43,480 nucleotides of DNA, taken from a virus. The translations under genes and the position numbers were made by a program. Of the stretch, positions 1 through 43,480 are shown piece by piece. Where the stretch lies: positions 1-43,480 of the IMG/VR virus record IMGVR_UViG_3300005253_000592; one strand, given 5' to 3'. Under the pieces are notes generated by a model. It was not told the origin of the DNA. It saw only the letters and a program-made list of their open reading frames with translations, and did not search any database. Numbering within the stretch: the first letter of the stretch is position 1; each line of letters starts with the position of its first letter.

Positions 1-74
1 CCGTGGCCGGGCCCCGGCCTGATGGATGGGCCTACCGAATCGGCGTGGGGCCTTATCTGGAATCTAGCCGGCAT
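1..74 (-). CDS. portal protein, 5' fragment (second copy, cut by window edge)
   Basis: The first 24 codons of a portal gene run off the left edge of the window. Start ATG at 74 is preceded by a GGGAGGAA ribosome site. The sequence is identical to the start of the full portal gene at 42632 over this stretch. It lies downstream of the terminase block, which is the expected place for portal in tailed phages. I read it as the same gene met again after going round a circular genome, not as a separate truncated gene; a real duplicate cannot be excluded from one contig. Confidence 0.85.
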   Translation of the reverse strand, partial: MPARFQIRPHADSVGPSIRPGPGH

Positions 75-98
75 TGCAACTCGTTCCTCCCAACAGAA

Positions 99-143
99 AA
101 GGGGTCGCCATTCCCTTGTGCCCGCGCGGGAAGGCAACCCCTT
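99..143 (-). promoter_or_regulatory. hairpin in the portal leader, left copy
   Basis: Arms at 99-109 and 133-143 pair over 11 bp with one wobble, and a further TTCCC/GGGAA pairing extends the stem after a one-base bulge. A perfect CCCGCGCGGG palindrome (121-130) lies near the tip. In the minus-strand RNA the stem is followed by UUUUCUGUU and then by the portal ribosome site. The single base difference from the copy at 42657-42701 (position 116) leaves the stem intact. It may act as an attenuator or RNA processing site for portal expression. Confidence 0.6.
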
Positions 144-182
144 AAATGCTGTCTGTTGGTTTCCGAGCCGTCGCCCGGAAAT

Positions 183-407
183 CTACCTGTCTTTCACGCC
201 CTTATATTCAATCCCGTAAGTCATTCGGTCGATGAAGCCCTGAGTCGCCAGCTTCAAGCTCGCGCGCACCGCCTGTTCCATCTCTTCCTTGATGGACTGT
301 TCGCTCAACACGCCCTCTTTCGACTGGACAGTTATCGGCACCCCAAGAAGGGCCTCCGCCAACCGAAAGAGACACATGGCAATCTTATATCGGAATCTAG
401 TCGCCAT
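183..407 (-). CDS. conserved small phage protein upstream of portal (left allele)
   Basis: A 74-residue protein of unknown function. Its ends resemble the protein at 42741-42971: both have KIAMCLFRLAE near the N-terminus and share the C-terminal block LATQGFIDRMTYG...EYKGVKDR. The middle has diverged completely. It is tightly coupled to the gene before it (TGATG overlap at 407). The conserved ends with a variable middle suggest two alleles of one gene, possibly recombining at the conserved 3' end. No known domain recognised. Confidence 0.75.
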   Translation of the reverse strand: MATRFRYKIAMCLFRLAEALLGVPITVQSKEGVLSEQSIKEEMEQAVRASLKLATQGFIDRMTYGIEYKGVKDR

Positions 408-547
408 CAGTCACCGTTCCCGTGATGTTGAAATGAGTACTCTGCCCACACCCAAGTTGTGTCTATGATGGCAGGGCAAAATATTAGATGCCCCTTCTTC
501 CTAAGAGCAACCATGTGGTGGATTAGAAAGATGTTGAAATCTTTCAT
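407..547 (-). CDS. 46-aa hypothetical protein
   Basis: A 46-codon frame, MKDFNIFLIHH...HGNGD, joined by TGATG overlaps to the genes on both sides (547 and 407), which is the main reason to believe it is translated. It is moderately hydrophobic near the N-terminus. It occupies the slot that holds an unrelated 47-aa gene (42968-43111) in the right-hand allele. The frame is more AT-rich than its neighbours. Function unknown. Confidence 0.6.
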   Translation of the reverse strand: MKDFNIFLIHHMVALRKKGHLIFCPAIIDTTWVWAEYSFQHHGNGD

Positions 548-795
548 CAGCCAGCCTCCGCCTCAGCCACCACGAATACCTCCGGGTGGCGCTCCCCCAG
601 CTCGTCCAGCGTCAACTGCTCGGGCAAGTCTTGGGGGTCGGATTCCACAGCAAAGGTCGGGTGCATGACAAGAACCTCGATGCCCCCGCCTGTCCACCGG
701 GCCAGCTTCAGGTCGTGCATGAAAACCCTGTCGTCTAGCCCCATCGCCTTCATCAGCACCGACGGGTCGACGTGGATGAGGTAGTGGCCCATCAT
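547..795 (-). CDS. conserved small protein of the terminase-portal junction (left allele)
   Basis: An 82-residue protein beginning MMGHYLIHVDPSVL, overlapping the upstream stop by ATGA. It is the allele of 43077-43334: the first ~50 residues are nearly identical (including LKLARWTGGG and LVMHP), a mid segment differs, and LPEQLTLDE...ERHPE is shared before the C-termini diverge. Acidic C-terminus here (VVAEAEAG). No known family recognised. The presence of both alleles argues that the protein is real and under selection. Confidence 0.75.
   Translation of the reverse strand: MMGHYLIHVDPSVLMKAMGLDDRVFMHDLKLARWTGGGIEVLVMHPTFAVESDPQDLPEQLTLDELGERHPEVFVVAEAEAG
581..795. repeat. direct repeat B, left copy (partner 43120-43334)
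   Basis: Collinear with 43120-43334 with no gaps and about 28 mismatches in 215 bases (about 87% identity). The mismatches cluster in the middle of the encoded gene. The distance to repeat A differs by 19 bases between the two copies because the sequence in between is not homologous. Confidence 0.9.
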
Positions 796-1247
796 AGGTT
801 TATCACCCTCGATGCGCTGCGCCTGAACATCCCGAAGATTGTCCAGCGCAATTTGACCTCGAACTGCATGGGCGGTAAATCGCTGTTCGAGAGACCCGAT
901 TGCTCGGCCACAAGGCCTAAATATTGCTCCGGATTGGCCCGAGTCGAGTAGACCCACCGCACCTGTCGAATCTCTCCGGGCAAAGCATCCTCGGCAGAGG
1001 TCCCATGTAGCCAATCCAGCCACGATTCCCCGTCAAAGTGCCGGGTATGGATAACGACCTCTCGGGCGATGAAGGGCGTCCCGTTCCTGAACTCCAGGTA
1101 GGCCACGAGCCAGTCCGTCCCGTCGTGAATCTTTACATCGTAGCCCACCACGTCGATGTCGAAGTTCCTTGTAATCGCCCACTCTGCCGAGAAGACGAAG
1201 AACCCGAGGACTGCGACTGCGGTTAGGATTCGCGCTTTAGCTGACAT
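792..1247 (-). CDS. membrane-anchored protein of unknown function
   Basis: 151 residues. The start MSAKARIL (1247) is chosen over an upstream one because it overlaps the previous stop by only 11 bases and follows GGGTGGG. One hydrophobic segment at about residues 5-20 (ILTAVAVLGFFVFSAEW) would anchor it; the rest (VVGYDVKIHDGTDWLVAYLEF, REVVIHTRHFDG) looks like a soluble, beta-rich domain outside the cytoplasm. It ends in an ATGA overlap with the next gene. In the right-hand allele a different gene lies in this position. Function unknown. Confidence 0.7.
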   Translation of the reverse strand: MSAKARILTAVAVLGFFVFSAEWAITRNFDIDVVGYDVKIHDGTDWLVAYLEFRNGTPFIAREVVIHTRHFDGESWLDWLHGTSAEDALPGEIRQVRWVYSTRANPEQYLGLVAEQSGLSNSDLPPMQFEVKLRWTIFGMFRRSASRVINL

Positions 1248-1473
1248 TCGCACCCACCCTAGCGTTAGCTTTGACTTGACGACCAACCTCGGGGTCGACA
1301 CCCCTCATCACGAGGACCTTGCAGTCATCGCATTTGGTGTAAATTATGTTGTCACACACCAGTGAGGCGTGGTCGATTTTTTGATAGGCCAACGGCCCCT
1401 CCTCCGAGCAGGGGCCGCAATAACCGTAAACCTCGCCAATCTTCCGCCCAGCGTATGGGAAATCAACGAACAC
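1237..1473 (-). CDS. small cysteine-rich (zinc-ribbon-like) protein
   Basis: 78 residues from a GTG start at 1473, overlapping the previous gene by 11 bases. Two cysteine pairs, YCGPC near residue 19 and VCDN...KCDDC near residues 40-51, are spaced like a zinc ribbon. Small zinc-binding proteins with no known role are common in phage packaging regions. Not otherwise recognised. Confidence 0.6.
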   Translation of the reverse strand: MFVDFPYAGRKIGEVYGYCGPCSEEGPLAYQKIDHASLVCDNIIYTKCDDCKVLVMRGVDPEVGRQVKANARVGANVS

Positions 1474-1960
1474 CCAGGTCCCCCTTCAGCTTGGCGATCT
1501 CCTGCTCCAGGTGCATCTTCTGAGGCGTGGTCTTTTGCACATAGAGCCGGTGCCGCTCCACGGCGATGGCCCGCAGAATCTTGGGGAACTGATCCAGCCA
1601 CGCCCCGACCTCGAAGATTATCTTGTTGGCGTTCGGGGCCAGGGTCGGGGGGAATCGTTGCGAAAGCTCGGCCTCCCACTCCACGGCTGTCCAGTTCACC
1701 ACAGCCTTTGCGATGTCGCCGTGGGCCTTGTCAAGAGCCCCGTTAGCAAAGCCGACGACAATCCTCTTGAGTTCCTTGGCTTCACGCTCGGGGATGATAT
1801 TGACGGGCGTGACCGAGGCGATTTCCCTCAGCTCGTCCTGGTGGCGGGCCAACTGCTCCCGCTTGGCGTCGAGCAACTTCGCTTCCTTCGCCTCGCCGAC
1901 CTCCTTTGAGAGTACCGCCTGCTTCTCGGCAAGCTCTTCGATAGTCGCTGGGCCGCCCAT
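1463..1960 (-). CDS. coiled-coil phage protein downstream of terminase
   Basis: 165 residues. The first ~60 residues are charged and heptad-like (AEKQAVLSKEVGEAKEAKLL...REQLARHQDEL), and a second coil sits at the C-terminus (QKMHLEQEIAKLKGD). The middle (NWTAVEWEAELSQRFP) is mixed. Start ATG 1960 forms TGATG with the stop of the upstream gene. No family recognised; the position between terminase and portal fits a packaging or head accessory role, but that is inference. Confidence 0.7.
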   Translation of the reverse strand: MGGPATIEELAEKQAVLSKEVGEAKEAKLLDAKREQLARHQDELREIASVTPVNIIPEREAKELKRIVVGFANGALDKAHGDIAKAVVNWTAVEWEAELSQRFPPTLAPNANKIIFEVGAWLDQFPKILRAIAVERHRLYVQKTTPQKMHLEQEIAKLKGDLGVR

Positions 1961-2133
1961 CACTTGCCCCTCCCCTTGCCGAGATGGGGGCTGTCTCTGA
2001 TGTCCCCACGCTTCGAGCCGGGGCCAACAGACTGCTTCTCGCCGCTCCCGGAGTCAGGGCCGACCGGAACCTGGCCCCCCTTGCTCGTCTTCTGAGAGTG
2101 GCTACCCTGTGAGATTCCCTTGCTCTTTGCCAT
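1960..2133 (-). CDS. 57-aa Gly/Ser/Lys-rich hypothetical protein
   Basis: A short hydrophilic protein, MAKSKGISQGSHSQK..., low in complexity and rich in G, S, K and P, probably disordered. It has one of the best ribosome sites in the window (AAGGAGG, 7 bases before ATG 2133) and is coupled to the next gene by TGATG. Function unknown. Confidence 0.75.
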   Translation of the reverse strand: MAKSKGISQGSHSQKTSKGGQVPVGPDSGSGEKQSVGPGSKRGDIRDSPHLGKGRGK

Positions 2134-2151
2134 TGTCGTTCCTCCTTGTGG

Positions 2152-2445
2152 TCAACCGGACCGACTTCCTACGCAGCCGGTGTGTCTGCATAGACGATTA
2201 TGCGGCCCCTCGCTCAGAAAGGGCCTGTCACACTTCAAACAAAGCCTCTCGACCGTCTCAGGCTTCGAGTTCTCTGGCGCAACGGCCACATTGGCCGGGG
2301 CGTACTGGTCATGCCCCTGGTTGGTCTTTTTGCGGGGACGATACGGACCATGCGGGCGCCTTGGACCCCTGCGGCTCTCCTGTGCAAACATATCGACCTT
2401 GCGTTGGGCGTCCACGGCCTCACCTGTCATCGGCAACCCGCTCAT
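2152..2445 (-). CDS. zinc-finger-like protein
   Basis: 97 residues. The N-terminal two thirds are Arg/Pro/Lys-rich and probably disordered; the C-terminus carries LCLKCDRPFLSEGPHNRLC followed by RHTGC, a CxxC...CxxxxC pattern resembling a short zinc knuckle seen in many phage proteins of unknown role. Start ATG 2445 overlaps the previous stop as ATGA. A nucleic-acid binding role is plausible but not shown. Confidence 0.65.
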   Translation of the reverse strand: MSGLPMTGEAVDAQRKVDMFAQESRRGPRRPHGPYRPRKKTNQGHDQYAPANVAVAPENSKPETVERLCLKCDRPFLSEGPHNRLCRHTGCVGSRSG

Positions 2446-2693
2446 GGCAAACCGTTCAGCGGGCCAAAAGAGAGGGGCCTGCGGACGGCTAAGAGTTGCC
2501 GAGCCGAACGGCTACATATCTCGGTATCGTAGTAGCGGTCAGGGTATATCCTGAAGCCGGAGTCGGCACCACGGGCCAATCCAGACTGACGACACGCCGA
2601 CTTGTGGAGCTGGTCCCTGCCCATCATCATGACATCGGCCCCCCAAAGGAACCCGACCCATAGAACCAAAGCAATCACGACAAGGGGCCTCAC
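2442..2693 (-). CDS. small protein with N-terminal membrane/signal segment
   Basis: 83 residues from GTG 2693, which overlaps the terL stop (GTGA). Residues ~3-20 (PLVVIALVLWVGFLWGADV) form a membrane or signal segment without a clear cleavage site; the remainder is basic and hydrophilic. It ends in an ATGA overlap with the next gene. Function unknown; translation is supported by the overlaps on both sides. Confidence 0.6.
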   Translation of the reverse strand: MRPLVVIALVLWVGFLWGADVMMMGRDQLHKSACRQSGLARGADSGFRIYPDRYYDTEICSRSARQLLAVRRPLSFGPLNGLP

Positions 2694-4462
2694 GCTCTCA
2701 TCCTCGCAGACCTGTTCTCCCGCTCCAGGTCCCGAACCATCTCGTCGAAGTCGATGTAAGCACCCTCGGGCTTCTCGTCCACCGGGGCCTCGTAGGTGTC
2801 GACCTCGTTCACCATCCAAGCCGCTATCGCCAGACTCACCACCCGGTCGTCGTGGCCACCCGCCGCAGCCTTGTACTTCCCGTCCGGGTGCCTCACAAAC
2901 CCAAGGCACTCTCCAATGGTCGCAGAGTCGAGGCACTCCAGCTCGCCCTCTCGAATCATCGCGGCCAGATTGTCCACGAGGGGCCCACGAGTCCTTGGAG
3001 AGGTCAGCCAGCCTATCTTGCGGGTCCGCTTCCGGGTCCTGTCGTCCTCGATGCGCCTCCAGAATATGCGGGTGTAGCCGGCACGCTGAAGGGCCTTGCA
3101 CGTCGTCAAACCGTGGTTGTTGGCCTCCGGCGCCACCAGGGCGTTGTTGTACCACCAGCCCAAGTCGGCAAGGTCCTCTCCCAGGAGGTCCGGGTCGATG
3201 TAGCCGTGGATCGTGGCCACGACCTTCAACGTCTTGGCGTCTATGACGTGGACGCTGGAGGGGTCCAGGCCCGACTCCTCGCCTTCCACGCCTTCTGAGG
3301 TATCGGCGCCGATGACGTATTTCCCGCCCTTCTTCGGCTCCTCCCACACGCTCAACATGCCCCCCGGTAGGTCCCTGAACTCAATAACCCGGCCCCGAGG
3401 GGTTGTCTCTCGTACCAGCCCGCCTTGGAGTGAAGGAGGCTCGCACAAGGCCATCATTTCCCGGAGCTTGCCCACATCGAATCGACAGGTCCCCGCGACC
3501 AGAAAGCACTCCTCATCGTTTGCCGGGTACTGGCGGCGGAACTCATTAACAGAGCCGAGCTTGCGGATTGTCGCCCGCCTCCAGTTAAGCTGCTCCAAGC
3601 TGTCCTCGGGCAGGCCGTGGGACTCAATTTGCGCCTTCAACGCCCGCTCCTCGTCGTCCAGACCTGCCTCAAACGCCTTGCGGTCCCCGTTGGCCCCGAT
3701 GGGAACAGTCGTCTCCTCGGCGATGAACCAGGGCAGGAAAATGGCCTCAAAGTCGGTTTCGCCTGCCTTGGTGTCGAGCCATAACTGGTGGAAATAGTCA
3801 CCGAAGGCCACAGCCGTAGTCTCGATGATTATCATCGTGTCGGGGTGATCCGGGACAGCGGGAAGCATGTGGCCTAGCAATTCCTTCGGGTCGGGCCACC
3901 TTGGAAGCTCGGAACAATGCAAATCCTGAATCGTGAAGGAAGCCCCAGCGTCTATGTTCGAGGCCGTTTCAATCCTCATCTCGGAATCATGGGGGGCGCT
4001 GTATTTGACCTCGGCTCTGGATGAGAAATCCGTCGGTCTCGGGTCGCGCAGATGTTCATGGAACCGCTTCGATATGCCGAGCAAGTGTCTCGACGAGGGC
4101 AGACTGTGAGAGATCACCAGCCCGGAGCGGTGAGGTTGGTTGTAGATCCTCTCGAACATTACGGACTCTATCAGCGTTGACATCCCCGCCTTCTGTCTCG
4201 GTTTGAGGACGATCTTTCGTATTGGCCTTCTAGCCTCAACATCGGCCTCTATGCGTTCCAGCACCATGACTTGAGGACGACGGAGCCTGAACGGTACGAG
4301 TTGCGCCCTGTCCGAGCGTATCCAGAGATTGTCTTCAATCCACTTCCGCCTGTTCTCAACTCTCTCCGTCCCCACCATCGAGGCTTCGGCCGCTTGGAAG
4401 GCGGAGTCTATCGCGGACTCGCCTGGAGAGCTCAACAGCGCAGTCCCTGTCTCCAAGTTCAC
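2690..4462 (-). CDS. terL: terminase large subunit (packaging ATPase-nuclease)
   Basis: The DNA-packaging motor of tailed phages: an N-terminal ATPase that drives DNA into the prohead and a C-terminal RNase H-like nuclease that cuts the concatemer. 590 residues, the usual size. Visible motifs: an adenine-binding-like region before residue 70, Walker A variant KPRQKAGMST (87-96), Walker B-like QDLHCSE (179-185), coupling motif IIIETTA (211-217), nuclease acids GADTSEG (385-391), PEANNHG (~446) and GHDDRV near the C-terminus. The start is a GTG at 4462, chosen because a GGAGGAGGT ribosome site sits just upstream, even though this overlaps terS by 107 bases. Expression probably comes through the attenuated terS leader. 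Confidence 0.95.
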   Translation of the reverse strand: MNLETGTALLSSPGESAIDSAFQAAEASMVGTERVENRRKWIEDNLWIRSDRAQLVPFRLRRPQVMVLERIEADVEARRPIRKIVLKPRQKAGMSTLIESVMFERIYNQPHRSGLVISHSLPSSRHLLGISKRFHEHLRDPRPTDFSSRAEVKYSAPHDSEMRIETASNIDAGASFTIQDLHCSELPRWPDPKELLGHMLPAVPDHPDTMIIIETTAVAFGDYFHQLWLDTKAGETDFEAIFLPWFIAEETTVPIGANGDRKAFEAGLDDEERALKAQIESHGLPEDSLEQLNWRRATIRKLGSVNEFRRQYPANDEECFLVAGTCRFDVGKLREMMALCEPPSLQGGLVRETTPRGRVIEFRDLPGGMLSVWEEPKKGGKYVIGADTSEGVEGEESGLDPSSVHVIDAKTLKVVATIHGYIDPDLLGEDLADLGWWYNNALVAPEANNHGLTTCKALQRAGYTRIFWRRIEDDRTRKRTRKIGWLTSPRTRGPLVDNLAAMIREGELECLDSATIGECLGFVRHPDGKYKAAAGGHDDRVVSLAIAAWMVNEVDTYEAPVDEKPEGAYIDFDEMVRDLERENRSARMRA

Positions 4463-4910
4463 CGGCTACCTCCTCCATCCAGAGAGATATGACCAGCTCT
4501 AAGAACTTCACATGAACCAGCCCCCGCTGAACCTCCAGCTTGCCCCGCTTCTCGATGAGCTTGCCTTCCTCGACGATGTAGCGGTGCAGGGTGTCCCGTG
4601 TCTCCTTGTCCATGCTCCCGAGGTCTACCACGTCCCCGGTCAGGTGGAGCCGAAGTGCTTGCAGCTCCGCGATCCTCAAATCCAAGGACAAGAGCTCGGG
4701 GTCGTGCTTCAGCTCCTCGACCTTCTGCTCTAGGCCAACGACCGTGAACTTGGAGTAGCGACCGTGCTTGAAGTTGGGAGAGGCTATACCGACGGGCTGA
4801 GTCCCGCCGTGCATCTTGCACCGGGTCATGCCCTTCACAGGCTTCTGCGTACAAGGCGTCCCCTTCCTGGTCTTGGCTCCACATACTAGGGTATCGACCT
4901 CAACGGACAT
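4356..4910 (-). CDS. terS: probable terminase small subunit (HGG-motif protein)
   Basis: 184 residues, directly upstream of and overlapping terL. The N-terminus has the pattern CGAKTRKGTPC...CKMHGG...F.HGRYSK, the HGG/zinc-knuckle signature seen in many phage proteins encoded next to terL. The middle is helical and charged, as expected for a DNA-recognising small terminase that forms rings. Assignment rests on position plus this signature, so it is probable, not certain. It is the first gene after a consensus promoter (5003-5031) and an intrinsic terminator (4926-4972). Confidence 0.7.
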   Translation of the reverse strand: MSVEVDTLVCGAKTRKGTPCTQKPVKGMTRCKMHGGTQPVGIASPNFKHGRYSKFTVVGLEQKVEELKHDPELLSLDLRIAELQALRLHLTGDVVDLGSMDKETRDTLHRYIVEEGKLIEKRGKLEVQRGLVHVKFLELVISLWMEEVAGELGDRDCAVELSRRVRDRLRLPSGRSLDGGDGES

Positions 4911-4925
4911 GGCATGGCGGTCCCC

Positions 4926-4972
4926 AAAAAGAGAAAGGCCGACCCTCGGATATTTTCTCCCAAAGGTCGGCC
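4926..4972 (-). terminator. intrinsic terminator in the terS leader
   Basis: In the minus-strand RNA an 8-bp GC-rich stem (GGCCGACC at 4965-4972 pairing with GGTCGGCC at 4937-4944) with a 20-base loop is followed by UUUCUCUUUUU. It lies between the promoter at 5003-5031 and the terS start at 4910, so transcripts from that promoter would be about 70 bases long unless the terminator is overridden. Confidence 0.8.
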
Positions 4973-5002
4973 AGATATTAGGCCCTGTCTGATGTGGGGG
5001 GT

Positions 5003-5031
5003 TTTATACCCGATTACTCGTATTTTGTCAA
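5003..5031 (-). promoter_or_regulatory. consensus sigma-70 promoter ahead of terS
   Basis: TTGACA (5026-5031) and TATAAA (5003-5008) on the minus strand with a 17-base spacer, a near-perfect match to the bacterial housekeeping promoter. The predicted start is near 4996. It lies in the 140-base gap between the genes at 5051 and 4910, one of the longest gaps in the window. Confidence 0.8.
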
Positions 5032-5050
5032 GCTAGGCGTCAAATGGGCC

Positions 5051-5257
5051 TTATCTGAGGCCCGAGGATGGGCTGTGCTGGACTTTCTTGGGCCGCAGGA
5101 ATAACATCTTGATAAAGGCACCACACTCAGCACACTTGGAAAAGTATTCCGTTGAGGGCCCCTCGGATGATTCGAGTAAATAGTCTTCCTCGTTGCACCA
5201 CTTCGGAAGGTCAATCAGCGTCTTTCCACAACACGATAGGAACAGGCCTCCGTTCAT
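5051..5257 (-). CDS. small cysteine-containing hypothetical protein
   Basis: 68 residues, ATGA overlap with the replication gene upstream. Cysteines at SCCGK (8-9), WCNEE (~21) and SKCAECG (~42-45) could form a zinc site. Last gene before the terS promoter region, so probably the end of the leftward replication operon; no clear terminator follows it before the promoter. Function unknown. Confidence 0.65.
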   Translation of the reverse strand: MNGGLFLSCCGKTLIDLPKWCNEEDYLLESSEGPSTEYFSKCAECGAFIKMLFLRPKKVQHSPSSGLR

Positions 5258-6219
5258 GCCTTCCCTCCAATCTCATCAATGGCCTTTCTGATTTCGGCTG
5301 CGGCCGCTTCCCTCTCGGGGTCGGTGATCTCTTCCAGCTTCTCCTCGGGCCACCGCTCCCTTGCCCATTCTTTCAGCTTTTCGGCATCCTCGGTCGAGAG
5401 TTTTGAACATCGGCGTTCTACCTCGCTCTCGTAGTAAAATGAGTCGTGCCTAAGCTCTGCCTTGGCGTCTGAGAGGGTAATGGTCTTGGGCTGCTGGTCT
5501 TGGTGTTCGTCTTCCCATCTCTTTTCGTTGAGCCAAGTCGTTGGGTTCGGTATGATCCCCCGTTGCCATTGGTCGGTCTTCTTGTCCTTTTCCAGGGCTT
5601 CCAGGATCGTCTCTATGGGAACGCCCCTAGTCTTGGTCCACGAACTCTTGGCCTTGGCCTTTCCTTTCTTCCTTGGGTAGGCGTTCCAGAACTTGTCAAA
5701 GTTTCCTGAAGACGCGCCATGTGTGTCTTTAGGTAAAGTAGAGTAAGGCAAAGTCTTGACGGTATTTCCCGGTTCTTCCGGGCAATTCCGGGTAATTCCC
5801 GGTAGAATCTCCAAGTCATTGTTATCAGGGGAGTAACGAGGGACCACTCCTGGGGTTCTTCGGTCCTCTCTAATCCAGCCCGATTGGGCGCCATCGAAGT
5901 CCCAAATCTCAAAGTAGGGCTTATTTGAGAAAATGTAGAGTGTTCCGAGCCCAACTTCGTGCATTGCTTGGAGAGATTGGGTGAACATTTCCTCCTTGCG
6001 GGAACTTCCCGGCAATACCAGCGCCTTGAATCCAAAGTTGTTAGCCGGAATGATGCCCCACTCGTCGGCGTGGGCCTGCATCATGCAGTAGATGAGTTGG
6101 AAGAATTCCCCTTTTTGATAACGCCCAAGAGCATTAAACTTCTCCGACGTGGATAGCCCCGAGCCGAGGAGCCGCCGGCGCTTGTGCTTTGATTTCTTCC
6201 GGGGTTGCTTGTCGGTCAT
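5254..6219 (-). CDS. phage replication protein (initiator/helicase-loader type)
   Basis: 321 residues; the start MTDKQPR (6219) overlaps the methyltransferase stop as ATGA. Residues ~25-110 look like a winged-helix N-terminal domain (EKFNALGRYQKGEFFQLIYC, SLQAMHEVGLGTLYI), followed by a polar linker and a C-terminal module with FDKFWNAYPRKKGKAKAKSSW and IPNPTTWLNEKRWEDE, a signature I know from many phage replication/DnaD-like and helicase-loader proteins. It probably binds origin DNA or loads the host replicative helicase. No separate phage helicase or polymerase gene is visible, so replication would depend on the host. Confidence 0.7.
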   Translation of the reverse strand: MTDKQPRKKSKHKRRRLLGSGLSTSEKFNALGRYQKGEFFQLIYCMMQAHADEWGIIPANNFGFKALVLPGSSRKEEMFTQSLQAMHEVGLGTLYIFSNKPYFEIWDFDGAQSGWIREDRRTPGVVPRYSPDNNDLEILPGITRNCPEEPGNTVKTLPYSTLPKDTHGASSGNFDKFWNAYPRKKGKAKAKSSWTKTRGVPIETILEALEKDKKTDQWQRGIIPNPTTWLNEKRWEDEHQDQQPKTITLSDAKAELRHDSFYYESEVERRCSKLSTEDAEKLKEWARERWPEEKLEEITDPEREAAAAEIRKAIDEIGGKA

Positions 6220-6953
6220 TGCTCCAACCACTCCAAAATCATGTATCCCACGGCCTCTGCGACTTGCGGCACTACGGCATTTCCAAGGGCTCTAAGGCGG
6301 TCCACCCGATTGGAAACCCCATCAGATATTCGGTTATCCTTACCGGCGGGTACACAAACCGATAATTCAAGTTCCACCAGTCTCTCAAATTCATCCCCTG
6401 TAAACGCTCGTGCCGTATTCTCCCTGAGCCCTTCCCATCGCAAGCCACAGGCCGCGGCACTATTGGCGACGATAAATATTCTCTCGCCAAGAAAATGGGC
6501 ACCGAAGGCTGCTGCTGGAATACTGTCCCACTCCGCACCATACCCGCCCTCGGCCAAGTCTCCGAGAACTCGTCCATGCCCTCGAACAAGGAGCCCTGGG
6601 ACGTTCTCCAGCAGGACGATTCGGGGTCGTACCTCGCAAATGATTCGGAGGATTTCGGGCCATATCCATCGCTCGTCTTCTTCTCCGAGCCGCTTGCCGG
6701 CGGTTGAGACTGGCTGACAGGGGAAGCCCGAAGCGATGCAATCCACGACGCCACGCCAAGGGTTGCCGTCGAATGTCTTGATGTCCGTCCAGATTGGGGC
6801 ATCGCAGAGCAAACCATCCCTGATTCGACTAATCGTTGTAGCCACGCACCAAGGGTCTTGCTCAACGTAGCAGACAGTTTTAAAGTCGCCAGTTCGACGA
6901 AGGCCGAGCTCGATTCCCCCGATGCCGGAACATAGACCCAGGACACGGATCAT
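6216..6953 (-). CDS. DNA cytosine-C5 methyltransferase
   Basis: 245 residues with the ordered motifs of C5-cytosine methyltransferases: motif I LGLCSGIGG (SAM binding, ~residues 5-13), motif IV GFPCQPVS with the catalytic cysteine (~76-83), motif VI ENVPG (~116-120), motif VIII GERIFIV, and motifs IX/X RLRALGNAVVPQVAEAVG at the end. The target-recognition region between VIII and IX is only about 60 residues, short for the family. It probably methylates phage DNA against host restriction. ATG 6953 follows AGGGAG and overlaps the upstream stop. A second long frame runs through the same DNA (6272-6946). Confidence 0.93.
   Translation of the reverse strand: MIRVLGLCSGIGGIELGLRRTGDFKTVCYVEQDPWCVATTISRIRDGLLCDAPIWTDIKTFDGNPWRGVVDCIASGFPCQPVSTAGKRLGEEDERWIWPEILRIICEVRPRIVLLENVPGLLVRGHGRVLGDLAEGGYGAEWDSIPAAAFGAHFLGERIFIVANSAAACGLRWEGLRENTARAFTGDEFERLVELELSVCVPAGKDNRISDGVSNRVDRLRALGNAVVPQVAEAVGYMILEWLEQ
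6272..6946 (-). other. long overlapping reading frame inside the methyltransferase gene
   Basis: A 224-codon open frame (GTG at 6946) on the same strand in another phase, covering over 90% of the methyltransferase gene. Its product contains ESFARYDPESSCWRTSQ, ETWPRAGMVRSGT and ITEYLMGFPIGWTALEPLE. From memory these resemble proteins annotated on their own in other phages, often near methyltransferases. The resemblance may simply follow from conservation of the methyltransferase frame, whose motifs IV-VI encode these residues out of phase. Translation is not shown; there is no good ribosome site. Confidence 0.35.
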
Positions 6954-7384
6954 CAATCTCCCTTGCCCCTCAACCCCTTAATTTCTTCCCGCAGATAGCG
7001 CAGCTCGTCGGCTATGGCATCAAATAAATTATTAAGAATACAGTTATTATACGCCGCCGCCCCCTCGTATCTGGCGTCGGGGCAATCGGTATCATCTGTC
7101 GGCAACTTAAACTCCGGCCTCGGTGCGGGCTTATCTTCAATAAATAAGTCAGGGTCAACCCTAAACCCTCCAGCTCCTTCGAGGGGGACACAATTCATAA
7201 GCGTAGAAGTAAAGTAGCCACCGCCCTCATAAGTGCAAGTATTACAATCACACTTCCATCTCTGCCCCACCTTCATCTCGGGCTGGGCATCTGCCCTCGC
7301 ACACAGCCCGACGACGAGGATCACCGCCGCTACCACGACGCCGAGAAGCCACTGCTCCTCCCACCATTTTCTGAGACGGTTCAT
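6953..7384 (-). CDS. secreted or membrane-anchored cysteine-rich protein
   Basis: 143 residues. A basic N-terminus followed by a hydrophobic stretch (LLGVVVAAVILVVGLCARADA, ~12-33) reads as a signal peptide with possible cleavage after ADA, or as an anchor. The rest has cysteines in pairs (CDCNTCTY, MNC, DCPD, NNC) and a helical C-terminus (LFDAIADELRYLREEIKGL). Start ATG 7384 forms TGATG with the HerA-like gene. Function unknown; export to the periplasm is inferred. Confidence 0.7.
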   Translation of the reverse strand: MNRLRKWWEEQWLLGVVVAAVILVVGLCARADAQPEMKVGQRWKCDCNTCTYEGGGYFTSTLMNCVPLEGAGGFRVDPDLFIEDKPAPRPEFKLPTDDTDCPDARYEGAAAYNNCILNNLFDAIADELRYLREEIKGLRGKGD

Positions 7385-9123
7385 CACAGGAACAACGCCT
7401 CGCCCATGCAGACCATGTTGCCGTTGACCTCGGCGGCGCCATTCCTCGCCAAGTCTCTCAAATAGGTGTTGGAGGTTCCGCTATTGGTAAGCTCGGCCCG
7501 TTCAAACAATTCTTCTCTGGAAATCCCTTGCGGGTGAATCTCAATCAGTATATCCAGCATCCTTCTGGCCCCAGCCCGGAAGATGCCCCTAAACGACTCA
7601 ATGTTTTCTTCCTTTGTCATGGGAGCTAACGGGCTGCTCAACCCCAAGATTCCAAGTCCGCTGTCCGTTATCAGAACCCAGCCCTCGCTGTCTTCTTGGA
7701 TGAGCCCATTGCCTAAGAGCTCACGATAATAAGTCTCGGACGTACCGCTTTTCCTTAGCTTGGCCATGAGCCTTAGCTGGGACCTAGTGGTGGTCAAGGG
7801 ATAGCGACGAGCCAGGACTTCAAGCATGCGCCTTGCCCCTGCCCTTGGCCTGTAGCCGCCGTCGGATTCCGCAGGCTCAGACCTAGGTGGAGTGGAGATC
7901 GTCGCTTGTGGGGCATCCTCGCGCCTAGGTTTTGGCTGATATTGGGGCCTTGGAGGAACATGGGCCTTTTGGCGATTGAGGACGGAGCCAATCAGCCCTC
8001 CCAGGCCGTCATTGCTGGCTCTAAGCTCGTTGACGGACGCCTCGACAACGCCCCCGACTTCTACAAGCCTTTCCCCAACCTCTACAAGTAACGCCCTTTC
8101 TTCTGCTGTTAGCATGGGCACTTCTACAAGTTGGGGCTCCGGTGCTGGAGTTGGAGCTTTTGTTAGCTGTTTTTGTGAATGAAGCTCTCGCTCTAAATCT
8201 TTGATGCGCCGTTTCAATTCCTTCGGGTCTGTCTCTTTCACCCGTTCTATCGTCTCGGCCATCTGCTCTTTGATGGCCCCAAGGTCAATGTCGGCTAACG
8301 TGGCTGGTCGGCGCCGGCGCTTGGCTCCCGTGGGGGTGGCGGCGCTGTCGAAGGTCTTGCGCCTGTATATCTGGAACTGGTCCGTTATCTCCATCCAGGG
8401 GCTCCAGACCCACGCCTCGCCCGGCTTGAGGCCCGACAAGGACGCCAGGATCTCCTGTTTCTGGCCGTGGTAGACAACCCACCCCTCGATGGCTTTCCGG
8501 TCCTGGGGGGACGTGATTCGGTGGACAATGAGCGTCTCGATCTGAGTCAGCACGTCCTTGTTTATGACGGCGGAGCGTTGGGTTATCATCGTGACCCCGA
8601 GCCCCTTCTTCCGGCCCCGCCTCACCACGTTCTGCCACGCCCGAAGCAACCTTGCGCTCTCCCTCATGGGTTTCTGAGGTATGTAGTCGTCGGCCTCCTC
8701 GAGGATAAGGTGGAGCGGGTCTTTGTTGCGCTTCAAGATATTCACGGCAAAGTCGGTGAGGAATCGCCGCTTGCCGCCTTCCGAGAACTCGGAAACGTCC
8801 AGCACGCAGGAGAGCCGTTCCTTCGCTATGAGCTCCGCTATCATCTGGCCGGCGGTTTCTTCCAGGGGCACGTCTCCCCTGTCCCCCCCGAAGATGGGGA
8901 TGGGTAGCCCCGGCCCCTTGCCGTCTGCCGCCGATCTAAGCCCCCACCAGGAGCCTTCGGGGTCTATGACCACGAAGGGCAGTCCAGCCTCATACATCCC
9001 CTCGGCCATGACCGCCGCCGTGTTCGACTTCCCCCCGCCCCGGACGGCCAATAACCCGAAGGTCTGAGTCACCGCTTCCAGCGGCAGCGTCAGCCCCTTG
9101 GCGATTCGGATTCCCCTGGTCAC
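7384..9123 (-). CDS. HerA/FtsK-like ATPase with duplicated C-terminal domain
   Basis: 579 residues from GTG 9123 (GTGA overlap with the gene upstream). The N-terminal half is a P-loop ATPase: Walker A AVRGGGKSNT (~26-35), an IDPEGSWWGL segment, Walker B LHLILEEADDY (~138-148) and MITQRSAVINKDVLTQ, as in HerA-type DNA translocases of archaea and phages. A charged coiled segment (~290-330) leads to two tandem copies of a winged-helix-like unit, RAGARRML...SGTSETYYRELL and RAGARRML...SGTSNTYLRDLA, near residues 435-500 and 520-575. It probably moves or remodels DNA during recombination or replication. No NurA partner is adjacent; the Cas4-like nuclease at 14930 could be a partner. Confidence 0.8.
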   Translation of the reverse strand: MTRGIRIAKGLTLPLEAVTQTFGLLAVRGGGKSNTAAVMAEGMYEAGLPFVVIDPEGSWWGLRSAADGKGPGLPIPIFGGDRGDVPLEETAGQMIAELIAKERLSCVLDVSEFSEGGKRRFLTDFAVNILKRNKDPLHLILEEADDYIPQKPMRESARLLRAWQNVVRRGRKKGLGVTMITQRSAVINKDVLTQIETLIVHRITSPQDRKAIEGWVVYHGQKQEILASLSGLKPGEAWVWSPWMEITDQFQIYRRKTFDSAATPTGAKRRRRPATLADIDLGAIKEQMAETIERVKETDPKELKRRIKDLERELHSQKQLTKAPTPAPEPQLVEVPMLTAEERALLVEVGERLVEVGGVVEASVNELRASNDGLGGLIGSVLNRQKAHVPPRPQYQPKPRREDAPQATISTPPRSEPAESDGGYRPRAGARRMLEVLARRYPLTTTRSQLRLMAKLRKSGTSETYYRELLGNGLIQEDSEGWVLITDSGLGILGLSSPLAPMTKEENIESFRGIFRAGARRMLDILIEIHPQGISREELFERAELTNSGTSNTYLRDLARNGAAEVNGNMVCMGEALFL

Positions 9124-9323
9124 TCGCTCTCCACCTTCTTCCTGACCGCGCACACCGTCGTCACCATTGAGTAGCTATCCACTTCCTCGGCCCACCTGTC
9201 ACGGAGCCACTGCACCATGTCCTCAAGCGCCTCCTCGGATGAAAGCACGTCTTTTTCGGAGCCGTTATCATAAGGCGGGGTGAACACTACACCGATGACT
9301 AGCTCAACGGTTTTGGTGGTCAT
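9120..9323 (-). CDS. 67-aa hypothetical protein
   Basis: Small acidic protein (MTTKTVELVIGVVFTPPYD...), predicted alpha/beta with a helical middle (SSEEALEDMVQWLRDRW). Joined to the HerA-like gene by a GTGA overlap, so probably co-translated. Not recognised. Confidence 0.65.
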   Translation of the reverse strand: MTTKTVELVIGVVFTPPYDNGSEKDVLSSEEALEDMVQWLRDRWAEEVDSYSMVTTVCAVRKKVESE

Positions 9324-9382
9324 GGTCCCGCCTTCTTCACCGCCTCGGCCAGCACGGAACGGGGGATGCGCTTAGGCTTCAT
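9320..9382 (-). CDS. possible 20-aa peptide gene
   Basis: A 20-codon frame, MKPKRIPRSVLAEAVKKAGP, that exactly bridges the gap between two genes: it starts inside the end of the gene at 9372-9788 and its stop forms ATGA with the start at 9323. It is basic and potentially helical. The exact bridging is the only evidence; no ribosome site is clear. Confidence 0.35.
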   Translation of the reverse strand: MKPKRIPRSVLAEAVKKAGP

Positions 9383-9788
9383 CTGTTTTTCTCCCCGATG
9401 GAATAACATCCCCTTCCTTATCTCGGTATTCACCCCACCCTGGACGCTTGCCTAGTCCCCCTAGGGCCTTTTCATCCTTAGATTCATCTGTAAACGGCGA
9501 TGGTTTCACCGCCCCGAATCTAAGCGAATAGTTATAGCCAAATGGCCTAATCGGAATTAGTCGGTAGTGGGGGTCACGGACTTCCTCATCGAAAAGCGGT
9601 TCGGCACGATGGGCAAGGCCGCAATCACAGCAACTTTGAACCTCCCAGTTGGACGGATAGAAAACCCTGTCTATTCGTATCTGAGACAAGCCCCCACGCT
9701 TTACTTTTTCCCTGAGCTTCCCAAGAATTATTATTGCTTGGGTTATCAGCCCGTAGACAATAACGGAGATGCGTTTAGCCCCACTCAT
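9372..9788 (-). CDS. small phage protein with CCDCGLAHR motif
   Basis: 138 residues. An N-terminal hydrophobic segment (ISVIVYGLITQAIIILGKL) is followed by DRVFYPSNWEVQSCCDCGLAHRAE, a motif (WxVQCCDCGLxHR) I recognise from short phage proteins of unknown role, here fused to a membrane segment and a polar C-terminus. The cysteines and histidine may bind zinc. Confidence 0.65.
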   Translation of the reverse strand: MSGAKRISVIVYGLITQAIIILGKLREKVKRGGLSQIRIDRVFYPSNWEVQSCCDCGLAHRAEPLFDEEVRDPHYRLIPIRPFGYNYSLRFGAVKPSPFTDESKDEKALGGLGKRPGWGEYRDKEGDVIPSGRKTDEA

Positions 9789-9791
9789 CGC

Positions 9792-9914
9792 TTAATCCCC
9801 CTGCCCATCAAATTGCCAATAGAGCCAGCACCAATAGCAGTAAGACGGCCCCCAACAAAAGCGTCTATGTTCTTCTACGCTATTGGGAATTATGAGCCAC
9901 TTGTTAGGCTTCAT
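9792..9914 (-). CDS. 40-aa Trp/Cys-rich small protein
   Basis: MKPNKWLIIPNS... with a C-terminal half rich in W, C and Y (FCWGPSYCYWCWLYW). Start ATG 9914 overlaps the previous stop as ATGA and follows AGAGAAG. Another frame through the same bases would encode a purely hydrophobic stretch (LLLGAVLLLLVLALLAI) but has no start codon. Function unknown. Confidence 0.5.
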   Translation of the reverse strand: MKPNKWLIIPNSVEEHRRFCWGPSYCYWCWLYWQFDGQGD

Positions 9915-10351
9915 CGCTTCTCTAATGCGTGAAAATCTCTCCCGCCTTCGGGTAGGGGATTTATCAAGTCAAGTGCTGCGCATTGAGCCCTATTCTCTTC
10001 TTCGAGGGTAGCTGCCGACATTAGACCTTGTATCGCCGCCACCAGCGCAGCGTTTTGGGCCTCAGCTTTTATTAGATTCTCGGTGTGGCAGGGGTAGCAA
10101 TGCGTTTCAGGGTCGTGACCCCCATGCTTTTCGCATCTCCACATCAACCTAAGTTTCTCTATCTCGTCATCAGCAAGCTGGAGGTCGTGGAGGGCGTCCT
10201 TTAAGAATATTCGACTGTTGGTTATGTAGCTAACCGTATCTTCCGAACAACCAAACCAGTCAGCCGCTGCTATGTCTTCATCGAGCATCCGACATAGCTC
10301 CAACGCTTCCTCGATGCGCTCCTTGCTCATCTTGCGTTTGCGCTCGTTCAT
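9911..10351 (-). CDS. hypothetical protein with helix-turn-helix-like and zinc-site segments
   Basis: 146 residues; strong AAGGAG ribosome site before ATG 10351. The N-terminus (MSKERIEEALELCRMLDEDIAAADWFGCSEDTVSYITN) has a helix-turn-helix feel, the middle has CEKHGGHDPETHCYPC, a CxxH...CxxC pattern found in phage accessory proteins, and the end is helical. Possibly a DNA-binding accessory factor, but no family is certain. Confidence 0.65.
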   Translation of the reverse strand: MNERKRKMSKERIEEALELCRMLDEDIAAADWFGCSEDTVSYITNSRIFLKDALHDLQLADDEIEKLRLMWRCEKHGGHDPETHCYPCHTENLIKAEAQNAALVAAIQGLMSAATLEEENRAQCAALDLINPLPEGGRDFHALEKR

Positions 10352-10364
10352 CGGGGCTCCTTAC

Positions 10365-10556
10365 TTAGGCATAACGATTAGGGGCGTGACTTCCCTTCGC
10401 TATCTTTGGTTCGTCTCTCTTAACCTCAAACTGGTTATGCTTGCACCTTGGACACTCCCAAGCCGCATCTGGCGAGGCCCAAGTATTTTTACAGCGCAAG
10501 CACTTATACAGCCACAAGGCCATCGTAAAGATGTTCGCACTCTTGTCCATCATCAT
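10365..10556 (-). CDS. zinc-ribbon small protein
   Basis: 63 residues with a textbook CxxC-x14-CxxC ribbon: YKCLRCKNTW...AWECPRCK. The start is preceded by a GGAGGGG stretch; three ATG codons in a row make the exact start uncertain by two residues. Overlaps the upstream gene by 4 bases. Such ribbons bind zinc and often nucleic acid. Confidence 0.7.
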   Translation of the reverse strand: MMMDKSANIFTMALWLYKCLRCKNTWASPDAAWECPRCKHNQFEVKRDEPKIAKGSHAPNRYA

Positions 10557-11023
10557 TCCCCTCCCTTCACTGCGGCGATTAGGGCGTGGGCTTTTTCATT
10601 GTAGTGCTTAACAACATTTCCTTCATATTTGTACCCATGATGGTGACAGAACACAAAGGCCCTTTTAGACTCTTTGGCAACCAAGTCGTAATCTGCAAGT
10701 AGCCCCTCAATAATCTCCATCGCCACGGTGCGGTCTGCGAGTAGGCGAGGCGCAAGGCTCCGAGCTACGACTATCCATGCCGCCATCCCCATGTCTGCGT
10801 CACCGTCCTTGTCACAGCCTACGCATAACTCACCCCTTGGCGTAATAACGTAGGCGAGGCCCCCAAGCCCCTTCCCCCCTTCTTGCCACGCCTCCCAAGG
10901 TTCGGGGTCAATCGAGTCGAATAGACCTAGAAATGCCTTTGCCTCGTCGTCGGTTATGGGCTTCATGGGTGGCCCCTCCGATTCATCCCTCTCCCTAACA
11001 TGGTCGGTCAAGTCTCGGCTCAT
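10553..11023 (-). CDS. hypothetical protein
   Basis: 156 residues, acidic, with a globular look: KPITDDEAKAFLGLFDSIDPEPW, GGLAYVITPRGELCVGC and a histidine-rich FVFCHHHGYKYEG. GGAG lies 8 bases before ATG 11023. No domain recognised; it sits among tiny early-type genes. Confidence 0.7.
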   Translation of the reverse strand: MSRDLTDHVRERDESEGPPMKPITDDEAKAFLGLFDSIDPEPWEAWQEGGKGLGGLAYVITPRGELCVGCDKDGDADMGMAAWIVVARSLAPRLLADRTVAMEIIEGLLADYDLVAKESKRAFVFCHHHGYKYEGNVVKHYNEKAHALIAAVKGGE

Positions 11024-11041
11024 TGCTTGGCTCCATTCGTT

Positions 11042-11158
11042 CTACGAGGCGGCGGGCTGGGCATTGACAAGCGTACAAAACATAATTGCGAAGTAAACAA
11101 GATAAATAAAGATGCCGAGTAGCCAGCTTTTTACCCACCACTTACCGGGGGCTTTCAT
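11042..11158 (-). CDS. 38-aa single-span membrane protein
   Basis: MKAPGKWWVKSW followed by a hydrophobic span (LLGIFIYLVYFAIMFCTLV) and NAQPAAS. A basic N-terminus and short polar C-terminus suggest an inner-membrane peptide or a signal peptide with almost nothing behind it. ATGA overlap with the gene upstream, and AGGGAGATAGAGG before the start. Confidence 0.6.
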   Translation of the reverse strand: MKAPGKWWVKSWLLGIFIYLVYFAIMFCTLVNAQPAAS

Positions 11159-11283
11159 TCCTCTATCTCCCTGTTGACCTTATGGAAATAGTCCTCTCCG
11201 TGTGGACCATAGACGGCTTCTTCTCTTATCATTTCAAATAGCTCACGAAGCCAGCGCAGGGAGCGGGTGAAGAGGTAGCGCAT
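11155..11283 (-). CDS. 42-aa hypothetical protein
   Basis: MRYLFTRSLRWLRELFEMIREE... is an amphipathic basic helix followed by a polar tail. Its start overlaps the previous stop (TAATG at 11283) and its stop overlaps the next start (ATGA at 11155). Function unknown. Confidence 0.6.
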   Translation of the reverse strand: MRYLFTRSLRWLRELFEMIREEAVYGPHGEDYFHKVNREIEE

Positions 11284-11630
11284 TAGAGCAGCTCCATCTG
11301 AGCCACGGCCAGCTCTTCTTCAGGGGTGCTGTTCTTTATAGCCGCCGCAGTCTCTAGGGTTCGTAGCCCCTGGCGGCGAAGCTGTGCAGCCACCCTCTCT
11401 TTTTCCTCGGGGTCGACTAGGTGCCAATACCCGGCCGGCTTTTGGCTTGAAGAGCCTATGGCCTTTCCTTTCCTTCTAAGTGCCTGAACAATCTTGCGTA
11501 ATGCCCGCTGGTTTATCTCTGTCATTCCAGCGAGCCACCAAGAGTTTTTAGCAAAGATTCTTGGTCGGTTGCGAAGCAACGTCCAGACCTCAGCCTCCTC
11601 GGTGGTGAGGGTGTTGTCGTCGGGTATCAT
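11283..11630 (-). CDS. probable winged-helix DNA-binding protein
   Basis: 115 residues. Residues ~10-70 (EEAEVWTLLRNRPRIF...WWLAGMTEINQRALRKIVQALRRKGKAI...PAGYWHLVD) have the helix-helix-recognition helix-wing layout of small winged-helix proteins. The C-terminal half is a charged helix. Overlaps the resolvase gene by 4 bases. Could regulate early genes or assist replication; which one cannot be told here. Confidence 0.65.
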   Translation of the reverse strand: MIPDDNTLTTEEAEVWTLLRNRPRIFAKNSWWLAGMTEINQRALRKIVQALRRKGKAIGSSSQKPAGYWHLVDPEEKERVAAQLRRQGLRTLETAAAIKNSTPEEELAVAQMELL

Positions 11631-12145
11631 CCCGGCCCCGTCCCTGCGAGCTTATGCTGTGCGTACTGGAGCAGCCACCAAGCATCGGCCTCGTCGTGGC
11701 TGAGTGGATCGCACCCGCGCCGTTCCCGGTAGGCGTCCATCATCTCACCCTTCGATGCGTTTCCATTCCCGGTGGCCCACTTTTTTAGGGTCTTGTCGTT
11801 TACGGTGTCTACTTTTACGTCGAAGGAATAACAAAATGCTTGCAGGATTGCTTGCATCCCTACAATAACCGACACAGCCGCCGAGCCCTTCAAGTGGCTG
11901 TAAAGGTAAATCGCAAACTCCCAAGGAAATAGGTCGTCGTAATGTTCGCGCAGAAACGTATCGAACTCGCAGAATAGTTCACCGTGGCACCCTACATGGC
12001 TGAACGAAATATGACCTGTCTGCGTCTGACCGTTGCGATTCATCGCCCATCCGGTGTTAGCTTTGCCCAAGTCAAAGGCGGCAATTCTGGAAGCCACCGG
12101 CTCCTGGGCAAGTTCTTGACGAACCACAGCTAGAACCTCTGCCAT
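11627..12145 (-). CDS. RuvC-like Holliday junction resolvase
   Basis: 172 residues; start MAEVLAVV (12145). RNase H-fold features: first catalytic acid in AAFDLGKANTGWAM (~residues 22-35), LKKWATGNGNASKGEMM, and the closing SHDEADAWWLLQYA acids near the C-terminus. Phage RuvC-like enzymes resolve branched DNA before packaging. The strand that normally ends in a catalytic Glu reads AIYLYSHLKGSAA here, with no acid at the expected place; the nearest Glu is four or five residues earlier (PWEF). Activity is therefore less certain than the fold. Confidence 0.8.
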   Translation of the reverse strand: MAEVLAVVRQELAQEPVASRIAAFDLGKANTGWAMNRNGQTQTGHISFSHVGCHGELFCEFDTFLREHYDDLFPWEFAIYLYSHLKGSAAVSVIVGMQAILQAFCYSFDVKVDTVNDKTLKKWATGNGNASKGEMMDAYRERRGCDPLSHDEADAWWLLQYAQHKLAGTGPG

Positions 12146-12285
12146 GACGGTATCACCACAAATACCAGCAGCAGCGCCGTCACCACGCAGACCAGCAATA
12201 CCAAGCCCCACATTCTTGTCGTCTTGCGAACATCTAATTTACTGCTTGGCCGCTTGCGCTTGCGCCAGGCCCGACGCTTAGTCAT
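12130..12285 (-). CDS. 51-aa basic single-span membrane protein
   Basis: MTKRRAWRKRKRPSSK gives a strongly basic N-terminus, then RMWGLVLLVCVVTALLLVFV spans the membrane. ATGA overlap with the gene upstream; its 3' end overlaps the resolvase start by 16 bases. Topology is probably N-in by the positive-inside rule. Function unknown. Confidence 0.65.
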   Translation of the reverse strand: MTKRRAWRKRKRPSSKLDVRKTTRMWGLVLLVCVVTALLLVFVVIPSWQRF

Positions 12286-12440
12286 TTCCTCACCTCAAAC
12301 ACCTCAAATTCTGGCACGCGACGGATGAAGTGGTCGTGGGAGCGAAATAGCGGAAACTCGGTTATAATCATTACCCGCCTCTGTAAAACAATCGCAATCA
12401 GCTTCTCAAGCCGCCTAGCTATCCATATTCTGAGAGGCAT
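12282..12440 (-). CDS. 52-aa protein, paralogue of the gene at 42968-43111
   Basis: MPLRIWIARRLEKLIAIVLQ...VMIITEF. The first ~28 residues match those of the 47-aa protein at 42968-43111, and the DNA is about 84% identical over 77 bases (12364-12440 versus 43035-43111). The C-termini differ. TGATG start, ATGA end. An amphipathic basic helix then a beta-strand is likely. Function unknown. Confidence 0.7.
   Translation of the reverse strand: MPLRIWIARRLEKLIAIVLQRRVMIITEFPLFRSHDHFIRRVPEFEVFEVRK
12364..12440. repeat. dispersed 77-bp repeat (partner 43035-43111)
   Basis: Same orientation, 12 mismatches in 77 bases, no gaps. It corresponds to the 5' ends of two short paralogous genes lying about 30 kb apart, pointing to duplication or recombination of a small-gene cassette. 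Confidence 0.85.
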
Positions 12441-12577
12441 CAGAACGGTAGGAGGGCGTGGAATAGCCCCAGCACGACGAACGCACACAAGGCCACCAGG
12501 AGCACCCTGCGTTGCCAGATACGCATACAGGGCCACTCGTGGCGGGCATTACAGGTGGGGCAATATTGCTCATCCAT
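12440..12577 (-). CDS. 45-aa zinc-knuckle membrane protein
   Basis: MDEQYCPTCNARHEWPC then a basic linker and a hydrophobic span (RVLLVALCAFVVLGLFHALL). The CPTC...H...C cluster could bind one zinc at the cytoplasmic face. The start overlaps the previous gene by 8 bases; the stop forms TGATG with the next gene. Confidence 0.65.
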   Translation of the reverse strand: MDEQYCPTCNARHEWPCMRIWQRRVLLVALCAFVVLGLFHALLPF

Positions 12578-12725
12578 CGAACCGCCTCCAGTCGCGCCGC
12601 CTTTTAATGAAGCCAAAGAGCCCTGAGATGGAGCCGTAAAAGAACAGGAACAGGATGAGGACAATGATGGCGGGGACTATCAGAAGAAACATATCTGAAC
12701 GGTAGGCCCAAATAAGCAGCTTCAT
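12570..12725 (-). CDS. 51-aa membrane protein
   Basis: MKLLIWAYRSDM then a long hydrophobic span (FLLIVPAIIVLILFLFFYG...) and a basic tail KRRRDWRRFDG. First of five tightly linked tiny genes; the ribosome site is CCAAGGAACG. Upstream, 12726-12819 has no gene; it holds a GGGGCC/GGCCCC hairpin at 12752-12778 with no U-run. Confidence 0.65.
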   Translation of the reverse strand: MKLLIWAYRSDMFLLIVPAIIVLILFLFFYGSISGLFGFIKRRRDWRRFDG

Positions 12726-12819
12726 CGTTCCTTGGGGGGTGAAGCCGGGGCGGGGCCAGAGACACAATCCCCGGCCCCTAACCGTTTGACACTAGCCGAC
12801 AAACAACCCAATGCCCCGG

Positions 12820-13596
12820 CTATAGCATCTCTTCTTGCGCGACTCCTGCCGCCGCCTTGAGCTTGTCCATCATCGTCTCGCGGGCGGCGTGGAACTCGGA
12901 TCGGGCGTCTCCTTCGAGCCCGCTCCAGACATCGGCGTGTTCGTTTATGATGGCCGACAGCTCTGCAATGGTCTCGGCCAGCTCCATTTTGTCCAGCAAT
13001 ATGTCCAGGCTTACGTCACCCGTTGCCCCTTTTTTATCCGCCGCTTTCGGGGGCTTCCCCCCGCCCGACCCGTCCCGGTGCCGTTCGATCCACTGCTTGA
13101 GAAGGGTCTGTGGCAAGAGCTGGCGGATAGCGTTCCTTTGGGCCTTGCTGATGGCCTTCTGGTCGGCAAACTCATCATCCATGAACTTGCCCGACCTCAA
13201 CTTCATGCGAAGGGCTTGCTTGGAGCGGCCGATGCGGACGGAGCCGGTCTTGATGTCCTTGGCCTCGATTGTGACGGTGACATGGGACTCCGAGTGCTCG
13301 ATCCTCATCTTGTCGATGGGACACTCTATGCCCCCATACTCACGGGACGCTTCCTGTATGCCCATCCACGAGAGGCCCACCACCTTTTGCCCGCCCGATT
13401 GGAACTCGTAGACAAACTCCTCGATGTATCGCCCCTCAAGGGCCTCGACTATTTGGGCCTCGTCCCGCTTCTCCATCACCAAATAAATCTCGGCATCCTG
13501 TATCGGGGCCTGCTCGTCGTTGCCCTTCGGTGCCGGTGCTACTATCTTGGGCGTGGCGACCCCGGCCATCGGGCTCTCAGCCTTCTTCTCACTCAT
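12820..13596 (-). CDS. putative single-strand DNA annealing/recombination protein
   Basis: 258 residues, directly after the SbcC/RecF-like ATPase and the Cas4-like nuclease. Central region VYEFQSGGQKVVGLSWMGIQEASREYGGI and the later ISKAQRNAIRQLLPQTLLKQW resemble proteins I know from phage recombination loci, where GLS..G..EAxR and KAxxKAxRN segments occur in Rad52/Erf-like or RecT-like annealing proteins. The N-terminal ~25 residues and a Gly/Lys linker (~175-190) look disordered. The assignment depends heavily on neighbourhood. Confidence 0.5.
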   Translation of the reverse strand: MSEKKAESPMAGVATPKIVAPAPKGNDEQAPIQDAEIYLVMEKRDEAQIVEALEGRYIEEFVYEFQSGGQKVVGLSWMGIQEASREYGGIECPIDKMRIEHSESHVTVTIEAKDIKTGSVRIGRSKQALRMKLRSGKFMDDEFADQKAISKAQRNAIRQLLPQTLLKQWIERHRDGSGGGKPPKAADKKGATGDVSLDILLDKMELAETIAELSAIINEHADVWSGLEGDARSEFHAARETMMDKLKAAAGVAQEEML

Positions 13597-14925
13597 CTAC
13601 TCATCCTCCACGATAAACAGTTGGGGCTCCTGGCCTTCCAGGGGCCCCTCCTGCTCTTCGGATAAGTTGTGGGGCGCAGGCTCTTGGTTATCAGCCTTAA
13701 CGTGGCCGTCCTCCATGACGATTCCCACGTTGCCGTTGTCGCTGACCCTTTCGATCCAGACCTGATAGTCCTCCGCTTTCGCCATCTCAGCGATAAGCTC
13801 AAAGCCGTCGTTGTCGAGCAGACTGCCCTCTTCGATGCGGATGACCCTGAGTTGCGGGTTCGCACTCATAGCGATGGCAACGCTGGCCCTCAGAACCTCA
13901 GCGGAGGAGCATTGGTCGAACGGGATGCCGTTGAGGAACACTTGTCCGTCGTCTAGGGACAGCCCTTCGATGGGGAGCTTTGCGCTGGCAATGGCCTTGG
14001 CAATTTGCTCTTTGCGGGCCTCGATGTGCTTGGTAAGCATATTGGATTCGGCCTCGGCCTTCTTGGCCTTGGTTGCATATTCCTTCTTGCGCGCCCTGGC
14101 CTCGTCTCTCAAGATAATGGCTTCGTTTGTCGCTCCCGCAACTTCGATTCGCTGGCGAAGGTCGGTGATGGCGATGGGCTCCGCAAGGGGTTTGTCCTGC
14201 TTGGCCTCTACCTCCAGGCGGTTAATCTCCTTTATTGCGGCCTTATGCTTTGCCTTTAGGGCGGTCGCCTCCTCCAGCATGGCATCAATCATCCGTGTTC
14301 GTGACGTCCTTTTCTCCTTCTCCCGTTCGATGTTGGCGTTGCACTCCCCAGCCTCAGCCAGTTCGTTCACAAGCAGAGAGGTATCAACTATATCCTCTGG
14401 TATATTATCGGAAACCTGGATGTTTTCAGCGCTGGCTCTGGCGCTCTTAGCATTGCGGTTTAGGGCCGTGCGCTCGTCATAGTCTACAATGTTGGCCTCT
14501 TCAAGTTGCTGAAAGTCCAGGCCAACGAGGTCGCTCAGGGCCTTGAACTGCGCCACCGCGCTCTGGCGGGAGAAGGTTAGAGGATCGAAGGTGAACGCGC
14601 CTAGAAGCGCGTCCAACATCTTCTGAGGGCTCTTGTATTCGGCCCCCTCCGCGCTGGCCACAGACAGGTAGCTATCCCTCTCGGTAAACCGCCGGGTGAT
14701 TATCAGGTCGCCGCAGTCCAGCCGAATGGTGGCACTCGCCTCGCCGTCCCTGATGGGCTTGCCCGGAACCGCCCCCTTGCCGGCGAAGGCGGCATAGATG
14801 CAATCGAGCACCGAACTCTTGCCCGATGCGTTCTTGCCGGTGATGGGAATGAGATTGCCTTGTGGCGTGATCTCCACCACGGACAGCCTTTTGAAATTCT
14901 CGGCCTCCAGCTTTAGAATCTTCAT
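13597..14925 (-). CDS. SbcC/RecF-like AAA ATPase
   Basis: 442 residues. N-terminal LEAENFKRLSVVEI and Walker A GKNASGKSS (~30-38) are typical of RecF/SMC/SbcC proteins. The centre (~170-330) is coiled coil (REKEKRT, LKAKHKAAIKEINRLEVE, KKEYATKAKKAEAESN). The C-terminus has an ABC-signature-like CSSAEVLRASVAIAM and Walker B VIRIEEGSLLD. The end is acidic and Glu/Gln-rich. With the nuclease upstream and the annealing protein downstream it forms a recombination module, probably the phage's route to concatemers. Confidence 0.85.
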   Translation of the reverse strand: MKILKLEAENFKRLSVVEITPQGNLIPITGKNASGKSSVLDCIYAAFAGKGAVPGKPIRDGEASATIRLDCGDLIITRRFTERDSYLSVASAEGAEYKSPQKMLDALLGAFTFDPLTFSRQSAVAQFKALSDLVGLDFQQLEEANIVDYDERTALNRNAKSARASAENIQVSDNIPEDIVDTSLLVNELAEAGECNANIEREKEKRTSRTRMIDAMLEEATALKAKHKAAIKEINRLEVEAKQDKPLAEPIAITDLRQRIEVAGATNEAIILRDEARARKKEYATKAKKAEAESNMLTKHIEARKEQIAKAIASAKLPIEGLSLDDGQVFLNGIPFDQCSSAEVLRASVAIAMSANPQLRVIRIEEGSLLDNDGFELIAEMAKAEDYQVWIERVSDNGNVGIVMEDGHVKADNQEPAPHNLSEEQEGPLEGQEPQLFIVEDE

Positions 14926-14929
14926 GGCT

Positions 14930-15745
14930 TCACTCCTTCACCGTCCCACCGAAGTCCCCTTGGCACTTCTCCCAATAGCCACAGAACCGGCGGGAGCACA
15001 TCATGTTCTGGCGGTTCGGGGGATAGTGCTCAAGCTCGATCTGTCGAGCCGTGAGCGCAATCATGTTCTTGAAATAAGTGTAGTCAGCTTCCGTGAAGCT
15101 GACGGGAACGGGTATGACCTTCGCTTCCTTGGTTCTAACACAGTAGTCAATGAACCCTCCCGCTGTGGGTTCCTGTGTTCTTTCCGACGTTGCTAATGCG
15201 TATGCCGTCATTTGGACGAAGTGATGGGGCTGGGGCTGGGGGTTTCCAGACTTGACCCCCGGAGGGCTCTTGCCTACGACCTTGGTATCCCGGATGATGT
15301 TGCCGGTCTGCTCAACGTCGGGCACAATCATCAGGTCGTAGTCGAAGTTGGGTATCTCCAGCCGCGTTATCTCTTGCACGGTTACGGGCTGGACGATGGG
15401 GGCGATCTCGTCTTGGTACACCTTGATTACCCTTGCCCCGTCGTCCTTAACATCCCCCGCAACCTCGTCCTTGCCCCATTGTGTCTCGCCCTTGCGGGCC
15501 TCGAAGTCGGTTGAGAAAGCGTCCAGAACATCGTCCGTCGGCAGATCGGCCTCAGACTCAATCTTCTGCTTGTAGTTGTGGGTGATCCCCGTATCAACGG
15601 AAGAGCCCAAGGTCATGGCCCCGCTAGGTGGCACCACGAGCCCGCAGATGTAGCGGTAGTACCATTGGGCGGGACACCGTTGCATCATCAGTATTTGGGT
15701 TGGCGAAAGGTGGGGCTTTTTCTCTACGACGGTCTCTATGCTCAT
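14930..15745 (-). CDS. Cas4/RecB-like PD-(D/E)XK exonuclease
   Basis: 271 residues; ATG 15745 follows GGGAGGAA. LSPTQILMMQRCPAQWYYRY near the N-terminus is the PD-(D/E)XK superfamily opening (as in AddB/Cas4), GSSVDTGITHN is the helix carrying the conserved His region, and DYDLMIVPDVEQ...IRDTKVVGK carries the catalytic acids and lysine. QMTAYALA follows. One early Cys (RCPAQ) and CSRRFCGYWEKC at the end fit a Cas4/AddB-type 4Fe-4S cluster. It probably resects double-strand ends for the neighbouring ATPase and annealing protein. Confidence 0.85.
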   Translation of the reverse strand: MSIETVVEKKPHLSPTQILMMQRCPAQWYYRYICGLVVPPSGAMTLGSSVDTGITHNYKQKIESEADLPTDDVLDAFSTDFEARKGETQWGKDEVAGDVKDDGARVIKVYQDEIAPIVQPVTVQEITRLEIPNFDYDLMIVPDVEQTGNIIRDTKVVGKSPPGVKSGNPQPQPHHFVQMTAYALATSERTQEPTAGGFIDYCVRTKEAKVIPVPVSFTEADYTYFKNMIALTARQIELEHYPPNRQNMMCSRRFCGYWEKCQGDFGGTVKE

Positions 15746-15767
15746 GGCCTGTTCCTCCCGTTGGTGT

Positions 15768-15820
15768 GAGTAGGTGGCGGGAGATGGCTTTCCGAAGCCA
15801 CCCGCCGGGACCACCTACTC
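15768..15820 (-). promoter_or_regulatory. long hairpin ahead of the recombination operon
   Basis: GAGTAGGTGG (15768-15777) pairs with CCACCTACTC (15811-15820); inside, a GCGGG/CCCGC stem and a TGGCTT/AAGCCA stem follow, giving about 20 paired bases in 53. It has no U-run, so it is not a classic terminator; an RNA processing site, translational control element or a protein-binding palindrome are possible. It sits in a 104-base gap just before the nuclease start. Confidence 0.7.
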
Positions 15821-15849
15821 GCGCACCTTCCCCGGCCCGTAGGTTTCTT

Positions 15850-16290
15850 CTACAACCCAGGCATGGAGGTTTGGCGGTCTTGAATGTCGATCCACCACGT
15901 CTTGCCGCAGTTGGCCGCAAGAAAACCCGCCAGGGGCTCGTCGGCCTTGCCCGCGTCCACCCGGATTGTGGCCTTCAGCCCCGGCTTGATTCCATCCACG
16001 CCCGCCGTCAGCGATACGGCGACAATCGCGCCGGGAAAAGACTCCCGAGGCTTCTTGCCTTCCTTCTTGGAGAAGATTTCGATAAGCTGTTCTTCCCGGT
16101 GCGATTCGCTAGAGAGCTTGATGATCTGGAGGTTGTCGAGGTTTTTGAGCAAGTCGGCGCTCACGCCTAGCTTGGACAGCAACGGCGCTGTTGCGACAGT
16201 CGCAAACCCGAAGTCCACGACAAGCTCATCCTCCGCGTTCCTCTTAGCTTTCATGTTGGCGATGTCGCCCTTAATCCTAAGTCCGTACAT
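15850..16290 (-). CDS. hypothetical protein of the recombination region
   Basis: 146 residues; ATG 16290 follows GGGAGGAG. Predicted beta-rich with YGLRIKGDIANMKAKRN at the start and KPGLKATIRVDAG...CGKTWWIDIQDRQ at the end. No motif recognised. Its place just before the nuclease-ATPase-annealing block suggests a DNA metabolism role, which is inference. Confidence 0.7.
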   Translation of the reverse strand: MYGLRIKGDIANMKAKRNAEDELVVDFGFATVATAPLLSKLGVSADLLKNLDNLQIIKLSSESHREEQLIEIFSKKEGKKPRESFPGAIVAVSLTAGVDGIKPGLKATIRVDAGKADEPLAGFLAANCGKTWWIDIQDRQTSMPGL

Positions 16291-16319
16291 GGTGCTCCTC
16301 CCTAACCCGCAGGTTTCGT

Positions 16320-16580
16320 CTATGCGGCCCCGTCCCGACACAGCTTGCAGTCCACAAGCGAGTCGTCGGGTTCATCGCTGAGGGGGTAGCCAATCTCGTG
16401 GGCATAGGTCTCGGCCAGCTCCTCGAGCTGCTCCTGCCCCACCTTCTCGCCCAAGTCCTCGATGGTGCGGATAAGGACCTTGAACCGCTCCCTCAGCCAA
16501 TCCTCGTGCTCAGTGAGGATATGGTCTATGAGAGCGTCAAAGGTCATTGTGTAGTGTGGTCTGGTCCACGTTGTAGACAT
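16320..16580 (-). CDS. hypothetical helical protein
   Basis: 86 residues starting MSTTWTRPHY; the ATG at 16580 forms TAATG with the previous stop, preferred over a start nine residues upstream. Mostly helical and acidic (FDALIDHILTEHEDWLRERFKVL...), with CKLC at the C-terminus. Not recognised. Confidence 0.65.
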   Translation of the reverse strand: MSTTWTRPHYTMTFDALIDHILTEHEDWLRERFKVLIRTIEDLGEKVGQEQLEELAETYAHEIGYPLSDEPDDSLVDCKLCRDGAA

Positions 16581-16804
16581 TAGTCCGGCACCTTTTTGGT
16601 CGGCCACCTGTCCATCTGCTCGGCTACGTCGATAATCCGATTGAAGCCGGGACGGTCATTTGTGACGGAAAGGTAAAGGATGGCGTAGTCCCGAACTATT
16701 GGCCCCGACAGCGCATCCTGGGCCCTGACTAGAAAGACAGGCTCATCGTCGGGAATCGGTTTCTTCTCGGTTTCAACCTTCCCGTACTTGGCATCAACGC
16801 CCAT
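16580..16804 (-). CDS. conserved short phage protein (DEPVFLVRAQD type)
   Basis: 74 residues. The core IPDDEPVFLVRAQDALSGPIVRDYA followed by a helical end resembles a short protein found repeatedly in phage and plasmid gene strings, where PxFxLRxxD and a following helix are conserved; its function is unknown to me. ATG 16804 has GGAGGGA upstream; a GTG one codon earlier is possible. Confidence 0.65.
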   Translation of the reverse strand: MGVDAKYGKVETEKKPIPDDEPVFLVRAQDALSGPIVRDYAILYLSVTNDRPGFNRIIDVAEQMDRWPTKKVPD

Positions 16805-17018
16805 CACTTCCCTCCACTTTTGCTTCCGGGTATTTCTCCAGATATTTCTGCCAATACTCCTTGGCGCTTGGGACGCCTGGCTGGTCCATCGCCAGCAGGA
16901 ACAACATACCTTCCAGGGTCCCGCACCTACCGGGAAATGAGGTTTGGGCCGGAACAGGGGTCATGGCAGAAACAGCCGGATTGTTGGACTCAACAGCGCG
17001 CCTACCTTCGGCCTTCAT
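16794..17018 (-). CDS. hypothetical protein
   Basis: 74 residues, MKAEGRRAVESNNPAVS..., with a hydrophobic GTLEGMLFLLAMD segment and a charged end (KEYWQKYLEKYPEAKVEG). ATGA overlap with the small gene upstream. Not recognised. Confidence 0.6.
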   Translation of the reverse strand: MKAEGRRAVESNNPAVSAMTPVPAQTSFPGRCGTLEGMLFLLAMDQPGVPSAKEYWQKYLEKYPEAKVEGSDGR

Positions 17019-17143
17019 GTCTCGCTCTCCCGTTCCGGCCCTAGTTGAAGGATGCGGGGACGGGCCTGCAACACCGGAAGCGTACCCTCCAGCTGAGTTA
17101 CGATAACGAGGTTGGGATCCCCCGCCGGTTCAACCGCCCGCAT
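17015..17143 (-). CDS. 42-aa hypothetical protein
   Basis: MRAVEPAGDPNLVIVTQLEG... is a small mixed protein. GGAGAG lies 4-5 bases before ATG 17143, and the stop overlaps the next start as ATGA. Translational coupling on the downstream side is the main support. Confidence 0.5.
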   Translation of the reverse strand: MRAVEPAGDPNLVIVTQLEGTLPVLQARPRILQLGPERESET

Positions 17144-17261
17144 CCCAGCTCTCCGAAATAACAAGGTGGACCAGGAGGCCCACCATGCCCGTCATCACGG
17201 CGACCAGTAGGCCCACCAGGACGTTCTTAAGTGTCATGCCTACAACCACAGAGGAAATCAC
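17130..17261 (-). CDS. 43-aa membrane protein
   Basis: From GTG 17261 (GTGA overlap) or ATG 17237. The product has one long hydrophobic segment, KNVLVGLLVAVMTGMVGLLV, followed by a short polar end. Overlaps the next gene by 14 bases. Function unknown. Confidence 0.55.
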   Translation of the reverse strand: MISSVVVGMTLKNVLVGLLVAVMTGMVGLLVHLVISESWDAGG

Positions 17262-17404
17262 GCCACACGCTCCATTAGCTTCCAGTAGCAGAGGTCGTGG
17301 TAGTAATGAACTTGGCCGTGCCGATTTATGACCGCACGATTTGTCATCGGGCCGAGGTATTTCATTTCAACGAGCCGCTTGCACCGCTCACACTTCGGTT
17401 TCAC
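17258..17404 (-). CDS. 48-aa zinc-binding small protein
   Basis: GTG at 17404 overlaps the previous TAG and has a perfect AAGGAG ribosome site. The product (MKPKCERCKRLVE... then HYYHDLCYWKL) carries CxxC and a HxxxC-type pair, enough for one zinc site. Basic overall. Function unknown. Confidence 0.65.
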   Translation of the reverse strand: MKPKCERCKRLVEMKYLGPMTNRAVINRHGQVHYYHDLCYWKLMERVA

Positions 17405-17583
17405 TACAGCTCCTTCTTGATATCAATGACCGTCCCCAGCAGTTCCGTCGTCTCGCCGAGGAGCCTGTGGGCCATGTCCAAGTCGTTCTCGCTGACCAAG
17501 TGGACGAGAACCCGATGAATCCTAGACTCAATTTCCACGAGCTGGGAACGCACAGAGCAGTCTCTACAGGTAGAGGCGCTCAT
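17404..17583 (-). CDS. 59-aa hypothetical protein
   Basis: MSASTCRDCSVRSQLVEIESRIHRVLVHLVSENDLDM... is helical with CRDC near the start. ATG 17583 lies 13 bases past the end of a strong terminator, so it probably relies on read-through or on a start close by. Not recognised. Confidence 0.6.
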   Translation of the reverse strand: MSASTCRDCSVRSQLVEIESRIHRVLVHLVSENDLDMAHRLLGETTELLGTVIDIKKEL

Positions 17584-17595
17584 GGGGTCACTCAC

Positions 17596-17671
17596 AAAAA
17601 AGCGGCCCGGCCGAGGCTTGGAGGAATGACGGTTTTGCGGTGGGAACCGCAAGACGGGACGGCCGGACCGC
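17596..17671 (-). terminator. large nested intrinsic terminator
   Basis: The outer stem pairs 17660-17671 with 17602-17613 (12 bp, one wobble) and ends in UUUUUU (17596-17601) in the minus-strand RNA. Inside its 46-base loop is a second perfect 7-bp hairpin, TTGCGGT/ACCGCAA (17635-17652). It closes the transcript carrying the RHH and HNH genes. The two-hairpin layout is unusual and leaves room for alternative folding. Confidence 0.75.
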
Positions 17672-17690
17672 TAAGAGTTTGGTGGATTTA

Positions 17691-18164
17691 CTATGCGTCA
17701 TGAATCCGATGCTCCAAGCCGTGACAAGGGTGACACAGCCAAATGATTTCTAATGGTTTTGAGTAATCAGGATGATGGGCGTGAAGCTGTTTGCTAGGAG
17801 TGCTGTTGCTACATTTTGAGCATTCGGTCGGCTTAACTATCCTACCGGATCTAATCGCAGAACTAATTTTGTCAGCCGCCCATCTTTTATGTCTATTGCT
17901 TTTGGAATATGTCTTTTGGTGGGCCACCAAGTCTTGCAGGGGCGTAGGATTTCTTTTCCTGCTGCTTGCTAATATCTGTCGCCAGCGCTCGGGGTTCTTG
18001 TATCTCCACTCTCGGGTTCTTTGATTATGACATTCCTTGCAAGTCCGTCCATATTTGGCAAATTCCCCCGGTGGCTTTTCCTTTCTGCACTTCGAGCAAA
18101 TCAAGAATTCAGGGGGGGAGTTAACATAACCTATCTTATCGGAAGCTGTCCCTTGACGTGACAT
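17691..18164 (-). CDS. HNH endonuclease
   Basis: 157 residues. An N-terminal zinc ribbon (ICSKCRKEKPPGEFAKY...CKECHNQRTREWRYKNPE) is followed by a basic middle and a C-terminal HNH motif: ECSKCSNSTPSKQLHAHHPDYSKPLEIIWLCHPCHGLEH. The two CxxC pairs and HH are the metal and structural residues. Proteins of this kind are often free-standing homing endonucleases. Its DNA is noticeably more AT-rich than the flanking genes, supporting a recent arrival. A second, distinct HNH gene is at 39123. Confidence 0.85.
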   Translation of the reverse strand: MSRQGTASDKIGYVNSPPEFLICSKCRKEKPPGEFAKYGRTCKECHNQRTREWRYKNPERWRQILASSRKRNPTPLQDLVAHQKTYSKSNRHKRWAADKISSAIRSGRIVKPTECSKCSNSTPSKQLHAHHPDYSKPLEIIWLCHPCHGLEHRIHDA

Positions 18165-18168
18165 GATA

Positions 18169-18339
18169 TTACTTCAATACCTTGTGTTTGTTTTTGGAAA
18201 CGTATTCCCGAACGAGTTCAATTACCTTGGTGCTGATGGTCTTGTCCTCGTCTAGGCATAGGTGGGTAAACTGCTTGTGGATGTCTTTGGGAACGTCCCG
18301 TATCCGCATCTCAACGGTGTTTTTATTATCGTCCTTCAT
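18169..18339 (-). CDS. ribbon-helix-helix (Arc/CopG-like) repressor candidate
   Basis: 56 residues. TVEMRIRDVP forms the DNA-contacting strand and DIHKQFTHLCLDEDKTISTKVIELVREYV the two helices of an RHH protein; the length fits the family. ATG 18339 lies only 7 bases beyond the -10 box of a consensus promoter, so the message is probably leaderless. The protein may repress its own promoter and the divergent lipoprotein gene; that is inference from position. AT-rich. Confidence 0.75.
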   Translation of the reverse strand: MKDDNKNTVEMRIRDVPKDIHKQFTHLCLDEDKTISTKVIELVREYVSKNKHKVLK

Positions 18340-18346
18340 GTTGGAC

Positions 18347-18375
18347 AATATACACCTGCCGGACGTGGGTGTCAA
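18347..18375 (-). promoter_or_regulatory. consensus sigma-70 promoter for the RHH gene
   Basis: TTGACA (18370-18375) and TATATT (18347-18352) on the minus strand with a 17-base spacer. The predicted start falls at about 18339-18341, on or next to the A of the RHH start codon. It faces away from the plus-strand lipoprotein gene. Confidence 0.8.
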
Positions 18376-18402
18376 GGGAAAAATGGCCCTTCAGGAAAAA
18401 AG

Positions 18403-18431
18403 TTGTGGAAAATAGCGCAAGGTGTTAATTT
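18403..18431 (+). promoter_or_regulatory. possible promoter for the lipoprotein gene
   Basis: TTGTGG (18403-18408) and TAATTT (18426-18431) with a 17-base spacer, inside an AT-rich stretch just upstream of the only convincing plus-strand gene. The match is moderate; TATAAA at 18431-18436 is an alternative -10 with poor spacing. Confidence 0.4.
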
Positions 18432-18451
18432 ATAAAGGGGAGGAGAAACTA

Positions 18452-18832
18452 ATGAGACTTGGAACTTTAATCATTTTATCTGTATTCTTGGTTGGGTGTT
18501 CGAACTTGCTTATTAATGAAGACGATCCTGCCGGCTCTAAGGTTGTGAAGGTTACGGCAAGAACTCTCCTTGGGGTTGGAACGTTAGGCATAAGCGAAAT
18601 TGAGATGGAAAACATTAAGTATAAAATAAGTGCCGAAGCACGCGCTAGGGAAAAAGAAAAACAGTTTCAGCAATATCTTGAGTCACTACCGCCTGAAGAA
18701 AGACGGGCATTGGTGAACCAGCTTATTATTGAACGTGAAAGGGCAAGTGGACAAACTGCGGTTGCACGCGAAAGGGCGAGAGGGGAAGCCATACAGGGCT
18801 ATTTTCTTATGCGAGGGCTTCGGGGTCGATGA
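18452..18832 (+). CDS. lipoprotein on the opposite strand (possible moron)
   Basis: 126 residues, the only convincing plus-strand gene. MRLGTLIILSVFLVGC is a lipoprotein signal peptide with lipobox FLVGC, so the mature protein would begin at Cys16 and be lipid-anchored. The rest contains ARTLLGVGTLGISEIEMEN and a long charged helix (ARAREKEKQFQQYLESLPPEERRAL...). Start 18452 follows GGGGAGGAG. The gene is AT-rich relative to neighbours and its end overlaps the minus-strand gene at 18799 by 34 bases. Single genes on the opposite strand with their own promoter often change host properties (superinfection exclusion, surface change); the role here is unknown. Confidence 0.75.
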   Translation: MRLGTLIILSVFLVGCSNLLINEDDPAGSKVVKVTARTLLGVGTLGISEIEMENIKYKISAEARAREKEKQFQQYLESLPPEERRALVNQLIIERERASGQTAVARERARGEAIQGYFLMRGLRGR

Positions 18833-18993
18833 TCCACCCCTACCACCTCATCCCTTCTGGCGAGCCCCGGCAGCTTTATGTACCAGTACCAGAATAGGCA
18901 CACGACCAGCACGATTAGGAGCCACCCCCGCGTAAGGGACTCAAGGGGTGGCTCCATCAGACCGAGCCAGAAGATGAACTCCAAGACACCCAT
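18799..18993 (-). CDS. small two-span membrane protein
   Basis: 64 residues from ATG 18993 (TGATG overlap) or 70 from ATG 19011. Two hydrophobic segments, MGVLEFIFWLGLM and WLLIVLVVCLFWYWYI, are followed by a basic tail. It is the last leftward gene of the virion/lysis operon and could belong to the lysis cassette. Its 3' end overlaps the convergent lipoprotein gene. Confidence 0.6.
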   Translation of the reverse strand: MGVLEFIFWLGLMEPPLESLTRGWLLIVLVVCLFWYWYIKLPGLARRDEVVGVDHRPRSPRIRK

Positions 18994-19421
18994 CAGGCCG
19001 ACGCCGACCATTCATTCCAAGGGTTTTTGTGGGGCTGTGATTCTGCCAGGGCCAAGCGGCGCTTCATCCTCTCTGGCCCGGTCTCCCATGCCCTGGAGCC
19101 GAGCCCCATACCCTTCTTCTTGGAGAGGGCCCACCATCGCCAGAGAGCCATCGGGGACTGCCGCCCCAGGCTAGAATGATGCTGGATGCCCCATCTCAAA
19201 TACCTGTCTGCATCCTCCTTGGTGAGCGGTGCGCCCGTCAGAAAGTCCCTGTGGGTGGCATAGTGGATGTCGTGTTCGAGGCACACGATCCAGTAGAAAT
19301 CAGGCACCCCTGAGCATCCGTCGGAGCCAATCCACGCAGCCTCGGCCTTGACCCGGTTTTTGTAGGCCGGGATTGTCCATCGAGACGAATACCCCCGATA
19401 GGTTTGAGCGGGCACTTTCAT
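18993..19421 (-). CDS. phospholipase A2-like protein
   Basis: 142 residues. Residues ~32-75 read GSDGCSGVPDFYWIVCLEHD and IHYATHRDF...KEDADRYLRWGI: a DGCSG loop, then C..HD..Y, then AD, the order of the calcium loop, catalytic His-Asp and following Asp in small bacterial phospholipase A2-like proteins. The DUF1353-type phage protein family has a similar DGxS...HD..Y pattern and is the alternative. No signal peptide. Its place after the endolysin suggests a role in host membrane damage at lysis or at entry. Confidence 0.5.
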   Translation of the reverse strand: MKVPAQTYRGYSSRWTIPAYKNRVKAEAAWIGSDGCSGVPDFYWIVCLEHDIHYATHRDFLTGAPLTKEDADRYLRWGIQHHSSLGRQSPMALWRWWALSKKKGMGLGSRAWETGPERMKRRLALAESQPHKNPWNEWSASA

Positions 19422-19425
19422 GCCC

Positions 19426-19641
19426 CTACCCCTTTGGCGAGCCGAAATAAAACCCGTTGATGAGACCTACGGTAATCCAAAGTTCCCCAGGTATGGGTAC
19501 GACTATCACCCCCTTTATCTTTAGATACACGAGGTACAACACCCCAGCGTTGACGATGAGCGCCAATGCGCCTCGCACCCAAGGCGCAATGATGCGGCTT
19601 GGCTGCGGTCTGATGCGCCTTGGTTCCTCGTCGGCCATCAT
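19426..19641 (-). CDS. two-span membrane protein, holin candidate
   Basis: 71 residues: a basic Arg/Pro-rich N-terminus, two hydrophobic segments (VRGALALIVNAGVLYLVYL and ELWITVGLINGFYFG) and a short GSPKG end. ATG 19641 overlaps the previous stop. Size and topology fit a class II holin; the protein at 20725 is the other candidate. Confidence 0.6.
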   Translation of the reverse strand: MMADEEPRRIRPQPSRIIAPWVRGALALIVNAGVLYLVYLKIKGVIVVPIPGELWITVGLINGFYFGSPKG

Positions 19642-20201
19642 GCAACCCCGATTTGGAGCGGAGCGTAGAAGATGCTGCGGCCCGGAATCCAGCCAACCTT
19701 GGTCCCCCGATGGAGGTCCGAGTAGCCGTACAGCTCGACCGTCGCGTCGGGCAGCTCTTCCGCCGTGCCAGACTCCGCCTTCTCGCGCACGATGTTGTCC
19801 GGATCGCCGCGCCGCGCCTTGACGACGTGAAACTGGTGCCCGAAGTGATCCCACACGACGAGATTTGCTTCCATCCTATTGTAGACGTGCACCACCATGC
19901 CCACGAACGGCACGAGGTCGTTGAAGGCGGTGTCGTAGAGCTGGCCCACAAACTCAGGCGGGTTCAGCGGGTGCATGTCCTCGGGTCGTCGGCCAAGGTA
20001 AAACCCTGTCGGATGGCCTATTTCACCGTGCTCCAGCAAATGCCAGTCGTGCTCATGTGGAGGGCCGGGGAGCGGGACAAGGACACCCTTTGGGACCGCC
20101 GATGGGTCCGATACGCTTGGGCTGGGGTCTGCGCCTCGGCCCCTGCGGGTTTCCTTGAGAAGCTCGCCTAAAAGCTCAATGATCTGGTCGTCTTTGCTCA
20201 T
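19638..20201 (-). CDS. hypothetical protein in the lysis region
   Basis: 187 residues; GAGGAGG before ATG 20201. The N-terminal helix (DDQIIELLGELLKETRRGRG) and proline-rich linker lead to a beta-rich domain with NDLVPFVGMVVHVYNRMEANLVVWDH and AKVGWIPGRS-like segments. No family recognised; it could be a virion component or cell-surface binder. Confidence 0.7.
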   Translation of the reverse strand: MSKDDQIIELLGELLKETRRGRGADPSPSVSDPSAVPKGVLVPLPGPPHEHDWHLLEHGEIGHPTGFYLGRRPEDMHPLNPPEFVGQLYDTAFNDLVPFVGMVVHVYNRMEANLVVWDHFGHQFHVVKARRGDPDNIVREKAESGTAEELPDATVELYGYSDLHRGTKVGWIPGRSIFYAPLQIGVA

Positions 20202-20213
20202 GGTTGTTCCTCC

Positions 20214-20438
20214 TCATTGCCAGCGGATCGCATCGTCCGCCGGCGGCTTGTTACATTCCTCGCCTTCCATGTCCTCCACTTTCCTTATATCCCACCTTGG
20301 AGGCCCGCAGGCTCGACATATCGCCCGCGCTGTCGTTAATTCGGCCTCAAGTTTGTCGTCAGCCCCAACCAGCATCACTTGTCTGTGGGTACACCGTCGG
20401 CAAACCGCCGTCACCTTGAAGCACTTCTCGGCCTTCAT
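20214..20438 (-). CDS. small zinc-ribbon protein
   Basis: 74 residues from ATG 20438 (ATGA overlap with the endolysin stop). VCRRCTHRQ and ICRACGPPR give a CxxC-x29-CxxC ribbon. Function unknown. Confidence 0.65.
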   Translation of the reverse strand: MKAEKCFKVTAVCRRCTHRQVMLVGADDKLEAELTTARAICRACGPPRWDIRKVEDMEGEECNKPPADDAIRWQ

Positions 20439-20728
20439 CCCATCGGTTCCATGTGGAAATTGCCGTTGCTCTTCAACGTGACCTCTAGGCCCATCCGGGC
20501 AGCACGTTCCTTTAGGGCTGGCCCCTGCGTCGGGTCGTCGAGTATGCAGTCCAGGGCCAGCCACATGATATGCCAGCTATCGTCCTTGCCCCCGACCTTC
20601 TTGTTGTATCTAGGGGTGCGTCCCCCACCGTGTACCGAAAAAGGATAGAGGTCAGACAGGAGCTTTGCCCGCTCGTGAAAATCCCCAACTGTTCTAGGGG
20701 GCGAAACGCTCCAAGATGTCTCCTTCAT
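20435..20728 (-). CDS. endolysin, peptidase M15 family
   Basis: 97 residues, a minimal M15 peptidase. GGGRTPRYNKKVGGKDDSWH with IMWLALD supplies the first zinc His and the Asp (SxHxxxxAxD pattern), and GNFHMEP near the C-terminus supplies the last His. M15 enzymes cut peptidoglycan cross-links (D-Ala-D-Ala or L-Ala-D-Glu), so this is the likely lysis enzyme. It has no signal peptide and overlaps the holin-like gene upstream by ATGA, so a holin is expected to release it. Confidence 0.8.
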   Translation of the reverse strand: MKETSWSVSPPRTVGDFHERAKLLSDLYPFSVHGGGRTPRYNKKVGGKDDSWHIMWLALDCILDDPTQGPALKERAARMGLEVTLKSNGNFHMEPMG

Positions 20729-20997
20729 TTCCCCATCCCCACGCGCATCCACCAAAGTCCTAGAGAAACTATCCCTGCTATAGTGGCAAGGATAAGGGTT
20801 AGGTGTATTGTGAGAGTGCCCTTGATGCTACTAAGTTCGGTGATTGCTATCCTGTTTTCTTGCTCGACTTCTCGTAGTCCGTCTATCGCTTTCCAGAGTT
20901 CTTTCTGGCCATCCTCCATCCTGGTCACACCGGCCCTTATTCCCTTTAGCTCTGCGGCGGTCTCAATAATCACTCTTTCGAGGTCTCGATCCGTCAT
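20725..20997 (-). CDS. holin-like protein (XhlA type)
   Basis: 90 residues: an N-terminal amphipathic/coiled part (ETAAELKGIRAG...LWKAIDGLREVEQENR) and a single C-terminal span (IHLTLILATIAGIVSLGLWW) with a basic end, the layout of XhlA-like hemolysin/holin proteins. ATGA overlaps with the internal protein upstream and the endolysin downstream tie it to lysis. Confidence 0.65.
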   Translation of the reverse strand: MTDRDLERVIIETAAELKGIRAGVTRMEDGQKELWKAIDGLREVEQENRIAITELSSIKGTLTIHLTLILATIAGIVSLGLWWMRVGMGK

Positions 20998-23900
20998 CGC
21001 CTTATCAGCCTCCTTTTGCGCGTCCCGCCGATGGCCCGCCTTTTGGGGCCAATGCTTCGGCGCCGACCTATGAGCCTCCGGGCCGGAGGCAATCGGGTTG
21101 ACCGACGCTGGATCAGGCGTTTCTTGTCGGGGGGCTTGGCTTCCCTCTCGGTATGGAACAAGACCTTTTTGACCTTGCCCTTGGACACCGCTTCCAGGTC
21201 CTTGAACGCGAGCCACCCGATGAAGGGAACTGCGGGCTTCAGCGTCCGCCACGCCGTTTTAAGCTCTCTCTCGGCCTTCTTGGTATTGCCTAGATACAGC
21301 TCGCCCGCCGCCCTCAAGGCATAGAATGTCCCCGCCGCAATGGGGCCAAATCTACCCCTGAGAAGGTTTGCTGTTGGGCCGAAGGCGGTTGAGCCCATCC
21401 AATCAATTCCCGTCGTCTCTTTGAGAAGCCAAAACATGACGGTGACAGCAGCAAGCCGTCCGAACGCAGCGGTGTTCTTGGCCTCCGCAAGACCGATAAC
21501 GAAGTCTGTGAAGAAAAGGGGCCAGGACCAGTAAGCGAAAGCGGGCTTGCCAGCACCCGTCATTATTCCGGGCATATCGAGCCCGTAGAGGTATTGTGTA
21601 TTGGCTACCGCAAGGTCGGCCGCCCTTATCCTTTCAGTTTCGTCAAGACCCTTCTTGTTTATCCACTCAGCCAGGAACGAGTTCTTAACATTAATTTTGT
21701 CTATGCCCCGATACAGCGTCATGCCCACGTCAAATATCTTCTTATCCCAGCCTGCCGGCGCTTGGTCTTCCTGGTTCTCAATGTAGAAATTCTCTCTCGC
21801 CTTCAGGGCTGCACTCTTCTCTAGTATTTCCCGCCCCTCGGGAGTGTTTCGCATACTGTTCGCTTTGATTAAGTTACCAAATCCAGAGTAAACCCCAGTA
21901 AGAGAGTTTTGGGCAGCGTTCCTCGTCACCATCTTGAGACGCCAAGCAATCGTCCCGGTCATGTGCAAGACCATAAACCGCTGGGTCAAGGCTTGGTAGG
22001 CTCTGTCAGAAAGGTTGAGACCCGCAATCTTCCCTAGCTTCTTGACGCTGGTGTTGAGAGCCTTCTGTGTCTCCGTTGGCACCCCAAGTATCTGATGGTT
22101 AATCCAATCATCGGCGATCTGCCGCCTTGAAGCATCGAGTTTGTTGAGGAACGGGGCCATTTCAATGAGCATTGGGTTGACGTGCTTCTCGTTGGCATTG
22201 GTGCGGATGTAGCCGAGCGCGGCCGTCCAGATGTCTCTCTGCACATCCTCCATCTGGCCCGTTCTCTCCAGTCGATGGATGTTCACAATTTCGTCGGGGG
22301 CAAACTCCCTAGCGACCGCATCAGGAAAGGTGCCCCTTCGCCTTGGGGCGTAATGCTTTACGATCTTCTGCCCGTAGAACTTGCCCATCTCGTCAAAGAG
22401 CTTCCGCATCTTTGGAACAGCTTCGAGCTGGGCGGGGTCAAGGTCTACGTTTTTCCCGTCCATCCAGTCGTAAATCCCCTGCCGTTTCACAAGCCGTTTC
22501 TTTTCAATCGCATCTATGAGGGAAGGCTTCCAGGGATGTAGGATAGTGCGTAGCTGGCCACCGAACTTCGCCAGCTCCCGGTCCCTTGCCGCCTTGTGCC
22601 TGACGGCGATGAGCATGGCATCGTCACCAACAGACCGACGCTTGGCCCTGAAGAGCTTTCTATAAATGCCAATCGGCTTCGGCTTGGTCGACAGCTCCTT
22701 GAACTCGGAGCCGTCGACGAGCTTATCCATCTCCTTGAGCTTCTCGATGATGTCATGCTCAAGCAGGGGTATGTCCGCTGGGTCGATAATGTCAATATCT
22801 AGGTCCTTGGCGAGCTGGCGATCCTCGGCGGATAGCTTTTCAAACTCCGCTTCCTTCTCCTTGGTCTCTACGAGCCGCCCGCCGAGCTGCTCTTCCTTGA
22901 GGTTTATGATGTATTCGAGGATTTCTTGGTCTTCTTGGGGCAGGGACTCGATGGCCTCACGGTGCTTGATTAGGATGTTCTCAAGGTGCCTGATATGGGT
23001 TGCGCCCTCGATCTTCCCTGTAAGGGCTCTCGTGACCTCCTTGGGGTCCTGACCACCCCTGACGGGGGGGATTTCAGCCTTGCGTCTGAGTAGCCGCTTC
23101 GGTCCCTTCTCCGTTGCCGGGAACAGCTCTTCGGTCACTCTGCGCTTGAGCGCTCGCTTGAATAGGTCTTCCTTGGTCAGTTTCTCAGCACCAAACAACG
23201 CTTCCTGGTCTGGATGAGGAGACTCCTCGACTAATTTGTGGTAGTTTTCGACGAGTTCCCTTATGTCCTTCCTTGACCTAGATCGCTTTTGCAGCTCCTC
23301 GGCAAGGGTCTTTTGGAACGATGTCAGCTCCGCACCGAAGAAGTCTTTTTGTGCGAGCGCATCCTTGAGCTTGAGCCCCTTGCGTCTCGTCTCGCTGATA
23401 AGCCTCACGACCCGAACAAGGTCTTTGGTAATGTCTAGTTCCTTGAGCCTATCCCCCTTGTCAAGCAGGCCCTTGGCGCGGGCAACACGGCCCGAGGCAC
23501 CCAGCAACCCTTCCATGATGTTCTTTATGTTTACGTCGGTGAGTTCGGAGAGGATCGGCGTGAGGTCGCTTCCATAAAGCCGTTCAAAGAGTGCGGCTTG
23601 AATTCGCTGAACGCCCCGCTCCGACAACTTGCCCGAAGCGTCAAGGAGTTCTCCCTGTTCCGCCGTGGGAAGCTCACCGATGAAGCTGCGGACGAATTCA
23701 CGGTTGAGTGGAGACAAGATTAGCTCTCTGGCGCTGCCCTCAATGGACGGCATGTTGGCGATTTGCTCTGTCGTTATCTTGGCGGCATCCGATTTGGCCT
23801 GTTCAGGGGCAGAGAATCGAGCCACAGGTGGCTCATTGGCCCTTTGAACAAACTTCACCCTGTCAACCTCGGACAGCCGCTCACGGACAAGAATTGGCCT

Positions 23901-26111
23901 TTTCATGGCCTGGACCTTCTTGGGGTCAAGGCCCAAGCCTTTGGCCCGTTCGACAAGATGGGATTTCATCCGTTCCTCAAAGTCCGAGTGCCCCCGATAT
24001 GCCCTTCTGGCTGCAATTATCCGAGCGTTCCCGCTCTCAACGATGCTGTCTGGCCCAACAATCGGTGTACCCGTATCGAGTGCCTGAGTGTCTGCTGTGA
24101 GCAACTCCGGTCGGAGCTTTTGGGATAGTTCGGCGACTTGGGCCTTTGATGCCGCCCTGCTCCGCTCTCTAGGTTGAAGCTCTTGGGGATATCTAGGGTT
24201 CACACCAAGCAAATCGGTGTGAGAGGTAATAAGTTCATTGGCCTCGACGACACGGAACCGAAACTCGTATTCCCTGCCCTTGGAATCGAAGGCTTTAGTC
24301 TTCTTTCCTGCCTCGCCCTGAAGCGGCTTCGCCTTCTTGAGGAGGGGCTTCTTGGGGGCGGTAACAGGCTCGGCTATCTTTCTCAGTCCTTCTGGAACCT
24401 TTAGGCCAAACCTCTCAATCTGCGCTATGGCCCCCTCTGGCGTGATGCCACCCCGCTGAATGGCCCTAGCGAATCGACCTGACTTCAAATCTCTCTGAGT
24501 GCTTTCCTTCGTTGGTGTCTCCCCCGCAAACGTACTGGGTATCCCGACCTCGGCCTCCTTCCGCAGGAGGGGCTTCTTCTCCGCCGGCTTTTTCCTGACG
24601 AGGGGCTTGACCTTCGGTCTATCTTTGGGGGTCGGCACGTCCCTGCCTTCCACCTTGGCCTTGGCCACAGCAGCCGACGCCTTAGCCCTCGCCTCCTCGG
24701 TCCGCTCACGGCGGGCCTTGCCCTCCTCTCGACGCGCTAAGACCTCCTCCCTGGTGGGGACCTCTACCTTGGGTGCTGGCTTGGCGGGGGCCCGCTTCTC
24801 AAGTCTGATATCAGGCTCAGGCTCCTCCGCCGGCTTGACTTCCTTGACCTCCTTGGCGACCTCCGCCCGCTGCGCCTCGGTCAGGGGCTTCGTCCTGACC
24901 CGCTTCGCCCTCGGAGCCCGGTCAACCCTGATGTCGGCCAGCGGTTGGCGCCGCCCGATCGCACCCAAGAAAGCCGTCGAAAGGCCCCGATGGAGTATCT
25001 GCTGTGGCTCTTCCCCTGCTACAAAGCCTATCGTGGCCCCTAAACCGCCGCTTGTAGCCACTCTTGCGGGCAAATTGGGCATAGATAGGGGGAATCCGAG
25101 CAAAAAGCCCGTAGCGAACGATGTGGCCAACTCCTTCTTTTCTATATCCCTGCCAGCCTTGGCCTGATGGATGCCCATGAAGATGAGGCCGTGCTTGATG
25201 CCGTTGGAGATGACATTCGGGGGTAGTGCGCTCAGTCCAGGAATGGCGTAGACGGCTTTCCCTAGGCCGACCATCAGGGGTATATCGCCCATGAAAGAGC
25301 CAGCGGTTCGGGCTGTTTCCTCAAGGACGCCTTCGGGGTCTGCGCCGAGGTCTATTTCCTCAAGAGTCTTCAAGTCCACACCGAAGACCTCAGCCAATCC
25401 TTGGGCAGTTGAGACGTTGGCCCCAGCCACTCCTATCGCCGCCTGACCGAGGATTCCCCCTATCGCCTCGGGGTAGCCCTCTGGCAAGGTGGCGGCGTCA
25501 AACTCCTCCGTATCGCCCGGCGGGGTGACGGTCATTATGTCAGCCAGGGAGGATATGAGCGGGTCCTGCTCTAAGAACGCTTCCTCCTGTCCAGGACCAC
25601 CCCCAACGTCCGGTGGCTGAAGGGCTTCGGCAAGCATGGCACCGCCCTCGCCCCCCTTTTGCGCAAGGGTGTCCATGAGACGTTGCCGCATGGTGGGCGG
25701 GGCCTCTTTTTGCAGGGCAATATCAGGCTGAACGGGAACGGAATAATAATTGCCATCTGGACCCTGGACGATCTCTCGGCCAAGGCCACGACTTGCCTCT
25801 ACTTCCTCTTGAAAGGTTTCGTGCCTCCTGCCTTTAAGTATTCTGCTGGTATCTGGCGGCAGACCTAGTGCCTCGGATTCCTCGGGAGCCAAGGGTGCCG
25901 CACTCTGGAAGTGCTGAGATACCGGGTCCCTAGTGATGCCCCGAGATTCAGCAGACCCATAATCGAAGCCGCTCCCTTCGGGGTCAAATGGAACCAGGCC
26001 CCTCTTTAGGGCCTCATCCAGCAGGCCGAGCTTACCTTCAGGGAGGATTCCCCGCCTGTCTGCCTCCAAGAGAAGCTCGAGGCTCCTGTTGCGTTCTGCG
26101 ACGGCAGGCAT
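20994..26111 (-). CDS. giant internal virion/ejection protein with ddrB-ParB domain
   Basis: 1705 residues, the largest gene. A hydrophobic, glycine-rich region (~220-385) is followed by a long Lys/Pro/Glu-rich segment (~395-600). Residues ~610-845 (VVEANELITSH, PRYPQELQPRERSR, PIVGPDSIVESGNARIIAAR, SERGVQRIQAALFERLYG) match the ddrB-like ParB-superfamily domain seen in large phage virion proteins. Then come long helical stretches and hydrophobic segments (~1515-1595). The last ~50 residues are extremely basic, with repeated RRLIGRR-like units. The place after the tail genes and before lysis, and the size, fit a podovirus ejection protein that enters the host with the DNA. No lysozyme motif seen. 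Confidence 0.75.
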   Translation of the reverse strand: MPAVAERNRSLELLLEADRRGILPEGKLGLLDEALKRGLVPFDPEGSGFDYGSAESRGITRDPVSQHFQSAAPLAPEESEALGLPPDTSRILKGRRHETFQEEVEASRGLGREIVQGPDGNYYSVPVQPDIALQKEAPPTMRQRLMDTLAQKGGEGGAMLAEALQPPDVGGGPGQEEAFLEQDPLISSLADIMTVTPPGDTEEFDAATLPEGYPEAIGGILGQAAIGVAGANVSTAQGLAEVFGVDLKTLEEIDLGADPEGVLEETARTAGSFMGDIPLMVGLGKAVYAIPGLSALPPNVISNGIKHGLIFMGIHQAKAGRDIEKKELATSFATGFLLGFPLSMPNLPARVATSGGLGATIGFVAGEEPQQILHRGLSTAFLGAIGRRQPLADIRVDRAPRAKRVRTKPLTEAQRAEVAKEVKEVKPAEEPEPDIRLEKRAPAKPAPKVEVPTREEVLARREEGKARRERTEEARAKASAAVAKAKVEGRDVPTPKDRPKVKPLVRKKPAEKKPLLRKEAEVGIPSTFAGETPTKESTQRDLKSGRFARAIQRGGITPEGAIAQIERFGLKVPEGLRKIAEPVTAPKKPLLKKAKPLQGEAGKKTKAFDSKGREYEFRFRVVEANELITSHTDLLGVNPRYPQELQPRERSRAASKAQVAELSQKLRPELLTADTQALDTGTPIVGPDSIVESGNARIIAARRAYRGHSDFEERMKSHLVERAKGLGLDPKKVQAMKRPILVRERLSEVDRVKFVQRANEPPVARFSAPEQAKSDAAKITTEQIANMPSIEGSARELILSPLNREFVRSFIGELPTAEQGELLDASGKLSERGVQRIQAALFERLYGSDLTPILSELTDVNIKNIMEGLLGASGRVARAKGLLDKGDRLKELDITKDLVRVVRLISETRRKGLKLKDALAQKDFFGAELTSFQKTLAEELQKRSRSRKDIRELVENYHKLVEESPHPDQEALFGAEKLTKEDLFKRALKRRVTEELFPATEKGPKRLLRRKAEIPPVRGGQDPKEVTRALTGKIEGATHIRHLENILIKHREAIESLPQEDQEILEYIINLKEEQLGGRLVETKEKEAEFEKLSAEDRQLAKDLDIDIIDPADIPLLEHDIIEKLKEMDKLVDGSEFKELSTKPKPIGIYRKLFRAKRRSVGDDAMLIAVRHKAARDRELAKFGGQLRTILHPWKPSLIDAIEKKRLVKRQGIYDWMDGKNVDLDPAQLEAVPKMRKLFDEMGKFYGQKIVKHYAPRRRGTFPDAVAREFAPDEIVNIHRLERTGQMEDVQRDIWTAALGYIRTNANEKHVNPMLIEMAPFLNKLDASRRQIADDWINHQILGVPTETQKALNTSVKKLGKIAGLNLSDRAYQALTQRFMVLHMTGTIAWRLKMVTRNAAQNSLTGVYSGFGNLIKANSMRNTPEGREILEKSAALKARENFYIENQEDQAPAGWDKKIFDVGMTLYRGIDKINVKNSFLAEWINKKGLDETERIRAADLAVANTQYLYGLDMPGIMTGAGKPAFAYWSWPLFFTDFVIGLAEAKNTAAFGRLAAVTVMFWLLKETTGIDWMGSTAFGPTANLLRGRFGPIAAGTFYALRAAGELYLGNTKKAERELKTAWRTLKPAVPFIGWLAFKDLEAVSKGKVKKVLFHTEREAKPPDKKRLIQRRSTRLPPARRLIGRRRSIGPKRRAIGGTRKRRLIRR

Positions 26112-27436
26112 TATCTTACCCCTAGAGCGTTAAGTATCTCTTGGTCCGTCATCTCGGCGGGGGCCTTCAATGGTTGACCAGCTCCTGGACCACTTGACCT
26201 ATCTTGTTTGGTTCGGCGTACCAGCGGCTTACTTCCTCTGGCTGTTTTTCCGTTGGCTTGGCGGGCGGTCCCTTTTCTCCCGAGCAGCCTTTTGGGTTGT
26301 CTTCCTGTGGGTGTTTGGGCTGGCCCTGGCTGTGTGGGAGCAATACCTGTAGCGGGTGCAACCACATGAGTTCTCGTAATCTCCTCAACTGCTAAGTCGT
26401 ACTGCTGAATATCTGCCTCGGCAAGCTCGCCACCCCCAAACCCTGGCACGTTCGCTAGGAGCCGACCCAGCCCGCCCCGATCCCTTGGCCTGGGCCCTAG
26501 CGCGGCTATTTTATCCTCAAGGGTGCGGTCCTCTTCGGGAGCCCACAGCGACCGAGGAACGGGGTCGCCGGGGAATAGCCTCTCCTGTCTTTTCCGGAGA
26601 TGGACTCTGCGGGGTTCCGTTAAATTGACGAACTGCTCCCCGGTCTTCTTGTCGGTCGAGATTAGGCCATCGACTTCCTTGATATGAGACGCCTTGGCCT
26701 TGGCCAGCTTGTCGGCATCAGATCGGACCTTCTTCTGGCGTTTTATGCCGGAACGAAGCTGGGATGATGTCATGGTCTCGGCGACTCTCGGGTCCCCGCC
26801 CCCACGCTTGAACTCCTCCTCACGTTCTTTCAGCTTGCGAATCGACGCTTGAGCCTTGCCCCGAGCGGTGGTAAGCCTCTTCCTTCGCCCTATCCTCTTG
26901 GCGAGGCTGAGGTCCGTATCGCTTTCCCGGAACGGTAAGCCAGCCGTCGCCGCCTTGACACGCCTCGCCTTCAGCGACTTCTCATCTGCCGCCTTTTTCT
27001 TCGCCTCGCCCTTCATGGAAACGATTCGGGCCTTCAACTGCGACGATTTAAGCCGCTTCGCATCCGCCTCGCTACCCCCCAGCCGCTTGAACTCTTGTTC
27101 CCGCTCGCGGAGGATTCTAACGGCTGCCTTGGTCCCTGTCCGCGCCTTACCCAGACGCTTCTGCTTGGCAATCCTTCCTGCCTGCTCGTGCAGAGGCTCA
27201 CCTGGCCTAAAGTCCACGTCGGCCTCGGCAGCCTTCGTCCTCTTGGTTGAGACCTCTTTTAGCTGGGCTTGGGTGGCTTTGAGCTTTTTCTCTAGGAACT
27301 TCAGCCTTTGGTCAGCCAGCTTCTGTTCACCCGCCGACAGTTCTTTCTCGCGCTTGCGGCGGGTCTTGCTCTGGCTGACCCGTAGCTTCTGGAGCTGGAG
27401 CAGGGCATCCGTGATTTTTGCGATTGGAGAAGGCAC
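26111..27436 (-). CDS. basic coiled-coil internal virion protein with internal duplication
   Basis: 441 residues from GTG 27436, very rich in Lys, Arg and Ala. Two copies of a ~65-residue unit are visible near residues 75-140 and 165-230: QKRLGKARTGTKAAVRILREREQEFKRLGG...SSQLKARI and RKRLTTARGKAQASIRKLKEREEEFKRGGG...SSQLRSGI. The C-terminal third is Gly/Pro-rich with basic patches. Sits between two other internal-protein candidates and is coupled to the giant protein by TAATG. Probably packaged in the head or tail and ejected; this is inference. Confidence 0.65.
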   Translation of the reverse strand: MPSPIAKITDALLQLQKLRVSQSKTRRKREKELSAGEQKLADQRLKFLEKKLKATQAQLKEVSTKRTKAAEADVDFRPGEPLHEQAGRIAKQKRLGKARTGTKAAVRILREREQEFKRLGGSEADAKRLKSSQLKARIVSMKGEAKKKAADEKSLKARRVKAATAGLPFRESDTDLSLAKRIGRRKRLTTARGKAQASIRKLKEREEEFKRGGGDPRVAETMTSSQLRSGIKRQKKVRSDADKLAKAKASHIKEVDGLISTDKKTGEQFVNLTEPRRVHLRKRQERLFPGDPVPRSLWAPEEDRTLEDKIAALGPRPRDRGGLGRLLANVPGFGGGELAEADIQQYDLAVEEITRTHVVAPATGIAPTQPGPAQTPTGRQPKRLLGRKGTARQANGKTARGSKPLVRRTKQDRSSGPGAGQPLKAPAEMTDQEILNALGVR

Positions 27437-27452
27437 CGGCTCACCCCGCGCC

Positions 27453-28199
27453 TTACTGTGGCATCCGCTTCAGCATTTCCAGCATGACTAAGAGGTTCCC
27501 AAAGTCACCAGCAGCCTCACCACCAGCGGCGAGTGCGGGGCCAGCCCCCCCGCCACCTGTAGTTGTTGTGGTTGTCGGTCCCTGGCCAGATTGAATCCCG
27601 AGAAGCCGGAGGATGGAGTTCATTCTCTGCTGGAAGGGGGCTTGCTCGGTCTGCTGGAATATGCCTGGAAGGGTACGAAAGGCGCGGTCGCTGATACCGG
27701 AAAGCGTCCCCTGGAGGTCCACGTTCGCCATCTGGTTCCGCCGCGTGAACCCGCCTGTTCTCAGCGTCCCGAGCCGTCGGGCCGTCTCCCTTCGCTGGCC
27801 ACTCGCCCTTCCGGCCTGTTTCCGTACCGGGGCGGACATGATACGGGCTATGGCCTCGGATAGGCTCTTGCCCGGACCTTGAAGGAACTGATTAAAGTCG
27901 GGTCTCCCGCCAAGGCTCCGCTCAATGCCTTGGATTTGCCCCGTGGCGATCCCCGGATCGACGGGGGGCCTGGTCGTGGTCTCCTTTTTCTTGGAGCCAA
28001 AAAACTTACTCGCTGTGCTTGCACCACCAGCCACAAGGCTGGCAAGCGCGATTGCCGTCATGGGCTCGATAGCATATACAATGCCAGGGGGTTGGGAATG
28101 AAAAAGGTCGAAAATCACGAATCCCCAAGTGGCGACCGTTGCAACCAAGCAAGCAGCCCTGTTCCAAAGCCCTCTTATTCTGAATATTTGTGATGTCAT
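27453..28199 (-). CDS. internal virion protein, membrane-active type
   Basis: 248 residues; ATGA overlap with the gene upstream. N-terminal hydrophobic segments (CLVATVATWGFVIFDLF and MTAIALASLVAGGAST) are followed by a Gly/Arg-rich, probably flexible body and TTTTTTGGGG linker. In layout it resembles the small internal protein of T7-like ejection systems (hydrophobic start, helical body), encoded first in a three-gene set. Sequence-level homology is not clear. Confidence 0.6.
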   Translation of the reverse strand: MTSQIFRIRGLWNRAACLVATVATWGFVIFDLFHSQPPGIVYAIEPMTAIALASLVAGGASTASKFFGSKKKETTTRPPVDPGIATGQIQGIERSLGGRPDFNQFLQGPGKSLSEAIARIMSAPVRKQAGRASGQRRETARRLGTLRTGGFTRRNQMANVDLQGTLSGISDRAFRTLPGIFQQTEQAPFQQRMNSILRLLGIQSGQGPTTTTTTGGGGAGPALAAGGEAAGDFGNLLVMLEMLKRMPQ

Positions 28200-28432
28200 G
28201 CCGCTACCTCCACGGCCTCTTTAAGCGCCACACAAGACAGTTCGGCCATTTTGTAATACTCGTCAATTGGAACTCCGGACCGCTTCGCCATCTCATCGAC
28301 CCGGCAAATATCTGGCCTTTCGTCATATATCGAGCAGAGGCCATCTGCCGTCAGTTGAGGGCAACGCCCAAGGCCCGTAAACGGGTTAAACAGCTTGCAG
28401 CACGCTCCGCACTTGGCGCAGTCAAAACCCAT
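28196..28432 (-). CDS. YkgJ-like cysteine cluster protein
   Basis: 78 residues: FDCAKCGACCKLF then RCPQLTADGLCSIYDERPDICR, the CxxCxxCC...C...C...RPxxC pattern of the YkgJ/UPF0153 zinc- or iron-binding family. Family members in bacteria are usually longer; this is about the core only. It lies inside the virion operon between a fibre-like and an internal protein, an unusual place. Role unknown. Confidence 0.75.
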   Translation of the reverse strand: MGFDCAKCGACCKLFNPFTGLGRCPQLTADGLCSIYDERPDICRVDEMAKRSGVPIDEYYKMAELSCVALKEAVEVAA

Positions 28433-28447
28433 CAGTTTATCTCTCTC

Positions 28448-29476
28448 TTAATGCACATGAATATCGTCCCAAAAACCTAGGGTGTTTATCTCTATCGTGA
28501 GAGTCCCAGAGCTGGCACGACCCATGTATTCGATTTGCGATGAGCCATCTGCAGGGACTAGAGCTTCGCCAGAAACGCCTACATTGGCTATGGAATAAGG
28601 TTCTATAACAGTAGCCTCGTCGTAATTTGATGTGGTGCCGGCCCCACCGACGGGTCTGACTAAACCCGCTATGGCATTGTTGCCCCCATTGTTGACTATA
28701 TAAAGCCGCACATGGGCCAAGGTGCTGGGTGGCACAGTAAGCGTCGCAGTCTCAGCGGTGTTATCTACAATGCTCCCATCACTCTCATCCTGAATCGGGT
28801 CGTCGAAGCTGAAGTAGTTCCGGACACGACCGAACGCTAGGATATTCTTCGATGAGTCCGTCCGCACATAGCCAATGACCCTGAAGGTACAACCCGCGTA
28901 CCCGCTCGGGCAGTTCATGGACGTGCCCTTCTTGTTGTAGTAGCCCGCCTGGGTGGCACCATCCGAGGTCTGGATTACAAGCATATCGTACCAAGTGTCT
29001 GCCTCGGCATCACTGGCTACGTCGTCGGCATCGTCCATCCCATTAGCGCCCTGGGTGTCGATTGCGGCAGTCAGGGTGGCCGATACTGCTATGTTGGTGG
29101 AATCGGTGGAGTCGTTGGCCCTGCCTGTAGCTATGTCGATATCGTGGCTGGCATCGCCGGAATTGTTATCAATCCAAAGGCCGGTGATGTAACCTTCAAG
29201 GGCTACGCCGGTGACGTTGGTTCCCTCAGCGCCCCCGCTGTGGTCGTGTCCACCGGACTTGTGAAGTATCTTGCTCTCGTCGATAGCGGCGGTGGCAGAG
29301 ATGTTGACGTTCTCAAGGCTGTTAACCACGGCCTCAGTCGCAGCGCGGGGATCGTTAAGCGTACTGGCTGTGATGGTATCCCCGGTGGAGACACGCGGCA
29401 GACTGAGCGTTCCCGCCGACGCGGGCGAGGCGGCGGCAAGGACCAGGGCAATGAGGCTAAGAGTTATCCGTCTCAT
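28448..29476 (-). CDS. fibre-like virion protein with signal peptide
   Basis: 342 residues from ATG 29476 (AGAGGAAA upstream). MRRITLSLIALVLAAASPASA is a Sec signal peptide with cleavage expected after ASA. The mature part is Thr/Ser/Asp/Asn-rich and beta-like, with SGGHDHSGG, a histidine motif common in phage fibres, and NATxTV-type repeats; the end (GTLTIEINTLGFWDDIHVH) looks like a fibre tip. Similar export signals occur on the genes at 33091 and 36689. Confidence 0.65.
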   Translation of the reverse strand: MRRITLSLIALVLAAASPASAGTLSLPRVSTGDTITASTLNDPRAATEAVVNSLENVNISATAAIDESKILHKSGGHDHSGGAEGTNVTGVALEGYITGLWIDNNSGDASHDIDIATGRANDSTDSTNIAVSATLTAAIDTQGANGMDDADDVASDAEADTWYDMLVIQTSDGATQAGYYNKKGTSMNCPSGYAGCTFRVIGYVRTDSSKNILAFGRVRNYFSFDDPIQDESDGSIVDNTAETATLTVPPSTLAHVRLYIVNNGGNNAIAGLVRPVGGAGTTSNYDEATVIEPYSIANVGVSGEALVPADGSSQIEYMGRASSGTLTIEINTLGFWDDIHVH

Positions 29477-29597
29477 CTTTTTCCTCTTCTTTCCCCCGCT
29501 CGAACTCATCCCAATCAGCAGGCTCGACCGGCTCAATGGGCTCCAGCGGCTTTTTCTTCCTGCGGAACAACGAAAGAATCCATTCTGTCCAACTCAT
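29457..29597 (-). CDS. 46-aa acidic small protein
   Basis: MSWTEWILSLFRRKKKPLEPIEPVEPADWD... is an amphipathic helix with a basic stop, then a Pro/Glu-rich acidic tail. Such short amphipathic proteins occur among phage virion genes. It overlaps the fibre-like gene by 20 bases. Function unknown. Confidence 0.6.
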   Translation of the reverse strand: MSWTEWILSLFRRKKKPLEPIEPVEPADWDEFERGKEEEKDETDNS

Positions 29598-29601
29598 GGC
29601 A

Positions 29602-30048
29602 CTATTCCTTCAAGCGGTTGATGCGTCGATTCTGGTCAAACATGAGCTTTGCAGTCTCCCCTATCTCCCATTGAACCCTGATGAGGTTGTAGGGTGATGG
29701 GGCCTTCAAAAGGTCGTTGGTCATGGAGATGATGAAATTGAGCCGAATCGCTATGTCCCCATCCGCGCCCTCAAGAATCCTTCGGGCGTAGGTGCGGTCC
29801 GACCCGATTTCACGGTATCGGAGCTTTAGGGCCTCGTAATTGCCCCTCAGTTCCTTGGTGGCCGCATGGACCTCGACGATCCGGGCCTCAATGGACAACC
29901 CCGAGACTGCCTTGACGAATATCGGCTCATCCTGGGAGCACCCGACAAGGCCCACCACCAAGACAACGAAGAGAGCGAGCCTACCAAGTCGAGATAGCCA
30001 CCCTCTTCCAAATGTCCGTGTCAACGCAGATGTATATATAGCTGGCAT
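29602..30048 (-). CDS. phage lipoprotein
   Basis: 148 residues from ATG 30048. After a basic start comes a hydrophobic stretch ending in lipobox VGLVGC (LFVVLVVGLVGCSQDEP), with the Cys at about residue 37. The mature part is helical and charged (EARIVEVHAATKELRGNYEALKLRYREIG). It could be an outer-membrane spanin subunit, since no other spanin is seen, or a cell-surface protein; its place in the tail operon leaves this open. It overlaps the gene upstream by 68 bases; a start codon past the overlap is not available. Confidence 0.6.
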   Translation of the reverse strand: MPAIYTSALTRTFGRGWLSRLGRLALFVVLVVGLVGCSQDEPIFVKAVSGLSIEARIVEVHAATKELRGNYEALKLRYREIGSDRTYARRILEGADGDIAIRLNFIISMTNDLLKAPSPYNLIRVQWEIGETAKLMFDQNRRINRLKE

Positions 30049-30211
30049 CGTAAGCCCAATCCCCCGGATTGCCTTTGTCCGTCGCGCTAGAGGGCGTCCT
30101 TCGGAACGCCGACGGCCTCAAGAAGAGGTCGGCAACCCTCTCTAAGTCCCTACCAAGGCCCGGAACGTCCGAATACGGGCTTGCGGGCCTGAACGTCCTC
30201 CTCTTGCCCAT
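29981..30211 (-). CDS. small tail-region protein with WAYDxxYIYICV motif
   Basis: 76 residues. The C-terminal GDWAYDASYIYICVDTDIWKR is a short module I recognise at the ends of many phage virion proteins, where it reads GDxAYDxxYxYxCxxxxxWKR. Here it is nearly the whole protein. Start ATG 30211 shares a base with the upstream stop (TGATG). Probably a minor structural protein. Confidence 0.65.
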   Translation of the reverse strand: MGKRRTFRPASPYSDVPGLGRDLERVADLFLRPSAFRRTPSSATDKGNPGDWAYDASYIYICVDTDIWKRVAISTW

Positions 30212-32013
30212 CAGAAAATTGCGGGCAAGAACTTCGGGATAATCCCGTAGAAAGCGAACGTCTGGTCAAGGTTCCCGTTGCCTATGCGATACCTCACCGC
30301 TTGGCCATAAGTGTTCGTCGGAACGATTAACGGCACGGCCCCCTCGGAGCCGATAACGGCAGTTCCGATTATGGCTGTCCCAACCACAGCGCCGACGGGC
30401 GTGAGGTCGATTAAGTTTCTCAGCCCTTCGCCGTCCTCGAAATCGACCATGTGATACACATCTAGGTCCCAGGCCCCGCTTTTGCGGGTCAGGACATTGG
30501 CTTCAGGTACGAATTTGTTCTCTCCCATCATTCCGAAATCGAACCAGCGGGTCCAATACTTTGCGTCAATGGCTTTTCCATCGTCGTTCGTTCCGTAATC
30601 CTCCTGGTACGCCAGCCCGCGCCTCGATATCGTGTAGCTCGTGCCGGCTGATTGAGTCCCGCCATCGTATGAGGTAAGAACAAGAGCCGTGCCTGTATCG
30701 ACTTGACTCACAACCCATGTTCCGGCGCTGATTATGAAGTCATCGCCGACCATCGACTGGTCAAAAACGGTGTCGGTCCCCGTGACGTTGCCATCGGAGT
30801 CTATCGCCACGGTCCCTGTCGTCTCATCCGACTTGCCGGAAGAGGTGTAAATCACACGGTCATTGTTCCCATCAAGCGCCTCGACCACGGCCCTCACATC
30901 GCAGTCCGAGAAGAACCATTGGCCGAGCAAGTGCCCCGTCCCGGTCTTTGTTGTGGGGTCAAGGTCAAACAGCCGAACCCGGTAGTAATAGTCGAGAACC
31001 AGGTTGTTGTAGCTCGACCCTGCGTTGGGAACGTATAGACGATACCGCCCGAGTTCGCTGTCGTGGACAGCTACAGCGCCATCGAACTTGTTCTTGTTGA
31101 GGCCACCGTAGTCCGAGTCGTCGCTTCCAAGCAGAACGGCTGGAATCTTCGACCCGATGGGAACCAGCCTGTTTTGTACGTCGAATGAATAGGGCATCCC
31201 ATCCCGGCCCAAGAAACAGAAGTAGCCCTCTCCTGGGATGACCTTGACGCTCTCCTGGCTGAGGGTCCCCACGTTGGCCACCTGAACCACCCTGAATGGA
31301 CTCACGGCGTCGCCTGTCGTAGGGACAGCGTGGATCTCGTCCTCGGTCAGGATGTAGGCAGAGTCACCTATCGTCACGGCGGCTTTGGCAACCCCCCGAG
31401 ACTCCACCTGGATAAAATTGTTTCCATCGCTCCAGGCCGTGCCACTTATGGCGTCCAGGAAGTCCGAGTGGTTGAATGTAAGGTCTTCATTGGCAGCAGC
31501 CATCGGGCCGATAAACAGCCTTTGGGCAAGCACGAAGCAAAGCGCACCCTTGGGAACATTGCTATCGGTAGAAAGCTCAGAAATCGCATCCGTGACGTGG
31601 CTGTACTTCAGGGGCGGATCGGAGCCGTTGGTCAGACACAGCATAATCTCGGTCCCCTCGTAGAAGGGAACGGAGGTCATCCGTGCATCGGAAACGGTCA
31701 GGCCATCCTTCTTGAGCGTCCACGTCCCATTGGGAAGCAAGGAGTCTGCCTTGAATATCTTGTCTCCGGCGACCTTGAATAAATAGCCGACACCGTTTTC
31801 ATCCCTGAAGAAGTGGAAGCTCACTATGTCCAGCCCATCGCCGTTCCTAGCCGTGTTGTACCTTCTTCGGCCCTTTCGGCTCTCGATGTAGGAACCGAAG
31901 AAGTCCACATTTCGAGAGTCCGTGGCCTCTCGCAGGAACCCACCGATACGCTGGTCCCTGTTGTTCACCCCAAGGGGTGCCAGGACGGGAAATGGTCTAT
32001 ATCGTCTCGCCAT
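30211..32013 (-). CDS. tail hub/nozzle-like protein (beta-propeller type)
   Basis: 600 residues from ATG 32013 (ATGA overlap). The N-terminus PLGVNNRDQRIGGFLREATDSRNVDFFGSYIE...KGRRRYN resembles podovirus tail proteins such as P22 gp10-type accessory factors that open with a variable/basic strand and continue as a beta-propeller; repeated W/F/Y-containing strand pairs (YLFKVAGDKIFKAD, GYFCFLGRDGMPYSF, NFIQVESRG) support this. The end YRIGNGNLDQTFAFYGII is conserved-looking. It probably forms the distal tail tube to which fibres attach. Confidence 0.7.
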   Translation of the reverse strand: MARRYRPFPVLAPLGVNNRDQRIGGFLREATDSRNVDFFGSYIESRKGRRRYNTARNGDGLDIVSFHFFRDENGVGYLFKVAGDKIFKADSLLPNGTWTLKKDGLTVSDARMTSVPFYEGTEIMLCLTNGSDPPLKYSHVTDAISELSTDSNVPKGALCFVLAQRLFIGPMAAANEDLTFNHSDFLDAISGTAWSDGNNFIQVESRGVAKAAVTIGDSAYILTEDEIHAVPTTGDAVSPFRVVQVANVGTLSQESVKVIPGEGYFCFLGRDGMPYSFDVQNRLVPIGSKIPAVLLGSDDSDYGGLNKNKFDGAVAVHDSELGRYRLYVPNAGSSYNNLVLDYYYRVRLFDLDPTTKTGTGHLLGQWFFSDCDVRAVVEALDGNNDRVIYTSSGKSDETTGTVAIDSDGNVTGTDTVFDQSMVGDDFIISAGTWVVSQVDTGTALVLTSYDGGTQSAGTSYTISRRGLAYQEDYGTNDDGKAIDAKYWTRWFDFGMMGENKFVPEANVLTRKSGAWDLDVYHMVDFEDGEGLRNLIDLTPVGAVVGTAIIGTAVIGSEGAVPLIVPTNTYGQAVRYRIGNGNLDQTFAFYGIIPKFLPAIF

Positions 32014-32990
32014 CACCAAGTCCCCACGGGAAAGTCCTGGTCAAGCAGTCGCGGCCAGCGGAGCTTTCCACGCCTACCGCCCCTGATATAGCGCGTCCTG
32101 TCGAGGCTGCGCCTTTCCTTAACCAGCGCCCTTCGAAGCATCGGCCCCGCCTCTCCATTTAGCGGATTTGTGAGCTCGGCCATCGCACCCGGAGCTCGCT
32201 CATGGCCGTCGTACTCCAGCCAACGAGCATAGATGTACTGCATGGCCAACTGCTGGAGTTGCTCGGGCCATATATCTTCATCGTTCCTGAGTGGGAGGAG
32301 TTCGGCGTGGCCCCTTATCGTGAGGGTCTTGCCAGCCGTCGAAGGCGTGGGATAGAGCCCAAATATGGTGAACTCCTGAGAAATCTTGTTCGGGGGGATT
32401 ATCCCGTTGGTGACGGCGGCTGAGTTGCTGTCAATGGTCACAAAGCCCGCGCAGACCGCATCAAGGGCAAGCTCCAGTATCTCGGTGAAGGTCAGGCTTC
32501 CGGAGGCGGGCGTGGTGCCGTTCAAGGATATTTCCTCGGTTCGGATGATGCTGCTTACGAGGCCCGTCACCCGGACGCTCTGAGTCGTGTCGGCCCCCGC
32601 AGAGGACTGAACCCTAATTACCGACCCACTGGACGGCTGGTTCTGGACATTGCTCACACCGTTCAAATAGTAGAAATCGGGATAGGTGGTCGTACTTGGG
32701 TTGGGGTCGCCCCGGTCAATCTCCTGCATGTCGGCAGGGTTAAGAATCTTCTCAATGTCGGTCGTGAACTTGACGACGTAGATATCACTGATGCGGTCGG
32801 CTATCCCGTACTCGGCCTTGTCGGCAACCGTGGTGAGCGTCCACGTCCTCTTGAGGCTCTCCCAGGGCCACGCCATAAGGAAGTCACGGGCGTCATCGGC
32901 CCAATCCTGCAGCGAAGACGAAACCTCTGATATCGTCGTGTTTCTGGCCCTGCGCTGTAGGGCCTGCTTCATTTGTAGAAAGGTTCTCAT
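32013..32990 (-). CDS. head-to-tail adaptor protein
   Basis: 325 residues. MRTFLQMKQALQRRA and SLQDWADDARDFLMAWPWESLKRTWTLTT...EYGI are typical of the podovirus adaptor (P22 gp4/T7 gp11 functional class): helical N-terminus, then strands. The middle third (~130-210) contains an inserted-looking Thr/Ser-rich beta region (VRVTGLVSSIIRTEEISLNG). The C-terminus is basic (KERRSLDRTRYIRGGRRGKL). Encoded just before the tail hub, as expected. Confidence 0.7.
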   Translation of the reverse strand: MRTFLQMKQALQRRARNTTISEVSSSLQDWADDARDFLMAWPWESLKRTWTLTTVADKAEYGIADRISDIYVVKFTTDIEKILNPADMQEIDRGDPNPSTTTYPDFYYLNGVSNVQNQPSSGSVIRVQSSAGADTTQSVRVTGLVSSIIRTEEISLNGTTPASGSLTFTEILELALDAVCAGFVTIDSNSAAVTNGIIPPNKISQEFTIFGLYPTPSTAGKTLTIRGHAELLPLRNDEDIWPEQLQQLAMQYIYARWLEYDGHERAPGAMAELTNPLNGEAGPMLRRALVKERRSLDRTRYIRGGRRGKLRWPRLLDQDFPVGTW

Positions 32991-33082
32991 TATTGACTTA
33001 TGACCACGCTACTGCGGGGCCTGCACGCCCTCCCGCTGAAGTCGTGGTCTAGCGCATTGTCGCAGTTCCGCAGGTCGTCCAA
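32990..33082 (-). CDS. possible 30-aa peptide gene
   Basis: TTG at 33082 follows TAGGTG and opens a 30-codon frame (DDLRNCDNALDHDFSGRA...) that ends in TAATG with the adaptor start. It fills most of the 100-base gap after the fibre gene. The weak start codon keeps confidence low. Confidence 0.3.
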   Translation of the reverse strand: MDDLRNCDNALDHDFSGRACRPRSSVVISQ

Positions 33083-33090
33083 GATTTCAC

Positions 33091-34761
33091 CTACTCAATC
33101 ATGATTGTGACCATTGACTGGCCAGGATTCGTAGAGCCTGCATCAAATTCCACTTCAATTATGTCGCCGTCATTCACGGCCACGCCGATAGCGTTAAATA
33201 CATCAGCCGTGGCGGCGGCCCCAGTTGCGGTTTTCGTGGCTGCCGGGGTACCGTTGACGTGGATTTTGATGGTGGCGTTGTTGCTCGACAGATTGCCCGC
33301 GTGATAGAACACCATTTTCTGTATTGTTCCCGCTACGGCTCCATGCCTGGTTTGTGATGTGCTGGTTGCTTCGTCGCCATCGGCCGATAGACCGTTAGAC
33401 CACAGGAAGTTCCCCGCACCATCCCAAGTTCCTCCAAAGGATACGGTTTGAAGTGCCCCACCACCAGCGTTGTCATCGTGGTACTTCTTCGTAGCCGCAT
33501 CCTGGTCTACTGTTGGGTCTACGACGTTGGTGAGCTTGTTCGTGCCCATGCTCTGCTCGCCTGTAAAAGCCCTAGTCCCACCAACTAAGATGTATTGCGT
33601 GTGGTCGTCGTCCGCAAGACCCGCTATGCTACCGTGGTCAATCGCGGCCTCGTCTACGTGTTCGCCTGCGGCGAAGTTTACGAGCGCATCATGGTCGCCT
33701 AAGGGAAAGTCTGCGCCATCATCATTCGTAAACTGCAAGGTGTTGGGGGTGGCGGTCTTGACCCATAGCTGGCCGTATGCAGCCGTAGGCGCATCTGCGC
33801 TAGCCAGCTCCTTAATGCTAAATGTGCCGCTGCCAAGCGTCAAGGGGGTGATTGGTGTAGCTGCATTGATACCTACCTGACCCCCTGACAACACCAATAC
33901 CGAACCTCCGGAAGAATCTCCAAGATGCAACTCGCTGAGTTCTGCTTGTAGATGTATATGTCTATTTGCACTACTTATGTCACCCACATATCCTGTTCTA
34001 ACCCAAGACCCGGTATCTGTGCCTCCAAATTCCATGAAAGCTAGAGTTGCATCTTCTGTGGCTCCTGAGTCACGAAGGCGCAGTATGGAAGAGGCCCCGA
34101 AAACCTCCAAGTCTTCATCCGGCGCAGCCGTCCCTACGCCAAGGCGGTTATTGGTCTCATCGTAACCGCTGGTCCCAAAAAGAATACTGCCCTTCGTCGC
34201 ATCCGTGGTGCTCATCAGCGTGAGGTCGCCGCCGGAAGCTTTATCGCCAGCAACTAGCTGGTTCGCACCGTCAATGACAAAGCCAATCGTACTACCGTCT
34301 TGGAATATAAACTTTTCAGTATTGCCCGACACTTTCATAGTCGCATCGGTTGTCCCAACGGTTCCAAAAGTATAATCCCCATCTCCTGAAAGCTGAAATA
34401 TGGGCGCATTTGTCCCGGCACCATCGCCAATGTTTACCTGATTAGCACCCTTGCCAAACTGCGCCATGGCGCCTGATGGCCCGGAGCAGATGAAGTTAGT
34501 CCCGCCGTTCAACTCGCAATTGGCGTCCTGGTCGGTGCCCCAAAACAACCGCACATCATCGTTGAGGGTTATGTCTGCGGTGTGCCTGATGGCCTTGGTG
34601 ATAATGGAAGGAAAGCCCCTCGCCGAGCCGAACCCCGCCATCGCTGGCCCTGGACTGCCGACGTGCAAGAACCGGGGGGTGAACTGGTAGACAAGGGCCA
34701 TCGCCGCAATTAAAACCACGGCGAAGACTTGGTTGAGTGAGCTTCGGTTCTTATTCATCAT
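33091..34761 (-). CDS. tail fibre/spike-like protein with N-terminal hydrophobic leader
   Basis: 556 residues from ATG 34761 (TGATG). The body is built of Gly/Asp/Thr-rich beta repeats (LGVGTAAPDEDLEVFG, GQVGINAATPITPLTLG) as in trimeric fibres, followed by the fibre signature LADDDHTQYILVGGTRAF and MGTNKLTNVVDPTVDQDAATKKYHDD, and a globular C-terminal domain (MVFYHAGNLSSNNATIKIHV) that may bind the receptor. An N-terminal hydrophobic segment (VFAVVLIAAMALVYQF) looks like a signal/anchor, odd for a fibre. Confidence 0.75.
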   Translation of the reverse strand: MMNKNRSSLNQVFAVVLIAAMALVYQFTPRFLHVGSPGPAMAGFGSARGFPSIITKAIRHTADITLNDDVRLFWGTDQDANCELNGGTNFICSGPSGAMAQFGKGANQVNIGDGAGTNAPIFQLSGDGDYTFGTVGTTDATMKVSGNTEKFIFQDGSTIGFVIDGANQLVAGDKASGGDLTLMSTTDATKGSILFGTSGYDETNNRLGVGTAAPDEDLEVFGASSILRLRDSGATEDATLAFMEFGGTDTGSWVRTGYVGDISSANRHIHLQAELSELHLGDSSGGSVLVLSGGQVGINAATPITPLTLGSGTFSIKELASADAPTAAYGQLWVKTATPNTLQFTNDDGADFPLGDHDALVNFAAGEHVDEAAIDHGSIAGLADDDHTQYILVGGTRAFTGEQSMGTNKLTNVVDPTVDQDAATKKYHDDNAGGGALQTVSFGGTWDGAGNFLWSNGLSADGDEATSTSQTRHGAVAGTIQKMVFYHAGNLSSNNATIKIHVNGTPAATKTATGAAATADVFNAIGVAVNDGDIIEVEFDAGSTNPGQSMVTIMIE

Positions 34762-35093
34762 CAATCCCCCGGATACAGCCCGTAGAGGACAACAACGCCG
34801 TCAGCGCTATTGGCGGCGTCGATGTACCACTCAGACAGGTCAAGCCTGAGCCCACCGGCATGGAAGGCGTCGGGAACATCCAGGTTGACCGGCTGCGACA
34901 TTGAAGGCTCTATGACAAGCCCCCTTGTGCTGTCAACGTCACTCGCGCCAAGGAATACGTTCCCCGTGTTACCGGGAATCGCCTGCACGAGGAACCACAT
35001 GACTTTGAGGGAGACCGAACTCAACGCCTCGGCGACCCCGGCGGATGCTACTAACTTATTGAACGAACCGGGTGTTATGGTTGGCTGGGCCAT
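34761..35093 (-). CDS. small virion-type protein
   Basis: 110 residues; GAGGA before ATG 35093. All-beta look: SVSLKVMWFLVQAIPGNTGNVFLGASDVD...GLVIEPSMSQPVNLDV, DLSEWYIDAANSADGVVVLYG, resembling small phage structural proteins that sit before fibres and bind the capsid or tail. Not assigned further. Confidence 0.6.
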   Translation of the reverse strand: MAQPTITPGSFNKLVASAGVAEALSSVSLKVMWFLVQAIPGNTGNVFLGASDVDSTRGLVIEPSMSQPVNLDVPDAFHAGGLRLDLSEWYIDAANSADGVVVLYGLYPGD

Positions 35094-35103
35094 TGGCTAG
35101 TCC

Positions 35104-36447
35104 TCACATTTCCGTCAGCACGAACAGGCCAGCCGCGCCCACGACGGCCACGGTGGCGAGCTGTGCAACGTGAAAGGTCTGGAACAGAAGGCTATGCGTC
35201 CCTATGGCTGAGAGAACGCCGACCAGCCTCCTAACCTCACTATCCTCGGCAAGAAAGAGGTAATGACTTGTCCGCCTAACGAACCACCACACGGTACCCG
35301 CAACCAGGAGCAAGCCGATAAGCCCATGCTCGAACAAGACTTGCAGCGGCTCGTTGTGGGCATGGAGAGTTGGAGTGGGCCGAGCATATCCAGCGGTCTT
35401 GGTGAGGTCTTGCCTTCTGCCGTCGGAATGGATGAACGCCGACCCCGACCCCTGATAGTTGAAATAGACGTTTCCGTTGACCCTCCCGCTCATCGCCGGG
35501 AAAACCCTCTGATACCCTGACGGACCGTAGCCGATTGCAAAGGCCGTCGCTGGAGGCAGAAACCGCTCGTCTCGCTTGACCATCTGTATCTCGGTCCTGA
35601 ACCCAGGCGGAGCCACCATCTTGAGCGTGGTCTTCCAGATGTAGTAGCGGTCCCAATCGAACTGTCCGGGCCGGTCCACGGCAATGATGTATGCAGGAAC
35701 AGTTATGATAAGAGCGACCATCGCAAATGCCGCCCAGCCCCGAAAGAGTTCCCTCCCTCCGTAAACCAAGACCCCCACGACAGCAGCTATGACCGCCGCC
35801 GTGCTTTTGGTGTAGTAGAGGGCGAGCCCGAGCAGGAGATAGACAATCAAGTTGGCCCATGTGGAGCGGAATCGGTCTAAAGCCAGAGGTACGATAAAGG
35901 CGAGGTACGCCGCCAAGTGCCAAGTGTTGCCGACGAAGCCTACAACGTGCTTCGGGTCAACTGGTATCCACTTGGCGGGAAGCCAGAGAATTGGGGGATG
36001 GCCCGCCCATTGGGCGATGACGAGTATCGAGTGGATGAGCCCGATCCCCACCAGCCCCGTCCCGATAATCCTCACATCGCGTCTGGTCAGGACCCCGGAC
36101 AGCATCCACCACCCTAGGCTGAAGAATAGGATGTAGTGGAAGATTTTCAGGCCGAACGGATTGATGTAGAAGAAGACCTGTTTGAAATAGTAAGACGTGG
36201 GGTAGATGACCTGAATCGCCACCCACACCAAGAAGAGCCCGAAGAAAAGGCACTTGGGGGGCTTTCGGACGGTCCCCCTTATCACAACGTAGCCGATGAG
36301 CGCGTAGATCGCCCACAGGGTCAAAAGCTCTCTAGGGACACTTACCCTAGAGCCGAGCTTAGGCACGGCCGCGAACCCCTCCAGCCCGCCCTGCGGGATG
36401 AGGAAGAACGACTGAATCAGCAGAAAGATAACGACCGCCCAGCCCAT
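35104..36447 (-). CDS. O-antigen ligase/polymerase-like (WaaL/Wzy) membrane protein
   Basis: 447 residues from ATG 36447 (or GTG one codon earlier). About ten or more hydrophobic segments with a large loop (~275-370) before the last ones. VGFVGNTWHLAAYLAFIVPLAL and HAHNEPLQVLFEHGLIGLLLV carry the two hallmarks of the O-antigen ligase superfamily: a VGN...YLA helix and an HAHNxxLQxxxExGxxG segment with the likely catalytic His. Bacterial members join or polymerise surface glycans; phage examples are known in serotype conversion. Here it lies among capsid and tail genes, so it would be made late, which is unexpected. Confidence 0.8.
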   Translation of the reverse strand: MGWAVVIFLLIQSFFLIPQGGLEGFAAVPKLGSRVSVPRELLTLWAIYALIGYVVIRGTVRKPPKCLFFGLFLVWVAIQVIYPTSYYFKQVFFYINPFGLKIFHYILFFSLGWWMLSGVLTRRDVRIIGTGLVGIGLIHSILVIAQWAGHPPILWLPAKWIPVDPKHVVGFVGNTWHLAAYLAFIVPLALDRFRSTWANLIVYLLLGLALYYTKSTAAVIAAVVGVLVYGGRELFRGWAAFAMVALIITVPAYIIAVDRPGQFDWDRYYIWKTTLKMVAPPGFRTEIQMVKRDERFLPPATAFAIGYGPSGYQRVFPAMSGRVNGNVYFNYQGSGSAFIHSDGRRQDLTKTAGYARPTPTLHAHNEPLQVLFEHGLIGLLLVAGTVWWFVRRTSHYLFLAEDSEVRRLVGVLSAIGTHSLLFQTFHVAQLATVAVVGAAGLFVLTEM

Positions 36448-36450
36448 CAC

Positions 36451-36609
36451 TTAGTCCCCTTGGCCGTGGAAGTACTGGTCTTCACGCCACTCCGTAATAC
36501 CGTTGGCCCAACAGAGAAAGCAAATATGCGTGAGCAGAGACTTCTTTATGCCGTAGTCTCTACAGCACCCCCAACACCTAGGCGGGGTCGGACCCCACGC
36601 CATGCCCAT
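36451..36609 (-). CDS. 52-aa cysteine-rich small protein
   Basis: MGMAWGPTPPRCWGCCRDYG...ICFLCWANGITEW... has CWGCC and CFLC pairs spaced like a zinc ribbon. GGGGGAATG precedes ATG 36609, and the stop directly abuts the ligase-like gene start. Function unknown. Confidence 0.55.
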   Translation of the reverse strand: MGMAWGPTPPRCWGCCRDYGIKKSLLTHICFLCWANGITEWREDQYFHGQGD

Positions 36610-36662
36610 CGTTCATTCCCCCGGCCCGAGGGAGAGCCTCAAATCACCCCATGCAAGGCGAG

Positions 36663-36690
36663 AAGGCCCTCCCTCAGCCGCTAGGGCCTT
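36663..36690 (-). terminator. hairpin after the capsid-associated gene
   Basis: AAGGCCCT (36663-36670) pairs perfectly with AGGGCCTT (36683-36690), 12-base loop. It starts inside the stop codon region of the gene at 36689. There is no U-run, so it may slow or stabilise rather than end transcripts; such hairpins often follow highly expressed capsid genes. Confidence 0.45.
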
Positions 36691-37207
36691 AATCGGCCCA
36701 GTTGCCCATCGTCCGGATCATCACCCCACGGAGGTTCGTATTCGTGGAGTCGGGCGCGAGCGTGATGACCTGGCCGAGTCCGTTCCCGGCCGCAGCCACA
36801 CCGGCCGTTGTCGATGCGCCGAGCGTGGCGTTGATAACAGGAGAGCCCGTCGTCCTCACAAAGGCGTAGTAGCCCCAAATCCTCATCCGGGCGTACTCGC
36901 CAGAGGCGACACTTGTTGAGTTCCCCGCCGTATCGCCGATGATTACTCCAGCGATACGGGTAGAGTCCGCCACGTCCATCTTGCTCACGTCCTTGCCGGG
37001 GTACGTCGCGTTTGGAACCCATACAACGACGTCGCCCGGTGCCATCGTGCACTGAACCGCAGCCTTGTAGCAGACGTTTCGGACAGTCACATCGTGATAA
37101 TCCGTATCCGTTAAGCCCGTTACCATTGGGCTTTCTGTAGCCCACGCTGGCCCCACCATCACGAGGATGAGGGCCAATGTAGCGATGATGTTCAGTAGTC
37201 GCTTCAT
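36689..37207 (-). CDS. capsid decoration-like protein with Sec signal peptide
   Basis: 172 residues, next gene after the major capsid protein. MKRLLNIIATLALILVMVGP then AWATE is a classic signal peptide, cleavage expected after AWA. The mature part (GDVVVWVPNATYPGKDVSKMDVADSTRIAGVIIGD, GEYARMRIWGYYAFV, VINATLGASTTAGVAA) resembles small phage head proteins encoded in this position. A cytoplasmically assembled capsid protein should not need export, so either the signal is vestigial, the protein is not a capsid part, or assembly involves the membrane. Confidence 0.65.
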   Translation of the reverse strand: MKRLLNIIATLALILVMVGPAWATESPMVTGLTDTDYHDVTVRNVCYKAAVQCTMAPGDVVVWVPNATYPGKDVSKMDVADSTRIAGVIIGDTAGNSTSVASGEYARMRIWGYYAFVRTTGSPVINATLGASTTAGVAAAGNGLGQVITLAPDSTNTNLRGVMIRTMGNWAD

Positions 37208-37221
37208 CGTTTCACTCCTCC

Positions 37222-38202
37222 CTAACCTGTGATGTTGGTGGCCACGGCCTGCTTCGCAGCTTGGCTCATGGTGAGCTGTGCGATCAGGACGAGGGCTCCG
37301 ATGTCGACCCACGGCTGATTCGCTGGAGTCTTCGTTGGCTTCATCACGAAATTTGCGCCACGCAGAGCCTTCATCCTCAAATACTTGGTATTGAGGAAGT
37401 AGGCGTGGCTTGCGGGGCAGAACGCGTCGAACGTGACCGCTGCTCCGTGGAAACCAGCCACCGCCATCCCGGCCTCGGCCATCTGAGTGGGTGTGCCGCC
37501 CTGGAACCGGAGCCTGTCGGCGGGGCCTGCCGTGTAGTACCGATAGATGTCATCGGTAGTCACGATGAAGTTCGGACCATCGTTTGCCCGCTTGCTGGCA
37601 GCGATGTAGAGGCGCTGAAAGACGTGCCAGCCGTTGAGCCAGGTGGCCTCGAACGTGGAGAGCGCGGTGGTGTAGATGTTGTTCCGCCACCACGAGTTGG
37701 TTGCATCCGACCTGTCGATGTCACCGACAGTGCCGGAGGTCGGGGCGTCAGCTACCAAGTGCTGAAGCCCATGAATCCGGGCCGAGTCGGACCCGTCATT
37801 GAAAAGGTCCTCACCCAGCTCCTCGGCCATCGTGATCTCGGTCTGTAGCTGGGTGTCCTTCACGAGCTGCCCAATCGCATGGCGACCCTTGTTCTGAAGA
37901 ACGTCCCATTCCTCGACCACGATTGACCCGGCGCACCGCTTTTGTAAGTAGATGGCGTGTGTAAATCCTTCCTGCGGCGTGGTGTCCAGGGTCCCGAATC
38001 GCTCGTAGTAGCCGAACGAACCCTTTCCATACGCCAGCCTTTCACGGAAGTCATAACCACCATCCACCTCAATCACCTGACCCCTTGCCTTGAGAAACCA
38101 AAACAGGGGAATCATCTGCGAGATGTTGTCCTCCATTACCGGGGACAGCTCAAAGAGTGTCTCCGCGAGGACTTTTGTGGTTATCGTCGCTCCTCCAGGC
38201 AT
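37222..38202 (-). CDS. major capsid protein
   Basis: 326 residues; AAGGAGGG before ATG 38202. It follows a scaffold-like gene and has the look of an HK97-fold coat protein: N-terminal helix (TTKVLAETLFELSPVMEDNI), a long strand region, GLQHLVADAPTSGTVGDIDR followed by NSWWRNNIYTT (a block I know from phage coat proteins), FIVTTDDIYRYY and a C-terminal DIGALVLIAQLTMSQAAKQ. It would be the most abundant virion protein. Confidence 0.85.
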   Translation of the reverse strand: MPGGATITTKVLAETLFELSPVMEDNISQMIPLFWFLKARGQVIEVDGGYDFRERLAYGKGSFGYYERFGTLDTTPQEGFTHAIYLQKRCAGSIVVEEWDVLQNKGRHAIGQLVKDTQLQTEITMAEELGEDLFNDGSDSARIHGLQHLVADAPTSGTVGDIDRSDATNSWWRNNIYTTALSTFEATWLNGWHVFQRLYIAASKRANDGPNFIVTTDDIYRYYTAGPADRLRFQGGTPTQMAEAGMAVAGFHGAAVTFDAFCPASHAYFLNTKYLRMKALRGANFVMKPTKTPANQPWVDIGALVLIAQLTMSQAAKQAVATNITG

Positions 38203-38216
38203 TTAGCCCTCCTTGT

Positions 38217-38912
38217 CTAAGAGGGGCCGGGAAGCTCTACGCCGCTCGCCTCCAGCACCCTCGCCAGAGCGAAATCAGCGGGGTCCACCCCATCAGGCAG
38301 AGACTTGTGCCAGTCCTTGTCCAACTCGGTTGGCACGCCTACAGGGAGCCCGCCGCCGGCAGCGACCATCGCGGCTGCCCTCTTCTTGTCCAGAGCCGTC
38401 TTGCGGCTCTCCTCGGAGGTTTCGCTGATTGACTTGACGACGCCGGGGAGGTCTTCGACCAGCAGATAACCAAGGGCCTCTTGGTGTGTAATGGTTCGCC
38501 CCTGCTTCGCTGCTTCTGCCCTGTAATCTTCCACCTTCCCCAACAGGGCATCGGTCATCTCTGCGGGAAGACCCTCAACGCCCTCCAGCTTGGACTTCAG
38601 GGCGCTGTTCTGAGTGTTCCCTACGAGCGTCTCAATGACGCTCACCAATGGGCCAAGTTGGTCTTCCAGCAAGCCCTGAGCGATGCTCTTGACCTCAGCC
38701 CTATCCTCCTCGTCGTATTTCCCCGTATACGCAGGCTCGTCGGCCCGACTCAGAACATCCTTCTCCGCTTCTAGCTCCTCGATTTGAGCTTCGAGGGCTG
38801 TGCGCTTGGCCTGCTCGTCGGCCCTGATAGACGTGACTACGTTCAGGGGGACCATCCTCTCGTCGTCACCTTCACCAGCTCCACCTTCTTTGTCCTTGCC
38901 TTCTTCCGTCAT
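38217..38912 (-). CDS. scaffolding protein
   Basis: 231 residues, acidic and strongly helical: a Gly/Asp/Glu-rich disordered start, then coiled coil (ALEAQIEELEAEKDVL) and more helices with a basic patch near the end. The place directly ahead of the major capsid gene, size and composition are those of phage scaffolds, which organise coat subunits and leave before or during packaging. Ribosome site AAGGAGG. No protease motif seen. Confidence 0.75.
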   Translation of the reverse strand: MTEEGKDKEGGAGEGDDERMVPLNVVTSIRADEQAKRTALEAQIEELEAEKDVLSRADEPAYTGKYDEEDRAEVKSIAQGLLEDQLGPLVSVIETLVGNTQNSALKSKLEGVEGLPAEMTDALLGKVEDYRAEAAKQGRTITHQEALGYLLVEDLPGVVKSISETSEESRKTALDKKRAAAMVAAGGGLPVGVPTELDKDWHKSLPDGVDPADFALARVLEASGVELPGPS

Positions 38913-38970
38913 GGTTCCTACCTCCTTGCAGCTCGGCGGCAGCTACTCGCTATCACGCCCGTTAGAGGGT

Positions 38971-38995
38971 GGGTGAGGCCGGCTGCGCCTCACCC
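38971..38995 (-). promoter_or_regulatory. hairpin in the scaffold/capsid leader
   Basis: GGGTGAGGC (38971-38979) and GCCTCACCC (38987-38995) form a perfect 9-bp stem with a 7-base loop in the 118-base leader between the terminator and the scaffold start. No U-run. It could protect the late message or be a processing site. I see no consensus promoter in this leader. Confidence 0.5.
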
Positions 38996-39023
38996 CGTTG
39001 GTTTAGAGCCCGTTCCGCCCAAC

Positions 39024-39071
39024 AAAAAAAGCCCTTTGACCCCTCGCTAGCGAGTCAAGGGCTTGTTTTTT
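39024..39071. terminator. strong bidirectional intrinsic terminator
   Basis: AGCCCTT(T)GA pairs with TCAAGGGCT around an inner palindrome CTCGCTAGCGAG, with A7 on one side (39024-39030) and T6 on the other (39066-39071). In the minus-strand RNA the stem ends in UUUUUUU. It separates the portal/HNH transcript from the scaffold/capsid transcript. Confidence 0.9.
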
Positions 39072-39122
39072 GCTGGACTTCCCTAGTGGCCACTAGGGCA
39101 ATCCTAAATATTTATAATGTGC

Positions 39123-39644
39123 CTAGACTACCAGGCTAACTGTTGGCTCCTTCTTGAATCTCAAATCGTTATGATGCCTTGCATGGCATCCCGCACAAAG
39201 AGTCAAGAGATTATCTAAGTCATTGTTTGACCTGTCTTGGTCAACATGATGAACATGAAGATTCTCAGCGGTTCCACAGTTCCGGCATCCTTTGTCTCTT
39301 TCTATCGCAACCGCCCTATTTCCACCATGAGTTCTTCTGTCTCTATGTATTGCAGCAAGTCCAGTAGTCGTCGAATAACAGCTTACACAAAGACCCCTTG
39401 CTTCATGTTTTATATTTGTTCTCCCGCACTCCGTACAGGAATCATAGTTTCTAGCCCAAAGTCCATGCTCTCTTAACTCAATGTTTCCATTTTTACCCGT
39501 AGCATAATGCTTCCTGTACCTAAGCCTAGACTTGGGCCTATTGTAACAATTAACGCAAAGCCCCTTGGCCATGTGCCTTCTTCTTGTTCCCTTGCACTCA
39601 ACGCAATGGGAATGGTTTTTCGACCACTGAGCCTTCGAAGGCAC
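39123..39644 (-). CDS. HNH homing-type endonuclease
   Basis: 173 residues from GTG 39644 (AGGGAGAA upstream). Two zinc-ribbon repeats, HCVECKGTRRRHMAKGLCVNCY and SCTECGRTNIKHEARGLCVSCY, precede the HNH core: CRNCGTAENLHVHHVDQDRSNND and LLTLCAGCHARHH. The product likely nicks or cuts DNA and may spread itself between phages. The DNA is clearly more AT-rich than the flanking genes. It is the last gene before the terminator, an easily tolerated insertion point. Confidence 0.88.
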   Translation of the reverse strand: MPSKAQWSKNHSHCVECKGTRRRHMAKGLCVNCYNRPKSRLRYRKHYATGKNGNIELREHGLWARNYDSCTECGRTNIKHEARGLCVSCYSTTTGLAAIHRDRRTHGGNRAVAIERDKGCRNCGTAENLHVHHVDQDRSNNDLDNLLTLCAGCHARHHNDLRFKKEPTVSLVV

Positions 39645-39645
39645 G

Positions 39646-39849
39646 CTAGTTCTCCCTAATATTATCCATTCCAGGCACAACTTGAATGGCCCGGACCTGC
39701 TTCGCCTTGTCAAAGTGTTTGTCAAGGTGCCGCTCACCCAATTTAATCATCCCGTAGCAGAGAATGGGGTCGTGAAGCGGCCCCTCAACCTCAATCGAGC
39801 TATTGGGGTTGATTCGGATTATTAGTTCGATGGGCTGAGGTTGAGTCAT
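39646..39849 (-). CDS. 67-aa hypothetical protein
   Basis: MTQPQPIELIIRINPNSSIEVEGPLHD... is a small alpha/beta protein; ATG 39849 overlaps the previous stop (ATGA). Short proteins with a similar 'IELxIxINPNxxIxVxGP' opening occur in phage gene strings. Function unknown. Confidence 0.65.
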   Translation of the reverse strand: MTQPQPIELIIRINPNSSIEVEGPLHDPILCYGMIKLGERHLDKHFDKAKQVRAIQVVPGMDNIREN

Positions 39850-40376
39850 TGCCGAAGCTCCCCGAAGCCGTAAAAGTTCCACCTTGCCATCAATGAGAAT
39901 CGTTGAGAACAGTCGTTTTGGTGCAACGCAAACGTCTCATCATTAAAATATTGGTTCTCGCAGCAGGCACAGAACGCTACATTGTGGTCAGGGTAAAACC
40001 CTCTTGTGCGTTTAACGCGTGGGGCTTTAACAACATCATCTCGCTGAACAACTCGATAGGGGAGCGGTTCCTTCGGTTGCTCCAGTTTCTTTGGCCGGCC
40101 ACACGCATACCTGTGTGCCGCAAAGCTGGATAAGGTAAAAAATGCTGTTCCGCAGGCACAACATCGCTGGGTTTTGAACTTATATGGCTCATGGGGTGGC
40201 GGAAAGCCACGCCTCCAGTCCATGTAGGCAATGGCTATGCCTTCAGTATCATATCTTCCGTCGGCCATGCGCTCTAAGAACTTCATGCCAGTCTCAGGCT
40301 CAGGGTGAAAACTTTCAGGTAGAGAGTCCGAGGCAGCCGCCTCCATGTATTCGTCAACGGCCAGCAGTTGAGGCAC
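39846..40376 (-). CDS. double zinc-finger protein
   Basis: 176 residues from GTG 40376 (GGGGGAG upstream; shares a G with the previous TAG). Two C2HC-type fingers, CCACGTAFFTLSSFAAHRYAC (~72-92) and CACCENQYFNDETFALHQNDC (~134-155), have the aromatic and His spacing of classical fingers, which is unusual in phages. The N-terminal part is acidic. Likely nucleic-acid binding or a structural zinc protein. Confidence 0.65.
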   Translation of the reverse strand: MPQLLAVDEYMEAAASDSLPESFHPEPETGMKFLERMADGRYDTEGIAIAYMDWRRGFPPPHEPYKFKTQRCCACGTAFFTLSSFAAHRYACGRPKKLEQPKEPLPYRVVQRDDVVKAPRVKRTRGFYPDHNVAFCACCENQYFNDETFALHQNDCSQRFSLMARWNFYGFGELRQ

Positions 40377-40687
40377 TATATCTCCCCCCGCTCTCTCAAG
40401 CGGCCTTCTGCTCGGGCAATCGCATCGTGAACGTCAACCTCCTTGCGCTTGGGCTGATGAACGCCCTCCACACAATGAGGGAAGTCGTTTATCGGAGCGA
40501 ACCCCGCCGCCTTGAACTTCCGCTCCTGGTCGCCTTTGGAGTAGATCATCTGGCCCAAGTGCGGGTTGAAATGCTCTTTGACGATGTGCAACGAGGCTGA
40601 CCTGTTCGGCCCTGCGCCGTTCGACACCGACACCTCGACGACCTTCTTGAGCTTCTTGCAGTAGATAAAGCGGCGGCGAATCATCAT
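40376..40687 (-). CDS. hypothetical protein downstream of portal
   Basis: 103 residues beginning MMIRRRFIYCKKLKKVVEV; basic at the start, then HIVKEHFNPHLGQMIYSKGDQERKFKAAGF, a segment like those in short regulatory or head-associated phage proteins (the FxPHLG...SKxDxxRxxKxxGF run recalls zinc-ribbon FmdB-neighbour proteins). C-terminus charged. GGGGGT lies before the start; role unknown. Confidence 0.65.
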   Translation of the reverse strand: MMIRRRFIYCKKLKKVVEVSVSNGAGPNRSASLHIVKEHFNPHLGQMIYSKGDQERKFKAAGFAPINDFPHCVEGVHQPKRKEVDVHDAIARAEGRLRERGEI

Positions 40688-40800
40688 ACCCCCGGAATGG
40701 CAAAGTCGCCTGGCCAGAACGGCGGAGAGTAAACGCCCCACGCAATGTACCCCGGCCAATACAAATAGTCCCACGGATGGGGGTCTGGACAAAAACTCAT
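40684..40800 (-). CDS. 38-aa Trp/Tyr/Pro-rich small protein
   Basis: MSFCPDPHPWDYLYWPGYIA... with four Trp and four Tyr or more among 38 residues. ATG 40800 overlaps the portal stop (ATGA) and its own stop overlaps the next start, so it is exactly inserted between two genes. The composition suggests a protein-interface peptide, perhaps linked to portal. Unknown family. Confidence 0.6.
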   Translation of the reverse strand: MSFCPDPHPWDYLYWPGYIAWGVYSPPFWPGDFAIPGV

Positions 40801-42632
40801 GCCCCCTGCCCCCCAAACTGAGCCAATAGCTGCTCCACGGTGTCCGGCGCAGCCCCATCTTCCTGCCCCTCAACCGGCGGAGGCTTGACCTCGACAAGAA
40901 ACTCCTCGGGGTTCGGCTCATCGTGTGCGGCAATAAGTTTGGTGTAGAGCCTCTTGAGGTCTGGAGCCACCTGGTGCAGAGAAATCATCGCTTCCGCAAT
41001 ATTGGCCGATGCCACCAATAGTTGCTCTGCCTGGGCTCGTTGAAGCTCACGGTTCGGCTTCTGAGACGAGTCGGCCTGAACGTCAAACCAGATGTCCGCC
41101 TTGAGGTCTTCTGAGGGAATCAGGGGCTTCTCGCCCAAGCCATTCTCACCCTTGACCATGACGGGAATCGGGTAATCCACATAGCCCGTTATCACCTGGA
41201 AGAGCTTGCGGGACTGGTCCTTCACAAAGTCCACCACCTGGTCCTGGTCGATGCTTATTGAGAGGTCGGCGCCCTTCTCTATAAGCTGGGCCTCACCAAG
41301 GGTCTTGCGCTGGCCCGCGCCAGCCCGCTTCGCCTCTGAAACTCCGGTCACAATGCGAAGGTCTTCCTTCAGCTCCCTCAAATGCGCGAATATCTCTTCC
41401 CCGATGCCGGGATTGACAAACGGGCCAATGACCTTCCTGTAGTCGTCCGAGGAACCGCTTACTTCGATGATGCTCCCGACGTCGCCGCTCTCCAGAGCAG
41501 CTAGGACCTCCGGGCTCAAATACTCCTTCAGGCCAATGAGTCGCCCAACGAACTTGTCAATATGGGCGGCGATCCTCTGCCTTATGGCTGAGAACTCGAC
41601 CCGCATAGGCTCGTCAACCTTCGGAATCGGCACCCCGTAGATGTCGTCCTTGGGTATGATGGATGGTTGGAAGAATACGAACTGGCTCCCGTCTATCTCG
41701 GGATGGGGATAATCCGTCTCGTAGAGAAAGTCCAGTGCCGTCATCTCGATGATGTGGAGCTTCCCGTTCTTCAGGTCGTGGATTTCGTAGGTGTTGGTGA
41801 ACCTATACTCCTCATCGCCGGCAAAGGGGTCTTCGCCCTTGGTCGTCACCGGGGCCTTGAAGAACTCGGTGCCACGGATATGCTCGGTGTTCTTGTAAAT
41901 CGAGTTCTGCTTGAGTTCCGAGACAAAGACCTTGATTTCCTGGGCCACCCACTGGAGCTCCTCGGTGTACTTCGCACCCAGCGGGAAGAGCATATCGAAG
42001 GGGGAGACGCTGACCACGAACGGGCTCTCCGACTTGATGAACTCGTGGAACCGCTCGGGGCTGACATCCTTTTTCTTCTCCTTCGGCTCGATACCAAGGC
42101 CCTTCAGGACGCGCTCCGTGGCCGTGATGTCGTCCTCGTCCCTCTCGCTGGCAAGGATGGGCTCAGATCCGAACTCCGCCTTGTAGCCCACCTTGCAGAC
42201 GCCCATGTTGGTCAGATACCCGTCCACAATGACCCGCCTGTTGACCTTCTTCATCACCAGCTCTCGCTGGTAGTGGGCCATCGTGGCCTCGATATCGGGG
42301 GCCAGACTGGCCGCGTGCTGGCTGTTCTTGTTCACCAGGAGCCGTGGGTTCTGGTGGTAGACGTGGGCTAAGAAGATTTTGTTGTTGGAGTGGAGCAGGT
42401 TGACCCAAAAGTTGTAACCCCACATTTCCTCCTTGCCCCACGGCACACCACGCTCACCGGCAATCTCCTTGAGGTAGATGTTGACACGCGCCTTGAAGGC
42501 GTCACGGCGCAGGATGGCCGCGCTGAGTCGGCGCTTCCACGTCTCATAGGTCGGCTCACCGTGGCCGGGCCCCGGCCTGATGGATGGGCCTACCGAATCG
42601 GCGTGGGGCCTTATCTGGAATCTAGCCGGCAT
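40797..42632 (-). CDS. portal protein
   Basis: 611 residues from ATG 42632 (GGGAGGAA upstream). Portal rings sit at one capsid vertex and pass DNA in and out. Typical podovirus portal features: a helical N-terminus, YLTNMGVCKVGYKAEFGSE, the block VSPFDMLFPLGAKYTEELQWVAQEI, a YEIHDLKNGKLHIIEM strand region, the clip region around DDIYGVPIPKVDEPMR and long helices after EEIFAHLRELKEDLRIVTGVSE. A Glu/Pro-rich end follows. A fragment of a second, nearly identical 5' end lies at window positions 1-74. A hairpin in its leader (42657-42701) may regulate it. Confidence 0.85.
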   Translation of the reverse strand: MPARFQIRPHADSVGPSIRPGPGHGEPTYETWKRRLSAAILRRDAFKARVNIYLKEIAGERGVPWGKEEMWGYNFWVNLLHSNNKIFLAHVYHQNPRLLVNKNSQHAASLAPDIEATMAHYQRELVMKKVNRRVIVDGYLTNMGVCKVGYKAEFGSEPILASERDEDDITATERVLKGLGIEPKEKKKDVSPERFHEFIKSESPFVVSVSPFDMLFPLGAKYTEELQWVAQEIKVFVSELKQNSIYKNTEHIRGTEFFKAPVTTKGEDPFAGDEEYRFTNTYEIHDLKNGKLHIIEMTALDFLYETDYPHPEIDGSQFVFFQPSIIPKDDIYGVPIPKVDEPMRVEFSAIRQRIAAHIDKFVGRLIGLKEYLSPEVLAALESGDVGSIIEVSGSSDDYRKVIGPFVNPGIGEEIFAHLRELKEDLRIVTGVSEAKRAGAGQRKTLGEAQLIEKGADLSISIDQDQVVDFVKDQSRKLFQVITGYVDYPIPVMVKGENGLGEKPLIPSEDLKADIWFDVQADSSQKPNRELQRAQAEQLLVASANIAEAMISLHQVAPDLKRLYTKLIAAHDEPNPEEFLVEVKPPPVEGQEDGAAPDTVEQLLAQFGGQGA

Positions 42633-42810
42633 TGCAACTCGTTCCTCCCAACAGAAAAGGGGTCGCCATTCCCCTGTGCCCGCGCGGGAAGGCAACCCCT
42701 TAAATGCTGTCTGTTGGTTTCCGAGCCGTCGCCCGGAAAGCTACCTGTCTTTCACGCCTTTATATTCAGCCCCGTAAGTCATTCGGTCGATGAAGCCCTG
42801 AGTCGCCAGC
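42559..42810. repeat. direct repeat A, right copy (partner 1-252)
   Basis: See the left copy: five mismatches in 252 bases. This copy is continuous with a complete portal gene, whereas the left copy is cut at the window edge. Homology ends inside the small gene at 42741-42971. Confidence 0.95.
42657..42701 (-). promoter_or_regulatory. terminator-like hairpin in the portal leader, right copy
   Basis: Arms 42657-42667 and 42691-42701 pair over 11 bp (one wobble) with a TTCCC/GGGAA extension and a CCCGCGCGGG palindrome near the tip. The minus-strand RNA continues as UUUUCUGUU into the GGGAGGAA ribosome site of portal. The same structure is kept at 99-143. The 108-base gap holding it contains no gene. 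Confidence 0.6.
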
Positions 42811-42971
42811 CTTAGGCCCCTCTCGTGCAGAGCCATGTCAATCCGGTGCTTTCTCAGCCCGTCTATCTGCGTCCCCTTGCTAACTCGCACTTTGACCGTG
42901 ATGGGTTGGCCAAGTATGCACTCCGCCAGCCTGAACAGACACATGGCAATTTTGTCCCTGGGCCGAATCAC
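42741..42971 (-). CDS. conserved small phage protein upstream of portal (right allele)
   Basis: 76 residues from GTG 42971 (GTGA overlap; GAGGGTGGA upstream). Shares KIAMCLFRLAE and LATQGFIDRMTYG..EYKGVKDR with the protein at 183-407, but has a different basic middle (VRVSKGTQIDGLRKHRIDMALHERG). Function unknown. Confidence 0.75.
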   Translation of the reverse strand: MIRPRDKIAMCLFRLAECILGQPITVKVRVSKGTQIDGLRKHRIDMALHERGLRLATQGFIDRMTYGAEYKGVKDR

Positions 42972-43111
42972 GATTCCACCCTCACCACGGGGAGAGCAAG
43001 ATGGCCCTGCTTGTCATAAATCGGTTCCTCGGTAATAACCATCACCCGCCTCTGGAGGATAATCGCTATCAGTTTCTCAAACCGCCTCGCTATCCATATT
43101 CTGAAAGCCAT
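42968..43111 (-). CDS. 47-aa protein, paralogue of the gene at 12282-12440
   Basis: MAFRIWIARRFEKLIAIILQ...VMVITEEPIYDKQ... matches the 52-aa protein at 12282-12440 over its first ~28 residues. It overlaps the upstream gene by 35 bases and the next by GTGA. It takes the slot filled by an unrelated 46-aa gene in the left allele. Confidence 0.65.
   Translation of the reverse strand: MAFRIWIARRFEKLIAIILQRRVMVITEEPIYDKQGHLALPVVRVES
43035..43111. repeat. dispersed 77-bp repeat (partner 12364-12440)
   Basis: About 84% identical to 12364-12440 in the same orientation; covers the 5' part of the 47-aa gene. Confidence 0.85.
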
Positions 43112-43334
43112 CAAAAGCCTCCGGGTGGCGCTCCCTCACCTCGTCCAGCGTCAACTGCTCGGGCAAATCCATCAGATCTGATTCCGGGTTGAAATTCGGG
43201 TGCATGACCAAAACCTCAACCCCCCCTCCCGTCCACCGGGCCAGCTTCAGGTCGTGCATTAAAACCCTGCCGTCTAGCCCCATCGCCTCCATCAGCACCG
43301 ACGGGTCGACGTGGATGAGGTAGTGGCCCATCAT
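43077..43334 (-). CDS. conserved small protein of the terminase-portal junction (right allele)
   Basis: 85 residues, MMGHYLIHVDPSVL..., allele of 547-795. The C-terminus runs on past ERHPE into FDGFQNMDSEAV, in a region where the next gene already starts in another frame. TAATGATG joins it to the partial gene upstream. Function unknown. Confidence 0.75.
   Translation of the reverse strand: MMGHYLIHVDPSVLMEAMGLDGRVLMHDLKLARWTGGGVEVLVMHPNFNPESDLMDLPEQLTLDEVRERHPEAFDGFQNMDSEAV
43120..43334. repeat. direct repeat B, right copy (partner 581-795)
   Basis: Ungapped match of about 87% to 581-795. Homology stops at the start codon of the encoded gene: upstream of 43334 the sequence is unrelated to that upstream of 795. 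Confidence 0.9.
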
Positions 43335-43480
43335 TAGACTGCCCCCTTGGCATCATCGAGCTTGTCTAGGGCCGCGTTATAGTCGTCCCACGACTCTTCA
43401 CACCAATGCCGCATGGAGCCGTCGCTCAGGTAGCTGTTCTGGTGGTGGGAGGCCATGAAAGCCCGAAGACGGTGTTTCCC
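43334..43480 (-). CDS. partial hypothetical protein at window edge
   Basis: The last 48 codons of a gene that enters from beyond the right edge, or a complete 40-residue protein starting MASHHQNSYLSDG. It contains SMRHWCEESWDDYNAALDKLDDA, helical and acidic. It is not similar to the gene at 792-1247 that takes the corresponding place in the left allele. Unknown function. Confidence 0.55.
   Translation of the reverse strand, partial: GKHRLRAFMASHHQNSYLSDGSMRHWCEESWDDYNAALDKLDDAKGAV

What the first reader, a model, noticed from the sequence alone, without database searches (positions are those of the whole stretch)
6272..6946. A second family-like protein encoded out of frame within the methyltransferase gene
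A 224-codon frame spans most of the C5-methyltransferase gene. Its product carries blocks (WRTSQ, ETWPRAGMVRSGT, LMGFPIGWTALE) that I recall from proteins annotated separately in other phages. Either these annotated proteins are shadows of methyltransferase genes, or both frames are used and one was created by overprinting. Either answer matters for annotation.
Basis: partly seen in the sequence, partly recalled or inferred. Interest (0 to 1): 0.6.

Follow-up and report, generated by a model that had tools for sequence, protein, structure and literature searches.

The report
Methyltransferase subunit nested in methyltransferase gene
The second reading frame inside this phage's DNA-methyltransferase gene is not an annotation ghost: it very probably makes the second subunit of the same enzyme, carrying a motif that the first subunit lacks, so one stretch of DNA encodes both halves and genome annotations list only one of them.

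Summary
The 224-codon frame (6272-6946, minus strand) lies in the +1 frame of a C5-methyltransferase gene (6216-6953). It is a conserved coding frame, not a shadow. In 110 related loci the +1 frame holds 222 stops where synonymous-codon shuffles expect 624. The +2 frame (1547 vs 1363), flanking genes (1204 vs 1196) and 29 single-chain C5-methyltransferases (522 vs 524) show no depletion. All 80 loci found in bacterial and archaeal genomes with the +1 protein alone are nested in such a methyltransferase; no free-standing copy was found.

The frame-0 product (alpha) has motifs I-VIII and X but no motif IX. The +1 product (beta) ends in a motif-IX-like block, EYLMGFPIGWT, the part conserved most beyond what alpha imposes. 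Its C-terminal part is homologous to the recognition region and motif IX of single-chain actinophage methyltransferases.

Best reading: an alpha/beta split C5-methyltransferase of the M.EcoHK31I kind, with beta nested in alpha. That kind is known. What I found no report of is its breadth, the shared start signal (NTGAATG), motifs changing frame, and the annotation gap: of 26 annotated records, 20 list alpha, 6 beta, none both. Expression and activity are untested.

The parts
6216..6953 (-). alpha: C5-methyltransferase subunit, 245 aa from ATG 6953 (246 aa from TTG 6956); motifs I-VIII and X, no motif IX
   Evidence: PF00145 E 2.6e-34, profile positions 2-161 of 324 only; family profile matches M.HhaI residues 12-176; model aligns with the large domain of M.HaeIII/M.HhaI, residues 172-222 mostly at pLDDT below 50
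6272..6946 (-). beta: nested +1-frame protein, 224 aa, GTG start; PHROG 1008 family
6299..6331 (-). beta motif-IX-like block EYLMGFPIGWT (beta residues 206-216)
   Evidence: strongest beta-specific conservation; aligned with motif IX through single-chain relatives; 0 of 20,000 shuffles
6264..6296 (-). alpha motif X (LRALGNAVVPQ)
   Evidence: sequence; invariant G-N in the family alignment; topology count
6714..6728 (-). alpha motif IV (GFPCQ, catalytic cysteine)
   Evidence: sequence; invariant in the family alignment
6958..6964 (-). AAGGGAG, probable ribosome-binding site: 4 nt before alpha ATG, 11 nt before beta GTG
   Evidence: sequence; SD-like signal in 107 of 124 relatives

Best explanation
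The locus encodes a two-subunit C5-cytosine DNA methyltransferase from overlapping frames. Alpha (frame 0) binds S-adenosylmethionine and carries the catalytic cysteine (motifs I-VIII) and motif X. Beta (frame +1, nested) carries motif IX at its C-terminus and probably the variable target-recognition segment. From one ribosome-binding site, ribosomes start either at the alpha codon or at the beta codon a few bases downstream, giving both proteins from one message. Alpha and beta assemble into one enzyme that methylates phage DNA, plausibly to evade host restriction. Shown here: both frames are conserved as coding sequence, alpha lacks motif IX, beta has a matching block, and beta is always found with alpha. 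Inferred: translation of both, physical assembly, methylation, target recognition by beta, and the biological role.
For: Stop depletion only in +1 (222 vs 624), also with one locus per cluster (88 vs 187 in 30 clusters), absent in flanking genes and in 29 single-chain methyltransferases, none of which has a beta. Beta sequence conserved beyond alpha's demands. Beta start conserved as ATG in 112 of 124 loci, GTG in 12, behind a stop in 105 and with an NTG alpha start 4 nt upstream in 102. 80 of 80 loci found with beta alone are nested in an alpha. Alpha ends at motif VIII and then has motif X only, whereas single-chain enzymes match PF00145 to position 322. Beta's C-terminal half is homologous to the recognition region and motif IX of single-chain actinophage enzymes (E 2.8e-14), which align with canonical motifs IX-X (E 5e-5). 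A known enzyme has this division: M.EcoHK31I, motifs I-VIII and X in one chain, IX in the other (PMC3404938).
Against: No expression, interaction or activity data. Beta compared directly with canonical motif IX gives only E 0.024. Beta alone is not modelled well (pLDDT 61) and has no fold match. The window's alpha has an altered motif VIII, so this copy might be weak. In M.EcoHK31I the recognition domain was predicted in the larger chain, not in the smaller.
Confidence: 0.85

Rival explanations
1. Shadow frame: only the methyltransferase is made, and the +1 similarity is a by-product of its conserved protein sequence and codon usage.
For: All relatives lie inside methyltransferase genes. Part of the +1 similarity does come from alpha: shuffled genes still score 46 bits on average against the beta profile.
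Against: Calibrated shuffle tests keep alpha and its codon usage and still fall far short; controls are flat; beta start codon and ribosome-binding context are conserved.
Confidence: 0.03
2. Programmed +1 frameshifting: beta is not started on its own; ribosomes begin in alpha and shift into the +1 frame, making a catalytic-recognition fusion.
For: Single-chain relatives have the same parts in one frame; in some relatives (L240, L245, L346) the +1 frame carries motifs IX and X downstream of an alpha that ends after motif VIII.
Against: In the window motif X stays in alpha's frame, so one shift would lose it. The N-terminal part of beta and its start codon, useless after a shift, are conserved beyond alpha's demands. 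No slippery site was searched for.
Confidence: 0.05
3. Beta is a real protein with its own function (for example a regulator or anti-defence protein) unrelated to the methyltransferase activity, kept by overlap only.
For: No relative of known function in Pfam, NCBIfam or solved structures; the N-terminal half has no known relatives.
Against: Never found without alpha; alpha lacks motif IX and beta ends in a matching block; the C-terminal half of beta occurs fused to the catalytic part in other phages.
Confidence: 0.07

Closest known systems
M.EcoHK31I (YGGCCR), two-polypeptide C5-methyltransferase (Lee, Kam and Shaw 1995, Nucleic Acids Res 23:103; cited in PMC3404938)
   Same: Motifs I-VIII and X in the larger chain, IX in the smaller. 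From memory, not checked (paper not held): the smaller chain is encoded in another frame inside the gene of the larger.
   Different: Phage-encoded; the recognition-like segment seems to lie in beta rather than alpha; target unknown; sequence homology to M.EcoHK31I not tested because its sequence was not at hand.
M.AquI (CYCGRG), two-polypeptide C5-methyltransferase
   Same: Split C5-methyltransferase.
   Different: Its smaller chain carries IX and X; here X is in alpha. Some relatives (L026, L240, L245) do have X in the +1 protein, but overlapping.
M.HhaI / M.HaeIII and other single-chain C5-methyltransferases
   Same: Alpha matches their large domain.
   Different: They carry recognition domain and motif IX in the same frame; 29 single-chain controls have no nested +1 frame.
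Mycobacterium phage ShiLan type methyltransferase (L010, L224)
   Same: C-terminal region PTPxAxD ... EWMMGWPAGWV is homologous to beta's C-terminal half.
   Different: Single chain with motif X in the same frame; only the N-terminal half of a beta remains readable in +1.
PHROG 1008 ('DNA methyltransferase')
   Different: Its label implies a catalytic protein; by this analysis it holds the nested subunit, which has no catalytic motifs.

Membership tests
M.EcoHK31I-type split C5-methyltransferase | Larger chain has motifs I-VIII and X but not IX | tested here: met
M.EcoHK31I-type split C5-methyltransferase | Smaller chain carries motif IX | tested here: met
   Indirect: through single-chain relatives, E 2.8e-14 then E 5e-5; direct comparison weak, E 0.024, but at motif IX; block under strongest beta-specific conservation
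M.EcoHK31I-type split C5-methyltransferase | Smaller chain encoded in an alternative frame within the larger gene (my recollection of the type member) | tested here: met
   the feature itself could not be checked in the original paper
M.EcoHK31I-type split C5-methyltransferase | Predicted recognition domain in the larger chain | tested here: inconclusive
   Alpha has only about 45 low-confidence residues between VIII and X in the window; the recognition-like segment of relatives is in beta's frame
M.EcoHK31I-type split C5-methyltransferase | Both polypeptides required for methylation | not testable with these tools
   needs expression and assay
M.EcoHK31I-type split C5-methyltransferase | Sequence homology to M.EcoHK31I subunits; YGGCCR target | not tested
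   reference sequence not in the collections searched by name; target not predictable
C5-cytosine DNA methyltransferase (alpha) | SAM-binding motif I, PCQ (IV) and ENV (VI) motifs, large-domain fold | tested here: met
C5-cytosine DNA methyltransferase (alpha) | Motif VIII arginines | tested here: inconclusive
   Window reads HFLGERIF where relatives read PHxRxRIW; the second Arg is kept, the first is Gly
M.AquI-type split C5-methyltransferase | Smaller chain carries motifs IX and X | tested here: not met
   In the window X is in alpha; relatives such as L026, L240 and L245 do have X in the +1 protein

The most novel reading that the evidence does not exclude
Frame-nested split C5-methyltransferases are not a curiosity of one restriction system but an old, widespread class in phages, prophages and plasmids, in which motifs IX and X and the recognition region move between two frames and sometimes rejoin in one chain; it would be among the longest and most widely distributed same-strand overlapping gene pairs.
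Probability: 0.7. Interest if true: 0.7.

Novelty: new member of a known kind. Interest (0 to 1): 0.6.

Why it matters
Annotation pipelines allow one gene per stretch, so records list alpha or beta, never both. Expressing the listed gene alone would probably give an inactive enzyme and a false 'orphan' methyltransferase. The family also offers a large natural data set for two questions: how one DNA sequence supports two long conserved proteins, and how recognition parts of methyltransferases are exchanged.

Tried and rejected
Shadow-only reading: rejected by codon-shuffle tests with calibrated controls. Free-standing beta: sought with the beta profile in genome contigs; all 80 loci kept are nested. 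Structure of beta alone: poor model, no fold match. Beta profile against solved structures: no relative. Pfam and NCBIfam: no family for beta. Substitution pattern against flanking genes: only one pair (L058/L060) gave well-matched controls; the pooled ratio is uninformative because most flanking genes are saturated. Alignment A1 was too divergent for a collection scan. Lactobacillus methyltransferase L194 was fetched as a single-chain control but proved nested too, so controls came from whole genomes instead. Literature: no paper found that describes this in phages.

Full report
WHAT IS THERE. The window is a phage: terminase, portal-like and replication initiation proteins are recognisable. 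On the minus strand, ORF 6216-6956 is a C5-cytosine methyltransferase (Pfam PF00145, E 2.6e-34, but only profile positions 2-161 of 324). ORF 6272-6946 lies in its +1 frame. I call the first alpha and the second beta.

IS BETA CODING? Alpha and beta profiles were applied to 110 loci, 80 of them collected by alpha similarity alone. In every locus a beta-like frame lies in +1 of an alpha. The alpha profile was built from genes already known to hold a beta, and the 80 are its nearest relatives, so this set is one part of the methyltransferase family and not all of it. Shuffling synonymous codons within each gene keeps the alpha protein and its codon usage. Against that null, +1 stops are 222 observed vs 624 expected, while +2 shows no deficit (1547 vs 1363). 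One locus per cluster gives 88 vs 187 (30 clusters at 60% identity) and 136 vs 318 (55 clusters at 70%). Controls: 101 flanking genes, 1204 vs 1196; 29 single-chain C5-methyltransferases from bacterial genomes, 522 vs 524, none with a beta.

Beyond staying open, the beta sequence is conserved. Held-out loci score above all 20 of their own shuffles in 94 of 96 cases. At 70-80% alpha identity, fourfold-degenerate third bases of alpha are 65% identical vs 31% in shuffles, and beta identity is 54% vs 32%. Shared ancestry inflates this in close pairs, but an excess persists at 40-50% alpha identity (42% vs 27%). In A+T-rich contigs the gene is richer in G+C than its neighbours (0.496 vs 0.401, 24 loci), as expected if a second frame must stay open. 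For the window itself the beta score is 155.7 bits vs at most 115 in 2000 shuffles.

HOW IS BETA STARTED? In the 124 loci where a beta start fits the expected pattern near its N-terminus, the start is ATG in 112 and GTG in 12. A stop codon directly precedes it in 105, an NTG start for alpha lies 4 nt upstream in 102 (ATG 48, GTG 37, TTG 17), and a purine-rich ribosome-binding signal is present in 107. The pattern NTGAATG suggests one ribosome-binding site serving two starts. In several loci (for example L098, L100, L101, L105) the codon at that alpha position is TTA, while the beta ATG is kept; alpha must then start elsewhere. In the window the signal AAGGGAG stands 4 nt before alpha's ATG and 11 nt before beta's GTG.

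WHAT IS BETA? Residue by residue, constraint on beta that alpha does not explain peaks at its C-terminus, EWLMG[FW]PxGWTDL, followed by blocks around WKTxQxSL and ETWPxxGxMR. Alpha lacks what this region resembles. The alpha profile matches M.HhaI from residue 12 to 176, and the alpha model aligns with the large domain of M.HaeIII and M.HhaI, with residues 172-222 mostly below pLDDT 50. Single-chain enzymes match PF00145 to position 322. In actinophages such as ShiLan, a PTPxAxD region followed by EWMMGWPAGWV and motif X continues in frame from the catalytic part; in close relatives (L240, L241, L245, L250) the same sequence is the +1 protein. Beta's C-terminal half aligns with that region at E 2.8e-14, and that region aligns with canonical motifs IX-X at E 5e-5. 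Beta against canonical enzymes directly gives only E 0.024, but at motif IX exactly. The identification of motif IX therefore rests mainly on this bridge.

ARRANGEMENTS. By a strict pattern, 82 of 110 loci have motif IX in beta and X in alpha; many of the rest miss the pattern by one residue. True exceptions exist: X in beta's frame (L026, L090 and the actinophage type; L066 by pattern only), both in alpha's frame (L010, L012, L224), and a group L346-L358 whose +1 protein carries canonical IX and X. The split is thus variable. The C-terminal half of beta is probably old methyltransferase sequence, and its N-terminal half is overprinted on the catalytic domain; the direction was not tested by a tree.

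DISTRIBUTION AND ANNOTATION. A genome scan with beta gave 80 loci from many bacterial phyla and two archaeal genome bins, all nested +1 in an alpha (133 vs 355 stops). In 299 genomes of one bacterial phylum, 17 match PHROG 1008; none of 14 well-known control genomes does. Of 26 annotated phage and plasmid records examined, 20 annotate alpha, 6 annotate beta (two of these as a DNA methyltransferase) and none annotates both.

COMPARISON WITH WHAT IS KNOWN. M.EcoHK31I is a two-polypeptide C5-methyltransferase with motifs I-VIII and X in one chain and IX in the other; M.AquI splits with IX and X in the small chain (PMC3404938). That the small subunit of M.EcoHK31I is encoded in another frame inside the large one is my recollection; the paper is not held. 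The window fits the M.EcoHK31I arrangement in the features I could test, except that the placement of the recognition domain is inconclusive. Homology to M.EcoHK31I was not tested. I file it as a new member of a known kind by arrangement, with activity, partner requirement and target unknown.

LIMITS. Everything is comparative sequence analysis. Loci are related, so per-locus probabilities are not independent. The window's alpha departs from consensus in motif VIII (nearly invariant His and Arg read Phe and Gly), so this enzyme could be weak or decaying although both frames remain open.

Noticed in passing
window 6480-6497 (alpha residues 153-158): Motif VIII of the window's alpha reads HFLGER where relatives read PHxRxR; a nearly invariant His and the first Arg are lost. 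The closest relative L001 keeps PHLRER.
   Followed up: partly
window 6951-6955: The stop of the upstream 144-aa gene (6953-7387) overlaps alpha's ATG (TGATG), suggesting translational coupling.
   Followed up: no
L026, L066, L090, L240, L241, L245, L250: Relatives in which motif X lies in the +1 protein and alpha ends after motif VIII: an M.AquI-like division, but with overlapping frames (L066 by pattern only).
   Followed up: partly
L346-L358: Phage group whose alpha ends just after motif VIII and whose +1 ORF (about 288 aa) carries canonical motif IX (TERESWRLQGIPDEY) and X (AGNGLTVNIA).
   Followed up: partly
L010, L012, L224: Single-chain methyltransferases with PTP repeats, EWMMGWPAGW and motif X in one frame, while the N-terminal half of a beta is still readable in +1.
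   Followed up: partly
L011 1858-3734 (Gordonia phage McKinley): Catalytic part in an unannotated frame, gp4 in +1 (beta N-terminal half), gp5 in +2 (recognition and C-terminal region): three frames across one methyltransferase.
   Followed up: partly
L122, L174, L175: Alpha frame interrupted while beta stays intact; possible sequencing errors, decay or recoding.
   Followed up: no
L107 (Leptospira plasmid pLiSL34), L075: C-terminal frameshifts that put the end of beta in alpha's frame and truncate beta.
   Followed up: no
window 7384-9153: HerA-like ATPase gene (PF01935, PF05872) close to the methyltransferase, also weakly like a terminase large subunit (PHROG 2666).
   Followed up: no
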